DNA of 43,634 nucleotides, taken from contig NZ_JAGGKQ010000024.1 in NCBI RefSeq assembly GCF_017873815.1, positions 1-43,634 on the forward strand, given 5' to 3'. Each line of letters starts with the position of its first letter. Positions within the stretch are counted from its first letter, which is position 1. Below, one piece after another: positions 1 to 43,634 of this stretch. Both the position numbers and the translations under genes were made by a program. The stretch comes from Halorubrum alkaliphilum (GTDB taxonomy: Archaea > Halobacteriota > Halobacteria > Halobacteriales > Haloferacaceae). The notes beneath the pieces are model-generated. The model was not told where the DNA came from. It worked only from the letters and a program-made list of their open reading frames with translations, and made no database searches.

Positions 1-46
1 CCAGCAGGGACGGGCCGGGGGGGTTCATACGGGGCGGAGGAGAGGG

Positions 47-127
47 CCCCCCGGGGGGGGGGGGGGGCCCCCCCCCCCCGGGGGGGGGGGGGGGCCCCCC
101 CCCCCCGGGGGGGGGGGGGGGGCCCCC
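47..127. repeat. Alternating C/G homopolymer tract, 27-bp period
   Basis: The sequence reads as runs of C6, G15, C12, G15, C12, G16 and C5, so a C12G15 unit of 27 bp is repeated. Each run pairs with its neighbour, so the tract can fold into long GC hairpins; the G runs could also form quadruplexes. A reading frame on the minus strand would translate it as alternating Pro5 and Gly4, but nothing else supports a gene there. Such runs are also prone to sequencing error, so exact lengths are uncertain. Confidence 0.9.
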
Positions 128-178
128 GACGAGGCTGGGGAGGCGTGAGGTGCGGTGGCGGGGCGGGACTCAAAGGGG

Positions 179-273
179 CAGCCGTGAGAGCGCCGTAGGC
201 AACGCAAGCACCGCAACGAGGGAGCCTGCGACCGAGTGAGGAGCGCAGCGAGCGTACGGCGCTCTCACGGCTG
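179..273. repeat. Perfect 19-bp inverted repeat around a GC-rich spacer
   Basis: Positions 179-197 and 255-273 are exact reverse complements (arm begins CAGCCGTGAGAGCGCC). The 57-bp spacer carries short GAGCG/AGCGAG-type repeats. The block resembles a repetitive intergenic element that I recall from Halorubrum genomes, which is memory rather than proof. It has no transposase and could be a MITE-like element or an RNA-level hairpin. Confidence 0.75.
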
Positions 274-522
274 GGGCTTTGGAGGAGTTCGCCGCTGATC
301 CACAGTCACAGTTAGCAGTTTATACGGAAACATGCGGAGCTTTTGAACCGGTCACCGTTGACCGCTTGAGTCGCCGATAGCCGTTTATAAATGAGTCGCG
401 TGAACGGTCGGGCTTCGTCTCCGATCCGTCCTTATAAACAACCGCGTATAGCCGGGCAGACTAGGCTGTGGTAGCCTGATCGACCGATCCAAGAGACTAC
501 AACGATCCTCTGTGCCTTGGCC
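274..522. other. Intergenic stretch without a recognisable gene
   Basis: I see no supported coding region. Two TATAAA-containing A/T-rich patches, near 384-391 and 431-438, resemble archaeal promoters, but no start codon with a credible ORF follows either. An unannotated small RNA is possible but not shown by the sequence. Confidence 0.4.
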
Positions 523-532
523 ATTTATATAC
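523..532 (+). promoter_or_regulatory. TATA box for the lipoprotein gene
   Basis: ATTTATATAC lies about 27 nt before the ATG at 557, the spacing expected for a leaderless haloarchaeal transcript. This supports 557 over the upstream in-frame start at 512. Confidence 0.6.
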
Positions 533-556
533 CCCGTCCGGTCCGATCCCCCCGCC

Positions 557-1174
557 ATGAGACGACGCGCTATGCTTGCCGGTCTCGCCGCGGCCGCGAC
601 GACGACCGGACTGGCCGGCTGTTCACGAACGCTTCCCGCTGAGAGCGACGAGTTCGCGGTCGCCGAGGGGTTCGACGGTGACCCCGTACGGCCGGAGTGT
701 ATGGTCGGCTCGGAGCCGGTCGACGTCGACATCGGCGACGAGACGCGAGAGTTCGAGACTGCCGAAACGATCCCGTATCCCGACCCGCCGGACGCGTTCG
801 ACGAGAAGGGGATCGCCGACTACGTCATCGCCTTTGAGGAGGCGTACGTGACACACCGGGTTCTCTGTGATCACGGTGGGTCCGGGCACATCGTCCGCGT
901 CAGTTACAGCACGGACGAGATCGAGACGTTCGATCGGGCCGGAAACGGGGCGAACGTCTTCCTCCGGTATGCTGGCGGCGCGACCGCGGGCGTCGACGAC
1001 GGCGGGATGTGGGAAGCCGACATCGGGTTCAGTGCGGTCGTGTACGCGGTCGACGACACCGGGGCGGCTCGCGTTGTGGTTGACGAGCCGCGGGACTGGT
1101 CCCGGGCGGAGGTCGAGTCCGACGCTCCCGATCCCGTCGCGGATGGCGAGTTCGTCGCGAGATTCGATCGATGA
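557..1174 (+). CDS. Tat-exported lipoprotein of unknown function
   Basis: This encodes 205 aa and I do not recognise its family. The N-terminus has arginines (MRRRAML), a short Ala/Leu hydrophobic stretch and a lipobox LAGC, so the mature protein probably starts at Cys22 and is anchored outside the membrane. The double-arginine start suggests the Tat route, usual for haloarchaeal lipoproteins. The rest is acidic with alternating beta-like segments and no obvious catalytic motif. The start is chosen because the TATA box sits 27 nt upstream and because the signal peptide begins there. It stands alone, with tRNA-Ser 88 nt downstream. Confidence 0.8.
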   Translation: MRRRAMLAGLAAAATTTGLAGCSRTLPAESDEFAVAEGFDGDPVRPECMVGSEPVDVDIGDETREFETAETIPYPDPPDAFDEKGIADYVIAFEEAYVTHRVLCDHGGSGHIVRVSYSTDEIETFDRAGNGANVFLRYAGGATAGVDDGGMWEADIGFSAVVYAVDDTGAARVVVDEPRDWSRAEVESDAPDPVADGEFVARFDR

Positions 1175-1262
1175 CCGTCGCCGGTAACTGTCACCGAGGA
1201 TCGATCCGCGAACCGACCGACACCGACACCCCTTAGTTGTGCGACCTCAAGCGTGGAGACGT

Positions 1263-1346
1263 GGTGGGATGGCAGAGCGGCCCATTGCGCCGGTCTTGAA
1301 AACCGGTAGCCTCACGGCTTCCTGGGTTCAAATCCCAGTCCCACCG
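1263..1346 (+). tRNA. tRNA-Ser (anticodon UGA)
   Basis: The acceptor strands GGTGGGA (1263-1269) and TCCCACC (1339-1345) pair, followed by discriminator G. The anticodon stem CCGGT/ACCGG encloses CTTGAAA, giving TGA, which reads UCA. The T arm is CTGGG-TTCAAAT-CCCAG. A long variable arm, typical of class II serine tRNAs, lies between anticodon and T arms. CCA is not encoded. A CTTAGTTG sequence about 30 nt upstream could be its TATA-like element. Confidence 0.95.
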
Positions 1347-1589
1347 TAAGCGCGCGGATCTGAGCCGGAGGGCAGGAACCGAACGGTCCCCCGTTCGGCG
1401 AGCGCGAACCTTGTAACCGATCGTAGTTACTTGGATAGCCGAGACTCCGCACGAATCTGGAGCCGTACGTACTGGTGTGAACCGCTACCCTACCGATCAC
1501 GAACGCGTCAGCCGGTAACGCCCGCGTCCGGTGTCGTGTGGTATCGCGTGACGCATTATCTTTAACACACTTCCGACCGTGTATTGAGA

Positions 1590-1595
1590 TAGGTG
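1590..1595 (+). promoter_or_regulatory. Shine-Dalgarno-like site of sod
   Basis: AGGTGA sits 8 nt before the ATG at 1604. A TATA-like patch at about 1553-1563 would give a short 5' leader, unlike the many leaderless genes in this window. It fixes the start at 1604 rather than 1538. Confidence 0.55.
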
Positions 1596-1603
1596 AATTA
1601 GTC

Positions 1604-2203
1604 ATGAGCTACGAACTCGATCCCCTTCCGTACGATTACGACGCACTGGAACCGCACATTTCCGAGCAGGTCCTCGAATGGCATCACGACACGCACCATC
1701 AGAGCTACGTGAACGGCTGGAACGCCGCCGAGGAGACGCTCGAAGCCAACCGCGAGGAGCACGACTTCTCCTCGTCGGGCGGCGCGATCCGAAACGTGAC
1801 CCACAACTCCTCGGGTCACATCCTCCACGACCTGTTCTGGCAGAATATGTCGCCGGAGGGCGGTGACGTACCCGAGGGTGCGCTCGCCGACCGCATCGAG
1901 GAGGACTTCGGCTCGTACGACGCCTGGAAGGGCGAGTTCGAGGCGGCGGCCTCCGCGGCGAGCGGCTGGGCGCTTCTGGTGTACGACACGTTCTCGAACC
2001 AGCTCCGTAACGTCGTGGTCGACAAGCACGACCAGGGAGCGATCTGGGGCGGTCACCCGATCCTCGCGCTGGACGTCTGGGAGCACTCCTACTACCACGA
2101 CTACGGTCCGGCCCGCGGCGAGTTCGTCGACAACTTCTTCGAGGTCGTCGACTGGGAGGAGCCGTCCACTCGCTACGAGCAGGCCGTCGAGCTGTTCGAG
2201 TAA
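1604..2203 (+). CDS. sod: Superoxide dismutase (Fe/Mn family)
   Basis: The 199-aa product detoxifies superoxide to peroxide and oxygen in the cytoplasm. The N-terminal helical-hairpin domain carries EWHHDTHHQSYVNGWN with the first metal ligand near His27, followed by HNSSGHILHDLFW with the second. The C-terminal alpha/beta domain carries DVWEHSYYHDYG with the Asp and His ligands of the Fe/Mn family. Length matches the family. Sequence alone does not settle Mn versus Fe, though haloarchaeal enzymes are generally manganese types. The gene is monocistronic, with its own promoter and ribosome-binding site. Confidence 0.97.
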   Translation: MSYELDPLPYDYDALEPHISEQVLEWHHDTHHQSYVNGWNAAEETLEANREEHDFSSSGGAIRNVTHNSSGHILHDLFWQNMSPEGGDVPEGALADRIEEDFGSYDAWKGEFEAAASAASGWALLVYDTFSNQLRNVVVDKHDQGAIWGGHPILALDVWEHSYYHDYGPARGEFVDNFFEVVDWEEPSTRYEQAVELFE

Positions 2204-2356
2204 CCCTTCGGATCCGCCGAGAGGCCACGCGTCGAACCCCGATTTCTTTTGAACCCGCGTCGCTCCGGAGCCATGCGGCCGTCGCTCGCCGCACACCGGG
2301 AGGCGCACGAGCCGCGTACCGGGAGAGTTTACGGCCTCGCTCGTCTACCGGGAGCC

Positions 2357-2674
2357 ATGCCCGAACCGAGGTCACGTTTCGACGAGACGTTCCCCTGTGA
2401 GTTCTACACGCCGGCGGAGCTGTTCGAGCCGGATCTGCTGTACACGATCCCGGAGATAGCTCGTCTGCTTCAGGGGTTGGAACCGGACGCCGAGATCGAC
2501 GCCGACACCGAGGCCGTGCTGACCGACTGGGCGGTCCCGTGGGTGATGGTCCACAGCGAGGATCTCGTGATCGCGGAGCCGCTCGCGGAGGAAGGACCCG
2601 GCTACTACGGGGTCGCGCCGGAAGCGCTCGATTCGGATCCGGACCGGGAGAACGACCCGGACGACGAGCGGTGA
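2357..2674 (+). CDS. Conserved haloarchaeal small protein (DUF5827-like)
   Basis: This 105-aa acidic protein has a compact core with the segments CEFYTPAELFEPDLLYTI and WAVPWVMVHSEDLVI and a charged C-terminal tail. It resembles a haloarchaea-specific family I remember as DUF5827; no function is known to me. The ATG at 2357 is preferred over upstream in-frame starts because the conserved region begins just after it. Its TGA overlaps the GTG start of the next gene by 4 nt, so translational coupling with the ATPase is likely. Confidence 0.75.
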   Translation: MPEPRSRFDETFPCEFYTPAELFEPDLLYTIPEIARLLQGLEPDAEIDADTEAVLTDWAVPWVMVHSEDLVIAEPLAEEGPGYYGVAPEALDSDPDRENDPDDER

Positions 2675-3648
2675 CCGGGAGCCGGCCCACCCCGAACGGA
2701 CCCCGACCCGGCCGCGACCCCGATCCCCCGGTTCTCCTCGTCGCCGGAGGTACTCGCGTCGACGCCGGGAAGACGACGTTCTCGACCGGACTGCTGGCGT
2801 TTCTCGCGGAGAGTGGTGAGAACCACGAAGCCGCCGGAACGGCCGATACCCCCGCCGATGCCGACACTGATGTTATCGGCGTGAAACCTCGCGCGGGCAA
2901 CGACTACTGGTTCGACCACGACGACGTCCGGATCTCGACCGACGCGGGACGGCTGTACGGGAAGGACGCTCGCCGACTCGCGGCCGCGAGCACCCGCCCG
3001 CTCGGTCCGGGCCGGGACGCGATCGCACCCGAGGCGATCAACCCGGTCCACCGGCTGTGGCGGCCGACTCCGGGCCGAACCGGGATGCTCGGCGATACTG
3101 ACCGGACGTTCCTCTGTGACCGGGTGACGACCGGCGATGGCTCGCGGTTCGTCGTCAACGCGGCCGCCGAATCGGAGGGGCTGATCCCGGAGGGACTGGC
3201 CGAACGGCTCCCGCTCTCGGACGCGACTCGCGTGGACGATGTCGGCGTGTTCAACGAGGTGATGGCCGACAGCTACGTCCCCGCGTTCGAACGACTCGCC
3301 GACCGCGTCGGACGGGCATCGGCCCCCGTCGTCATCGAGTCGTACGCGGACGTGGCCGCACCGCTCTCGATCGGGAACGACGCGCCCGTCGACGTCGATG
3401 CGGTCGCGGTCGTCGACCCCGGACGAGCACGGGTCTACGCTGGCGACCGCTACGCGAAGGCTCGACGGGTCGCCTCGGGAAGTGCCCGTGAGGGGACGCT
3501 GGAGGAGCACACCGACACGGTGACGGGGATGATAGAGCCGCTCGCGACGGTCGGACTGCCGGCCCTCTCCGGTGAGGAACGGGGGCGACCGGGGACGGTC
3601 GCCGAGCGATACGCGCCGGCGTACGAGGCCCTACTCGACGCGGTCTAG
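2671..3648 (+). CDS. SIMIBI-class P-loop ATPase, dethiobiotin synthetase-like fold
   Basis: The protein has 325 aa. Near residue 25 it carries GGTRVDAGKTTFSTGLL, a Walker A of the SIMIBI type (as in dethiobiotin synthetase, CobQ/CobB and MinD relatives). VIGVKPRAG resembles the switch region that follows in these enzymes, and APVVIESYADVAAP may be the Walker B strand. I cannot assign a substrate. GTG at 2671 is chosen because it overlaps the preceding TGA (GTGA) and because upstream in-frame codons overlap that gene. It is coupled to the DUF5827-like gene, so the two may act together. Confidence 0.75.
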   Translation: MTGSRPTPNGPRPGRDPDPPVLLVAGGTRVDAGKTTFSTGLLAFLAESGENHEAAGTADTPADADTDVIGVKPRAGNDYWFDHDDVRISTDAGRLYGKDARRLAAASTRPLGPGRDAIAPEAINPVHRLWRPTPGRTGMLGDTDRTFLCDRVTTGDGSRFVVNAAAESEGLIPEGLAERLPLSDATRVDDVGVFNEVMADSYVPAFERLADRVGRASAPVVIESYADVAAPLSIGNDAPVDVDAVAVVDPGRARVYAGDRYAKARRVASGSAREGTLEEHTDTVTGMIEPLATVGLPALSGEERGRPGTVAERYAPAYEALLDAV

Positions 3649-3673
3649 AGGAAAGCTGGCGTGTTCGGCGTGG

Positions 3674-4174
3674 TTAGGCCTCGGCCTGAGGCTCGGAGTT
3701 CCGCTTCGTGTACGCATCGAGTGCGCTCTCGATGGTCGAGAGGTCCCGCGTCACGCGGCCGTCGGCGACGCGCATGAACCCGGGCGTGTACGACGCGGAG
3801 TAGTCGAAGATCGTGTTGACGCCGCGTTTGGGGACGGATATCGGCGTGAACGACTCGACGGTGTACACCCGCGTCGTCGGGAAGGCGGTCCAGAACGTCC
3901 CGCTGACCCAGCGATCCTCGTCGACGAACGTCGCGCCGATCCGGGCGGTGGCGACGTACTCGTCCCCGTGGTAGAACAGGACGAGATCCCCGGACTCCAT
4001 CCGGTCGAACGTGGAACCGTTTCCGCTGTCGTCGTCGACGGCCCACAGTCGGGCCTCGTCGGCGTCGGCGAGCTCGTCCGGGCGGTCGTCGTAGTCGGTG
4101 AGGTCGACCGTGGACCGGACCGTTCGATCGAAGTTCTCCGGATCGATCGGGACTAGGAAGACGTTCGCGCTCAT
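3674..4174 (-). CDS. PUA/EVE-like domain protein
   Basis: This 166-aa acidic protein begins MSANVFLVPIDPENF and includes WAVDDDSGNGSTFDRMESGDLVLFYHG (residues about 45-71) followed by EYVATARIGATF. A strand ending in GDLVLFYHG and then a return strand with small residues is characteristic of EVE/PUA-like folds that bind modified bases in nucleic acids. It is therefore a candidate RNA- or DNA-binding protein, but no target can be named. It is convergent with the ATPase gene and sits alone; its upstream region holds the short tandem repeat at 4240. Confidence 0.65.
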   Translation of the reverse strand: MSANVFLVPIDPENFDRTVRSTVDLTDYDDRPDELADADEARLWAVDDDSGNGSTFDRMESGDLVLFYHGDEYVATARIGATFVDEDRWVSGTFWTAFPTTRVYTVESFTPISVPKRGVNTIFDYSASYTPGFMRVADGRVTRDLSTIESALDAYTKRNSEPQAEA

Positions 4175-4239
4175 TACGTCTATCTATCCCCGGCAGGGAT
4201 TTAAAAGCGTCCGTTGGCTCGTCGCGTCGTCCGGCGCTC

Positions 4240-4287
4240 CGTCCGACAGCGCGTTCCGTGGTTCGTCCGACAGCGCGTTCCGTGGTT
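4240..4287. repeat. Two perfect 24-bp tandem copies
   Basis: The unit beginning CGTCCGACAGCGCGTTCC is repeated exactly at 4240-4263 and 4264-4287, and a third partial copy (CGTCCG) follows. It lies between the start of the EVE-like gene and the end of the dehydratase gene, just beyond the latter's stop. Confidence 0.9.
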
Positions 4288-4293
4288 CGTCCG

Positions 4294-4647
4294 TTAGCTC
4301 TCCTCGTCGTAGTCGTCGTATATCCGGTCCATCCGGGCGGCCATCACGAAATCGGACCGATGGAGCCCGCCGATGTCGTGGGTCCACATCTCGACGCCGA
4401 CCTCGCCCCACGAGAGGTGGATGTCCGGATGATGCCACTCTGCCTCCGCGAGTTCGCCGACCTCGTTCGTGAACTCGAGCGCCGTTTCGAAGTCCGGGAA
4501 CTCGTAGGTGGCTTCGAGGTGGTGTTCCTCGACGACCTGCCAGGCGTCGCCGAGCGTCTCGAGGAGCGACTCGTACTGATCGGGCGTCAGCGGATCGTCG
4601 TCGTCCGTCGACGACTCCACCGGCTCGTCCGCGAGCGTGGATGACAT
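4294..4647 (-). CDS. phhB: Pterin-4a-carbinolamine dehydratase
   Basis: The 117-aa product fits the PCD family, which dehydrates 4a-hydroxytetrahydropterin so the cofactor can be recycled. [20 protein letters not shown] carries the family's His-His-Pro with a third His three residues on, and [15 protein letters not shown] matches the conserved C-terminal helix. The N-terminal 20 or so residues are an acidic Ser/Asp-rich extension. The start at 4647 gives the usual length; the track also allows an upstream start at 4746, which would add an unrelated basic segment. No aromatic hydroxylase is adjacent. Confidence 0.92.
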
Positions 4648-4806
4648 ATGTGTCCGTTCATCACGAAGCCGTTTGTACCTTCCGCGAGTCACGATGCGAT
4701 CGAGAGTCGTGCTCCCGACGGATCCGATTCCGATCTCGGCCGTCAAACGTATTTAAGAGCGGGATCTGTCGCCTCGGAAACCGGATCAGGCGTCTCGGGA
4801 ACCGGA

Positions 4807-5292
4807 TCAGCTGCCATCGACGTCGGAGGCGTCCCCCTCGCTCCCGTACCACGACTCGTGGACCGTCATCGCCTCCTCGGTCGCGATCGGTCCCTCGACG
4901 GTCGTCTCCCCGTCGGCACGGCGGATCACCTCGGAGGCGGGGATCGTGACGACGTTCCCCGCCAGCGCGTCGAGCGTCTCGCCGGCGACGCCGAACACGA
5001 CGCGGTCGATCCCGGCGTAGTGGATCGCCGTCGTACACATCGGACAGGGTTCCGTGCTCGCGTATATCGTACACTCGGCGAGTTCGCTCGGCTCGAGCGA
5101 CCGGCCGGCCCAGCGTGCGAGCACCAACTCCGGATGGGCGGTGAGATCGTCGTCGGTTCGCGTCGCGTTCCTCGCTTCCCGAACGACCTCGCCATCGACG
5201 ACCAACAGGGCACCGAAGGGGGTGTTCCCGGCTTCGACGGCCTCCTCGGCGAGTTCGATCGCTCGGGTAATGTGGACGTGATCCTCAGTCAT
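4807..5292 (-). CDS. Zinc-dependent nucleoside/base deaminase
   Basis: The 161-aa product belongs to the cytidine/deoxycytidylate deaminase superfamily. TAHPELVLAR supplies the His zinc ligand and catalytic Glu (HPE instead of the more common HAE), and EPCPMC gives the two Cys ligands. NTPFGALLVVDG is the typical first strand. Its shape is closest to the guanine deaminase/tRNA adenosine deaminase/nucleoside deaminase branch; the substrate cannot be read from the sequence. It is spaced from neighbours by short gaps on the same strand and could be cotranscribed with the three genes upstream. Confidence 0.88.
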   Translation of the reverse strand: MTEDHVHITRAIELAEEAVEAGNTPFGALLVVDGEVVREARNATRTDDDLTAHPELVLARWAGRSLEPSELAECTIYASTEPCPMCTTAIHYAGIDRVVFGVAGETLDALAGNVVTIPASEVIRRADGETTVEGPIATEEAMTVHESWYGSEGDASDVDGS

Positions 5293-5316
5293 ATCGAGAT
5301 GTCGGCCTCCCCGACC

Positions 5317-5670
5317 CTAATCCTTCGCGTCGTCGCCCGGCGGGTCCGGCTCCGGGCCGTCCATGCCGTCCCGGTCGATGGGGTCGTCCTCGCCCGTCTC
5401 GTCCGGATCGTCGCCATCGGCGTCGGCCGCCGGCCCCGACTCGCGCACGTTCCTGAGGGCGTCGACCGCGTCGTCGGTCGCGTCGGATCGCGTCTCGGTG
5501 ACGGCCGTCGGATCGAGCCCCCCGTCGCCGTCCCCCTCTCCGGGCTCCTCAACGGATCCGTCGTTGTCGCCCGTCTCCGGAACCGGGCCGTCCGCGTCGT
5601 CGGCGTCGTCCGGCCCCGGTCCGCCGAGGAGGCCGGCGAACCACTCGCGAAGTCGTGTGAGGAGTCCCAT
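5317..5670 (-). CDS. Small acidic protein with an N-terminal amphipathic helix
   Basis: The 117-aa product opens with MGLLTRLREWFAGLLGG, an amphipathic segment that might touch membrane or a partner. The remainder is low-complexity Asp/Gly/Pro/Glu sequence with no fold I can see. It starts 2 nt after the stop of the Rho-N-like gene, so the two are probably in one operon. No function is assigned. Confidence 0.6.
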   Translation of the reverse strand: MGLLTRLREWFAGLLGGPGPDDADDADGPVPETGDNDGSVEEPGEGDGDGGLDPTAVTETRSDATDDAVDALRNVRESGPAADADGDDPDETGEDDPIDRDGMDGPEPDPPGDDAKD

Positions 5671-5672
5671 TA

Positions 5673-6452
5673 TCAGTAGTTCCGGAACAGCAGCGCCCGC
5701 ACGTCGTCCTTGGTGCGAGCCGTTTCGACGCCCCCGTCCGGGAGGTCGACCTCGTATCGCACGTCGCCGTCACCCTCCCGCCACTTGTCGTCGTGCGTGT
5801 CCAACAGGCTCATCATCGCGTTCAGCTGGCTGGAGTCCGACCCGTCAGATCCGTCCGTCTCCTCGTCCTCGCCCGTGTCCGCGGACCCGTCGACTTCGGA
5901 CGGTTCGTCGACTTCGGACGGTTCGTCGACTCCCGAATCCCCCGTTTTATCACGGTCGTCTCGGCCAGCGTCGACATCGACGCCGACCGCACTGAAGGGG
6001 TCGGCGGCCAGCGCCGCGGCCCGGTCGAGGATCGCCGCGATCAACTCGTCTTTCGTCATTCCGCTTCGCCCGGTCACGTCGAGCTCGGCGGCGATCGTGT
6101 ATAGATCCATCCGATCGCCGTCGTCCGGCTCCGCGTGTTTGCGGTTCCGATCGGCCAACTGCTCGCGAACTGTCTCGCGGTCGAACGGCTCCGCCGAGGC
6201 GGAGGGAGTTTCCGCGAACTCCCCCGGACTCGGCTCACGTTCCGGGTCGACCTCGCGTCCCGGATCCATTTTGCCTTTCGGGTCGACCTCGCGTCCCGGG
6301 TCATCGACGGCCTCGGCGAGATCCACGAGGTACGCGAGCACGTCGTCCGGCTCGACGGTCGCGTACGGTCCGGCGTGTTCCTCGGCCAGTTCGGCTCGGA
6401 GCGTCTCGATCCGGTCCCGGTACTCGTCGGGTATGTCCAGCGTGTTCATCAT
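5673..6452 (-). CDS. Rho-N/SAP-like domain acidic protein
   Basis: This 259-aa product starts with a helical region (IPDEYRDRIETLRAEL), has a central segment MDLYTIAAELDVTGRSGMTK followed by DELIAAILDRA that looks like a Rho N-terminal/SAP-type helix-extended-helix motif (residues about 115-150), and ends with a conserved-looking DVRYEVDLPDGGVETARTKD segment. Linkers carry in-frame duplications (a 12-residue DPGREVDP unit and a six-residue EPSEVD unit). A nucleic-acid-binding role is plausible. ATGATGA at 6449-6452 overlaps the start with the stop of the Zn-ribbon gene, so they are translationally coupled. Confidence 0.65.
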   Translation of the reverse strand: MMNTLDIPDEYRDRIETLRAELAEEHAGPYATVEPDDVLAYLVDLAEAVDDPGREVDPKGKMDPGREVDPEREPSPGEFAETPSASAEPFDRETVREQLADRNRKHAEPDDGDRMDLYTIAAELDVTGRSGMTKDELIAAILDRAAALAADPFSAVGVDVDAGRDDRDKTGDSGVDEPSEVDEPSEVDGSADTGEDEETDGSDGSDSSQLNAMMSLLDTHDDKWREGDGDVRYEVDLPDGGVETARTKDDVRALLFRNY

Positions 6453-6631
6453 CGGTCACCACCGCGTCCGAACCGTTCGAGCGCTTCCTCCCAGCTCTCG
6501 ACGTTACGGGGTTCGCCGGAGTGGTCCGCCTCGACGCCCGCGAACCCACAGTCGTCACAGGCTATCGCCTCGGTCCCGCCGAGCGCGAACGTCGTCAGCG
6601 TCGATCCGCATCGCGGGCACTCGGTTGGCAC
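6449..6631 (-). CDS. Small zinc-ribbon protein
   Basis: This 60-aa protein starts with GTG at 6631. CPRCGSTLTTF and CDDCGF form a two-CxxC zinc ribbon spaced like transcription or ribosomal zinc fingers; the tail ESWEEALERFGRGG is helical. The longer minus-strand reading frame running up to 7219 passes through the membrane-protein gene on the opposite strand and has no protein-like character there, so only this 3' part is real. The stop overlaps the next start (ATGA), tying it to the Rho-N-like gene. Confidence 0.75.
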   Translation of the reverse strand: MPTECPRCGSTLTTFALGGTEAIACDDCGFAGVEADHSGEPRNVESWEEALERFGRGGDR

Positions 6632-6751
6632 GGTTGATCGTTCGGATCGACGACGGGAGCCGTGAAAAACACACGGGTCGGTTCCGACGTCCCGACCGGG
6701 ACCACGCTCGCGGGGACAACAATCAATAGAGTCGGCATGGACGGTCGATAC

Positions 6752-7663
6752 ATGAGCGAGTCGAGCGAGACGAACGGGACGAACCCCCTCCTGGAGTACT
6801 ATCGACAGTACATCGGGGATCCGGACCGAACGGTCGACGTGTACGCCGGTTTCGGCCTCTTCTTCGTCGGCCTCGGACTGGGTCTGGTCGGAGTCACCGT
6901 GTTCCTCTACAGCGCGACGCTCCCGCCGAACTCGGAGTCGATGTACGCGGTCCGGCAGGTCGCGTCGGTCGCGGCGGCGCTCGGACTTCCCGCACTGCTT
7001 CTCGGCGTCGTCGTCCTCCTGCCGGTCGACCTCCGGATGTTGTACCTCGGCGTCGCCGGCTCGGCCGTCTGTCTCGCCGCAGTCGGCCTGTTCGTCTGGG
7101 CGTACCCGGACGCTTGGAACGTCACGAACCCGCCGGACTACAGCGCGCAGGGCGTCGCCATCTACAGCGTCGGTCTCGTCGGAGTCATCGGGGCGACCGG
7201 GGTCGCGCTCGTCGCCCACCGCGTCGAGCAGGCCACCGGCGCGGCCGCAGGGAGTGTCGACGACGCGGCCGCGGAGGACGGCGAGCGCGAAACCGTCACC
7301 GACGCCGAGGTCCGTGCGGACATCGAGCGCGAACTGGAGGACGCGGAGCTGACGTGGGGCGGCGTCGAGCGCGGCGAGGGCCGACGGCTGGAGCTCGACA
7401 CGACCGCGGTCGACGAGGTCGAGGTCGACGCCGACGCGCTCTCCGGATCCGCGACGGAGACCCGCACCACGTCCGGGACCGTAACCGACGCCGTCTCCCA
7501 GCTCAAGGGGCTACAGGGCGGAGAGAAGAACACCGCAAGCGGTCAGGGAACCGACGACCAGGCGACCGCGCTGCGCGAGCTCCGCGAGAAACAGCGCGCG
7601 GAGGAGGCGGCGGACGCCGAGGATCAGTCGCTTTTCGACCGGATCCTGTCGTACATCAGGTGA
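6752..7663 (+). CDS. Four-TM protein with disordered acidic tail, CdpA-like
   Basis: The product has 303 aa. Residues about 30-165 form four hydrophobic helices; the following region is acidic and Thr/Glu-rich, and the C-terminus ends with a helix LRELREKQRAEEA and a short conserved-looking SLFDRILSYIR. This layout, with LLEYYRQYIGDPDRTVDVY at the N-terminus, resembles the haloarchaeal DUF7139 family that I associate with CdpA, an FtsZ1-linked division adaptor in Haloferax; that match is from memory. An in-frame ATG at 6737 would add five residues (MDGRY). Confidence 0.6.
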   Translation: MSESSETNGTNPLLEYYRQYIGDPDRTVDVYAGFGLFFVGLGLGLVGVTVFLYSATLPPNSESMYAVRQVASVAAALGLPALLLGVVVLLPVDLRMLYLGVAGSAVCLAAVGLFVWAYPDAWNVTNPPDYSAQGVAIYSVGLVGVIGATGVALVAHRVEQATGAAAGSVDDAAAEDGERETVTDAEVRADIERELEDAELTWGGVERGEGRRLELDTTAVDEVEVDADALSGSATETRTTSGTVTDAVSQLKGLQGGEKNTASGQGTDDQATALRELREKQRAEEAADAEDQSLFDRILSYIR

Positions 7664-7790
7664 GTACCACGAGTGCGTCGGACCGTCGGCAGTGATCGCT
7701 GAGAGCTGACGGGGTGCCGGGAACTGATGGAGGGGTCCGGCGGGAACGAGATCCGACGGGAACGACATCCGACCGCGACGGCATCGCGCA

Positions 7791-7800
7791 CTTATATATG
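7791..7800 (+). promoter_or_regulatory. TATA box for the PHP gene
   Basis: CTTATATATG lies about 26 nt upstream of the GTG at 7821, consistent with leaderless transcription, and supports a GTG start. Confidence 0.6.
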
Positions 7801-7820
7801 ACTGACCACTACGGACCGTC

Positions 7821-8786
7821 GTGTCACGCGTCACGGTCCGGATCGATCCGCACGTCCACTCCGAGGCGAGCTACGACGGCCACGAGCCAGTGGAGCTCAT
7901 CCTCGAACACGCCGCGGACATCGGACTCGACGCGGTCGTGATCACCGACCACGACACGACTACGGGGTCGGTTCGGGCCGCGGAGATCGCGGCCGACTAC
8001 GGACTGATCGGAATCCCCGGCGTCGAAGTGTCGACCGCACACGGGCATCTGCTCGCCATCGGCGTGGACCGGGTCCCGCCGCGCCGGCTCTCCTACGCCG
8101 AGACCATCGCGTGGGTCCACGATCACGGCGGCATCGCGGTCGTTCCCCATCCGTTCCAGCGATCGCGCCACGGCGTCCGACGACGACACCTCCCCATCCC
8201 CGATCTCGACGCCGCGACGAGAGTCGTGGGGTCCGGGACGCGGGCCACGACGAGCCGGGACGACGGCGATGATGGTAGCGGCCGACCGGATCACGTCGGC
8301 GGCGGCCGACCGGATCACGTCGGCGGCGGCCGACCGGATCACGTCGACGAGGTCGACGCGGTAGAGGTGTTCAACGCGTGGCTGTTCACCGGCTACCACA
8401 ATCGTCGTGCCCGGCGGTTCGCGAAGAAACACGGATATCCCGGCGTTGCCGCCAGCGACGCTCACACCCTGAACTACGTCGGTCGGGCCTTCACCGAGTT
8501 GACGATCGAGGGCCGTGAGCACGTCGACGACGTCACCGCCGACGACGTGCTCGCGGCGATACGCGATGGGCCGACGACCGTGAGCGGCAAGCGTGCGCCG
8601 ATCCCGATGGCGGCGAGACACTACGTCGTCGCCGCGATCCGGAAGTCGGGCTACTACGCACGAACCGGGACCCGACGCGGAACGAGGGGCGTGCTCCGCG
8701 GGAGCCGTGAGGCGAGGTCGATCGCACGCGTCGGCATCGCTCAGGGGCTCCGGCGGATCCGCCGCACGCTCTCGTGGATCCGGTAG
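7821..8786 (+). CDS. PHP-domain metal-dependent phosphoesterase
   Basis: The 321-aa product carries DPHVHSEASYDG (metal-binding HxH plus Ser/Asp), ITDHDTTTG, IPGVEVST, GIAVVPHPF and VAASDAHTLNYVG, the ordered metal-ligand motifs of the PHP family. It probably hydrolyses a phosphoester such as a nucleoside bisphosphate, but the substrate is unknown. The middle carries an inserted acidic linker containing three GRPDHVGG-type units (see the repeat at 8280). The start is GTG, set by the TATA spacing and by DPHVH lying at residues 9-13. It stands alone before moeA. Confidence 0.88.
   Translation: MSRVTVRIDPHVHSEASYDGHEPVELILEHAADIGLDAVVITDHDTTTGSVRAAEIAADYGLIGIPGVEVSTAHGHLLAIGVDRVPPRRLSYAETIAWVHDHGGIAVVPHPFQRSRHGVRRRHLPIPDLDAATRVVGSGTRATTSRDDGDDGSGRPDHVGGGRPDHVGGGRPDHVDEVDAVEVFNAWLFTGYHNRRARRFAKKHGYPGVAASDAHTLNYVGRAFTELTIEGREHVDDVTADDVLAAIRDGPTTVSGKRAPIPMAARHYVVAAIRKSGYYARTGTRRGTRGVLRGSREARSIARVGIAQGLRRIRRTLSWIR
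8280..8348 (+). repeat. In-frame 24-bp tandem repeat within the PHP gene
   Basis: Units at 8280-8303 and 8304-8327 match exactly, and a third at 8328-8348 is the same until its last bases. They encode repeated GRPDHVGG octapeptides in a loop between PHP motifs. The frame is preserved, as expected for slippage duplication in a surface linker. Confidence 0.9.
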
Positions 8787-8867
8787 CGATCCGGGTCGAG
8801 ACCGGCGAGCCGGTCGGTGTAAACTGGGGAGGCGAGGTTTTTCCACGCGGAGCCGAAACGACTCGAC

Positions 8868-10103
8868 ATGAGCCACGACAGACGTAAAACCGGATTCAAA
8901 CGACGGACTCGCGTCGAGGAGGCGTTGACAACCCTCCTCGACGCGGTCGATCCGCACGGCCGTACGGAGACCGTCCCGCTGGGCGAGGCCGACAGCCGCG
9001 TTCTCGCCGAAGCGATCGACTCCCCGGTACCGGTTCCGGGATACGACCGCGCGGCGATGGACGGGTACGCCGTCCGCGCGGAGGACACGTTCGGCGCGTC
9101 CGACCGGTCCCCGACCGTGCTCCGGACCGCGGAGAACGCCGTCGATCCGGGCGAGGCCGTCCGGGTCCACACGGGGAGCGCGCTCCCCGACGGGGCCGAC
9201 GCGGTCGTGATGATCGAACGCGTCGAGGAGGTCGGCGACGACGTGGAGACGTTCGACGCGGTCGCGTCGGGTGAGAACGTCGGTCCCGCGGGCGAGGACG
9301 TCGCGGAGGGGCAGCGGCTCTACGACGCCGGATCGACGCTTCGGCCCTCCGATCTCGGGCTGCTCAAGTCGGTCGGCCTCGATACGGTCGAGGTCGCCGA
9401 CCGACCGACCGTCGCCGTGATCCCGACCGGCGAGGAACTCGTCCAGTCGGACCCTGACCCCGGAGAGGTCATCGAGACGAACGGGCTCACCGTCTCACGG
9501 CTCGTCGAGCGCTGGGGCGGGAGGGCTCGCTACCGCGACGTCGTCACCGACGACGAGGCCGCGCTCGCGGACGCGATCGAACGCGACCTCGACGCCGATG
9601 TCGTCGTCACCACGGGCGGGTCCTCCGTTGGTGAGCGCGACCTTCTACCCGAGGTCGTCGACGGACTGGGCGAGGTGCTCGTCCACGGGGTTGCGCTCAA
9701 GCCCGGTCACCCGGTGTGTCTCGGGCGAGTCGAGGGGACCCCGGTCCTCTCGCTTCCCGGGTATCCCGTCGCCTGTATCGTCAACGCGGTACAGTTCCTC
9801 CGGCCGACGCAGAAACGGATCGGCGGGACCGCACCCGACCCCTTCTCCACTCGCCGCGCACGCTTGGACCGGAAGGTCGCGAGCGAGCCGGGGACGCGGA
9901 CCTTCGCCCGGGTGAAACTCACTGAGAGCTCGGACGAGAGCGGGGAGGACCCGCCGTTCGTCGCGACCCCGACGCGAGCGAGCGGGTCGGGTGTGCTCTC
10001 CAGTGTCACGCTCGCCGACGGCTGGGTCGTCGTCCCGGAGTCGGTCGAGGGGTTCGACGCGGGCGAGACCGTCGACGTCGAGCTCTGGGAGGCCACCGAA
10101 TGA
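8868..10103 (+). CDS. moeA: Molybdopterin molybdenumtransferase MoeA (first copy)
   Basis: The 411-aa product inserts molybdate or tungstate into adenylated molybdopterin. It holds PGYDRAAMDGYAVRAEDTFG (residues about 47-66), GSALPDGADAVVMIE, VIPTGEEL, TTGGSSVGERD and LPGYPVACIVNAVQF, the standard MoeA/gephyrin-E sequence. Domain IV closes the protein at the C-terminus. Its stop overlaps the start of the second MoeA (ATGA at 10100-10103), so both are made together. Haloarchaea often carry two MoeA paralogues. Confidence 0.95.
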   Translation: MSHDRRKTGFKRRTRVEEALTTLLDAVDPHGRTETVPLGEADSRVLAEAIDSPVPVPGYDRAAMDGYAVRAEDTFGASDRSPTVLRTAENAVDPGEAVRVHTGSALPDGADAVVMIERVEEVGDDVETFDAVASGENVGPAGEDVAEGQRLYDAGSTLRPSDLGLLKSVGLDTVEVADRPTVAVIPTGEELVQSDPDPGEVIETNGLTVSRLVERWGGRARYRDVVTDDEAALADAIERDLDADVVVTTGGSSVGERDLLPEVVDGLGEVLVHGVALKPGHPVCLGRVEGTPVLSLPGYPVACIVNAVQFLRPTQKRIGGTAPDPFSTRRARLDRKVASEPGTRTFARVKLTESSDESGEDPPFVATPTRASGSGVLSSVTLADGWVVVPESVEGFDAGETVDVELWEATE

Positions 10104-12052
10104 GCGACCGAAAGGAGTTCCGCGATCTCGCGGAGCCCGCTGCCGCACACGAGGCCATCGCGTCGTTGGATCTCACGCCCGACCCGGAGTCGGTCGCGCT
10201 CCGGGACGCCCGCGGTCGCGTACTCGCCGAGCGGATCGACGCCCGAACGGACGTTCCCGGGTTCGATCGGGCGTCGATGGACGGGTACGCGGTGCGGGCC
10301 CGGGACACGTTTGGAGCCGACGAGGCCGACCCGGTCGAACTCGACCTCGTCGGCGCGGTCCATGCCGGTGCGGAACCCGATGTGACCGTCGATCCCGGGA
10401 CCTGCGTCGAGGTATCGACGGGCGCGGTGATGCCCGACGGGGCGGACGCCGTGGTGATGGTCGAACGAACCGACGTGGTGGCGACGGAGGAAGACGCGGG
10501 GGATACGACGCGGATCGCGTTCCGGACCTCGGTCGCGCCCGGCGACCACGTGATGGTCGCCGGGGCGGACATCGCCGCGGGCGCTCGCGCGCTCGGACCG
10601 GGAACGCGACTGACGCCCCGGGAGATCGGGCTGCTATCGGCGCTCGGCGTCGACGAAGTACCGGTTCGCGGACGGCCGACCGTCGGGATCGTCTCGACCG
10701 GCGACGAGCTCGTCCGCCCCGGCGACGAACTGAACCCGGATCGCGGGGAGATCTACGATGTCAACTCGACGACGATCGCCGCGGGCGTCGAGGAGGCGGG
10801 CGGAGAGCCCGTCCTCTACCCGCACGCGGGCGATGACTACGCGGAGATGGAACGGTTGTTACGGGAGGCGGCCGACGAGTGTGACCTCGTTCTCTCGTCC
10901 GGGTCGACCTCGGCGAGTGCGGTCGACGTCATCTATCGCGTGACCGAGGAACGTGGCGAGCTCCTCCTTCACGGCGTCTCGGTCAAACCGGGCAAGCCGA
11001 TGCTTATCGGGCGACTCGACCGTGCCGATGGTCGCGAGTCAGCGTACGTGGGGCTTCCGGGGTATCCCGTCTCGGCGCTGACCATCTTCCGGACGTTCGT
11101 CGCACCTGCGATCCGAAAGGCGGCCGGGCTCCCGGAGCCGCGGACCGCGACCGTCGAGGGACGGATGGCGCTCGGCGAGCGATACGGCGAGGGTCGACTC
11201 CGATTCATGCCCGTCGGACTGCTGGATCTGGGAGACGCGGGAGGAACGGTCGACGCCGGCGATCCGGGCCTGCCGCTCGTCTACCCGGTCGACAAGGGGT
11301 CGGGCGCGACGACGAGTCTCGTGGAGGCCGACGGGGTCGTCGCCGTTGACGCCGATACAGACTACCTCGACGCGGGAGAGTCCGTCCCCGTCCAGTTGTT
11401 CTCGCCCGACGTCCGTCCCCCCACGCTTCTCGGCGTCGGCGAGGACGACCCCGCGCTCAACCGCCTGCTCGACCGGCTGGCGAACCCGCGGTACCTCCCC
11501 GTCGGCTCCCAGGAGGGCCTTCGTCGGCTTCGCGACGGGGTCCCCGACGTCGCCGTCGTCGCGGGACCAACGGACCGCGAGGTCGACGGCGTCGATCTCG
11601 GGACGTGGACCAGAGAGTGGGGCCTAGTCGTCCCCGAAGGGAACCCGAGAGACGTCTCGGAACTCGCCGACCTCGTCGGTCGGGACCTGCGATTCGTCAA
11701 CCGGTCGCGCGACTCCGGGCTCCGACGGAGTCTCGACGACGCGCTCGAATCGCTCGCAGCGGAGCGGGGAGAGCCACGAGCGGATCTGACCGACCGGATC
11801 GACGGCTACGGGATCACCGTTCGGGCGTTCGAGAGCCCGGTTCGAGCGGTAATGGGCGGGAAGGCGGACGCCGGCCTCGCGCTCCGTGAGACGGCGGATC
11901 GGCTCGGGTGCGGGTTCGTGGCCCTCGGCACGCAGTCGGTCGTCGTCCGGGCAGCCGCCGACCGAGCCGACCGCGACGCGGTCACAGCGCTCGCGGACGA
12001 ACTCGACGGGCTCGATACGATACTTGAAGGAATGTCCGGGTACGGGACCTGA
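10100..12052 (+). CDS. moeA: MoeA fused to a periplasmic-binding-protein-like domain
   Basis: The first 430 or so of 650 residues are MoeA: GFDRASMDGYAVRARDTFG, GAVMPDGADAVVMVE, IVSTGDELV, SSGSTSASAVDVIY and GLPGYPVSALTIF. Residues about 450-650 form a second domain with YLPVGSQEGLRRLRDG, AVVAGPTD, WGLVVPEGN, DLRFVNRSRDSGLRRSLDD and ALGTQSVVV, which matches the LysR-substrate/PBP-like module found fused to archaeal and bacterial MoeA. That domain may sense molybdate, tungstate or a cofactor intermediate. The reading frame overlaps the first moeA by 4 nt. Confidence 0.95.
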   Translation: MSDRKEFRDLAEPAAAHEAIASLDLTPDPESVALRDARGRVLAERIDARTDVPGFDRASMDGYAVRARDTFGADEADPVELDLVGAVHAGAEPDVTVDPGTCVEVSTGAVMPDGADAVVMVERTDVVATEEDAGDTTRIAFRTSVAPGDHVMVAGADIAAGARALGPGTRLTPREIGLLSALGVDEVPVRGRPTVGIVSTGDELVRPGDELNPDRGEIYDVNSTTIAAGVEEAGGEPVLYPHAGDDYAEMERLLREAADECDLVLSSGSTSASAVDVIYRVTEERGELLLHGVSVKPGKPMLIGRLDRADGRESAYVGLPGYPVSALTIFRTFVAPAIRKAAGLPEPRTATVEGRMALGERYGEGRLRFMPVGLLDLGDAGGTVDAGDPGLPLVYPVDKGSGATTSLVEADGVVAVDADTDYLDAGESVPVQLFSPDVRPPTLLGVGEDDPALNRLLDRLANPRYLPVGSQEGLRRLRDGVPDVAVVAGPTDREVDGVDLGTWTREWGLVVPEGNPRDVSELADLVGRDLRFVNRSRDSGLRRSLDDALESLAAERGEPRADLTDRIDGYGITVRAFESPVRAVMGGKADAGLALRETADRLGCGFVALGTQSVVVRAAADRADRDAVTALADELDGLDTILEGMSGYGT

Positions 12053-12077
12053 GCGGTCTCGACCCGGACGATCGGTC

Positions 12078-12539
12078 TCAGTCCCTGAACAGACGGAACG
12101 ATCCCTGTCCGACGACGACCTCCGAGGCCCCGTTCTCCGTCGCGCTCGTCACGGTCATGTCGCTGACGCCGATCGAGCCCCCCGACCGGACGATCTCGGC
12201 CTCCGCGCGCAGGTCGCCGGTCGCCGGCCGGAGGTAGTTGGCGTTGAGGTTCACCGTGGCGACCTCGCCGGAGAGCGGGTCCTCGAAGGCGGTTCGCTGG
12301 GCGATCCCGCCGGCAGTATCGATCAGGGTCGCGGCGACGCCGCCGTGGATCGTTCGCCCGTCGATGTTGGTCAGCTTCTCGTCGAACGGGATCGATAGCA
12401 CGATCCGACCGCGCTCGACGATGTCGACCGACGTGTTCAGCCACGAGAGGTAGCCGTGTTCCTCCTCGATCCGTTTTCGGAGATACTCCGTCGCTTCCGA
12501 CGGGATCGGTTCCATTCCCGCGATGTCGTCCTCGACCAT
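12078..12539 (-). CDS. PaaI-type hotdog thioesterase
   Basis: The 153-aa product has the hotdog thioesterase pattern: the strand SIPFDEKLTNIDGRTIHGG, then VAATLIDTAGGIA, the central helix with its catalytic-region Asp, and later VNLNANYLRPA and VTSATENGASEVVVGQGSF. It probably hydrolyses acyl- or aryl-CoA thioesters in the cytoplasm. Substrate unknown. It is convergent with moeA by 25 nt and is apparently monocistronic. Confidence 0.85.
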   Translation of the reverse strand: MVEDDIAGMEPIPSEATEYLRKRIEEEHGYLSWLNTSVDIVERGRIVLSIPFDEKLTNIDGRTIHGGVAATLIDTAGGIAQRTAFEDPLSGEVATVNLNANYLRPATGDLRAEAEIVRSGGSIGVSDMTVTSATENGASEVVVGQGSFRLFRD

Positions 12540-12654
12540 GCCCTCCCGTCACCGCGGGCCGGCTTGTATCCCGGGGAACGGGTCGAAACGTTCCGACGGT
12601 TGATCGGTCGAAACCGCGGTCTTCGCCACGGTTTTCGCCGCACTACCCGGCTTT

Positions 12655-12737
12655 ATGACCGATGACGAGCCAGCCCACTCGTGATCTGACGGGTCGTCCG
12701 CGGTGGCCGAGGCGGGAGTCCGGCACACCACCGTGGA
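12655..12737 (+). other. Possible decayed short ORF with a hairpin
   Basis: A frame from ATG 12655 reads MTDDEPAHS and then stops; after the stop the same frame continues with protein-like HTTVDIAGHACRLFATDRSF until about 12780. GTCCGCGGTGG (12698-12708) and CCACCGTGGAC (12727-12737) pair except for one mismatch. This may be a remnant of a small gene or chance in G+C-rich DNA. No intact gene is evident between 12540 and 12806. Confidence 0.25.
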
Positions 12738-12806
12738 CATCGCGGGCCACGCGTGCCGGCTGTTCGCCACCGACCGATCGTTCGACCGTCGCACCTCTCC
12801 AGCGCC

Positions 12807-13712
12807 TCACCGGCTCCCGAGCCGGATCGGGTCGTCGCCGGGCTCGATTCGGACCGACACCGACTCGCCCACGTCGAACTGACGATCCGGACAGACGAGT
12901 TTCGCCCCGTAGCGAGCGTCCCGCACCGCGAACAGCGACAGCCCGACGATCCGCTCTCCGTTCGCGATCACGTCGACCGACTCCCACTCGATTCGGCTCT
13001 CGTCGCCCGACTCGGCATCGACCCCGACACCGACGCGCGTTCCCCACAACGACAGCGCCGCACCGGGCTCCACCGGCCTGGCGGTGCCGCCGCCCGGGTA
13101 GTGAGCTAGCCCGCCATCCAGCGGAACACCCTCGTCGCTCGCGATGGCAGCAAACGATCCACCGGGGTCCGGGTGTGTCGGCGCGTCAAGCACCGCGTGA
13201 GTCGGGCCCGCCTCGACGACCGTCCCGGTACCGTCCCACGACATGGGCTCGACTGGAACGTCGACGGCCACCGGCAACGATCCGCTCGCGCGAAGCGGGT
13301 TCGTTCCCGGTGACCGGAACCCGAGATGAACGTGATTGTCGACCCACTGGCCGAAGAACCCGGTTCGAGTGGTCGGTCCGAGGACGTCGCCGACGGCGAC
13401 GCGATCGCCCGGGTCGACCTCCGGGATCACGTGAAGCACGCGGGCGACGGTCCCGGGTTCCGCACCCGCACGACGACACCACTCATCGTCGAGGTCTATC
13501 AGTATCAGGTGGTCCGTCGAGGCGGCGTACGACCGGTCCGGACAGCCGACGGTTCGGGCCTCCCTGACGACTCCGTCGACAGGAGCGATCCCCTCTCCAC
13601 CCTCCGGATACAGGTCGATCGCGCTCCCGTCGTCGTGAGCCGGATACGGGGAGTTGTACCGCGAGAACCGACGATACGGGTCGAGCGAATCCGCGGGGAG
13701 ACGGACGGCCAT
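12807..13712 (-). CDS. M23 (LytM-like) metallopeptidase-fold protein
   Basis: The 301-aa product starts with an N-terminal segment NSPYPAHDDGSAIDLYP carrying the H..D of the LytM pattern, then APVDGVVREAR, and NHVHLGFRSPG with the HxH. Those are the zinc-binding positions of M23 peptidases. Haloarchaea have no peptidoglycan, so its substrate would be a different peptide or glycoprotein, or the domain may have lost activity. No signal peptide is seen, so it is probably cytoplasmic. It is 66 nt from the kinase gene on the same strand. Confidence 0.72.
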   Translation of the reverse strand: MAVRLPADSLDPYRRFSRYNSPYPAHDDGSAIDLYPEGGEGIAPVDGVVREARTVGCPDRSYAASTDHLILIDLDDEWCRRAGAEPGTVARVLHVIPEVDPGDRVAVGDVLGPTTRTGFFGQWVDNHVHLGFRSPGTNPLRASGSLPVAVDVPVEPMSWDGTGTVVEAGPTHAVLDAPTHPDPGGSFAAIASDEGVPLDGGLAHYPGGGTARPVEPGAALSLWGTRVGVGVDAESGDESRIEWESVDVIANGERIVGLSLFAVRDARYGAKLVCPDRQFDVGESVSVRIEPGDDPIRLGSR

Positions 13713-13778
13713 ACCGTCCTGACGGCCCGGAGAGAAATGTGGCCATCGGAACCCGGGGAGTACGAACCGACCTCTGGA

Positions 13779-15458
13779 CTACTCGTCGACGACGTCGATC
13801 CCGCCGATCTCGAAGCAGGCACCCTCGGTCGGTCCGTCGATCGATTCGACCGACCAGCCGTGTGCCTCGGCGATGTCGCCAACGATGGCGAGTCCCAATC
13901 CCGTCCCGCCGCCGAGCGATATCCCTCGTTCGAACACCCGCGATCGCTCGTCGTCGGGGATCCCCGGACCGTCGTCACAGATACGGAGGGAGAGGCGGTC
14001 TGCCGACCGTTCCGCGGTGACGATGACCGTGACGTCGTCACCGCCGTGTTCGATCGCGTTCCGAAACAGGTTCGTAACGAGTTGGTGGAGCCGTTCCTCG
14101 TCGGCGAGAACCGTCTCGTTCGGTAGATCGACGGTCAGCGTCGCCGATCCCGTTTCGAGCCGGGACCAGACGGTTCGGATCGCTCCGTCGAGCGAGACTC
14201 GTTCGAGCGCGTCGACGGCCTTGCCCGCGGTGGCGAGCGAGAGCAAGCCCTCGATCAGTTCGTCCATCCGCTCGTGAGCGTCGGCCGCACGTTCGAGCGC
14301 GTCGTCCCGATCTCCGTCGCTGACGCGCGCGAGCTCGACCGCCGCGGTCGCGGCAGCGAGCGGGTTCCGAAGGTCGTGCGAGACGACCCCGGCGAACTCC
14401 TCGAGCCGGTCGTTCTGTCGTTCGAGCTGTGCTTCCCGACGTTCGAGTGCCGTTTGTCGTTGCTCGCGGACCGTCACGTCACGCAGGAGGTAGACGTGAC
14501 CACGATCCGTTCCACGGGGGTCGGTGATCGGGTCCACCTGTACGTCGAACTGTCGACTACCGATCGTGATGGGGTGATCGCCGCCGGATTCGAGACGCGG
14601 GAAGGTAGTCGAGAGCGACTCGCCGACCGCGTCCGGGGAGAACAGTCGTTCCGCTGCGGGGTTGAGATCGCGGATCCGGCCGTCGGAGCCGACCACGATC
14701 ACGGGGTCCTGTATGACCTCCACAGCGGTGTCGCGTGCGACGACGGCAGCATCCAGCGTTCCGAGCCAGAACACGACGCCGTAGAGGAACACGCCGTGAA
14801 TGACGAACGCGGCGGGAGCCCATTCGAGCGTCGCGTAGCTCCCGAAGTCGACTATCGTGGCGAGTCCGGCCAGAAGCGGGAACAGCGTTCCGAGCAGCGC
14901 CACGAAGGTCTGAAGCCGGTAGCGGTTCCCGGTCCGCTGGTAGAGGTCGAAAACCACGAGAAGCCCGGCAAGGTAGAGCGCGTACGCGTACAACACGAAC
15001 GCGACGGTGGCGGGCCCGATACCGGGTTCGATGAGCGTGAACGGACCGTCGGAGACCGCTTCGAAGGACCGTCGTGCGAGCTCGTGGGTCCGGCTCGACC
15101 ATGCGAGCAGCACCCACATGAACGCCGGCGTCACGACCGCGACGATCCGGTATTCGGTTCGCCACTCGTCCCAGCCCGCGTACGCGAAGGCGAAGAGGAG
15201 CCAGAGCACGGGCATCGCAGCGAGGATCGGCGTCGACGTTTGGAGTGCGACAACCATCGTCGTCGGATCGTCGCTCGCGATCCGGATCGCGTACAGAAGC
15301 GAGAGGAGCCCGCCGCTGACGAGATACAGCGAGACCTCGAGTCGGCCCGGCTCGTCGCGTTCGGTCCACGTGACGCGGCCGAGCCAGAGCCCGATGACGC
15401 CGGCGAGCAGACAGGCGATCAGATACGCCTGTACCGGTAACGCGCCCGGATCGCTCAT
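13779..15458 (-). CDS. 7TM-PAS histidine kinase
   Basis: The 559-aa product begins with about seven hydrophobic helices (residues 5-230), the usual histidine-kinase 7TM sensor region, followed by a PAS domain (PVIVVSSDGRIRDLNPAAERLF-like, residues about 250-350), a HisKA helix with VVSHDLRNPLAAA and a HATPase with NLFRNAIEHGG, DDGPGIPDDE and GGGTGLGLAI. All catalytic boxes are present. No response regulator adjoins it, so its partner is elsewhere. The reading frame is open upstream to 16406, but ATG at 15458 begins the membrane region, and what lies above overlaps the opposite-strand lipoate ligase-like gene. Confidence 0.9.
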   Translation of the reverse strand: MSDPGALPVQAYLIACLLAGVIGLWLGRVTWTERDEPGRLEVSLYLVSGGLLSLLYAIRIASDDPTTMVVALQTSTPILAAMPVLWLLFAFAYAGWDEWRTEYRIVAVVTPAFMWVLLAWSSRTHELARRSFEAVSDGPFTLIEPGIGPATVAFVLYAYALYLAGLLVVFDLYQRTGNRYRLQTFVALLGTLFPLLAGLATIVDFGSYATLEWAPAAFVIHGVFLYGVVFWLGTLDAAVVARDTAVEVIQDPVIVVGSDGRIRDLNPAAERLFSPDAVGESLSTTFPRLESGGDHPITIGSRQFDVQVDPITDPRGTDRGHVYLLRDVTVREQRQTALERREAQLERQNDRLEEFAGVVSHDLRNPLAAATAAVELARVSDGDRDDALERAADAHERMDELIEGLLSLATAGKAVDALERVSLDGAIRTVWSRLETGSATLTVDLPNETVLADEERLHQLVTNLFRNAIEHGGDDVTVIVTAERSADRLSLRICDDGPGIPDDERSRVFERGISLGGGTGLGLAIVGDIAEAHGWSVESIDGPTEGACFEIGGIDVVDE

Positions 15459-15557
15459 CGGTACCTGAACGAACCCGACCACTGGCAAAACGTTTGCGTC
15501 ATACGCGGACCGCCCGCGAGCGTAAGCGGCTTGTCGACCCGACCCGTCGAGGAGGGC

Positions 15558-16343
15558 ATGCGCGTGCTCCGTGGCGGACGGGAGCGACCGTCGGCCGATC
15601 GTGAAGCCACGGCGAACCTCCTCGAATCGGCGGCCGACGGGACCGCAGGCGTTCGGGTCTGGGTACCCCCACGACAGATCGCCTTCGGCCGACGGGACAC
15701 ACGAGCGTCGGGGTATCCGGACGCGACGGCGATCGCCGAGAATGCGGGGTTCACCCCGATCGAGCGCGACGTGGGTGGAAGGGCAGTCCCGTACACCGGC
15801 GACACGCTGGCGTTCGCCACCGCCGTGCCGCGAACGAACGACGACGAGCGGACCGGACTCGACGACGGGAGCGTCGGAATCAACGGCGGGAGCGTCGGAA
15901 TCGACGATCGATACGCGTGGGCGACGGGGATCGTTCGGACGGTCCTCGTCGACCTCGGGGGGGATATCGAACCCGGCGAACCTCCAGCGTCGTTCTGTCC
16001 CGGAGATCACTCGATCCGGGTCGCCGCCGGCGGGAAACTGTCCGGGATCGCTCAACGGGTTCGCGCCGACGCGGCACTCGTCGCCGGTTGTCTGGTGGTA
16101 ACCCGATCCGACGCGTCGGAACTCGCGTCGATCGCGTCCCCCGTGTACGACGCCTTGGGAGTCCCGTTCGATCCGGATTCGGTGGGAAGCGTCGAGGCTG
16201 CCGGTGGCTCGGCCGACCATCGAACGGTGGCGAGGGCAGTGGAGACGGCATTCGTTCGAGCGCTCGATCGCGACGGACCGGACGACGAACCGTCGCGGGA
16301 CGGGCGGCGTGAGATCGTCCGCGTCGGTCCGGAGCCGTGGTGA
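15558..16343 (+). CDS. Lipoate-protein ligase A-like protein
   Basis: The 261-aa product has the LplA/LipB/BPL fold: VWVPPRQIAFGRRD, ERDVGGRAVPYTGDTLAFA, a central helix, SIRVAAGGKLSGIAQRVR with a Lys at the lipoyl/biotinyl adenylate position, and the VARAVETAFVRAL helix. It may attach lipoate or a related group to an acceptor domain. GGRAV corresponds to the loop that usually begins RRxxGGGAV; the GGG is shortened here. ATG 15558 is chosen because a GGAGGG lies just before it; a TTG start at 15531 would add nine residues. A short in-frame duplication (GSVGI, about 15869-15905) sits in a loop. Confidence 0.75.
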   Translation: MRVLRGGRERPSADREATANLLESAADGTAGVRVWVPPRQIAFGRRDTRASGYPDATAIAENAGFTPIERDVGGRAVPYTGDTLAFATAVPRTNDDERTGLDDGSVGINGGSVGIDDRYAWATGIVRTVLVDLGGDIEPGEPPASFCPGDHSIRVAAGGKLSGIAQRVRADAALVAGCLVVTRSDASELASIASPVYDALGVPFDPDSVGSVEAAGGSADHRTVARAVETAFVRALDRDGPDDEPSRDGRREIVRVGPEPW

Positions 16344-16448
16344 ACCCTCCGAGCCCTCCCGACGGTATCGATCGACGAGGATCCCCCGTCGATCGGGCGG
16401 GATCACGTCGGCGAATCCCGAGGATCGGCGTGTCGAGGTTTCGACGTG

Positions 16449-16457
16449 CTTTTTATT
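16449..16457 (+). promoter_or_regulatory. TATA box of rps6e
   Basis: CTTTTTATT lies about 25 nt before the ATG at 16479, giving a leaderless transcript and confirming that start rather than one at 16446. Confidence 0.5.
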
Positions 16458-16478
16458 CGCGGGCGTCTCGGTCCGGTC

Positions 16479-16862
16479 ATGGCCGAATTCAAAATCGTCA
16501 TCGCCGACCCCGAAAGCGGCGAAACGTTCCAGCGCGAGGTCGACGGACAGGACGCGAACCGATTCCTCGGCCGGGAACTCGGTGACGAGGTCGACGGCGA
16601 CGCCGTCGGCCTCTCCGAGAGCACGCTCGAGCTCACTGGCGGCTCCGACGAGACGGGCCGACCCATGCGTGCGGACGTCTCCGGCACCCGCCTGAAGGAA
16701 CTACTCCTCGAGGGTGGCGTCGGGTTCAAACCCTCACGCGAGGGCGAGCGCAAGCGGGTCACCGTTCGTGGCCGCGAGATCGACGACGACGTCGCACAGA
16801 TCAACGCGTCCGTGATCGACGGCGACGGCGATGTCGCAGCCGCGTTCGACGGCGACGAGTAA
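16479..16862 (+). CDS. rps6e: Ribosomal protein S6e
   Basis: The 127-aa product is archaeal S6e, a small-subunit ribosomal protein. [20 protein letters not shown] is the typical first strand, [19 protein letters not shown] is the family signature region, and later [16 protein letters not shown] and [19 protein letters not shown] are characteristic. Length fits the archaeal form, which lacks the long phosphorylated C-terminal tail of eukaryotic S6. The gene is followed after 14 nt by a DUF-type gene, and the two may be cotranscribed. Confidence 0.97.
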
Positions 16863-16876
16863 ACGTCTGTCAGCCG

Positions 16877-17347
16877 ATGGCTCGTGTCCCTTCCGACGAC
16901 GAGAGCGTCGCGTCGATACGCGTCGATCTCGCCCGGAGCGGCGGAACACGGCGTCCCTGTGTCCGGATCCCGGATGACGTCGACCTCCCCGGTCGCCTCG
17001 AGTCCGGAACGTGTGAGTCGCTGTCGATGGAGCCGGACGATCTCGTCCGGCTCGTGATCGATCGCGAGGAACGCCATGCCCGCGTCGAGTCCGACTCGCG
17101 CGGACGACTGCTCCGTGGGGCCTTCGACGATCGGCGACGAGCACGAACGCCCGGCGAGGGAACGGATCGACTGGCGGAGTGGCTCGACGCTCACGACCGG
17201 GAGCCGGGCGACGTCGTCGTCCTCGACGTCGTCGTACCGAACGAGCTGTACGGACTGCGGATCCCCGGCGATCGAACGATGTACGACGTGAAACGTGGCC
17301 CTCCGTCCTCGCTTGCGGACATCGCGCGTGACCTCGACGGCTCGTAA
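16877..17347 (+). CDS. Conserved haloarchaeal protein of unknown function
   Basis: This 156-aa product has a start that shares an operon with S6e. It contains CVRIPDDVDLPGRLESG near residue 28, a central basic/acidic helix, and GDVVVLDVVVPNELYGLRIP, which suggests a small beta-barrel-like domain. I remember a haloarchaeal DUF7112-type family next to S6e but cannot confirm. A role in ribosome or RNA function is only a guess from position. An A-rich patch at 17345-17351 follows the stop. Confidence 0.6.
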   Translation: MARVPSDDESVASIRVDLARSGGTRRPCVRIPDDVDLPGRLESGTCESLSMEPDDLVRLVIDREERHARVESDSRGRLLRGAFDDRRRARTPGEGTDRLAEWLDAHDREPGDVVVLDVVVPNELYGLRIPGDRTMYDVKRGPPSSLADIARDLDGS

Positions 17348-17416
17348 AAAAGAAGCGATCGAACGTCGTCCGCGTCGGTCGGATCGCTTATTCTCTTTCA
17401 GCCCCGAACTCGTCCC

Positions 17417-18502
17417 ATGAAGGAGGTCGACGCGGATCTGTCGGCGCTCGACCGGGCGATCATCAACGCCTTTCAGGGCGGATTTCCGGTGACTGCGCGA
17501 CCGTTCGATGCGGCCGCGTCCGCGCTCCGGGATCACGAACTCGCGGTGACGGGCCCGGAGCTGTGCGAGCGCGTGCGCGAACTCGACGAGGAGGGCGTGC
17601 TCTCGCGGTTCGGCGCGCTCGTCAACGCCGAGGAGATCGGCGGGGCAGCGTCGCTCGTCGCGATGCACGCGCCCGAAGAGCGGTTCGAGGCGGTCGTCGA
17701 GACGGTGAACGGGTTCACTGAGGTCGCACACAACTACGAGCGTGAACACCCACACCTCAACGTCTGGTTCGTCGTGAGCGTCGCTGACCACCCGGATCCT
17801 GATAAAGACGGAAGCGACCGGGTCGAAGAGGTGTTGGCCGACATCGAGGCGGCGACCGGTCAGGAGACGTACAACCTGCCGAAACAGCGGGAGTTCCACG
17901 TGGGTGCGAAGTTCCTCGTCGACGGACCGGTTCCCGACGGCGACGTCGATCTCTCGGAGCTGGCACCCGACGTGAGCCCGTCGGATCGGTCGACGCTCAC
18001 TCCCGAGGAGCGCGATCTCGTCGTCGAGATCCAGGGCGGACTCCCGATAACGGAAACGCCCTACGCCGACGTCGCGGACGCGCTCGACGCCGACGTCGAC
18101 TGGGTGATCGAGACGATAGAGCGATTCCGACGCGAGGGGAAGGTCCGACGGGTTGGTGTCATCCCGAACCACTACGCGCTCGGCTACACGGAGAACGGAA
18201 TGACCGTCTGGAACGTCCCGGAGGAGGTCCTCGACGAGGTCGGGCCCGTGATCGCCGATCTCGATTTCGTCACACACTGTTATAAACGACCCAAACACGT
18301 GGGCGTCTGGGAGTACAACTTCTTCGCGATGACGCACGGTCGCACCGAGGCCGAAAGCGATCAGCGGGTCGCACAGGTTCGGGACACGATGGCGGAGTAT
18401 TGGGACGTCACGCCTGACGACTGGGACACGCTGTTCTCGACGCGGATCCTGAAGAAGACGGGGATCCGAATCGACGAGCGCGCGAGCAGCAACACGGTTT
18501 AA
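17417..18502 (+). CDS. ahbAB: Siroheme decarboxylase, AhbA-AhbB fusion
   Basis: The 361-aa product has two Lrp/AsnC-like halves. The first (about 1-175) has AFQGGFPVTARPF, GVLSRFGALVN and NYEREHPHLNVWFVV; the second (about 185-350) has EIQGGLPITETPY, KVRRVGVIPNHYALGY, THCYKRPKHVGVWEYNFFAMTHG. Those correspond to AhbA and AhbB, which convert siroheme to 12,18-didecarboxysiroheme in the alternative haem route. In most organisms they are separate subunits. SirC and HemA follow, so the operon covers precursor entry, siroheme formation and decarboxylation. The separate genes of the pathway (HemC, SirA, Ahb C/D) are not in the window. Confidence 0.9.
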   Translation: MKEVDADLSALDRAIINAFQGGFPVTARPFDAAASALRDHELAVTGPELCERVRELDEEGVLSRFGALVNAEEIGGAASLVAMHAPEERFEAVVETVNGFTEVAHNYEREHPHLNVWFVVSVADHPDPDKDGSDRVEEVLADIEAATGQETYNLPKQREFHVGAKFLVDGPVPDGDVDLSELAPDVSPSDRSTLTPEERDLVVEIQGGLPITETPYADVADALDADVDWVIETIERFRREGKVRRVGVIPNHYALGYTENGMTVWNVPEEVLDEVGPVIADLDFVTHCYKRPKHVGVWEYNFFAMTHGRTEAESDQRVAQVRDTMAEYWDVTPDDWDTLFSTRILKKTGIRIDERASSNTV

Positions 18503-18544
18503 GACAGCGACATCGATCCAGATCCGTCCACAACACTACACCGA

Positions 18545-19210
18545 ATGACACCCTTATATCATGACCTCTCGGAAGAAACGGTGCTCGTGTTCGGCGGCGG
18601 TGCCGTCGGCAGCCGGAAGGCGATCGGCTTCGCCGACGAGGCTTGTGTCGTCGTCGTGAGCCCCGCGTTCGCTGACCGGCTTCTCGCTGCCGACGACGCC
18701 GCGGGTCACGCGGAGATCGATCTGGTTCGCGCGGAGCCCGATCCCGGGGCCGTGTGGGAGTGGGTACAACGCCTGTCGCCCGCGCTCGTCGTCGCTGCCA
18801 CCGACGATCCGGCGGTAAACGCGGCCGCGGAGGCGGCAGCGCTTGAATCGGGTGTGCTGGTGAACCGTACCGACGTGTCCGGCGGCCGGGACGCCGGAAG
18901 CGTCGTCGTCCCGGCGACGATCGAGGACGACCCGGTCAGCGTCGCGATCTCGACGGGCGGCGCGAGCCCGGCGCTCTCGAAGGCGCTTCGCCAGCGTATC
19001 GAGGCCGAGATCGACGGGGCGGGGGCGATGGCGGAGTTGTCCGGCGAGCTGCGCGGGGACCTAATCGACCGGGGAATCGATCCCGAAACACGGCGGGAAG
19101 CGATCCGTCACGTCGTGCGATCCGAGGGGGTTTGGAAGGGTTTACAAAAGGGGAGATCGAACGGTCGTCAAGAGGCATACACAGTGATCGAGGAGGTCAT
19201 CGACCGATGA
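18545..19210 (+). CDS. sirC: Precorrin-2 dehydrogenase / sirohydrochlorin ferrochelatase
   Basis: The 221-aa product makes sirohydrochlorin and siroheme from precorrin-2 using NAD. VLVFGGGAVGSRKAI is the NAD-binding glycine loop, VVAATDDPAVNAAAE follows, and GSVVVPATIEDDPVSVAISTGG then SPALSKALRQRIE closes the enzyme, as in Met8p/SirC/CysG-N. It starts 42 nt after AhbAB and its TGA overlaps the hemA ATG (ATGA, 19207-19210), so the two are translationally coupled. Confidence 0.93.
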   Translation: MTPLYHDLSEETVLVFGGGAVGSRKAIGFADEACVVVVSPAFADRLLAADDAAGHAEIDLVRAEPDPGAVWEWVQRLSPALVVAATDDPAVNAAAEAAALESGVLVNRTDVSGGRDAGSVVVPATIEDDPVSVAISTGGASPALSKALRQRIEAEIDGAGAMAELSGELRGDLIDRGIDPETRREAIRHVVRSEGVWKGLQKGRSNGRQEAYTVIEEVIDR

Positions 19211-20562
19211 AGGAGATGGGGGCGATACGCGGAGTTAGCGTCGCCCATTCCGCCGCGACAGTCGACGAGATAGAGTCGGCCGGCGGCGAGAGCGTGCGGG
19301 CGACCGTCTCCGATCTCCTCGCCCGCGACGGGGTCGAGGAGGCGTTCGCGATCCGGACGTGTAACCGGTCCGAAGCCTTCGTCGTCACCGATAGTACGAC
19401 GGACGGGACTGCCGCCCTCGACGCGTTCGCGCCGGACGTTCGCGGTGCCGCCGTCCGACGGTTCGATCACGAAGAGAGTTTGGAACACCTGATGCGAGTC
19501 GCCTCCGGGCTGGAGTCGCTCGTTCTCGGCGAGGACCAGATAATCGGTCAGGTTCGCGAGGCGTACGAGGAGTCGCGGGCCGCCGGTGGGATCGGCCCGG
19601 TTCTCGAGGACGCCGTTACGAAGGCACTTCACGTGGGTGAGCGCGCTCGAACGGAGACCTCGATAAACGAGGGCGTGGTTTCGCTCGGCTCCGCCGCGGT
19701 TCGGCTGGCCGCCGAGGAGATCGACCTCACCGGTGGAACCGCGGTCGTCGTGGGTGCCGGCGAGATGGGGACGCTCGCGGCTCGGTCCCTCGACGACACC
19801 GCGGTCGGCGAGGTCGTCGTCGCGAACCGGACGGTGCCGAACGCGGCGTTCGTCGCCGAGGAGATCGACACCGAGTCCGTAGCGGTTCCGTTGCGCGATC
19901 TCCCGGCAGTGGTCCCCGAAGCGGACCTCGTGGTCACGGCGACTGGGAGTCCGGAGGCCGTGCTCGATACGAGACACTTCGACGGAGCGGACCGAGTGGT
20001 CTGTATCGACATCGCACAACCCCGGGACGTCGACCCCGCTGCGGGCGAGCTGTCCGGCGTCTCGCTGTACGACATTGACGACTTGGAGGACGTCACGCGG
20101 GAGACCCGCGAGCAGCGGGAGGCGGAGGCCCGTCACGTCGAGTCGATCATCGACGAGGAGCTCGACCGGATCCTCCAAGCCTATAAACGGAAACGCGCCG
20201 ACGACGCCATCTCGGCGATGTACGCCGGTGCGGACCGGGTACGAGCCCGAGAGGTCGATCGCGCGGTCACGAAACTGGAGGCACAGGGCGATCTGACCGA
20301 CGATCAGCGCGAGACGGTCGAATCGATGGCCGACGCGCTGGTTGGACAACTCCTCGCGGCACCGACTCGCTCGCTCCGTGATGCCGCCGGCGAGGATGAC
20401 TGGGAGACGATCCGGACGGCCCTACAGCTGTTCGATCCCGGGTTTAACGAACCGCCCGGTGGTCCGGGAGGGAGCGAGAACGGACTTGCGTCGGCGGATA
20501 CACCGTCCAATGCGCCCTTCGACGCGATCCCTGATTCGCCGTCCGAGGAAGTCGACGACTGA
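19207..20562 (+). CDS. hemA: Glutamyl-tRNA reductase HemA
   Basis: The 451-aa product reduces Glu-tRNA to glutamate-1-semialdehyde, the first step of C5 tetrapyrrole synthesis. IRTCNRSEAFV holds the nucleophilic Cys at residue 52; SGLESLVLGEDQIIGQVREAY and TAVVVGAGEMGTLAARSL are the substrate and NADPH-binding regions; the long C-terminal helical dimerisation domain is present. The last 40 or so residues are a Gly/Pro/Ser tail. The start at 19207 is fixed by the overlap with sirC and by MKEMGAIRGVSVAHS matching the family's N-terminus. Its tRNA substrate is a glutamate tRNA such as the one at 26117. Confidence 0.96.
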   Translation: MKEMGAIRGVSVAHSAATVDEIESAGGESVRATVSDLLARDGVEEAFAIRTCNRSEAFVVTDSTTDGTAALDAFAPDVRGAAVRRFDHEESLEHLMRVASGLESLVLGEDQIIGQVREAYEESRAAGGIGPVLEDAVTKALHVGERARTETSINEGVVSLGSAAVRLAAEEIDLTGGTAVVVGAGEMGTLAARSLDDTAVGEVVVANRTVPNAAFVAEEIDTESVAVPLRDLPAVVPEADLVVTATGSPEAVLDTRHFDGADRVVCIDIAQPRDVDPAAGELSGVSLYDIDDLEDVTRETREQREAEARHVESIIDEELDRILQAYKRKRADDAISAMYAGADRVRAREVDRAVTKLEAQGDLTDDQRETVESMADALVGQLLAAPTRSLRDAAGEDDWETIRTALQLFDPGFNEPPGGPGGSENGLASADTPSNAPFDAIPDSPSEEVDD

Positions 20563-20599
20563 CCGGTACGTTTTGTTTCCCGGGGACTCATCGTCGGGT

Positions 20600-21388
20600 A
20601 TGGATCTACACACGTTCGTCGACCGGTTGGACGATCGACTCGATACCGACGCGTACGCCGACGTCGACGCGAGCGCGAACGGGTTACAGGTCGGACCGGG
20701 CGGCGAGGGAACCGACGCGGACGCGACGGTGGACCACGTCGCGTTCGCGGTCGACGCGGCGACGACGACGATCGAGGACGCGGCCGAGGCGGGTGCCGAT
20801 GTGCTCGTCACACACCACGGCGTCTCGTGGGGTGGGATCGACCACGTCACCGGCCGGACCTACGACCGAATCGCCGCGCTCGTCGAGAACGACGTTGCTC
20901 TGTACGTTTCGCATCTCCCACTTGACGGTCACCAGGAGTTGGGTAACGCGGCCGGCGTCGCGGATGCGATCGGACTGTCGGACCGGGAACCGTTCGGAAC
21001 GATCGGGCCGGTGACGATCGGAACAATCGGGGAGACTCGGGAGCCGCTTCCGGCCTCGGCGATCCGCGAACGACTGGAGGGGTTCGACGGCAACGAGGCG
21101 GACGGGGCGGTGCGAGCCATGGAGTTCGGGCCCGATCGCATCGAGCGGGTGGCAATCGTCACCGGTTCCGGTACCGACTGGCTCGACGAGGCCGTCGAGG
21201 CGGGCGCGGACGCGTTGATAACGGGAGAGGGGAAACAGCAGGCCTACCACGACGCACGGGAGGCGGGGATCACGGTGTTTCTCGCCGGTCACTACGCGAC
21301 GGAGACGTTCGGTGTCCGCTCGGTACGGTCGCTTACGAACGAGTGGGGGTTGGAGACGACGTATCTCTCCCATCCCACCGGACTATAA
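20600..21388 (+). CDS. NIF3-like dinuclear metal-centre protein
   Basis: The 262-aa product carries the NIF3/YqfO/YbgI pattern: FVDRLDDRLD, ASANGLQVG, ADVLVTHHGVSWGG (two metal-binding His residues), ALYVSHLPLDGH and the C-terminal GHYATETFGVR with the remaining ligands. VAIVTGSGTDWLDEAVEAGADALITGEG is also typical. The family's biochemical role is not settled. It is placed 37 nt after hemA and may be cotranscribed with it. The ATG at 20600 follows TCGTCGGGT and begins the family core; an upstream in-frame start overlaps hemA and is unlikely. Confidence 0.9.
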   Translation: MDLHTFVDRLDDRLDTDAYADVDASANGLQVGPGGEGTDADATVDHVAFAVDAATTTIEDAAEAGADVLVTHHGVSWGGIDHVTGRTYDRIAALVENDVALYVSHLPLDGHQELGNAAGVADAIGLSDREPFGTIGPVTIGTIGETREPLPASAIRERLEGFDGNEADGAVRAMEFGPDRIERVAIVTGSGTDWLDEAVEAGADALITGEGKQQAYHDAREAGITVFLAGHYATETFGVRSVRSLTNEWGLETTYLSHPTGL

Positions 21389-21468
21389 GCCACGGTTGAC
21401 CGCCCGCTTCGGACCTCCCGAGCGACCCCGAACGCAACCCTTACCGCTCGCCTACGCCCAGTCGAGGT

Positions 21469-22950
21469 ATGCGCGATCACTTCGAGATCCGGGATCACGC
21501 CGCCGCCGGCCGGATCGGGCGGCTGGAGGTCCCACGCGCGGGCGTCACGGTCGAGACGCCGGCGCTGTTGCCCGTCGTCAATCCCAACGTCCTCACGATC
21601 GAACCCCGGCGGATACGCGAGGAGTTCGGCGCGGAGATGCTGATCACCAACTCCTACATCATCCGGAGCACCGACCGGATCCGCGACCGCGTACTCGAGG
21701 AGGGTCTCCACGAGTTTTTGGGGTTCGATGGCGCGATCATGACGGACTCCGGCTCCTTCCAACTCGCCGAGTACGGCGACATCGACGTCACGACCGCGGA
21801 GATACTCGAGTTTCAGCGACGGATCGGCAGCGATGTCGCGACCCCCGTGGACGTTCCGACGCCGCCGGACGCGGACCGCGACCGGGCGGAGCGCGACCTC
21901 GAAACGACGCGAACCGCACTCGCGGACGCGGAGGCGGCCGACACCGGCCGGATGCTCGTCAACGCCCCCGTACAGGGGTCGACGTATCCGGAACTCCGGG
22001 AAGCGGCGGGTCGACACGCCGCCGGAACCGACCTCGACGTGTTCCCCGTCGGGGCGATGGTGCCGCTGCTCAACTCCTATCGCTACGCAGACGTCATTGA
22101 GGCGGTGACCGCCGCGAAACGCGGACTCGATCCTGACTGTCCGGTTCATCTGTTCGGCGCAGGACACCCGATGATGCTTGCGCTCGCCGTCGCGATGGGC
22201 TGTGATCTGTTCGATTCCGCGGCCTACGCGCTGATGGCGCGGGACGGCCGATACCTCACCGTCTCGGGGACGGATCACCTCGCGGAGATGGAGTACTTCC
22301 CCTGCTCGTGCCCGGTATGTGTCGATCATACGCCCGCCGAGCTCCGGGAGGGTGACGACGACGAGGCCGAACGACTGCTCGCCGAGCACAACCTCCACGT
22401 CACCTTCGAGGAGATACGGCGGATCAAGGGGGCGATCCGTTCGGGGACGCTTCTCGAACTAGTCGACCGCCGGGCTCGGGGACATCCCGCGATGCTCGAC
22501 GGACTCCGGACACTGCTCGATCGCACCGACCGGCTCGAAGCGGCCGACCCGGTCTCGAAGGACGCGTTCTTTTATACTTCTCACGAGTCGGCCCGGCGTC
22601 CGGAGGTCCGTCGACACCACGACCGGCTGGCTCGACTGGAGACGCCCCCGAAGCTACTCGTCACCGAGTCGAAGCCGCCGTCGAACCACGAGTACGACGC
22701 GGTCTGGCGTGTGAAACCGCCGTTCGGTCCGTTCCCCCGCGCGCTCTCCGAGACGTACCCGCTCACCGCCGAAACACCCGATCGGACGGACGCCGCGGCA
22801 CAGACCGCTGCCGCGGAGGGGGTCCGACGGCTTGCCGAGACGAGTCCCGACTCCGCGATCACGTTGGGACACGCTGGCTGGGTGCCCGAGGCGCTCGACG
22901 TGGTTCCGGACCGCGTCGACGTCGAGGACCTGCGCGATCTGGGTCGGTGA
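21469..22950 (+). CDS. tgtA: tRNA-guanine(15) transglycosylase (archaeosine)
   Basis: The 493-aa product exchanges G15 of archaeal tRNA for preQ0 on the way to archaeosine. [39 protein letters not shown] (catalytic Asp), [16 protein letters not shown] and [19 protein letters not shown] are the TIM-barrel regions, and [13 protein letters not shown] supplies three Cys of the zinc site. The C-terminal 140 or so residues form the archaeal extension; no PUA domain is evident, in line with haloarchaeal TgtA where PUA-containing parts are on a second gene. It stands alone after NIF3. Confidence 0.96.
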
Positions 22951-22981
22951 CTCCCGCTTCCCCTCAGCCGTCCTGACCGTT

Positions 22982-23443
22982 CTACTCGTCCCGGGGGTTC
23001 CGGTCCGGTGTCGGCATGCGACCCGAGTAGTCCCACGAGTGGAGTCGACCCGGTGCGATCCGGACGTGGACCTCCTCCCGGTCCGGATCGAGAAGGCGGT
23101 CGCCGAGTTCGTTGTCGACGCCGCCGAGGTATCGGTCGATGAGCGATCGGAGGCGTCGTTTGTCGTCGTCAGGCGTGACCGTCGCGTGGCCCCGTCCGCG
23201 GACCCCTTTATACGGTGGATCGTTCGTCGACACCTCAAAGGAGACGTGGTCGTCGGCCGAGAGAAACGAGACCACGTCGGCGTCCGCCCCGGTCGCACAG
23301 TGGATCGCTCCGTCCCACTCGAACCACAGCGATACCATCCACGGGTTGCCCTCGGGGGTTCGACACCCGATCCGGACTGGGATCCGTGCGTCGGCGAGGA
23401 ACCGGTCGACGCGCTCCCGATCCCACGGGCCGGTGAGTTTCAT
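22982..23443 (-). CDS. Pyridoxamine 5'-phosphate oxidase-like flavin protein
   Basis: This 153-aa product is a split-barrel FMN-binding type protein: ARIPVRIGCRTPEGNPWMVSLWFEWD, IHCATGADADVVSFLSADDHVSFEV, YKGVRGRGHATVTPDDDKRRLRSLIDRYLG. It probably binds FMN or F420; substrate unknown. It is convergent with tgtA by 31 nt. I chose the ATG at 23443; an in-frame ATG at 23452 adds only MNG. Confidence 0.78.
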   Translation of the reverse strand: MKLTGPWDRERVDRFLADARIPVRIGCRTPEGNPWMVSLWFEWDGAIHCATGADADVVSFLSADDHVSFEVSTNDPPYKGVRGRGHATVTPDDDKRRLRSLIDRYLGGVDNELGDRLLDPDREEVHVRIAPGRLHSWDYSGRMPTPDRNPRDE

Positions 23444-23504
23444 ACCGTTCATACGGCCGGCTCTCGCGTAAATCCACCGTCTACTCCGCTCCGTGTCCAA
23501 CCGC

Positions 23505-24464
23505 TCACGGGTCGACCCGGACGATCCACGCCGCCGGATCCGCTATCTCGCGGCTCGTCGGGAGGTTCTCCGGGCGGTCCCATACCGCGCTCGCCGCTTC
23601 GAGCCCGCGCTCATCTGCGACCCGCTCGAAGAAGGCCGCGCCGCGCTCGTACTGCTGTCGCTTGAGACCGAGTCCGAGGAGTCGACGCGCGATCCGCTGG
23701 ACCGGTCCGCCGCCCCCGCGGCGGTCGTCGAGCTTCCGTCGGAGGTCCGCGTACTCGTCGTCGAACGCGCGGTCCATCAACAGCTCCGCGTACCCCTCCA
23801 CCGCGGTCATCGCGGTTTGAAGCTCCCCGAAAGCGGCCCGATCAAGCCCGCCGGCGGTTAGCTCGTCGACGCCGCGCTCGACGCGAGACTCCAAGTAGCC
23901 CGAAAGCCACGGTGCGGCACCGAACTCGGCGGCGTGTGTCACCTCGTGAAACGCGATCCACCGACGGAACCGCGGGTACGCCACGTCGAGATCGGCGGCA
24001 ACCCCGACCACGTTCGGGTGAACGAAATAGAGTCCGTGGTCGGCGTTCGGGTCGTCCGCCAGCAGGAGCGGGTCGTACTGTCCGAGCACGTTGCGCGCGA
24101 GAAACCCGAGCGTGAACGCCATCGACCCAGTGTTGGCGATCCGAGAGAGATCGGGCATGCGAGCGTTCGTCGTCGCCTCGATCGGCCCCATCACGCTCCG
24201 GAACGTCGCGAGGTTCGCGTCGATCCAGTGGTGTCGGTTCTGGACTTCGATCGCGTCTGGAACGTCGAAATCGACTCCCGCGACCTCCCGAAGGCGGGTC
24301 CGGGCGTCCCGTACGTCAGCCGCGTAGCCACGTCTGTCCGCAGGGGTCAAATCGAGCGTACCGGGATCCGTACCGGCTTTCGCAGCCTCGCCGGCTTTCG
24401 ACCAGTCGATGACGCCCGTTCCGGACGCCTCGGAGACCGCCCGAAGGCTTCGGAGGATGTCCAT
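23505..24464 (-). CDS. DUF2342-type zinc-dependent metalloprotease
   Basis: The 319-aa product has FHEVTHAAEFGAAPW, a HExxH zincin motif, in the middle of the chain. GSMAFTLGFLARNVLGQYDPLLL and HPNVVGVAADL before it, and TAVEGYAELLMDRAF after it, match the DUF2342 zincin family known in actinobacteria and archaea and sometimes labelled as associated with F420. Function and substrate unknown. It lies on the minus strand 61 nt from the PNPOx-like gene and could share a transcript with it. Confidence 0.85.
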   Translation of the reverse strand: MDILRSLRAVSEASGTGVIDWSKAGEAAKAGTDPGTLDLTPADRRGYAADVRDARTRLREVAGVDFDVPDAIEVQNRHHWIDANLATFRSVMGPIEATTNARMPDLSRIANTGSMAFTLGFLARNVLGQYDPLLLADDPNADHGLYFVHPNVVGVAADLDVAYPRFRRWIAFHEVTHAAEFGAAPWLSGYLESRVERGVDELTAGGLDRAAFGELQTAMTAVEGYAELLMDRAFDDEYADLRRKLDDRRGGGGPVQRIARRLLGLGLKRQQYERGAAFFERVADERGLEAASAVWDRPENLPTSREIADPAAWIVRVDP

Positions 24465-24542
24465 ACGGACCGGAGGTGGTCCGGCCTCAAGTCGTTTGTG
24501 TCGGTCGGTGACACCGGTCGTGCGAGAACCTCCGAACCCCCG

Positions 24543-24827
24543 TTACTCGTCGAGCGCGTCGAGGTCGGCCGCGTCCTCCAGTCCGTCCCCGCCGAGCAGT
24601 CGCGCGGCCACGACCCCGATAGCCGCGAGGAGGCCGACGACGAGCAGTGCGATACCGATCGACTTTCCGAGACACCGATCCTCGGAGGTGTCGCCATCGA
24701 GAGCGTCAGGGTCTCGGCCGTTTTCGCGGAGCACGTCGTCCTCCCCACCGAGGAGCCGGTTCGGACCGATTCGAACGTCGCCATCGCCGAGGTGTATCTC
24801 GAGCAGCGTGAGGGATCTCTCAGCCAT
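24543..24827 (-). CDS. Small single-TM protein
   Basis: The 94-aa product starts MAERSLTLLEIHLGDGDVRIGP, continues with an acidic stretch DDVLRENGRDPDALDGDTSEDR, and then one hydrophobic helix (SIGIALLVVGLLAAIGVVAARLL-like, 23 residues near 58-80), ending acidic. No recognised family. The ATG at 24827 is chosen over an upstream in-frame start that carries unrelated arginine-rich sequence. Confidence 0.6.
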   Translation of the reverse strand: MAERSLTLLEIHLGDGDVRIGPNRLLGGEDDVLRENGRDPDALDGDTSEDRCLGKSIGIALLVVGLLAAIGVVAARLLGGDGLEDAADLDALDE

Positions 24828-24933
24828 ACGACTCGATTGTCGCGCCGACCGGTTAACCGTACCGCCCGCCCGCGGTCCCGGCGATGGCGGTCGAGACCGC
24901 CGGCTTCTTTTCGAGTCGGACGCAGGCACGCGT

Positions 24934-26013
24934 ATGAACGACTCCAGCAGAGCGTTCCTCGACGACCTTCTCGCAACGCCGAGCCCCTCCGGGTTCGAGA
25001 CGGCATCACAGCGGGTCTGGGCGGACTACGTCGCCGAGTTCGCCGACGAGGTGTTCACCGACGCGTACGGCAACGCCGTCGCCGTCCACGAGGGCGCTTC
25101 CGACGCCCCGACGATAGCCGTCACCGGCCACGGCGACGAGATCGGGTTCATCGTACGGGATGTCCTCGAAGAGGGATTCCTCCGGATCGCCCCGATTGGC
25201 GGGTCCGACCGGACCGTCTCGAAGGGACAACACGTGACCGTCCACGCGGACGACCCGGTACAGGGCGTCGTGGGACAGACCGCCATCCATCTCCGGGACC
25301 CCTCGGACGACGAGTACGAGGAGATCACCGGCCAGTTCGTCGACATCGGAGCGACCGACGCCGACGAGGCGCTCGATCACGTCGAGATCGGGGACCCGGT
25401 GACGTTCTCGACAGGCCTCGAATCGCTCGTTGGCGACCGGATCGCGGCCCGCGGGATCGACAACCGGACCGGAAGCTGGGCGGCCGCCGAGGGGCTCCGC
25501 CGTGCCGCCTCCGCCGACGTCGACGCGACGGTCTACGCGGTGTCGACGGTCCAGGAGGAGCTCGGTCTCCGGGGCGCGCGAATGGTCGGATTCGATCTCG
25601 AACCCGTGGACGCGTTCGTCGCCGTCGACGTCACGCACGCCACTGACAATCCCGATGTCGACACCGAACACCAGGGCCCGGTCGAGCTCGGGGCGGGACC
25701 GGTGGTCACTCGCGGGAGCGCGAACCATCCGGTTCTCGTCGATCTCGCGCGTGACGCCGCGACCGACGCCGGTATCGACGTCCAAATACAGGCGGCCGGA
25801 TCACGAACGGGAACCGACGCAGACGCCTTTTATACCGCCCGAGGTGGCGTTCCTTCGCTCAACGTCTCCATCCCCAACCGATACATGCACACCCCGGTCG
25901 AGGTCGTCGACACGACCGATCTGGACGACGTTGCCGACCTCCTCGCCGCGATCGCCGACGCGTCGGGGACGATCGACTCCTTCAGCGTGGACATCCGAAC
26001 CGACCTCCCGTGA
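24934..26013 (+). CDS. M42 family aminopeptidase
   Basis: The 359-aa product matches the M42 (glutamyl aminopeptidase/endoglucanase-type, TET-like) metallopeptidases: TGHGDEIGFIV (HxD ligand), ARGIDNRTGSWAA (Asp), VQEELGLRGARM (catalytic EE), FVAVDVTHATD (metal Asp) and IPNRYMHTPVEVV (last His). It trims N-terminal residues from peptides in the cytoplasm, typically as a dodecamer. The reading frame opens at ATG 24934 just after a pyrimidine-rich promoter-like region. tRNA-Glu follows 103 nt later. Confidence 0.93.
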   Translation: MNDSSRAFLDDLLATPSPSGFETASQRVWADYVAEFADEVFTDAYGNAVAVHEGASDAPTIAVTGHGDEIGFIVRDVLEEGFLRIAPIGGSDRTVSKGQHVTVHADDPVQGVVGQTAIHLRDPSDDEYEEITGQFVDIGATDADEALDHVEIGDPVTFSTGLESLVGDRIAARGIDNRTGSWAAAEGLRRAASADVDATVYAVSTVQEELGLRGARMVGFDLEPVDAFVAVDVTHATDNPDVDTEHQGPVELGAGPVVTRGSANHPVLVDLARDAATDAGIDVQIQAAGSRTGTDADAFYTARGGVPSLNVSIPNRYMHTPVEVVDTTDLDDVADLLAAIADASGTIDSFSVDIRTDLP

Positions 26014-26116
26014 TAGAGAACGCTACGTGAGTACGGTAAACCGGGTCACGGCGCGGTTGAAACGGAACTGTTTTAATTTGGACTATCATACCGATAATCG
26101 CGTAGAAGCGTAGCAC

Positions 26117-26191
26117 GCTCCGGTGGTGTAGTCCGGCCAATCATATTGCCCTCTCACGGCAATGACCTGGGTTCGAATCCCAGCCGGAGCA
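26117..26191 (+). tRNA. tRNA-Glu (anticodon CUC)
   Basis: Acceptor strands GCTCCGG (26117-26123) and CCGGAGC (26184-26190) pair, with discriminator A. The anticodon stem TTGCC/GGCAA encloses CTCTCAC, giving CTC, which reads GAG. The T arm is CTGGG-TTCGAAT-CCCAG. CCA is not encoded. A TTTTAATTT patch at about 26070-26078 is the likely promoter. An integrase begins 222 nt after its 3' end. Confidence 0.96.
26167..26191 (+). other. Probable attachment site at the 3' end of tRNA-Glu
   Basis: A tyrosine integrase directly downstream and the change to accessory content suggest that the element recombined into the T arm and acceptor 3' half of this tRNA. A second copy would define the other border; I find none in the window, so this call rests on position only. 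Confidence 0.45.
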
Positions 26192-26204
26192 TTTCTTTCC
26201 TTCC

Positions 26205-26362
26205 GCCGTCTTGCAGTTTTCGCTCGTGAACTAGAGTGAAATAAACCTATGATCACGGGCAATCACGTTCGATGGACCAACTCACCCCGCTGCCGTCCTG
26301 CGATTAGCAGGAGCGCGAGGGCAATGAAGTTCAGTACACTAAACCCGACGCCGTCTTGCGAT
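26205..26362 (+). repeat. Three copies of a GCCGTCYTGCR motif before the integrase
   Basis: The motif occurs at about 26205, 26292 and 26350, with intervals of 87 and 58 nt, both multiples of 29. They lie between the tRNA end and the integrase start, where arm-type integrase sites would be expected. Short motifs can recur by chance, so this is tentative. Confidence 0.4.
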
Positions 26363-26412
26363 CGGGGCGAATCGACGGGCAAGAACCTGGGTCCCCTGCG
26401 AGGTGGCCGGCA

Positions 26413-27540
26413 ATGAAGAACGCCGACGAGGCAACGACGCCTCTTGAAGGGGTTACAGTCATCACCGAACCTGTTGCTGACCTGCTCAACGAGCGGCAAC
26501 AGATCGACTACCGCAACCAGCGTGAACAGTGTTTAGAATGGCTTCTCGTGTTCGGCAAAGATCCGAAGAAGGCTGAGGGGTACGCACGGACAACCGTCAG
26601 TAATCGCGCCTACCGTATGGACCAGTTCTACCGGTGGGTGTGGGACCATGAAGGTGGGTACACGACGAACGTCACGCACGACCACGCAGATACGTACCTG
26701 TTGTGGCTCGCCAAGCAAGAACACAGCAACGCTCACAAAGACAACTGTCGGAAAGCACTCCAGATGCTATACAAGTGGCGTGAGCACGAACACGGTCTTG
26801 ACGAGTGGGAGCCGGAACTCTCGTTCAGTACCGGGCATAAGACGACCGCGCCGCGCGACTACCTGACCCGTGAAGAACGTGGTCTGATCCGCAGGGCGGC
26901 ACTCGAACACGGGAGTGTTCCGTCGTATGGGAGCCTCAACGCTGAAGAGCGCGACCGGTGGAAAGCCTATCTCGCTCAGCGATTCGAAAAACCGAAATCG
27001 GCGGTGGTTCCAGCCGACTGGGAGAAGGCCAACGGGTGGAAAATCCCGAGTCTCGTCACCGTAAGTCTCGATGCTGGACTCCGCCCGATCGAAGTGGAAC
27101 GCGCCGTGACGAGTTGGGTTGACATCGAAAACGCCGTCCTACGCATTCCAAAAGAGCAGTCATCGAAAAACACTGGCCACTGGGTTGTCGGACTCCAAGA
27201 CCGGACCGCAGAGACGCTCGACAGGTGGCTCGAACAACGCAAAACCGATCCAAAATACGACGATACGGACACGATCTGGTTGACCCGCCGTGGGAACACG
27301 TACGGGTCGGCCGCACTGCGGAAAGTCCTTCGCCGTCTCTGTGATCAGGCGGAGATCCCCTACGGAAACCGGCAGATGAGCTGGTATTCGATACGGCACT
27401 CAACTGGCACGTATATGACTCGGGAGGAGGACCTCGCCGCAGCGCAGGCGCAGCTCAGACACAAGAGTCCCGAAACGACCATGAAATACGACCAAGCTCC
27501 CGTCGAAGACAGGCAGAACGCGTTAGATCGGATGGGGTGA
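26413..27540 (+). CDS. Tyrosine-type site-specific integrase
   Basis: The 375-aa product has an N-terminal SAM-like region (ARTTVSNRAYRMDQFYRWVW, DTYLLWLAKQEHSNAHKDNC) and a C-terminal catalytic domain: SLDAGLRPIEVER with box-I Arg224, WYSIRHSTGTYM with box-II Arg (the usual first His is Tyr), LRHKSPETTMKYDQ with the His and the nucleophilic Tyr. It is expected to integrate and excise the island at the tRNA-Glu. The ATG at 26413 starts in MKNADEATTPLEGV; upstream in-frame codons cross the repeated motif region and are unlikely to be coding. Convergent with the second integrase by 23 nt. Confidence 0.9.
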   Translation: MKNADEATTPLEGVTVITEPVADLLNERQQIDYRNQREQCLEWLLVFGKDPKKAEGYARTTVSNRAYRMDQFYRWVWDHEGGYTTNVTHDHADTYLLWLAKQEHSNAHKDNCRKALQMLYKWREHEHGLDEWEPELSFSTGHKTTAPRDYLTREERGLIRRAALEHGSVPSYGSLNAEERDRWKAYLAQRFEKPKSAVVPADWEKANGWKIPSLVTVSLDAGLRPIEVERAVTSWVDIENAVLRIPKEQSSKNTGHWVVGLQDRTAETLDRWLEQRKTDPKYDDTDTIWLTRRGNTYGSAALRKVLRRLCDQAEIPYGNRQMSWYSIRHSTGTYMTREEDLAAAQAQLRHKSPETTMKYDQAPVEDRQNALDRMG

Positions 27541-27563
27541 TCGGTAGCGACCGCCTGCGATAC

Positions 27564-28889
27564 TCAAAGTTCTTCAGACAGTATTTTTCGAGCGATTTCA
27601 ACCCGGTCATCCTGTGTGTCATCGATGAACACGTCGATGTGATCTCCGTGAGCGTGTTCTGACGAGTGACTCGACTCATTACGGGGGGTTGGATCCGGCT
27701 GTACCGGGTCATCCGCGTACGGGTTGAATTCTGGATCCTCCGCAGCGCGCTGCGAGACATCAGTTATTTGTTCAAGTGTATGCCGACGACTCTCGATGGT
27801 GGATTCGCCGTAGGTCTGCTTCGTCGTCTCGATGTACTTGTGACGCAGTTGATCGCGGGCCTGCGAGATGTCTTCTGTTTCCTCGATCGACTGCCCGAGG
27901 TTGTGCCGGAGGCTGTACCACACGATCTTCCGGTCTTCGTGGTCGATCCCGGCTTCCTCGCAGAGTCGTCGAAGCAGGTAGCACAGGTTCTTCGAGTTGT
28001 ACGGGTTCCCTTCGCGGTTGAGCCACAGGTGGTTCGTACCGTCGTACTTCTCGTAGTGCCGTCTCTCTTGGATCCATTCGCTCAGGAGATCTCCCGTCGC
28101 GTCCGTGAGCGGGAGTTCCGACGTTGGCCGATCTTTCCCCGCGTCGTCCTTTGTGATCTTGAGAATGTTCCGGTTCGACTTGTACCAGTCGGTTCGCGCC
28201 CGCCCGACTTCAATCGGGATGATGCCCGTCTCAAGGGTCACGGCAATGAGCGACCCGACCTTGGTACTGGTGTCGGCGCGCTCCCAGTCCTTCCGCGTCA
28301 CCTCGGTCTTCGGTTTGCCGAGTCGTTGCGCGACGAGGCTGCTGATCTTCTCGCGCTCTGTCTCGGTCGTCTCGTAGTAGGACGGCAACGACCCGTACTC
28401 GTTGGCGGCTTGCAGCACTTTCCACCGCTCTTCGAAATTCAGGCGGTCCGCATTCTCGTGTTCGCCGTCCGAGAAGCTGATCCGCGGCCGCCACTGCTCG
28501 GCGTCGCCTCGCTGGTCGTGCTGCCACGTGAAGTACTTGATGAGAGCGTTCGAGAACTTTCGCTTGCTGGTCTCCTGGTACGGGTCACCGTTCCGCTGGC
28601 AGATATCGTTCTGGTCTAACCACTTCACGATCAGGTCCGCTTGGTCGTGAGTGATCACCGTCGCATCTGCAGGTTCGATTCGGCCGATGACGAACCTGAA
28701 TATCTGGTCGATCCGTCGATAGTAATTGGTCGAAATGGAGTCGGACAGCGGTTTCTGTCGATCCGGGTTCTTTCCCTTCGTACGCATCCAGTTGTGGAAT
28801 GCATTGAGCTCATTCTCAACGGCGTTCGCTTCGTCACCGAGCGCCGCCGCAAGCTCGTTCGTAATCGATTTTCGGTTCTTGTCTGTCAT
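27564..28889 (-). CDS. Integrase paralogue lacking the box-I arginine
   Basis: The 441-aa product is a relative of the neighbouring integrase (shared SFSDGEH/SFSTGHK, GSLPSY/GSVPSY and IPIEVGRA/RPIEVERA segments). In box I it reads TLETGIIPIEVGRA: Ile224, encoded ATC, replaces the catalytic Arg. WYSLRHNLG keeps box-II Arg, and QLRHKYIETTKQTYGES keeps His and a Tyr. It also has a longer C-terminal tail (about 75 residues, acidic and His-rich). It may be catalytically dead and act as a regulator or accessory factor. ATG 28889 is preferred over 28901, because a TATA-like CTTAAGTAG lies about 28 nt before it. Confidence 0.85.
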   Translation of the reverse strand: MTDKNRKSITNELAAALGDEANAVENELNAFHNWMRTKGKNPDRQKPLSDSISTNYYRRIDQIFRFVIGRIEPADATVITHDQADLIVKWLDQNDICQRNGDPYQETSKRKFSNALIKYFTWQHDQRGDAEQWRPRISFSDGEHENADRLNFEERWKVLQAANEYGSLPSYYETTETEREKISSLVAQRLGKPKTEVTRKDWERADTSTKVGSLIAVTLETGIIPIEVGRARTDWYKSNRNILKITKDDAGKDRPTSELPLTDATGDLLSEWIQERRHYEKYDGTNHLWLNREGNPYNSKNLCYLLRRLCEEAGIDHEDRKIVWYSLRHNLGQSIEETEDISQARDQLRHKYIETTKQTYGESTIESRRHTLEQITDVSQRAAEDPEFNPYADDPVQPDPTPRNESSHSSEHAHGDHIDVFIDDTQDDRVEIARKILSEEL

Positions 28890-28911
28890 TGAAGCAAACA
28901 AGTGAATTATC

Positions 28912-28922
28912 CAGCTACTTAA
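28912..28922 (-). promoter_or_regulatory. TATA box of the second integrase
   Basis: On the minus strand TTCTTAAGTAG ends about 25-28 nt before ATG 28889, which suggests leaderless transcription from that start. Confidence 0.5.
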
Positions 28923-29076
28923 GAACCCTAGCCCTCAGCAATTTTTGGAAATCCTGAACGGGCTACGTGACCGGTACAGCGTGTTTCTGTCAAAATGCGC
29001 GATGATCGTGATTTTGGTGCGAATGATACGTGCCAATAGATGCGTTACAATGGGTTATATCGAATCAAGGAGAATA

Positions 29077-29096
29077 CCTGCGGCTTTAGACGCAGG
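29077..29096 (+). other. Hairpin like an IS200/IS605 right end
   Basis: CCTGCG (29077-29082) and CGCAGG (29091-29096) form a stem closed by an 8-nt loop and followed by ATGAATATGAC. In haloarchaeal IS200/IS605 elements a stem of this kind followed by GGATGTCA-like sequence marks the right end and the 3' end of the guide RNA. No tnpB lies upstream; the second integrase gene starts 188 nt to the left. Confidence 0.4.
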
Positions 29097-29199
29097 ATGA
29101 ATATGACAACAGAGAATCAGTCTACGCTGCGATAGCCAGTCCGAGATTTCGTAATCCTCACTTTGAACTGACAGGCAACGCTACATAGAGGCAGGAATC

Positions 29200-29540
29200 G
29201 GTTGGAAACAGAGCGATTCCCGCCAGTCCGACGATGGCGGCCTGTCCGCCCCAACAACCAAGCAGTAATCGGAACCAGTTGATGACCGCCGTCCTCTCAC
29301 AGAGTACGAGTGGAGTTGACTGCTGTACGCACCACGGAAGTAACTCCGAATCCGTTGAGATCTGCCGGACTCCCCGAGGCAAAAACAACTCCGGGAGTCC
29401 GAACACGACGGAGGATAGGAGTACCGGGGGCTTGGCACTCCCAGCAGTCCCACCTGCCACAGTCCGCGAACCTCACACGGATTCTCACCGTGCCCGAGGT
29501 TCGATGGAACTGCAAACCTGAAATCTCCAACGCTCAGGAT
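29200..29540 (+). pseudogene. Possible tnpB 3'-end remnant
   Basis: Short protein-like stretches on the plus strand (GLALPAVPPATV and EVTPNPLRSAGLPE) and their position just before a right-end hairpin suggest the decayed C-terminus of an IS200/IS605 TnpB. There is no zinc-finger or RuvC motif left and several frames could be read. The minus-strand ORF here (29158-29460) has one hydrophobic run but no other support. Between 28902 and 29703 I see no intact gene. Confidence 0.3.
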
Positions 29541-29570
29541 TCCTCCGCGTTTACGCGGAGGAGGATGTCA
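29541..29570 (+). other. Right-end-like hairpin of IS200/IS605 type
   Basis: CCTCCGCG (29542-29549) pairs with CGCGGAGG (29554-29561) over a TTTA loop, then AGGATGTCA follows. The stem plus GGATGTCA tail is the clearest of three in this window and resembles the RE/guide-RNA scaffold end of haloarchaeal TnpB elements. Confidence 0.5.
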
Positions 29571-29703
29571 ATGAGAGTTCATTCACTCAACATTGTCGCG
29601 TGGACCGCTCAGCACACACAGAATCTAAATCGAGTCCAGATCCACTTCTGCTCATCTCGATACAACAGTCACCACAGAACCCTACCGCTGAAATCTAGAC
29701 GCG

Positions 29704-29844
29704 TTACTCGTTCTCAAGCGCGTCGTAGATCTCCCGATTCGCATCCCTATCAGCTGCCGCAACCCGCCGGACAAGCTCGCCTCGGATATCTTCCATCACT
29801 TCGTCAAGCGGAGGTCGAGACTCTGTACCCTCCTCAGTTGCCAT
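29704..29844 (-). CDS. Small protein next to Doc, candidate antitoxin
   Basis: This 46-aa acidic product (MATEEGTESRPPLDEVMEDI...) is predicted to be largely helical, with ELVRRVAAADRDANREI forming the last helix. It starts 25 nt after the Doc stop on the same strand, so the antitoxin would follow the toxin, the reverse of the usual order. The ATG at 29844 is preferred; an in-frame start at 29895 would overlap doc. No DNA-binding fold is visible. The assignment rests on position. Confidence 0.5.
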   Translation of the reverse strand: MATEEGTESRPPLDEVMEDIRGELVRRVAAADRDANREIYDALENE

Positions 29845-29869
29845 ATGTACGTTCTCGTTCTGAGCGCTG

Positions 29870-30358
29870 TTAATCGTTCGGATCCGACGAGCCACCGGTC
29901 AGTTCGTCGACGCCGTACTGGATAAGATCCTCGCGCCACGCTTCGATCTCTCCTTCGAGGTCGATGACTTCGGTGTGAGTACGAAGATATTCGATAGTCT
30001 CCGTATCGTCAACTGACGTTTCGTCGGTGCCGAACTGCTTGAGAAGCGACCGTATTTCGTCGTCGTACGCGAACCGGTATCCGTTGAGAAAATAAAATAC
30101 GGTCGTCGTGTTGAGAGCTGTACGCTTGTTCGCGTCGACGAACGGATGATTTGCTACGAGGAGTCGAAGAAGATGAAATGCTTTCTCGTGAATCGTCTCC
30201 GGAGCGGCTCCAAAACTACCGTCTTCGATGTAATTCAGGACGAACTCGATATCACCACGGTTCTGCACGCCAGACGGCGTGTCAGAATACTCCGAGACGA
30301 TGTCGTCGTGAATGGCGAGAACATCCTTCACTGACGGATACCAGAACGAATCAGCCAT
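29870..30358 (-). CDS. doc: Doc-family (Fic fold) toxin
   Basis: The 162-aa product has HPFVDANKRTALNTT (residues 71-85), matching the Doc motif HxFx(D/N)(A)NKR, with FWYPSVKDVLAIHDDIV at the N-terminus. In phage P1, Doc phosphorylates EF-Tu and blocks translation, while Fic enzymes add AMP; which activity applies here cannot be told from sequence. It overlaps nothing and is probably cotranscribed with the small gene downstream. Its upstream gap to the next gene is 102 nt. Confidence 0.85.
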   Translation of the reverse strand: MADSFWYPSVKDVLAIHDDIVSEYSDTPSGVQNRGDIEFVLNYIEDGSFGAAPETIHEKAFHLLRLLVANHPFVDANKRTALNTTTVFYFLNGYRFAYDDEIRSLLKQFGTDETSVDDTETIEYLRTHTEVIDLEGEIEAWREDLIQYGVDELTGGSSDPND

Positions 30359-30460
30359 TCACCCAGACGTTGATGCTATCCCAGTGTAATCCTTACTATC
30401 GACTAGGTTAGAACATGCGTCTGTGTTTCCTGATCAATCCACTCCCCCAACTAGAGAGAG

Positions 30461-31369
30461 CTACATCCCCACAACGAGCCGGTCTGTCAACTCCTCGATT
30501 TCCTCAGCTTCCCTGACAGCGGACACCCACCGGTCCGGAAGCTGTGACGCTCCGAACCGCGCACCGGCGACTGCGCCAGCAATCGCTCCAATCGTATCGG
30601 TATCTCCGCCGCGATTGACCGCCGTCACGATCGCTTCCTCAGCACTGTCCGCGACGAGGCCATCGTGGAGTGCCGTCTGCAGCGAATGGACGACGTACCC
30701 TGACATTTCCAGCGTGCCGGGTGAGTCGCCACGAGCGAGTGGTTCGAGCGCCGTCACGAACTCCTCAGGAGCATCTGAACTGACGTAGTCGAGGGCATCC
30801 TGTAACGGCGTGGCCGCGTCTTCGAGTAGGCCAGCTATCGTGAGGTTCAGAATCGCGCAGCCCTCGGTACACCGCGGGTCAGCGTGCGTGATCTGGGAAG
30901 ACTGCCGACTCACTTCGGTGAGTCGGTCCCAGTCCGTCGTGTACGGGATGGCGAGCGGTGGACACCGCATTACACTCCCATTCCCTGCGTTCTGGCCTTC
31001 AGGACTGCTCTCCCAGACCTGCTGGCCTGCCTCGTCCCACGAATCGCCGCGTTGGAGGCGGCTGAGCGACCGCCTCGTCATCCCCCCTATGTCGAACGGG
31101 CCACTATCGTACCACGCAACGAACCGCTCGGCAATGTCCGCCGGATCGAACTCTTGTTGCTCGGCGAGACTTCGTGCGATACACAGCGCCTGCTCGGTGT
31201 CGTCCGTGATCGTCCCGGCGGGCTGATTCCACGTCCCGTGCCCGATCATCTCGTTGAGCTCCCCGTGTTCACGCTGGATATCGGACTCGGACTGAAATTC
31301 GACTGGCCGGCCAAGCGCGTCCCCACACGCCAACCCGAGCATGACTCCACGGACACGATCCGGATTCAT
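30461..31369 (-). CDS. ADP-ribosylglycohydrolase
   Basis: The 302-aa product is of the DraG family: MLGLACGDALGRPVEF, PAGTITDDTEQAL (metal-binding TDDT), NAGNGSVMRCPPLAI, and AVNRGGDTDTIGAIAGAVAGA carrying the second metal-site Asp pair. It removes ADP-ribose from protein or small substrates and is expected to be cytoplasmic. The partner transferase is not in the window. It is 102 nt upstream of doc on the same strand. ATG 31369 is chosen because MNPDRVRGVMLG begins the family core; 31378 adds MLR. Confidence 0.9.
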   Translation of the reverse strand: MNPDRVRGVMLGLACGDALGRPVEFQSESDIQREHGELNEMIGHGTWNQPAGTITDDTEQALCIARSLAEQQEFDPADIAERFVAWYDSGPFDIGGMTRRSLSRLQRGDSWDEAGQQVWESSPEGQNAGNGSVMRCPPLAIPYTTDWDRLTEVSRQSSQITHADPRCTEGCAILNLTIAGLLEDAATPLQDALDYVSSDAPEEFVTALEPLARGDSPGTLEMSGYVVHSLQTALHDGLVADSAEEAIVTAVNRGGDTDTIGAIAGAVAGARFGASQLPDRWVSAVREAEEIEELTDRLVVGM

Positions 31370-31412
31370 ACGCAACACAACGATGACGTCCGAGAAAAGG
31401 GTAGGGTGGTCG

Positions 31413-31682
31413 TCACTCGTCGGGTTTCGATCCGGTACGGAGGGTCTCCCGGTACGCGCCCCGCGCTTGATACATCTCCACTCGTTCCGCTTCCGTCATC
31501 GTATCGTGTTCGTCCGCATCGTAGAGCGGGAGGTCCTCTTTTTCCGGCATTGCCATCACCTGTCCGAGCGGATAGCGTTGCTCGTAGTAGTTCTCTAACA
31601 CCCAGTCTTCGCCGTGTTCGTCAACGGCTTTCTGAATGTACGGGGCAGCTTCCGGGTACTCGTCGGCGAGTGTCTCAGTCAT
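31413..31682 (-). CDS. Small acidic protein of unknown function
   Basis: The 89-aa product is rich in Glu/Asp and Tyr (ADEYPEAAPYIQKAVDEHGE and WVLENYYEQRYPLG). It looks like a plasmid- or element-encoded haloarchaeal protein but I do not recognise it. It lies 43 nt upstream of the glycohydrolase gene on the same strand and divergent from the RecA-like gene, with 166 nt between. Confidence 0.6.
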   Translation of the reverse strand: MTETLADEYPEAAPYIQKAVDEHGEDWVLENYYEQRYPLGQVMAMPEKEDLPLYDADEHDTMTEAERVEMYQARGAYRETLRTGSKPDE

Positions 31683-31848
31683 TGGGAGTCGTGTGGTGGT
31701 AGCGTTGTGTGGTTCTGTGGGTCTATGGGTGCGGGTCAGGCGTCAGGGGATTCGGCGAACGAGTTGTTCTGGCTGTCACTGTTCCACTTCCAGTTCCACT
31801 CCGCGTGTATGGCTCACCCCTTTGAATATCACGCGGCAGGTAACGAGT

Positions 31849-32538
31849 ATGAACACATCTCAACGACAATCACCCGTGGAGTTACCGGAACTGGATACCG
31901 GACTCACGCTCGTGGACGTGGGTTCGGATCTCGGCGTAACCCCAGTCCAGTCGTTACTGCTTGACCGCGTGTTCGCCGGGGACGGCGACGCGTACTGGGT
32001 TGACGCGGCCGGCACGGCACAGACCACACGGCTTCGTGAACTCGCCCCCGACAAGCGGTACCTTCACCGGGTACACGTCGCTCGCGGGTTCACCGCGTAT
32101 CAACAAACGTCGCTGCTTGACCGGCTCACCGGAGACCGCGTCACGACCCCGAGCGTCGTGGTTGCGACCGGGATCGACCGGCTGTATCGAGACACCGACG
32201 TACCGGCGACCCACGCGCAGGATCTGTTGGTCCGAGCGATCGCCGCGCTCGCACGCGTTGCGCGTGTTCATGACGTCCCGGTCGTCGTGACACGATCGCG
32301 TGCCGACGAGTTCACGCGACCGCTCGTGAATGCAGCGCAGACACATCTCCAGTGGGAGGACACGCAGTTCGGGCCGCGATTCACCGACGCGGCCGGCGAC
32401 GTCGAGACGCTCGTGTATCACCTTAGCGACGGGTGGGTGCAGACGACGCTCGCGTACTGGCAGGAAGTACTCACCCATCGAGCACGGATGCACGACGCGT
32501 CGGTCGTAGGTGAAGAGGCGACGTCGGGGAGTGTCTGA
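31849..32538 (+). CDS. RecA/RadA-fold protein with lost Walker motifs
   Basis: The 229-aa product can be aligned by eye with the RadA core: LVDVGSDLGVTPVQSLL (25-31, in place of the Walker A GxxxxGKT; Lys is Val30), YWVDAAGTAQTTRLRE, RVHVARGFTAYQQ (as in RadA VARAFNSNHQ), and SVVVATGIDRLYRDTD (Walker B Asp is replaced by Ala), then VPVVVTRSR. It therefore probably cannot bind ATP normally and may be a structural partner. ATG 31849 follows an A/T-rich TTTGAATATC. It overlaps the next gene by 1 nt (TGATG). Confidence 0.7.
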   Translation: MNTSQRQSPVELPELDTGLTLVDVGSDLGVTPVQSLLLDRVFAGDGDAYWVDAAGTAQTTRLRELAPDKRYLHRVHVARGFTAYQQTSLLDRLTGDRVTTPSVVVATGIDRLYRDTDVPATHAQDLLVRAIAALARVARVHDVPVVVTRSRADEFTRPLVNAAQTHLQWEDTQFGPRFTDAAGDVETLVYHLSDGWVQTTLAYWQEVLTHRARMHDASVVGEEATSGSV

Positions 32539-32819
32539 TGGGGCGAACCACCCCGACATACCGCGACACGCTGCGCGCGATCGAGGACCGCTGGGGGCCG
32601 TACCGCCGGACGCTGCGCCGCCGCGATCAACCGCGATTCGACCAGCTGTTCGTCTACGCCCGCACCCACGCCGACGCGGCCGGGATGTTGAATCACGACG
32701 ACCGGTTCGCACCTCTGCTCGTGAGTATCGCCATCGAGCAGGAACGCCGGATCGACGAACTCGAAGCCCACATCACCGAACTCGAAAACCCCACCAGTCC
32801 CGATTGTGCTGACCGTTGA
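32538..32819 (+). CDS. Small linker protein of the PolB cassette
   Basis: The 93-aa product begins MGRTTPTYRDTLRAIEDRWG, has RRRDQPRFDQLFVYART and ends in a helix IEQERRIDELEAHITELE that may form a coiled coil. It has no family I recognise. Its first codon overlaps the RecA-like stop (TGATG) and its end overlaps the polymerase start by 14 nt, so it is coupled on both sides and probably works with both. Confidence 0.65.
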   Translation: MGRTTPTYRDTLRAIEDRWGPYRRTLRRRDQPRFDQLFVYARTHADAAGMLNHDDRFAPLLVSIAIEQERRIDELEAHITELENPTSPDCADR

Positions 32820-35019
32820 CTTCCACTCCTCTGGTGACGTCGTTCACTGGGCACTCACCGACGACGGCGTCACCCGCACGGTCCACAGCGAGTACACGCC
32901 GACGCTGTTCGTCGGTGACGCAGTCCGTGACTTGTACGGGCGGCGCGGCGGCCCGACCCCAACACCACCGGACCGTGACGGACTGTCGGAGTCGCTCACC
33001 GATCTTCAAGCGTTCCTCACCGGGCAAGACGCAGTTGTCGACATACAGTGTGAAGCCCACCGGCAGACGTTTCGAACGGCTCCGCGGCCGCTTCTCCGGA
33101 TCGACGCGGCCAGCGTAGACGCCGTGCGACGCATCGCACAGCGCGTCCAGCAGTTCAACGGCCCGGCCGAGTACACGTGTTACAACGTTGATCTGACGCC
33201 GCAGTTCCGGTACTGCCTCGAAACCACCACACCGGCGAGCCCAGACCGGTCCGTCCGGTCACTCCGTACACTCACGCTCTCGATCCCACCGCACAAAGCA
33301 GGACCCGACGCCCTGTCACACCTCACGATCGACGGTGACGCCGCCGGGCCCACACCCGAAGCCACCGTCACCGCCGTTGACCGAGCCGTCCGCGAACGCG
33401 ACCCTGACGTCATCGTCGTGTCCACGGCGAAGCTCGTCCCGGTCCTGTTCGACGCCGCCGACACGCACGACGTACCGAACTTTGAACTCGGCCGCGCCCC
33501 CGGGTACACGAAACTCGCCGGGGAATCCACGTACACGAGTTACGGGCAAGTCGGGCACTCCCCGGCCCGGTACACGATCCCCGGCCGCGTCGTGATCGAC
33601 GAGTCGAACACGTTCTTCTACCACGAAGCCGGGCTGCCCGGCTGCCTCGATCTCGTGAACCGTGCCGGACTCCCGCTCGAAGAACTCAGCTGGGCGTCGA
33701 TCGGGCGCGTGCTCACCGCCATGCAGATCCGTGCCGCCCGCGACCGTGACGTCCTCGTCCCGTGGCAAGCCTGGCGACCGGAACTCTTCAAACCCGCAGC
33801 CACGCTGGACGCCGCCGACCGCGGCGGCACCACGTTCGCCCCCGCAGTCGGCGTTCACGAGAACGTCCACGAACTGGACTTCGCGTCGCTGTACCCGAAC
33901 ATCATTCGAACCCGAAATATTTCCCCGGAAACCGTTTGTTGCGGGTGCTGCGACACTAACGACGTCCCCGGTCTCGGATACTCGATCTGTGAGGCCGACG
34001 GGTACCTCCCGACGGTGCTCGGCCCGCTCATCGACGCGCGCAGCCGCATCAAAGACCAGATCGAGGAAACGACCGACGACGTCGAACGCGACCGACTCGA
34101 CTCAGCGTCGTCAGCGATCAAATGGATCCTCGTCTCCTGCTTCGGGTACCAAGGCTTCTCAAACGCGAAGTTCGGTCGGATCGAGTGCCATGAAGCGATC
34201 AACGCGTTCGCCCGCGACATTCTCCTCGATGCGAAAACCGCACTCGAAGACGCCGGGTGGCGAGTCGTCCACGGCATCGTCGACTCGATCTGGGTGACAC
34301 CAACCAAGGATCGTGAACAACGCAATCTCGAAACGGTCGCCGCCGAGATCAGCACCGACACGGGTATCGAACTTGAATACGAATGCGCGTTCGACTGGGT
34401 TACGTTCTGCCCGATGCGTAACAGCGAGTCTGGCGCACTCACACGGTATTTTGGAAAGCGACGTGATGAGGCGTTACCCGTGTCGGAGGCCACGCTCGGT
34501 GATGCGATCAAAACCCGCGGGATCGAAGGTCGTCAACGCTCAACGCCCACATGGGTTGAAGACGTACAGGCGGAAGCCCTTCGCGTGTTCGATAAAACAC
34601 GATCACCAGAAGCGGTGTGTGACGTGTTACGCCGTACACTCACGTCATTACGCAACGACGATGTTGATCCAGAGCGACTCGTCATCGACAATCGCGTGTC
34701 AAAACACATCGCCGATTACACGCACGAAACGCTTACCGTTGCCGCACTCAAGCGAGCCACACTGAACGGGACCGGGCTGTCACCCGGACAGACCATCCAG
34801 TACGTCGTCGTCAACAACAACGCACACGGTACCGAACGAGTACGGCTATCGTACGAGGACATCACCCGATACGACACTGACTGGTACGCCAACGCCGCTA
34901 TACGAGCTGTCGAAAGCGTCCTGGCACCGATCGGGTGGCGAGAGGGAGAGATTCGAGACTACCTCACCGGCACAACGGATCAGACACTAACCGCATACAG
35001 TGAACGCACTGACTCCTAA
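32806..35019 (+). CDS. Family-B DNA polymerase with degenerate exonuclease
   Basis: The 737-aa product starts at GTG 32806. Motif A is HELDFASLYPNIIRTRN (Asp358). Motif B reads KWILVSCFG (439-447), where canonical K-x3-NSxYG has Val for Asn and Phe for Tyr. Motif C reads HGIVDSIWV (Asp493), keeping the second Asp of YGDTDS and losing the first. The exonuclease-I FDIE and exonuclease-II YNxxxFD patterns are missing (TLTLSIPP and VVSTAKLVPVLF occupy the spots). A Cys cluster C378-C395 follows motif A. It may still extend DNA without proofreading. PolB2 is the usual haloarchaeal name for a second family-B enzyme, but this is not confirmed. Confidence 0.85.
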   Translation: MLTVDFHSSGDVVHWALTDDGVTRTVHSEYTPTLFVGDAVRDLYGRRGGPTPTPPDRDGLSESLTDLQAFLTGQDAVVDIQCEAHRQTFRTAPRPLLRIDAASVDAVRRIAQRVQQFNGPAEYTCYNVDLTPQFRYCLETTTPASPDRSVRSLRTLTLSIPPHKAGPDALSHLTIDGDAAGPTPEATVTAVDRAVRERDPDVIVVSTAKLVPVLFDAADTHDVPNFELGRAPGYTKLAGESTYTSYGQVGHSPARYTIPGRVVIDESNTFFYHEAGLPGCLDLVNRAGLPLEELSWASIGRVLTAMQIRAARDRDVLVPWQAWRPELFKPAATLDAADRGGTTFAPAVGVHENVHELDFASLYPNIIRTRNISPETVCCGCCDTNDVPGLGYSICEADGYLPTVLGPLIDARSRIKDQIEETTDDVERDRLDSASSAIKWILVSCFGYQGFSNAKFGRIECHEAINAFARDILLDAKTALEDAGWRVVHGIVDSIWVTPTKDREQRNLETVAAEISTDTGIELEYECAFDWVTFCPMRNSESGALTRYFGKRRDEALPVSEATLGDAIKTRGIEGRQRSTPTWVEDVQAEALRVFDKTRSPEAVCDVLRRTLTSLRNDDVDPERLVIDNRVSKHIADYTHETLTVAALKRATLNGTGLSPGQTIQYVVVNNNAHGTERVRLSYEDITRYDTDWYANAAIRAVESVLAPIGWREGEIRDYLTGTTDQTLTAYSERTDS

Positions 35020-35237
35020 TCTTCTTCCAGGGTCACCGAAATCACGTCGGTGCTCGTGTGCGTGACAGTCGCAATGAGTTCCTCGTCGTCATACTCCTCA
35101 AGTTCATCAGCGGCTTCACGCACGGCATCGTAACCTTCGAGCGGTAAATCACCATCAGAGCTCCCGACAATCATTTCGCCATCTAATTCATGCGCATGAA
35201 CCTCCGTCGTTTTCGTGCGTGCGTCATTCCGTGCCAT
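35016..35237 (-). CDS. Small acidic protein convergent with the polymerase
   Basis: The 73-aa product is acidic: MARNDARTKTTEVHAHELDG, then SDGDLPLEGYDAVREAADEL and ATVTHTSTDVISVTLEED, which suggests a short alpha/beta domain. The TAG stop overlaps the polymerase TAA by 3 nt on the opposite strand. No function is apparent. Confidence 0.55.
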   Translation of the reverse strand: MARNDARTKTTEVHAHELDGEMIVGSSDGDLPLEGYDAVREAADELEEYDDEELIATVTHTSTDVISVTLEED

Positions 35238-35312
35238 GGATTCTGATCTAAACTAGCCCTCGGGTAGCAATAAAGGATCGCCGTGAGCTGGTCTTTCGTA
35301 AAGTATTGCTGA

Positions 35313-35328
35313 GGCTCTGTTGAAGTCC
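35313..35328 (+). repeat. Solo IS5-type left end
   Basis: GGCTCTGTTGAAGTCC matches the left end at 37033 (GGCTCTGTTGAAATC) except for one base in the shared 15; the following 16 or so bases are related too (CAGAAAGTAACA versus CAGAGAGTTACA). No transposase or right end accompanies it, so it is a remnant. Confidence 0.6.
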
Positions 35329-35430
35329 CCAGAAAGTAACAAACTCGAACCCGTCGCCATCAGAGAGCTGCAGCCTCTGTTTAACCGGCCTCATCGGCGA
35401 TACTGTCCGTCATCACCCAATTCGTGAAGT

Positions 35431-36054
35431 CTATACTGTCCCCCGATCAGGTACCGGGAGCTCCTCAGCAATACCAACATCATGCCCGGCGGCGTACCCG
35501 TTCAGCTTTGCAGCGATCGGCGATTCCCGTAACTCGTCGTCGTCGTATCCGGCCGCCTCAAACGTGTCCATGAACGAGGAGACGGACCGGAGCTTGTACT
35601 TCTGGTGATAGTCTTCAGCGGGGTAGAAGCGTGAGAGCTGTTCGATACGTGTCCCGATCCCATCGGCAGTGAGTCCCCGTGTCGTGAGAAGCTCATCAAG
35701 GACTGCTCGTTGATCCTCCGACGCAGCGAGCACAATATTCTGATACTGTGTCTTTCTCGTCTGGTGCTGTGGGTTATGAGAGTTGAACACCCGCTCCAAG
35801 AGGGCTCGATACGGTATCGTGTCAGGGTCGAAATCGACTTGAACCACTTCCGTGTGGTCGCCTAACGCGTGATACGTCGGATCGAGTTTTGTCCCGCCGG
35901 CGTACCCGACACGAGTGCGAACAACGCCGTCCATCGCACCGAACTGGGCATCAGGCCCCCAGAAACAACCGATCCCGAACGTCGCCGTGGCAGTCTCCGC
36001 ACTATCCATCGCACGACGATCGTACTCGCGTATCTGTGTTTGTGTGAGCGTCAT
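35431..36054 (-). CDS. msrA: Peptide methionine sulfoxide reductase MsrA
   Basis: The 207-aa product reduces methionine-S-sulfoxide in proteins. FGIGCFWGPDAQF gives the catalytic Cys30, followed by VVRTRVGYAGG, TYHALGDHTEVVQVDFDP and NSHNPQHQTRKTQYQN, all standard for MsrA. RFYPAEDYHQKY is also standard. No resolving Cys is evident at the C-terminus. ATG 36054 is chosen; an in-frame ATG at 36009 would remove 15 residues. It lies alone in the island, on the minus strand. Confidence 0.93.
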   Translation of the reverse strand: MTLTQTQIREYDRRAMDSAETATATFGIGCFWGPDAQFGAMDGVVRTRVGYAGGTKLDPTYHALGDHTEVVQVDFDPDTIPYRALLERVFNSHNPQHQTRKTQYQNIVLAASEDQRAVLDELLTTRGLTADGIGTRIEQLSRFYPAEDYHQKYKLRSVSSFMDTFEAAGYDDDELRESPIAAKLNGYAAGHDVGIAEELPVPDRGTV

Positions 36055-36416
36055 TGGAGTCACCAGCCTAAAGAGTCGCCGAAGCGCGGGTCGTAGATCC
36101 CACCGCATCTACCACCAGTCAGGCTCGCAGTCGTAAATACTGCGTGTCGGTCTCCCAGCATGAGAACCACTACGAGTGTCTCATTACAAGCAACCCGGAA
36201 CTGAATGGGCTGACCGGCATCGGCAAGCACTCACGATCCGACATACTCACGAAGATGTCCTTACTGACTACCAGTTCGAACTCCTACTGGAAGCATGCTG
36301 ACGAGTTCACTAGCTTTCGCTCACTTCAGTAGATCATACTGGTTCTACACGGGCCCTAACTCATATCGCACCCCTTGAGAGAGGGTGACCTGTCTGGTAG
36401 TGCTACGTTCTTGGCC
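36055..36416. other. Intergenic stretch without a supported gene
   Basis: A plus-strand reading frame at 36144-36332 has no recognisable family, no promoter and low protein character, so I leave it uncalled. Otherwise the stretch shows no gene. It lies between msrA and the RHH-like antitoxin operator and may be another remnant of insertion. Confidence 0.4.
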
Positions 36417-36432
36417 ACTTGTAATGACAAGT
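36417..36432. promoter_or_regulatory. Palindromic operator before the antitoxin gene
   Basis: ACTTGT-AATG-ACAAGT (6-bp arms) lies just upstream of the TATA-like ACATATAC at about 36446-36453, which is about 28 nt before the ATG at 36480. Autoregulated antitoxins often bind such sites. This is inferred from position and symmetry. Confidence 0.45.
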
Positions 36433-36479
36433 AAGTACGCGTCATAACATATACGCCTCTCCATGTCGAACGTCAATGT

Positions 36480-36806
36480 ATGGGCGGATCAAGCTATGAC
36501 AAGACGATTCAGTTCCGTGCCGGAGCCGAAAAAGAGGCCGCGGAACTCCTCGATGAGATACACATCGGTGGCGTCAACGTGAGCGAACTCGCCCGCGTCG
36601 GCTTGGTCGAAATGCTCCGACAGTCATTAGATGAACAAGGCAAGATTACCGTGTACGAACGATACAGTCGTGGTGAGATCGGTGAGGACGTGGCCCGTGT
36701 CCTTCTCGGCGAGAAACTCGATAGGACGGAAGAAGAGAAAGAGTCGTTCGAGTCGGCTATGGAACGAGACACGTCTGAATTCCTGACGGGCAGCGATGGC
36801 GAATGA
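36480..36806 (+). CDS. RHH/UPF0175-like antitoxin
   Basis: The 108-aa product begins MGGSSYDKTIQFRAGAEKE, a ribbon-like first strand followed by helix (NVSELARVGLVEML), and then KITVYERYSRGEIGEDVARV, an HTH-like segment seen in UPF0175-type antitoxins. It is followed, with an 11-nt overlap, by the start of a truncated PIN-domain toxin. Thus it is an antitoxin whose toxin has been lost. A palindrome and TATA lie upstream. Confidence 0.68.
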   Translation: MGGSSYDKTIQFRAGAEKEAAELLDEIHIGGVNVSELARVGLVEMLRQSLDEQGKITVYERYSRGEIGEDVARVLLGEKLDRTEEEKESFESAMERDTSEFLTGSDGE

Positions 36807-36918
36807 GGCTCGCTATCGGATACTGGCTGATACGAGTTCCTTGATCGCGGGCATGGCCGGCTCCTGTTTGCTCCGGGATCGGCTTGTAGCCAAGAAGAAC
36901 AGCGTTCGCCAGCGGTAG
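36796..36918 (+). pseudogene. Truncated PIN-domain toxin
   Basis: The reading frame gives about 40 residues, MANEARYRILADTSSLIAGM and then an unrelated tail ending at TAG 36918. ILADTSSLI is the first acidic strand of a PIN domain. The remaining catalytic acids are missing, so this is the 5' end of a toxin gene cut by a deletion or insertion before the IS element that starts at 37030. Confidence 0.6.
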
Positions 36919-37084
36919 CAACCCGTTGAGTGTCCCAACCAAGAGAAAGCGGCTCAGACACGCCAAAGGAGATGAGCACCAGTTAAAAACGGGTGTCATC
37001 GAATGGAGTTGAGGTTGAGATTACATACCAGTGGCTCTGTTGAAATCTTCAGAGAGTTACATGTTCGTCCTGTAATTCCACGAG

Positions 37085-37906
37085 ATGAAGGCCCTCCCGA
37101 AGTCGCAGATTCTCCGGTTTACTGAGAAGGCGATTCATCTGGCACGCCGAGCGGTTTCTCGATACTCCTCGAAATTCTCTAAACACTGCTATACACTCCC
37201 TCAGCACGCTGTTCTGATCTGTCTCAAAGTGCGGAAGAACATGACCGATCGTGGTCTGCTTGACGAACTGATCGAGATGCCACGCATCCGTCGAACCCTT
37301 GGCTTATCCGAACTTCCTGCGCCTTCAACGCTCTGTAAGGCGTTCAACCGGCTTGATATGGCTGTGTAGCGTGTTATATTGACTCTCTCAACGACGCTAC
37401 TTCCGACGAGCGGCGTTATTGGAGTTGATGCATCAGGGTTTGACCGCAGTCACGCTTCGAAACACTACACGAAACGCGCTGAACTCACGATTCAGCAGCT
37501 GAAGGTGACGTTACTGGTCGATGTGAAGGTGAACGCAATCCTTGATTTACACGTGACGACGACACGAAAACACGATAGCCAGATCGCTCCATCGTTGATC
37601 AAGCGCAATCCCGGTGATATTGAGATTCTGCTCGGTGACAAGGGCTACGACGACCAGAAAACCAGGCGACTTGCCCGACAACATGAGGTTCGGCCATTGA
37701 TTAAGCATCGTGGGTTCACGCCACTCCACCGGGCATGGAATGTGCGCTTGGACACAGATCTCTACGGGCAACGGAGTCAATCAGCGACGGGTAACTCAAC
37801 GCTCAAGCGGAAGTACGGTACGTTCGTCCGATCGAGACGCTGGTGGAAGCAGTTCCGTGAACTCACCATCGCCTGTCTCAGTCACAATATCGACCGATCA
37901 CTCTGA
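37085..37906 (+). pseudogene. IS5-family transposase with internal stop
   Basis: One frame runs 37085-37906 (274 codons) and is interrupted only by TAG at 37367-37369, where relatives have Trp (LDMAV-stop-RVILTL). The product has GVDASGFDRSHAS (first Asp), LLGDKGYDDQ (second Asp) and RSQSATGNSTLKRKYG, where the catalytic Glu of the common ETVNS motif has become Ala. Two lesions suggest that this copy is inactive. Confidence 0.8.
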
Positions 37907-37949
37907 GCGGTCAATACAGAGGGTCTATGGAACAGTTTGGGCTGACAGA

Positions 37950-38276
37950 TCACAAGTACTGAATCGACTGATCGTCTTCGGATCGGTTCTGTAGGTGCTC
38001 ATCAACGACTTTCACGACATCGCCGATTTGCCGTCCCGCCTGCTGTACGTAGATCAGCCCTCGATGTTCGAGTTCTTGACCTTCAGCGAGTGAGAGGAAA
38101 TCATCGTCGAACGTCAGGAGAAGCCAGTCGTTTGCGACCGCGTATCTCAGCTGCTCGCGGTCTGAATCACCAAGGGTGCCTTCATTTCGAGCAGTGTGAA
38201 CTGTCCACCCGCGTCTGCTGAGTCCGTCAGCAACAGGAAGCCATATACTCTCGTCACAATATAGCGGCCGTGTCAT
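37950..38276 (-). CDS. DUF5615 PIN-like toxin
   Basis: The 108-aa product carries the compact PIN-like fold: LYCDESIWLPVADGLSRRGW (first Asp/Glu), ANDWLLLTFDDDFLSLAE (DDDF motif) and RGLIYVQQAGRQIGDVVKVV. DUF5615 proteins pair with DUF433 antitoxins and are thought to act as RNases. The start ATG at 38276 overlaps the antitoxin's TGA (ATGA). It is encoded inside the IS ends, on the strand opposite to the transposase. Confidence 0.75.
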   Translation of the reverse strand: MTRPLYCDESIWLPVADGLSRRGWTVHTARNEGTLGDSDREQLRYAVANDWLLLTFDDDFLSLAEGQELEHRGLIYVQQAGRQIGDVVKVVDEHLQNRSEDDQSIQYL

Positions 38277-38503
38277 ACGGATGCCGGTTCAGACGACGCC
38301 GATCGGAAGTCGTCGATATGATCGTAGTAGTACGCGAGCGCCCGATGGACATCACTGAGACTGAGATCAGGATACAGTTGTGTAATCTCGTCGGGGTCGT
38401 AGCCGCTGTGTTCGTACGCCGAGGCGATATCTTTGACACGGATTCCCGTCTCCTCGATTGTCGGCGCACCGTCACTGTGTTCGGAGTCCCGGACGATTCC
38501 CAT
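38273..38503 (-). CDS. DUF433 antitoxin
   Basis: The 76-aa product is a DUF433-type HTH antitoxin: APTIEETGIRVKDIASAYEHSG, PDEITQLYPDLSLSDVHRALAYYYDH. It precedes the toxin, with the start and stop overlapping, in the normal order. The gene start is 123 nt from the right inverted repeat of the IS, so its promoter also lies inside the IS ends. Confidence 0.8.
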   Translation of the reverse strand: MGIVRDSEHSDGAPTIEETGIRVKDIASAYEHSGYDPDEITQLYPDLSLSDVHRALAYYYDHIDDFRSASSEPASV

Positions 38504-38643
38504 ACCACAGATTGACTATACACTAACTTGAAATACGTGGTTGAGACCGCCACACCGATTCGCTCCGCTCAACACGCACTCTTCAGTGACCGGCTGTTTC
38601 AGGTGAGAACCTATCTGAAGAATAGGATTTCAACAGAGCCACT

Positions 38644-39016
38644 AAGCATATATTTTAACGTAGTAGTTTTCACTTGATAATCAGATATTAAAATCAATCT
38701 CAAATGGAAGGTCCCCGACCAAGGGACCGACCAAGAACATTCGACTGAATTTAGTCTACGCCGAATGGAATAGGCTAAATCCAAATCAATCGAGAGCAGC
38801 TAGCATGTTATAGTTGGCGGCACGGTTTTGTTGAGCGTAGCGCGGCACAGACATACTCATAATCAATTTACGGAGAATCGAAGAGAAAGCCTCGCCCCTC
38901 AGCGCGGGGAGGATGTCAGGTCTCACAGCAGAATCGTCTAGAAAAGAAATCATAGATTTGGAACTCATGATTTCTGAAATCCAAAATTCTATTTACATGG
39001 GAATGGTGTCGCACGT
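38644..39016. other. A/T-rich stretch with IS200/IS605-like end
   Basis: No supported gene occurs here. A 38786-38968 minus-strand reading frame overlaps the end-like hairpin and is not convincing. The DNA is visibly poorer in G+C than the rest, and at the right end it carries the hairpin region 38890-38920. ATG 39017 follows directly. Confidence 0.45.
38890..38920 (+). other. Third IS200/IS605-like end hairpin
   Basis: CCTCGCCCC (38890-38898) and GCGGGGAGG (38904-38912) pair with two mismatches, and GGATGTCA follows. This matches the haloarchaeal IS200/IS605 right-end pattern. No tnpA or tnpB is present. The ATPase-nuclease gene starts about 100 nt downstream. Confidence 0.45.
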
Positions 39017-40399
39017 ATGGGGCACTTCGTTGATCGGGGTGCGGAACTCGGTCAGCTCACGGACTGTTACGAGTCTGAGACGGCAGACTTCGTCGTCATT
39101 TACGGACGCCGTCGCCTCGGCAAAAGCGAGCTGGTCCGTCAGTCCATCGCTGATCGTGACGACACCGTATACTACCAGGCAGTCGAATCAACGGCACCGA
39201 ACCAGCTCGAACAGTTTATTGATACTGCCACTACACAGTTTCCGTCGCTGCGGAACGTGCGTCGGGACTGGGAAGTACTCCTCGAAGCACTGGGCGAGGA
39301 GGATGCCGTTGTGGTCATTGATGAGTTCCCGTTCCTCATCGACGAGGATAACTCGCTGCCATCCCGGATCCAACGCGTCTGGGACACGGCGTTACAGGAA
39401 ACGGGGATGACGCTCATTCTCGTCGGCTCGTCGATCAGCGTCATGGAAGACAAGGTACTCTCCGGTAGCGCACCGCTGTACGGTCGCCGAACAGCAACGA
39501 TTGACCTCGCACCGCTCTCCGTTGCCAACGCACGCGAGTTCTTCCCGGCGTACACCCCCGAAACCGCCATCACTGCGTGGTCGATCTACGGTGGCACGCC
39601 GTACTACCTCCAAACCATCGACCCGGACCAGTCGCTCGGAACGAACGTACAGCAAACGATCCTGTCGGAGCGCGGGCTCCTGTACTCCGAACCTGAGTTC
39701 TTACTCCGCACCGAACTCCGACAGCCGAACACGTACTTCAGTATCCTCCGCGCACTTGCTCACGGTCGCCGCACCCCGAACGAGATCGCGGGAATGGCCG
39801 GCGTCGATTCAGGATCACTGAGCACGTACCTGCAGAAACTGCGCCGACTCCGCCTCGTCGAGCGGCACATCCCAGTCACTGAATCACCGACATCGTCGAA
39901 ACGCGGTCGATACCGCATTGCGGCACCGCTATTCCGGTTCTGGTTCCGATTCGTCTACGGCAACCAAGACCAGCTTCACGTGCTTGGCGACGATGCGTAT
40001 GATGAACTCGTCGCCCCTGACATCGCGGATTACGTGAGCCCGTTATTCGAACGCCTTTGCCAACGTACGCTCCCGGAGCTCGTAGACCGCCCGCTCCGTG
40101 ATGTCGGACAGTGGTGGTTCAAAGAACACGAGTTGGATGTCCTCGGCCTCACAGATGCGGGACTCGTTGCCGGGGAGTGTAAGTTCACTTCTCACCCCGT
40201 CAGCGAAGGCGTTCTCGCTGATCTCGAACGCACAGCATCGGAGGTCCAGTGGTCAAAGGAACCCGCAGACGGAGAGACGATGTATGTCCTGTTCAGCCGC
40301 TCCGGATACACTACCGATCTCGAACACACCGCTGCGACCCGCGATGACGTGTCCCTCTTTGAGTTGTCCGATTTGATCACGACTGATCCCACATCCTGA
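39017..40399 (+). CDS. Archaeal ATPase with DUF234 nuclease-like domain
   Basis: The 460-aa product begins with an archaeal-type AAA ATPase: FVVIYGRRRLGKSELV (Walker A), AVVVIDEFPFL (Walker B), LILVGSSISVMED (sensor). A winged-helix segment (RRTPNEIAGMAGVDSGSLSTYL) follows, then the DUF234 domain with HELDVLGLTDAGLVAGECKF (D...ExK of PD-(D/E)XK type). Related genes occur on archaeal mobile elements; the role may be defence or element maintenance. It is monocistronic. The Walker A ends GKS. Confidence 0.85.
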   Translation: MGHFVDRGAELGQLTDCYESETADFVVIYGRRRLGKSELVRQSIADRDDTVYYQAVESTAPNQLEQFIDTATTQFPSLRNVRRDWEVLLEALGEEDAVVVIDEFPFLIDEDNSLPSRIQRVWDTALQETGMTLILVGSSISVMEDKVLSGSAPLYGRRTATIDLAPLSVANAREFFPAYTPETAITAWSIYGGTPYYLQTIDPDQSLGTNVQQTILSERGLLYSEPEFLLRTELRQPNTYFSILRALAHGRRTPNEIAGMAGVDSGSLSTYLQKLRRLRLVERHIPVTESPTSSKRGRYRIAAPLFRFWFRFVYGNQDQLHVLGDDAYDELVAPDIADYVSPLFERLCQRTLPELVDRPLRDVGQWWFKEHELDVLGLTDAGLVAGECKFTSHPVSEGVLADLERTASEVQWSKEPADGETMYVLFSRSGYTTDLEHTAATRDDVSLFELSDLITTDPTS

Positions 40400-40405
40400 T
40401 GAATT

Positions 40406-40420
40406 GGCTCTGTTCAAACC
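40406..40420 (+). repeat. Another solo IS5-type left-end remnant
   Basis: GGCTCTGTTCAAACC matches the left end at 37033 with three differences in 15. It stands just after the ATPase gene stop; no transposase follows before the next gene. Otherwise 40400-40667 holds no gene I can support. Confidence 0.45.
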
Positions 40421-40667
40421 CTCAGGAAAAATCCATTTTGACGGGGTGAGATCCATACAGGGAACTCACGGAACGCTCAGTACAGGAGATACATAGACCA
40501 AAGCTGGCCTACACCCCTCTCACTTCTGTTAGTAACGCCTTGCGAGATACAGAGGTTGTAGTCAGCATGAGAACTGCATTATTTTCCTCAAATGAATCCT
40601 GAATCAGCCGATAGAATATGCCTGCTTACTGAACAAGAGTTTTAAACAGTTGATATGACACGGACAT

Positions 40668-40853
40668 ATGGGGAGTTCAGGTGAGTCAAATAAAGGAATT
40701 ATTTTGGTTACCATAGCCATGGCCATCGCGGGAGGAAGCATGCTAGTGAGGATTGTACAGGGTGATGGTGGTCTTTGGGCAGTTCTCGCTGTGCTTGCAT
40801 GTCTGATCGCGGTAGCAATAGAGGTATCACAGTTGATTTCCCGGCACCTGTAG
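40668..40853 (+). CDS. Small two-helix membrane protein
   Basis: The 61-aa product has two hydrophobic helices (IILVTIAMAIAGGSMLV and LWAVLAVLACLIAVAIEV). A TTTTAAAC box 25-30 nt before the ATG supports leaderless expression. No family is recognised; it could be a structural or toxin-like membrane peptide. It is followed after 135 nt by the glycosyltransferase. Confidence 0.55.
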   Translation: MGSSGESNKGIILVTIAMAIAGGSMLVRIVQGDGGLWAVLAVLACLIAVAIEVSQLISRHL

Positions 40854-40988
40854 GCTTGCGCGGTGTGTCTATCATCTGTTATAATCACGCCCGAATCATA
40901 GCATACTAATTGCTGACAAATTAAGCAGTCCGGGACCGTCGTAATATCTCAACGATGTATTTATTTGATCTGTGATCGTACGGATTAT

Positions 40989-42227
40989 GTGAATAATATT
41001 CTCCTTTGGCTGACGGTGGATTTCGGTTATTCAGTTATTGTATGGACGATTTTGCTGATTTTCTTTATTGCGACAGTGTATTGGCTATTCGAAATGCTGG
41101 TGGTAGGTCGAGCATCCTGTGGCCCGCTCGAATACGGACCAGAAGATGTCGAAGTCCGTATTATGACTATTGACGCTGAATCCGTTGTCCAAGCCACGGT
41201 TGATGTACTCCCTGATAACTTATCGGCAGTTCGCGTCATCGCTGAGCGAGACATCAATATACAGCGGGCAACAGTTCATGCTGTTCCAGACGATTTTGTT
41301 TGCGAAGCTACTCGGAAGGGCCGCGCCATTGAATGGGCACGCCAACAGATCCCGTGTGAAGCGGAGTACGTGCTGTATCTTGATGAGGACACGTTGCTTG
41401 AGGATTTTGAAGGTCTCCCCGACGCAGATCTGATTCAGTTATCTGAACATCCGATTCGGAGTGACTCGTGGCTTGCCTATCTGGCAGAGATTTTCCGGAT
41501 GGGATTCCAGTACGAACAGGCGACATTCCCTAGGTTCCGCTACCCGATGTATGCGTGGGGAGGTGGTTTTGCGATCAGGAAGACCGTCGAGGATCAGGTG
41601 ACGTGGAATGTGAACTCAGTTACAGAGGATACGAATTTCATTTGGCGAGCGTTCGAGGATTCGTCACGAGATTTGGCGTTTCTCCGTGTACGGGCGATGA
41701 ATCAAGCGCCACCGTCCGTCCGTGAAATGATTCATCAGCGGCGGCGATGGATTTCCGGCGCGGCGAACGACTCACACCTGCTTCCATATCGATACCAGAT
41801 ACTGTCGCTGCTTCGGAACGCGGCGTGGGGACTCGTATTTCTCTCCCCGCTACTGCTGATTCCGGTAGTAACACCGTTTTCCGTGGTGTTTTCTCCAGAA
41901 TTATATTTGCTACTGTTTCAGTTCCAGCTCATCGGACTATTCGGCTGGGCGATCCTCGGCTACTGGTACTCTGGAGAGCGGCTTCGAGTCTTACTACTTC
42001 TGTTAGTTACGATCCCACTCGTAGCGGTTATCCATGCTGCCGGTGCTTTTTGGGCTATTGTTTCACCGACTACCAATTTTCGTGTAACACGGAAGGTTAC
42101 TCCAACAAAAGTCAAAGACGAGGATGCTGCACAAGTAATACCGGCGGCGGCGCAGACGGGACAGAATCGGAGAACCGAAATGGAGACGGAAACTGCGGAG
42201 AACAGCGACTCGTCTTCAGAAACGTAG
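40989..42227 (+). CDS. Membrane glycosyltransferase family 2
   Basis: The 412-aa product starts at GTG 40989, about 25 nt after an A/T-rich TATA at 40957-40966; a TTG at 40965 would add eight residues. An N-terminal TM helix (residues 8-35) leads into the GT-A domain: MTIDAESVV, YVLYLDEDTLLEDF (DxD region), SVTEDTNF and HQRRRWISGA (the QxxRW motif of processive GT2 synthases). Three or four C-terminal helices follow. It probably polymerises or exports a polysaccharide from inside the membrane. It ends 12 nt into the opposite-strand GH16 gene. Confidence 0.85.
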   Translation: MNNILLWLTVDFGYSVIVWTILLIFFIATVYWLFEMLVVGRASCGPLEYGPEDVEVRIMTIDAESVVQATVDVLPDNLSAVRVIAERDINIQRATVHAVPDDFVCEATRKGRAIEWARQQIPCEAEYVLYLDEDTLLEDFEGLPDADLIQLSEHPIRSDSWLAYLAEIFRMGFQYEQATFPRFRYPMYAWGGGFAIRKTVEDQVTWNVNSVTEDTNFIWRAFEDSSRDLAFLRVRAMNQAPPSVREMIHQRRRWISGAANDSHLLPYRYQILSLLRNAAWGLVFLSPLLLIPVVTPFSVVFSPELYLLLFQFQLIGLFGWAILGYWYSGERLRVLLLLLVTIPLVAVIHAAGAFWAIVSPTTNFRVTRKVTPTKVKDEDAAQVIPAAAQTGQNRRTEMETETAENSDSSSET

Positions 42228-43091
42228 TGTAGACACCTTGACCCAATCAATAACGAGCCGTTCCGTCCATGCGTGAGTGAGGTCTGCCCGTCCGATTCGG
42301 TTAACATGATTCGAGAATACGAGCCCAAATGGCCGAGCCGTGGGTGCTGTGAGTGAATCGATCATCGCTGGTGGTGACGAGCGCGTTGCGACTCTCTCTC
42401 CGTTGAAATACCACTCAACCCGATCTTCGAACCACGCACAACCATACCGATTGAAACTCTCGGTCAGATCTACCCCGACATCAACCGCTGATGGTGCATC
42501 TTCGTGTGTCTCTCTGTCATCCGGCTCTCCCGAGGTACTCCAGTGAACATTCACGTTCAGCGACTGCCGTTCCGTTTCGGAGTCATCTCCACGTTGAAAC
42601 AGTTCGACGATATCGATTTCAGGTGGCCAATTCATGTTTGCGGGGTGCATCCAGAAGGCAGGTAACACTCCCGTTCGACCCGGGAGCTTGAGCCGAGCTT
42701 CGACGTACTGGCCGGGAGACGGATCAACCGGGATCCCAACGGCGGGATGATGGGATTCGTCACCGACGCTTGAATTTATTACTCCTTGATAGCAACCGGA
42801 CGGGCCAGTACCCTCGGATTCAATCTCTAAAACACAGTGATCATTTTCCACGAATACGTGGTCGGGGCTAACGGTTGCATCGTCGTCGGGGATCCAATCA
42901 TCTCGATCAATAAAGCCGACACCCCACCGATCCGGATCGAACCGATCCCACTGCTCTTCGACGACAACTGTCCAGTCGCCGTCGGGTCCGTCTGACATGG
43001 TCCCTCCTCGTATCGTTTCGAGACAGCCACATATAGACAGCGCCCCCAACACGGTGAGCGCTCCCCGTCGGTTGACTCGGTCACGCTTCAC
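42216..43091 (-). CDS. GH16-type secreted glycoside hydrolase (lipoprotein)
   Basis: The 291-aa product starts at GTG 43091: MKRDRVNRRGALTVLGALSICGCLE has twin arginines, a hydrophobic core and a lipobox-like ICGC, so it is probably a Tat lipoprotein outside the cell. The GH16 catalytic site is PPEIDIVELFQ (ExDxxE). FNRYGCAWFEDRVEWYFNGERVA is the typical strand after it, and GVLPAFWMHPANMNWP precedes it. It may cleave or remodel a beta-glucan-type polymer, and it overlaps the glycosyltransferase by 12 nt tail to tail, so the two may serve one exopolysaccharide. Confidence 0.82.
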   Translation of the reverse strand: MKRDRVNRRGALTVLGALSICGCLETIRGGTMSDGPDGDWTVVVEEQWDRFDPDRWGVGFIDRDDWIPDDDATVSPDHVFVENDHCVLEIESEGTGPSGCYQGVINSSVGDESHHPAVGIPVDPSPGQYVEARLKLPGRTGVLPAFWMHPANMNWPPEIDIVELFQRGDDSETERQSLNVNVHWSTSGEPDDRETHEDAPSAVDVGVDLTESFNRYGCAWFEDRVEWYFNGERVATRSSPPAMIDSLTAPTARPFGLVFSNHVNRIGRADLTHAWTERLVIDWVKVSTLRF

Positions 43092-43133
43092 AACACGGTT
43101 CGTACGTGTCCAGATTATTAATTTCGTACGTGT

Positions 43134-43634
43134 TTACCCCGAGGTCTCGACAGCCGGCACAGCGTGAGCCCGTGAGATAACCTCATTATTGCTGACGACT
43201 CGACGAAGTTCTTCGTATGGATTGCGTCCCTGCTGGCGCCACGTCGCCAGCAGGGACAAGACCGTCTCGTGAACGAACATTCCACGGTCATTACGGAGCG
43301 TTCCGATGATTTTCCGGAGAACCACTGGCTCACGAAGTGCGTTCTCTGCGGCATTGTTTGTCGGAGAGACCGCTGGCTCACCGACGAAGGTGAGCCAGTG
43401 GTCGAGACCTCCTTCGATCTTCCCCAGCAGTGTTGCCACTGGTCCGTCGGGTACTGACCGGTCAATCAGCGATTCAAGCTCTCTCCGCGCCACACGCTGG
43501 AGCTCTGCTCTCTCACGAGGACTTGGGTCGCTCTCCAGCCGAGCCTGGAGAGCGACGTATACCTGTCTGAGAGCCTGGTAGATCGGTTCACCTTCTGGCT
43601 GCTTTTCGGCGGCGTCCTCAGCCTCTCGAAGAAT
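43134..43634 (-). CDS. IS66-type transposase, partial at window edge
   Basis: The frame stays open from the window edge (43634) to the stop at 43134, giving 166 residues of the C-terminus. SPTNNAAENALREPVVLRKIIGTLRN followed by MFVHETVLSLLATWRQQGRNPYEELRRVV is the IS66 DDE C-terminal signature, with the catalytic Glu in AAENAL. Upstream sequence contains ARLESDPSPRERAELQRVAR. The N-terminal part is beyond the window. A repeated GTACGTGT at 43101 and about 43127 lies near the presumed element end. Confidence 0.85.
   Translation of the reverse strand: MLREAEDAAEKQPEGEPIYQALRQVYVALQARLESDPSPRERAELQRVARRELESLIDRSVPDGPVATLLGKIEGGLDHWLTFVGEPAVSPTNNAAENALREPVVLRKIIGTLRNDRGMFVHETVLSLLATWRQQGRNPYEELRRVVSNNEVISRAHAVPAVETSG

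Follow-up and report, generated by a model that had tools for sequence, protein, structure and literature searches.

What is the role of three overlapping genes on one contig of Halorubrum alkaliphilum, which we analyzed as a single stretch of 43,634 nucleotides (the window)? The original prediction, made without database searches, was that they resemble an archaeal mutagenesis module: a RadA-like protein, a small protein, and a DNA polymerase. We find that the locus is a complete iRadA-PPB2-PolB2 mutasome operon of a Halorubrum-type haloarchaeon, where iRadA is an inactive RadA-fold protein and PPB2 is the small helical protein. The prediction was right, and the module that it described is already known; it is this copy that is new. 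Makarova et al. 2014 (PMC4104785) described the operon, and Timinskas et al. 2025 (PMC11791011) characterized the PolB2 mutasome in silico. A review also points out that Haloferax volcanii has a radA-like gene close to polB2 (PMC7776575).

The genes overlap exactly as first described: TGATG at 32536-32540 joins the first two, and the second and third share 14 nt (32806-32819). The list of open reading frames includes a longer frame for the first gene, with a start at 31636, but we favor the ATG at 31849 because of where its homologs start and because a TATA-like element lies 20-29 nt upstream (Table 1). All three genes are under purifying selection: when compared to near orthologs and to paralogs within the same genome, they had dN/dS ratios of 0.09-0.28, so the trio is not a chance set of open reading frames.

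Table 1. Features of the operon, its neighbors, and related loci. Coordinates without a prefix are positions in the window.
Feature	Location	Strand	Description
Doc-type (death-on-curing) toxin family gene	29870..30358	-	
ADP-ribosylglycohydrolase gene	30461..31378	-	Divergent from the operon
Tandem direct-repeat box	31782..31800	+	TTCCACTTCCAGTTCCACT, a variant of TTTCACTTTCA; common to 11/11 Halorubrum-type operons
TATA-like element	31820..31829	+	CTTTGAATAT; conserved CCTTTKA-type block
iRadA (ORF1)	31849..32538	+	229 aa from the ATG at 31849
Former Walker A, GSDLGVT	31921..31941	+	ORF1 residues 25-31; lysine absent
Former Walker B, VVVAT	32155..32169	+	ORF1 residues 103-107; Asp of RadA LLIVDS replaced
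PPB2 (ORF2)	32538..32819	+	93 aa; arCOG07300-type PolB2 partner; starts MGRTTPTYRDTLR
PolB2 (ORF3)	32806..35019	+	737 aa; GTG start
Motif A catalytic Asp, D358	33877..33879	+	Intact and invariant; motif ELDFASLYPNII; aligned to PolB motif A
Motif C, I491-V492-D493 (HGIVDS)	34276..34284	+	First Asp of DxD replaced by Ile
C-terminal tail, DQTLTAY	34978..34998	+	Degenerate, PCNA-binding-like; Gln missing at the canonical place
Transposase-like gene	37085..37906	+	In two frames, apparently broken
Second trio	C27:17677-21619		
Third trio	C18:70-2957		Ends abruptly at the contig edge
Lone PolB2	C49:1243-3384		More distant
PolB2 fragments	C29:2513-2887, C42:24-389		
Gene between PPB2 and polB2 of C27	L016:3643-4384		229-aa protein
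Putative DEDD-type exonuclease gene	L076:4404-5051, L056:3988-4635, L035:2878-3522, and 12 further loci		After PPB2; RNase_H_2
TumE-like + DUF7342/HTH pair	L035:3574-4662, L087:4587-5734, L019:3897-4885	-	
Small-protein families preceded by a radA-type box	L119:1501-1830, L132, L138, L146, L154, L156, L158, L159		86 aa (zinc-ribbon-like) and 58 aa

The linkage of the three genes, which the original prediction expected to be conserved, was surveyed across the order, in 69 genomes. The same 34 of them contain PPB2 and iRadA, and all 34 also contain PolB2. Of the 49 PPB2 genes, 46 are preceded by iRadA and followed by PolB2, all on one strand; we accepted iRadA within 3 kb and PolB2 within 9 kb, and most of the distances were at most 160 nt and 250 nt, respectively. 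The other three PPB2 genes are each missing one detected neighbor. Similarly, 44 of 45 full-length PolB2 genes have PPB2 upstream.

As a single sequence, iRadA has a weak match to Rad51 in Pfam, and when we used hhalign to compare an alignment of iRadA to the single RadA sequence of its own genome, the result was also weak (20% probability). However, a 25-row profile of iRadA matched structures of RadA and Rad51 in the PDB (E = 9e-12), which settles the homology. The AlphaFold2 model of iRadA (pLDDT 75, pTM 0.72) is similar to yeast Rad51 (VIA Z 19.9 over 183 residues, rmsd 2.5); residues 9-200 of the model align to residues 165-394 of Rad51, so iRadA lacks the N-terminal domain. The Walker A lysine is lost in all 25 relatives, none of which contains GK[ST], and the Walker B aspartate is also lost in all 25, mostly with alanine or threonine instead. 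Structure prediction and profile search thus agree with the proposal of a Rad51/RadA fold without ATPase residues for the first protein. In the NCBIfam scan, iRadA scored well below the cutoff for the RadB family (22 bits versus 172). A separate RadB-like gene, with an intact GPPAAGKT, is found in the same genome. We also considered whether QTTLAYW in iRadA might bind PCNA, but we dropped this reading because the glutamine ends a core beta strand in the AlphaFold2 model. As for the second protein, all 20 aligned relatives of PPB2 share its N-terminal MGRT, which Timinskas et al. 2025 (PMC11791011) give as the signature of PPB2.

The third protein matches Pfam DNA_pol_B and NCBIfam NF004418 (940 bits), and its AlphaFold2 model (pLDDT 79.6) resembles archaeal PolB (Z 25 over 650 residues, rmsd 4.1). 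Family B was the sole polymerase match: the Pfam and NCBIfam scans identified no Y-family or C-family polymerase. PADLOC's match of PolB2 to a homing endonuclease covers the polymerase part, so we took it as family-B polymerase homology. In a profile alignment to PolB from Pyrococcus abyssi, the DIE of Exo I is aligned to non-acidic residues, the aspartate of Exo II is gone, and Exo III cannot be aligned. These results uphold the view of this protein as a family-B polymerase with an intact motif A and without an exonuclease signature. Overall, we found no intact ATPase residues in iRadA, no active exonuclease site in PolB2, and no loss of linkage across the order, which are the three points on which the original prediction was most exposed.

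The original prediction overlooked a change in motif C. In the profile alignment, HGIVDS lies opposite YIDTDG of Pyrococcus PolB, which places IVD where DTD would be, and all 30 haloarchaeal PolB2 proteins that we aligned have IVD. The first aspartate of DxD is replaced in most PolB2 proteins, and the Sulfolobus enzyme has IID (PMC11791011). The loss of this aspartate might mean that PolB2 is catalytically dead and that the three proteins form a complex with a structural or regulatory role at replication initiation or at stalled forks, as suggested by Makarova et al. 2014 (PMC4104785). It would also fit with the location of polB2 next to orc1/cdc6 in many haloarchaea, including the lone PolB2 on contig C49 of this genome, which adjoins an Orc1/Cdc6-like gene. 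However, the motif A aspartate and the second motif C aspartate are invariant in 30 of 30 aligned haloarchaeal proteins, dN/dS is low, and Sulfolobus Dpo2, which has the same substitution, is nevertheless the source of targeted mutagenesis. We therefore consider it unlikely that PolB2 is dead.

Two other parts of PolB2 may contact partners. First, a conserved D(K/R) motif in a loop of PolB2 contacts PPB2 and is a published hallmark of the mutasome (Timinskas et al. 2025). In our alignment, which covers haloarchaeal sequences, the candidate residue D265 is invariant; the next residue is mostly glutamate and is arginine or lysine at L030, L031, and L101. Second, the replicative polymerase of the same genome (PolB3) ends with a PCNA-type motif, QTGLGSFM, and the tail of PolB2 resembles it except for the glutamine. 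Of 77 haloarchaeal PolB2 proteins, 70 have the pattern L..[FY] within their last 18 residues. Judging from this similarity, the tail may be a weak clamp-binding tail.

The region upstream of the operon suggests how it might be regulated. When we aligned the sequences that precede 11 Halorubrum-type operons, which have otherwise unrelated flanks, a conserved block emerged: a tandem box (CCACTTYCASTTYCAC), about 10 nt, a GGCTCACCCC stretch, and, 20-30 nt ahead of the ATG, a TATA-like element. In the window, the TATA-like element fits with a leaderless transcript, and it probably acts as the promoter. The box is similar to the 11-mer TTTCACTTTCA. Boubriak et al. 2008 (PMC2556686) reported this motif for Halobacterium, where it precedes the TATA box of radA1, top6B, vng17, and vng280, all induced by UV-B. 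In the window, the box has two mismatches to the 11-mer, and all 11 operons have a site with at most two mismatches, which has a chance of about 0.9% per random 131-nt stretch. Furthermore, radA of H. alkaliphilum has a perfect TTTCACTTTCA at 55 nt before its start, which is similar to the distance for the operon's box. That the operon shares its box with radA suggests regulation by DNA damage. Because the paper on the UV-B motif (PMC2556686) does not mention polB2, the link between the box and polB2 appears to be new, within the literature we examined. We also considered the Sulfolobus hexamer ANTTTC; the core ACTTTC is common to both, but the haloarchaeal TTTCACTTTCA is a closer match.

A search of 52 genomes from the genus gave about 50 matches to a degenerate 17-mer version of the box, versus 3 for a reversed control. 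Most of the cases that could be read precede mutasome operons or either of two families of uncharacterized small proteins, of 86 aa (zinc-ribbon-like) and 58 aa; neither family has a match in Pfam. In the operon on contig C27, there is a second box (GCACTTCCACTTCCGCT) directly upstream of polB2, by about 70 nt. The UV-B-type box is absent from the most widespread subgroup of haloarchaeal operons, which is on plasmids. Another conserved block, CCTGAAACGCGGAAGCG...GGCTTATC, with GAAAC repeats, lies upstream of iRadA in plasmid-subgroup loci (L036, L038, L051, and others).

The genome contains three of these trios, along with the lone PolB2 and two fragments (Table 1). Multiple copies and fragments in one genome might be expected if the trio were mainly a plasmid-borne or mobile cassette that serves the replication or maintenance of the element, instead of damage tolerance by the host. 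Many relatives are indeed on plasmids (164 plasmid records), and the flanks of the operons are not conserved. But when we searched viral contigs with the polymerase profile, we found no relative; several relatives are chromosomal, such as the one on the Salinibaculum chromosome (L049); and the promoter box shared with radA points to damage regulation. A role in serving mobile elements seems slightly less likely still than a dead polymerase. Among the neighbors in the window, the ADP-ribosylglycohydrolase was considered as a partner and rejected, as it is near the operon at just three loci (the window, L017, and L029). Genes from a Doc-type toxin family and for a transposase-like protein are also nearby.

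In other haloarchaea, the operon sometimes includes additional genes. Of 80 haloarchaeal loci, 15 carry a gene for a protein of about 215 aa that lies 50-70 nt after PPB2 on the same strand; one of these copies is truncated. The protein matches RNase_H_2 (PF13482) above the cutoff, and D10, E12, D103, and D186 are invariant in ten sequences; by motif, these residues form a putative DEDD active site. Across the 69 genomes, PPB2 adjoins every intact high-scoring copy (five in total) and one that is degraded, while the weaker paralogs lie elsewhere. On the PolB2 tree, the presence of the exonuclease requires five changes, of which three are forced by well-supported branches. We did not detect a copy in the H. 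alkaliphilum genome, and we found no mention of the gene in the main text of Timinskas et al. (PMC11791011). Possibly, this protein is a detached proofreader that acts in trans. More tentatively, and at somewhat less than even odds, the Halorubrum mutasome might belong to a small TTTCACTTTCA damage regulon with the two small proteins, and operons in other haloarchaea might have gained the DEDD protein as a separate 3'-5' exonuclease, so that fidelity would be modular.

Other genes also separate PPB2 from polB2. In the operon on contig C27, the intervening foreign gene encodes a 229-aa protein of unassigned family with hydrophobic C-terminal stretches. A TumE-like gene and a DUF7342/HTH gene, which may form a toxin-antitoxin pair, recur on the opposite strand between PPB2 and polB2, and a similar pair is on contig C42.

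The operon shares with the published PolB2 mutasome its gene order and linkage, the small MGRT protein, an inactive RadA-fold subunit without the N-terminal domain, and a PolB2 that has lost its exonuclease residues and has an altered DxD. It differs in that the polymerase is longer (737 aa versus 555 aa for Sulfolobus Dpo2) and in having the UV-B-type box of the Halorubrum subgroup, the degenerate PCNA-like tail, and three operons in one genome.

In bacteria, ImuA-ImuB-DnaE2 also combines a RecA-fold protein and an error-prone polymerase in an operon, but the polymerase families differ. The original prediction drew this analogy, which holds for the general layout of the operon but is otherwise loose; the published comparison is to E. 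coli Pol V (UmuD'2C-RecA). It is highly improbable that the trio is a new cassette of the ImuA-ImuB-DnaE2 type that is unrelated to PolB2 mutasomes: a RecA-fold protein, a small protein, and a polymerase do share one operon, but there is no match to a Y-family or C-family polymerase, and the testable hallmarks of the PolB2 mutasome are present. The Pol V mutasome likewise comprises an error-prone polymerase, a RecA-family protein, and a small subunit, but its RecA is active, its polymerase is from the Y family, and its small subunit is also from another family. A published analogy to eukaryotic Pol zeta (Rev3-Rev7) is that it is a multisubunit family-B extender with a dead exonuclease; its accessory subunits are different, and none has the Rad51 fold.

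Our explanation for the locus as a whole, to which we assign a probability of about 0.88, is that it encodes a damage-induced PolB2 mutasome that carries out translesion extension together with iRadA and a trimer of PPB2. DNA damage would probably induce the operon from a promoter with a box like that of radA. The proofreading-deficient PolB2 would then extend distorted or mismatched primer ends past lesions, so that the damage is tolerated at the cost of mutation. iRadA, which is predicted to be unable to use ATP, would dock on PolB2 much as RadA docks on the next RadA in a filament, and the PPB2 trimer would insert one MGRT arm near the active site of PolB2. The published model for relatives is a heteropentamer of PolB2, iRadA, and a PPB2 trimer (1:1:3) (Timinskas et al. 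2025). For Sulfolobus PolB2/Dpo2, a function in translesion synthesis has been demonstrated, and this polymerase is damage-induced and the source of damage-targeted mutagenesis. For the copy in the window, we infer damage induction, assembly of the complex, and translesion synthesis by analogy; in the literature, we found no demonstration of activity, expression, or translesion synthesis for a haloarchaeal PolB2. Knockouts of polB2 are viable in Halobacterium and Haloferax (no phenotype was given), which fits with an accessory role.

These results imply that the error-prone PolB2 complex of Sulfolobus is also widespread, and under selection, in halophiles, which have good genetics and intense exposure to UV. 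Because the promoter box ties the operon to the UV-B motif of radA, induction is directly testable. The exonuclease that is occasionally found in the operon also raises the question of whether some archaea tune mutation by means of a proofreader in trans.

Follow-up and report, generated by a model that had tools for sequence, protein, structure and literature searches.

A RadA-family protein without recognisable ATPase residues, a candidate scaffold subunit of the PolB2 mutasome in a haloarchaeon

The iRadA-PPB2-PolB2 operon was reported by Makarova et al. 2014 (PMC4104785), and it forms the basis of a predicted translesion "mutasome" described by Timinskas et al. 2025 (PMC11791011). In the latter paper, AlphaFold models of 40 putative complexes were built, and the complex is modelled as a heteropentamer with three PPB2 subunits alongside PolB2 and iRadA. 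In these models, iRadA sits on PolB2 through a Rad51-type oligomerisation pocket, which is occupied by a PolB2 loop that immediately precedes the D(K/R) motif. PCNA motifs are also reported for iRadA there, from a search restricted to motifs in the final 30 residues. The E. coli Pol V mutasome (UmuD'2C-RecA) is analogous, as it combines an error-prone polymerase, a small subunit and a RecA-family subunit (PMC11791011); however, it has a Y-family polymerase and an active RecA, and its polymerase and small subunit are not homologous to those of the PolB2 mutasome. Among haloarchaea, polB2 of Halobacterium NRC-1 is located on pNRC200 and is non-essential (PMC1906834), and polB2 of Haloferax, which has a radA-like gene nearby, can be deleted (PMC7776575); the available text of these two papers describes no phenotype for either deletion.

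We analysed a stretch of 43,634 nucleotides from Halorubrum alkaliphilum (the window), which carries an operon of this kind. The host genome is haloarchaeal, and the three closest named relatives are Halorubrum (77-91% identity). Comparisons among iRadA proteins are based on 76 distinct homologues (>60 bits, with duplicates removed by the last 120 residues), whose overall identity drops to about 31%; a further 23 weaker matches (18-31 bits) were left out, each of which shows a GxxxxGK[ST] P-loop and derives from a locus retrieved as a RadA gene. The iRadA gene and the parts of its product considered here are as follows.

31849..32538, + strand: iRadA, ATPase-dead RadA-family protein, 229 aa (ORF, profile and alignment evidence)
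31918..31941, + strand: Walker A remnant VGSDLGVT, residues 24-31, Lys replaced by Val30 (alignment with intermediates)
32077..32103, + strand: VARGFTAYQ, residues 77-85, pocket strand, with R79, T82 and Q85 invariant in 76/76 (alignment)
32155..32169, + strand: Walker B remnant VVVAT, residues 103-107, Asp replaced by Thr107 (hhalign, alignments)
32440..32460, + strand: QTTLAYW, residues 198-204, candidate PCNA-interacting box, with Q, T, T and W invariant in 76/76 (alignment)

The open reading frame proposed in the first-pass annotation is real, and both segments singled out there, VARGFTAYQQ (residues 77-86) and VPVVVTRSR, are present in the protein. A longer in-frame start exists at 31636, but in two close relatives (L005 and L006) the stop-to-stop frame starts just one codon ahead of the ATG that corresponds to 31849. 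The protein begins 18 residues ahead of the Walker A strand, and the N-terminal helical domain is absent.

Single-sequence searches with iRadA retrieved Rad51 in Pfam (E 4.1e-4, under the family cut-off), RadB as the best match in NCBIfam (TIGR02237; E 1.2e-4, 22 bits against a cut-off of 172.4) and RadA in the PDB (E 0.013). These matches are weak yet concordant, and the profile searches are decisive for kinship with RadA: a profile of 49 relatives matched archaeal RadA in the PDB at E 1.1e-12, and an alignment of the iRadA and RadA profiles with hhalign gave E 1.9e-6. The RadA-like core recognised earlier by eye is therefore confirmed, and homology of iRadA to RadA/Rad51 rests on these sequence statistics. 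A Pfam match to isochorismatase (E 9.5e-5, under the cut-off) was rejected because it spans residues 118-184 only and the alignment profile retrieves RadA; neither KaiC nor ImuA appeared among the Pfam and NCBIfam matches. The AlphaFold monomer of iRadA, made with 4 aligned sequences, has a mean pLDDT of 41, so evidence for the fold depends on the sequence profiles. Using this low-confidence model, Foldseek returned mostly Rad51/RadA/Dmc1 chains, with Shu1:Shu2 among the top matches (E 3.2e-4). VIA-align placed methyltransferases, which have non-RecA folds, level with Rad51 (Z 6-8), and only the Shu complex exceeded Z 8; we place little weight on the structure searches because methyltransferases rank alongside Rad51.

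Compared with RadA/Rad51, iRadA shares the core region that runs from the strand of Walker A up to the one preceding L2, including the VA(R/K)xF strand; however, the Walker A Lys, the Walker B Asp and the NQ of VTNQ are lost, the N-terminal domain is missing, and there is an extra C-terminal QTTxxxW segment. RadB resembles iRadA in size and in its RadA-like core, but it keeps GxxxxGK[ST] and the Walker B Asp. iRadA has neither the Walker A GxxxxGK[ST] and Walker B Asp expected of RadA nor the intact Walker A and above-cut-off score expected of RadB. The genuine radA lies on contig C25 of this genome, and radB is present as a separate gene.

Placing the P-loop required intermediate sequences. 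Without them, MAFFT placed the P-loop in a gap, and in the global hhalign alignment the Lys fell in a gap next to V30. Five non-halophile relatives (L138-L141 and L143) retain the strand that leads into the P-loop but not the Lys of the P-loop itself; when these were included, G29-V30-T31 aligned opposite the Gly-Lys-Ser of RadA and T107 opposite the Walker B Asp. The replacement of the Walker A Lys by Val, as first noted, is borne out by this alignment. Loss of the Walker B Asp likewise holds, but its replacement by Ala does not, as the Asp column falls on T107 and the residue previously indicated, A106, is one position off. None of the 76 homologues has GK[ST] at the P-loop; one (L023) has a Lys within the P-loop region, yet outside the Lys column. 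The Walker B Asp column contains Pro in 64 homologues, Thr in 11 and Ala in one, and the ATPase residues are also missing in 5/5 non-halophile operons. No relative in the same operon has an intact Walker A, the 23 P-loop matches all belonging to loci retrieved as RadA genes. Based on these alignments, the ATPase active-site residues of iRadA are lost.

Two further genes follow iRadA on the same strand, and we list them here with the polymerase motifs discussed below.

32538..32819, + strand: PPB2 (arCOG07300), 93 aa, starting MGRT (ORF, helix prediction)
32806..35019, + strand: PolB2 polymerase, 737 aa, with a GTG start overlapping the end of PPB2 (NF004418, E 5.8e-283)
33787..33828, + strand: PolB2 FKPA...DRGG, residues 328-341, candidate FxxA-like motif for iRadA binding, with the D(K/R) motif after it (pattern and published role)
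34276..34287, + strand: PolB2 motif C (residues 491-494), which reads IVDS, with Val in place of the first Asp of DxD (alignment)
34978..34998, + strand: PolB2 C-terminal DQTLTAY, PIP-like tail (pattern)

The iRadA stop and the PPB2 start overlap in TGATG at 32536-32540. Three helices are predicted in PPB2 (mean pLDDT 69), which adjoins iRadA in 75/76 homologue loci and has GR[TS] at positions 2-4 in 74/75. PolB2 is on the same strand as iRadA in 64/76 loci, many of which extend only 1.5 kb in the flank; together with the lack of GK[ST], this agrees with the initial description of a dead RecA-fold protein kept in an operon with a polymerase. At the domain level, Pfam matched PolB2 to DNA_pol_B, and up to E 1 there was no match to an exonuclease domain of the B family. 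Motif C reads VDS in 25/25 aligned sequences that reach the column. At the putative plug site, 60 distinct relatives have F/Y/W in 57/60, K/R at the next position in 60/60 and A/M/V/L at +3 in 60/60, with the search expression itself requiring the K/R and DRGG. The tail pattern, composed after many tails had been viewed, matched 16/24 PolB2 tails and 0.51 in shuffles; by eye, 22/24 tails end in Lxx[FYW], and the exceptions (L012 and L063) look truncated. The replicative PolB3 of this genome has the tail QTGLGSF.

The gene order, PPB2 with MGRT, and PolB2 with a replaced DxD and a D(K/R) motif are all features of the known PolB2 mutasome, and the RadA fold lacking both ATPase residues and an N-terminal domain is shared with known iRadA (arCOG07763/04294/08101; Sulfolobus islandicus). 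The family and its scaffold-like role are already published, and the gene itself is one more example of a described family. The window's iRadA differs from known iRadA in belonging to a diverged haloarchaeal branch, in its internal candidate PCNA box and in its radA-type UV promoter element; the internal QTT box and the promoter link are the features that deserve most attention.

Nine iRadA columns are identical in 76/76 homologues (W50, R79, T82, Q85, Y113, Q198, T199, T200 and W204), and the most conserved segments are a Rad51-type partner-pocket strand and a QTT(L/I/F)x(Y/F)W box. The strand from R79 to Q85 aligns with the VA(R/K)xF strand of RadA/Rad51, which we take to line the pocket for the FxxA motif of a neighbouring subunit. 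At the position of the QTT box, the non-halophile iRadAs L138-L140 have a C-terminal QTTLDEF, which fits the canonical PCNA-box pattern, and L141 and L143 have QMQLGAY and QMQLSAY, respectively. A [LIM]..[FYW] pattern occurs within the last 25 residues in 23/76 iRadAs; the invariant QTT box sits further in. In 71/76, over 30 residues separate its Gln from the C-terminus, which is beyond the limit set in the 2025 search, and the box may have escaped that search for this reason. We propose QTTLAYW as a candidate PCNA-interacting box; an invariant internal motif could also simply be structural. In the available iRadA and PolB2 mutasome literature, we found no description of the QTT box or of the conservation of the pocket strand.

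Upstream of iRadA, two promoter features were identified.

31786..31800, + strand: tandem element ACTTCCAGTTCCACT, of the form (ANTTYC)2ACY, at -63 to -49 relative to the iRadA ATG, a candidate operator for the response to UV or damage (pattern)
31809..31829, + strand: conserved block [AG]TGGCTCACCCCTTT leading into a TATA-like stretch (TTTGAATAT), about 20-40 nt before the ATG, with the TATA-like stretch itself about 20-30 nt before it (by eye)

The pattern ANTTYCANTTYCAC was composed after 16 promoters had been viewed, and these 16 are therefore no independent test of its enrichment; upstream of the operon, it occurs perfectly in 17/76 cases and with at most one mismatch in 21/76, all but one at a similar distance. 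Three operons outside those 16 (L029, L044 and L050) carry it with no mismatch at a similar distance. As controls, block-shuffled upstream regions gave 1/760 and the opposite strand gave 0/76. The element is missing or unrecognisable in 55/76 operons. Scanning the whole genome for ANTTYCANTTYCACY identified 4 sites (0 for a reversed control pattern), located upstream of this operon, an operon copy on C18, a gene on C4 whose product begins MPSKEVV, and a 59-aa ORF on C20. The C4 site (L134 1501-1566) precedes a small gene that is Zn-ribbon-like by eye, and the C20 site (L136 1501-1562) precedes a predicted ORF; both genes are candidate members of a regulon defined by the radA-type element. In the genome's own radA promoter, TTTTTCACTTTCACT is found at a comparable distance and departs from the pattern by one mismatch.

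Boubriak et al. 2008 (PMC2556686) described TTTCACTTTCA upstream of Halobacterium radA1 and other UV-B-induced genes. The window element is a variant of this 11-mer and not identical to it, as three positions differ. The name polB2 has 0 occurrences in the available text of that paper (PMC2556686), and we found no report in the open-licence PMC literature that joins the haloarchaeal motif to the PolB2 operon. In Sulfolobus, the hexamer ANTTTC is the damage element bound by Orc1-2 (PMC9738581). An element common to the radA and mutasome promoters suggests one damage regulon comprising radA and the iRadA-PPB2-PolB2 operon, with co-regulation as its prediction.

RadA homology, loss of the ATPase site, a three-gene operon and conserved motifs are established here for iRadA. 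The best explanation, which we consider highly probable, is that iRadA is a subunit of the PolB2 mutasome, a multi-protein translesion polymerase; it is most likely a scaffold subunit of this mutation-prone repair polymerase complex. Under this explanation, the nucleotide chemistry of RadA would have been lost, but the region of the fold into which a neighbour inserts its FxxA-type plug would have been retained. PolB2 would supply the plug F-[KR]-x-[AMVL] just ahead of DRGG, so that iRadA would dock on the polymerase and not on another RadA; lacking both the N-terminal domain and an FxxA donor, iRadA would be unable to extend a filament. In the published model (PMC11791011), the MGRT-bearing arm of PPB2 is wedged between PolB2 and iRadA close to DNA. 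The QTTLAYW box of iRadA, the PolB2 tail, or both may tether the complex to PCNA, and UV damage probably turns on the operon together with radA via the common (ANTTYC)2 element. Overall, iRadA looks like a recombinase fold cut down to a pocket that would hold the polymerase and a box that would bind the clamp.

The first-pass annotation had suggested a scaffold role, which is the best reading of iRadA and essentially the published model (PMC4104785, PMC11791011); its additional suggestion, that this role is played at RadA filaments, is unsupported. In such a role, the pocket would cap or recruit RadA and thereby bring PolB2 to ssDNA-bound RadA, comparable to RecA acting in trans with Pol V. 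Conservation of the pocket strand (VARxFTxxQ) would fit, and a promoter element common to radA and the operon could allow both proteins to coexist. However, the published models fill the pocket with PolB2, and PolB2 with active RadA scores very poorly in them (PMC11791011). In addition, iRadA lacks the N-terminal domain and the window protein lacks an FxxA donor, and F..A occurs in the examined N-terminal segment of only 3/72 homologues (of 76; 4 are without the anchor used). We therefore regard action on RadA filaments as unlikely.

An even less likely explanation is that the operon is cargo or a remnant of a mobile element, with inactive parts that are drifting and have no present function. 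Two integrase genes are located nearby, polB2 is dispensable in laboratory culture (PMC1906834, PMC7776575), and iRadA homologues occur on plasmids, with matches in 94/72,556 plasmid records (164 for PolB2). Among the matches listed (40 for iRadA and 60 of 164 for PolB2), 26 plasmid records are shared by both proteins; iRadA and PolB2 are on the same strand within 7 kb in 24 of these shared records and within 500 bases in 17. Drift is at odds with the nine iRadA columns that are invariant despite the low overall identity, and the frames in the window are intact, with the iRadA-PPB2-PolB2 trio staying together. Least credible of all, to the point of being almost negligible, is an ATP-independent, RadB-like recombination mediator co-transcribed with the polymerase by chance, as the NCBIfam match to RadB that would favour it is far under its cut-off, RadB proper retains Walker A, and the genome has its own radB gene elsewhere.

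The genome contains two further iRadA-PPB2-PolB2 operons (C18 and C27; iRadA identity 64%) and, on C49 (L064 1237-4803), a fourth PolB2 next to an ORF that by eye is Orc1/Cdc6-like. No iRadA or PPB2 was found in the 1.2 kb upstream of the C49 PolB2. Directly upstream of the C27 operon copy, at L058 6014-7590, is a CBASS defence pair; its CD-NTase-like cyclase was recognised with PADLOC (E 2.3e-84) and its Cap15 effector with Pfam (E 1.0e-20). A 238-aa ORF with no Pfam match (8616-9332) lies between PPB2 and PolB2 of this copy.

Within the window, the two tyrosine-recombinase genes are convergent (26356-27540, + strand, and 27564-28901, - strand), 23 bases apart, and near a tRNA-Glu gene (26117-26191). 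Integration at this tRNA was considered and set aside, as the window has no second copy of the tRNA end beyond a 12-base match. A similar recombinase pair occurs directly upstream of the iRadA operon in L005, and L006 has one integrase. An ADP-ribosylglycohydrolase gene (PF03747, E 3.2e-80; 30461-31378, - strand) is divergent from the operon, and such a gene is also near the operon in L004 (82% identity) and in L057 (broken frame); it was rejected as a general partner because it is absent from all other iRadA loci compared. A Fic/Doc-family protein (PF02661, E 4.3e-10; 29870-30358, - strand) is possibly a toxin, with a small ORF at 29704-29895 as its candidate antitoxin partner. A viral origin of iRadA was also rejected, as viral contigs gave 3 pattern matches, none of them confirmed, and phage records gave no match. 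PolB2 matches four Leptospira phage records (KF114878, KF114879, KX656785 and KF114880) with 26-27% identity, each match covering no less than 80% of the PolB2 length.

A broader reading joins these elements into a haloarchaeal SOS-like regulon (radA and the mutasome via (ANTTYC)2AC), damage wiring that extends across archaea, and iRadA as a clamp adaptor; we offer this combination tentatively and consider it rather doubtful as a whole. The half-site of (ANTTYC)2AC is the Sulfolobus Orc1-2 element ANTTTC, so the wiring of damage to mutagenesis would span distant archaea; regulators of the Orc1/Cdc6 family, often encoded next to polB2, may provide the link. If this reading is true, radA and a mutasome containing a dead copy of the recombinase would be switched on together by one element. 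The archaeal damage response beyond Sulfolobales is poorly known, and the element common to the radA and mutasome promoters provides a testable candidate regulon in tractable haloarchaea; the invariant pocket strand and QTT..W box, in turn, provide the exact residues to probe why a dead recombinase persists.
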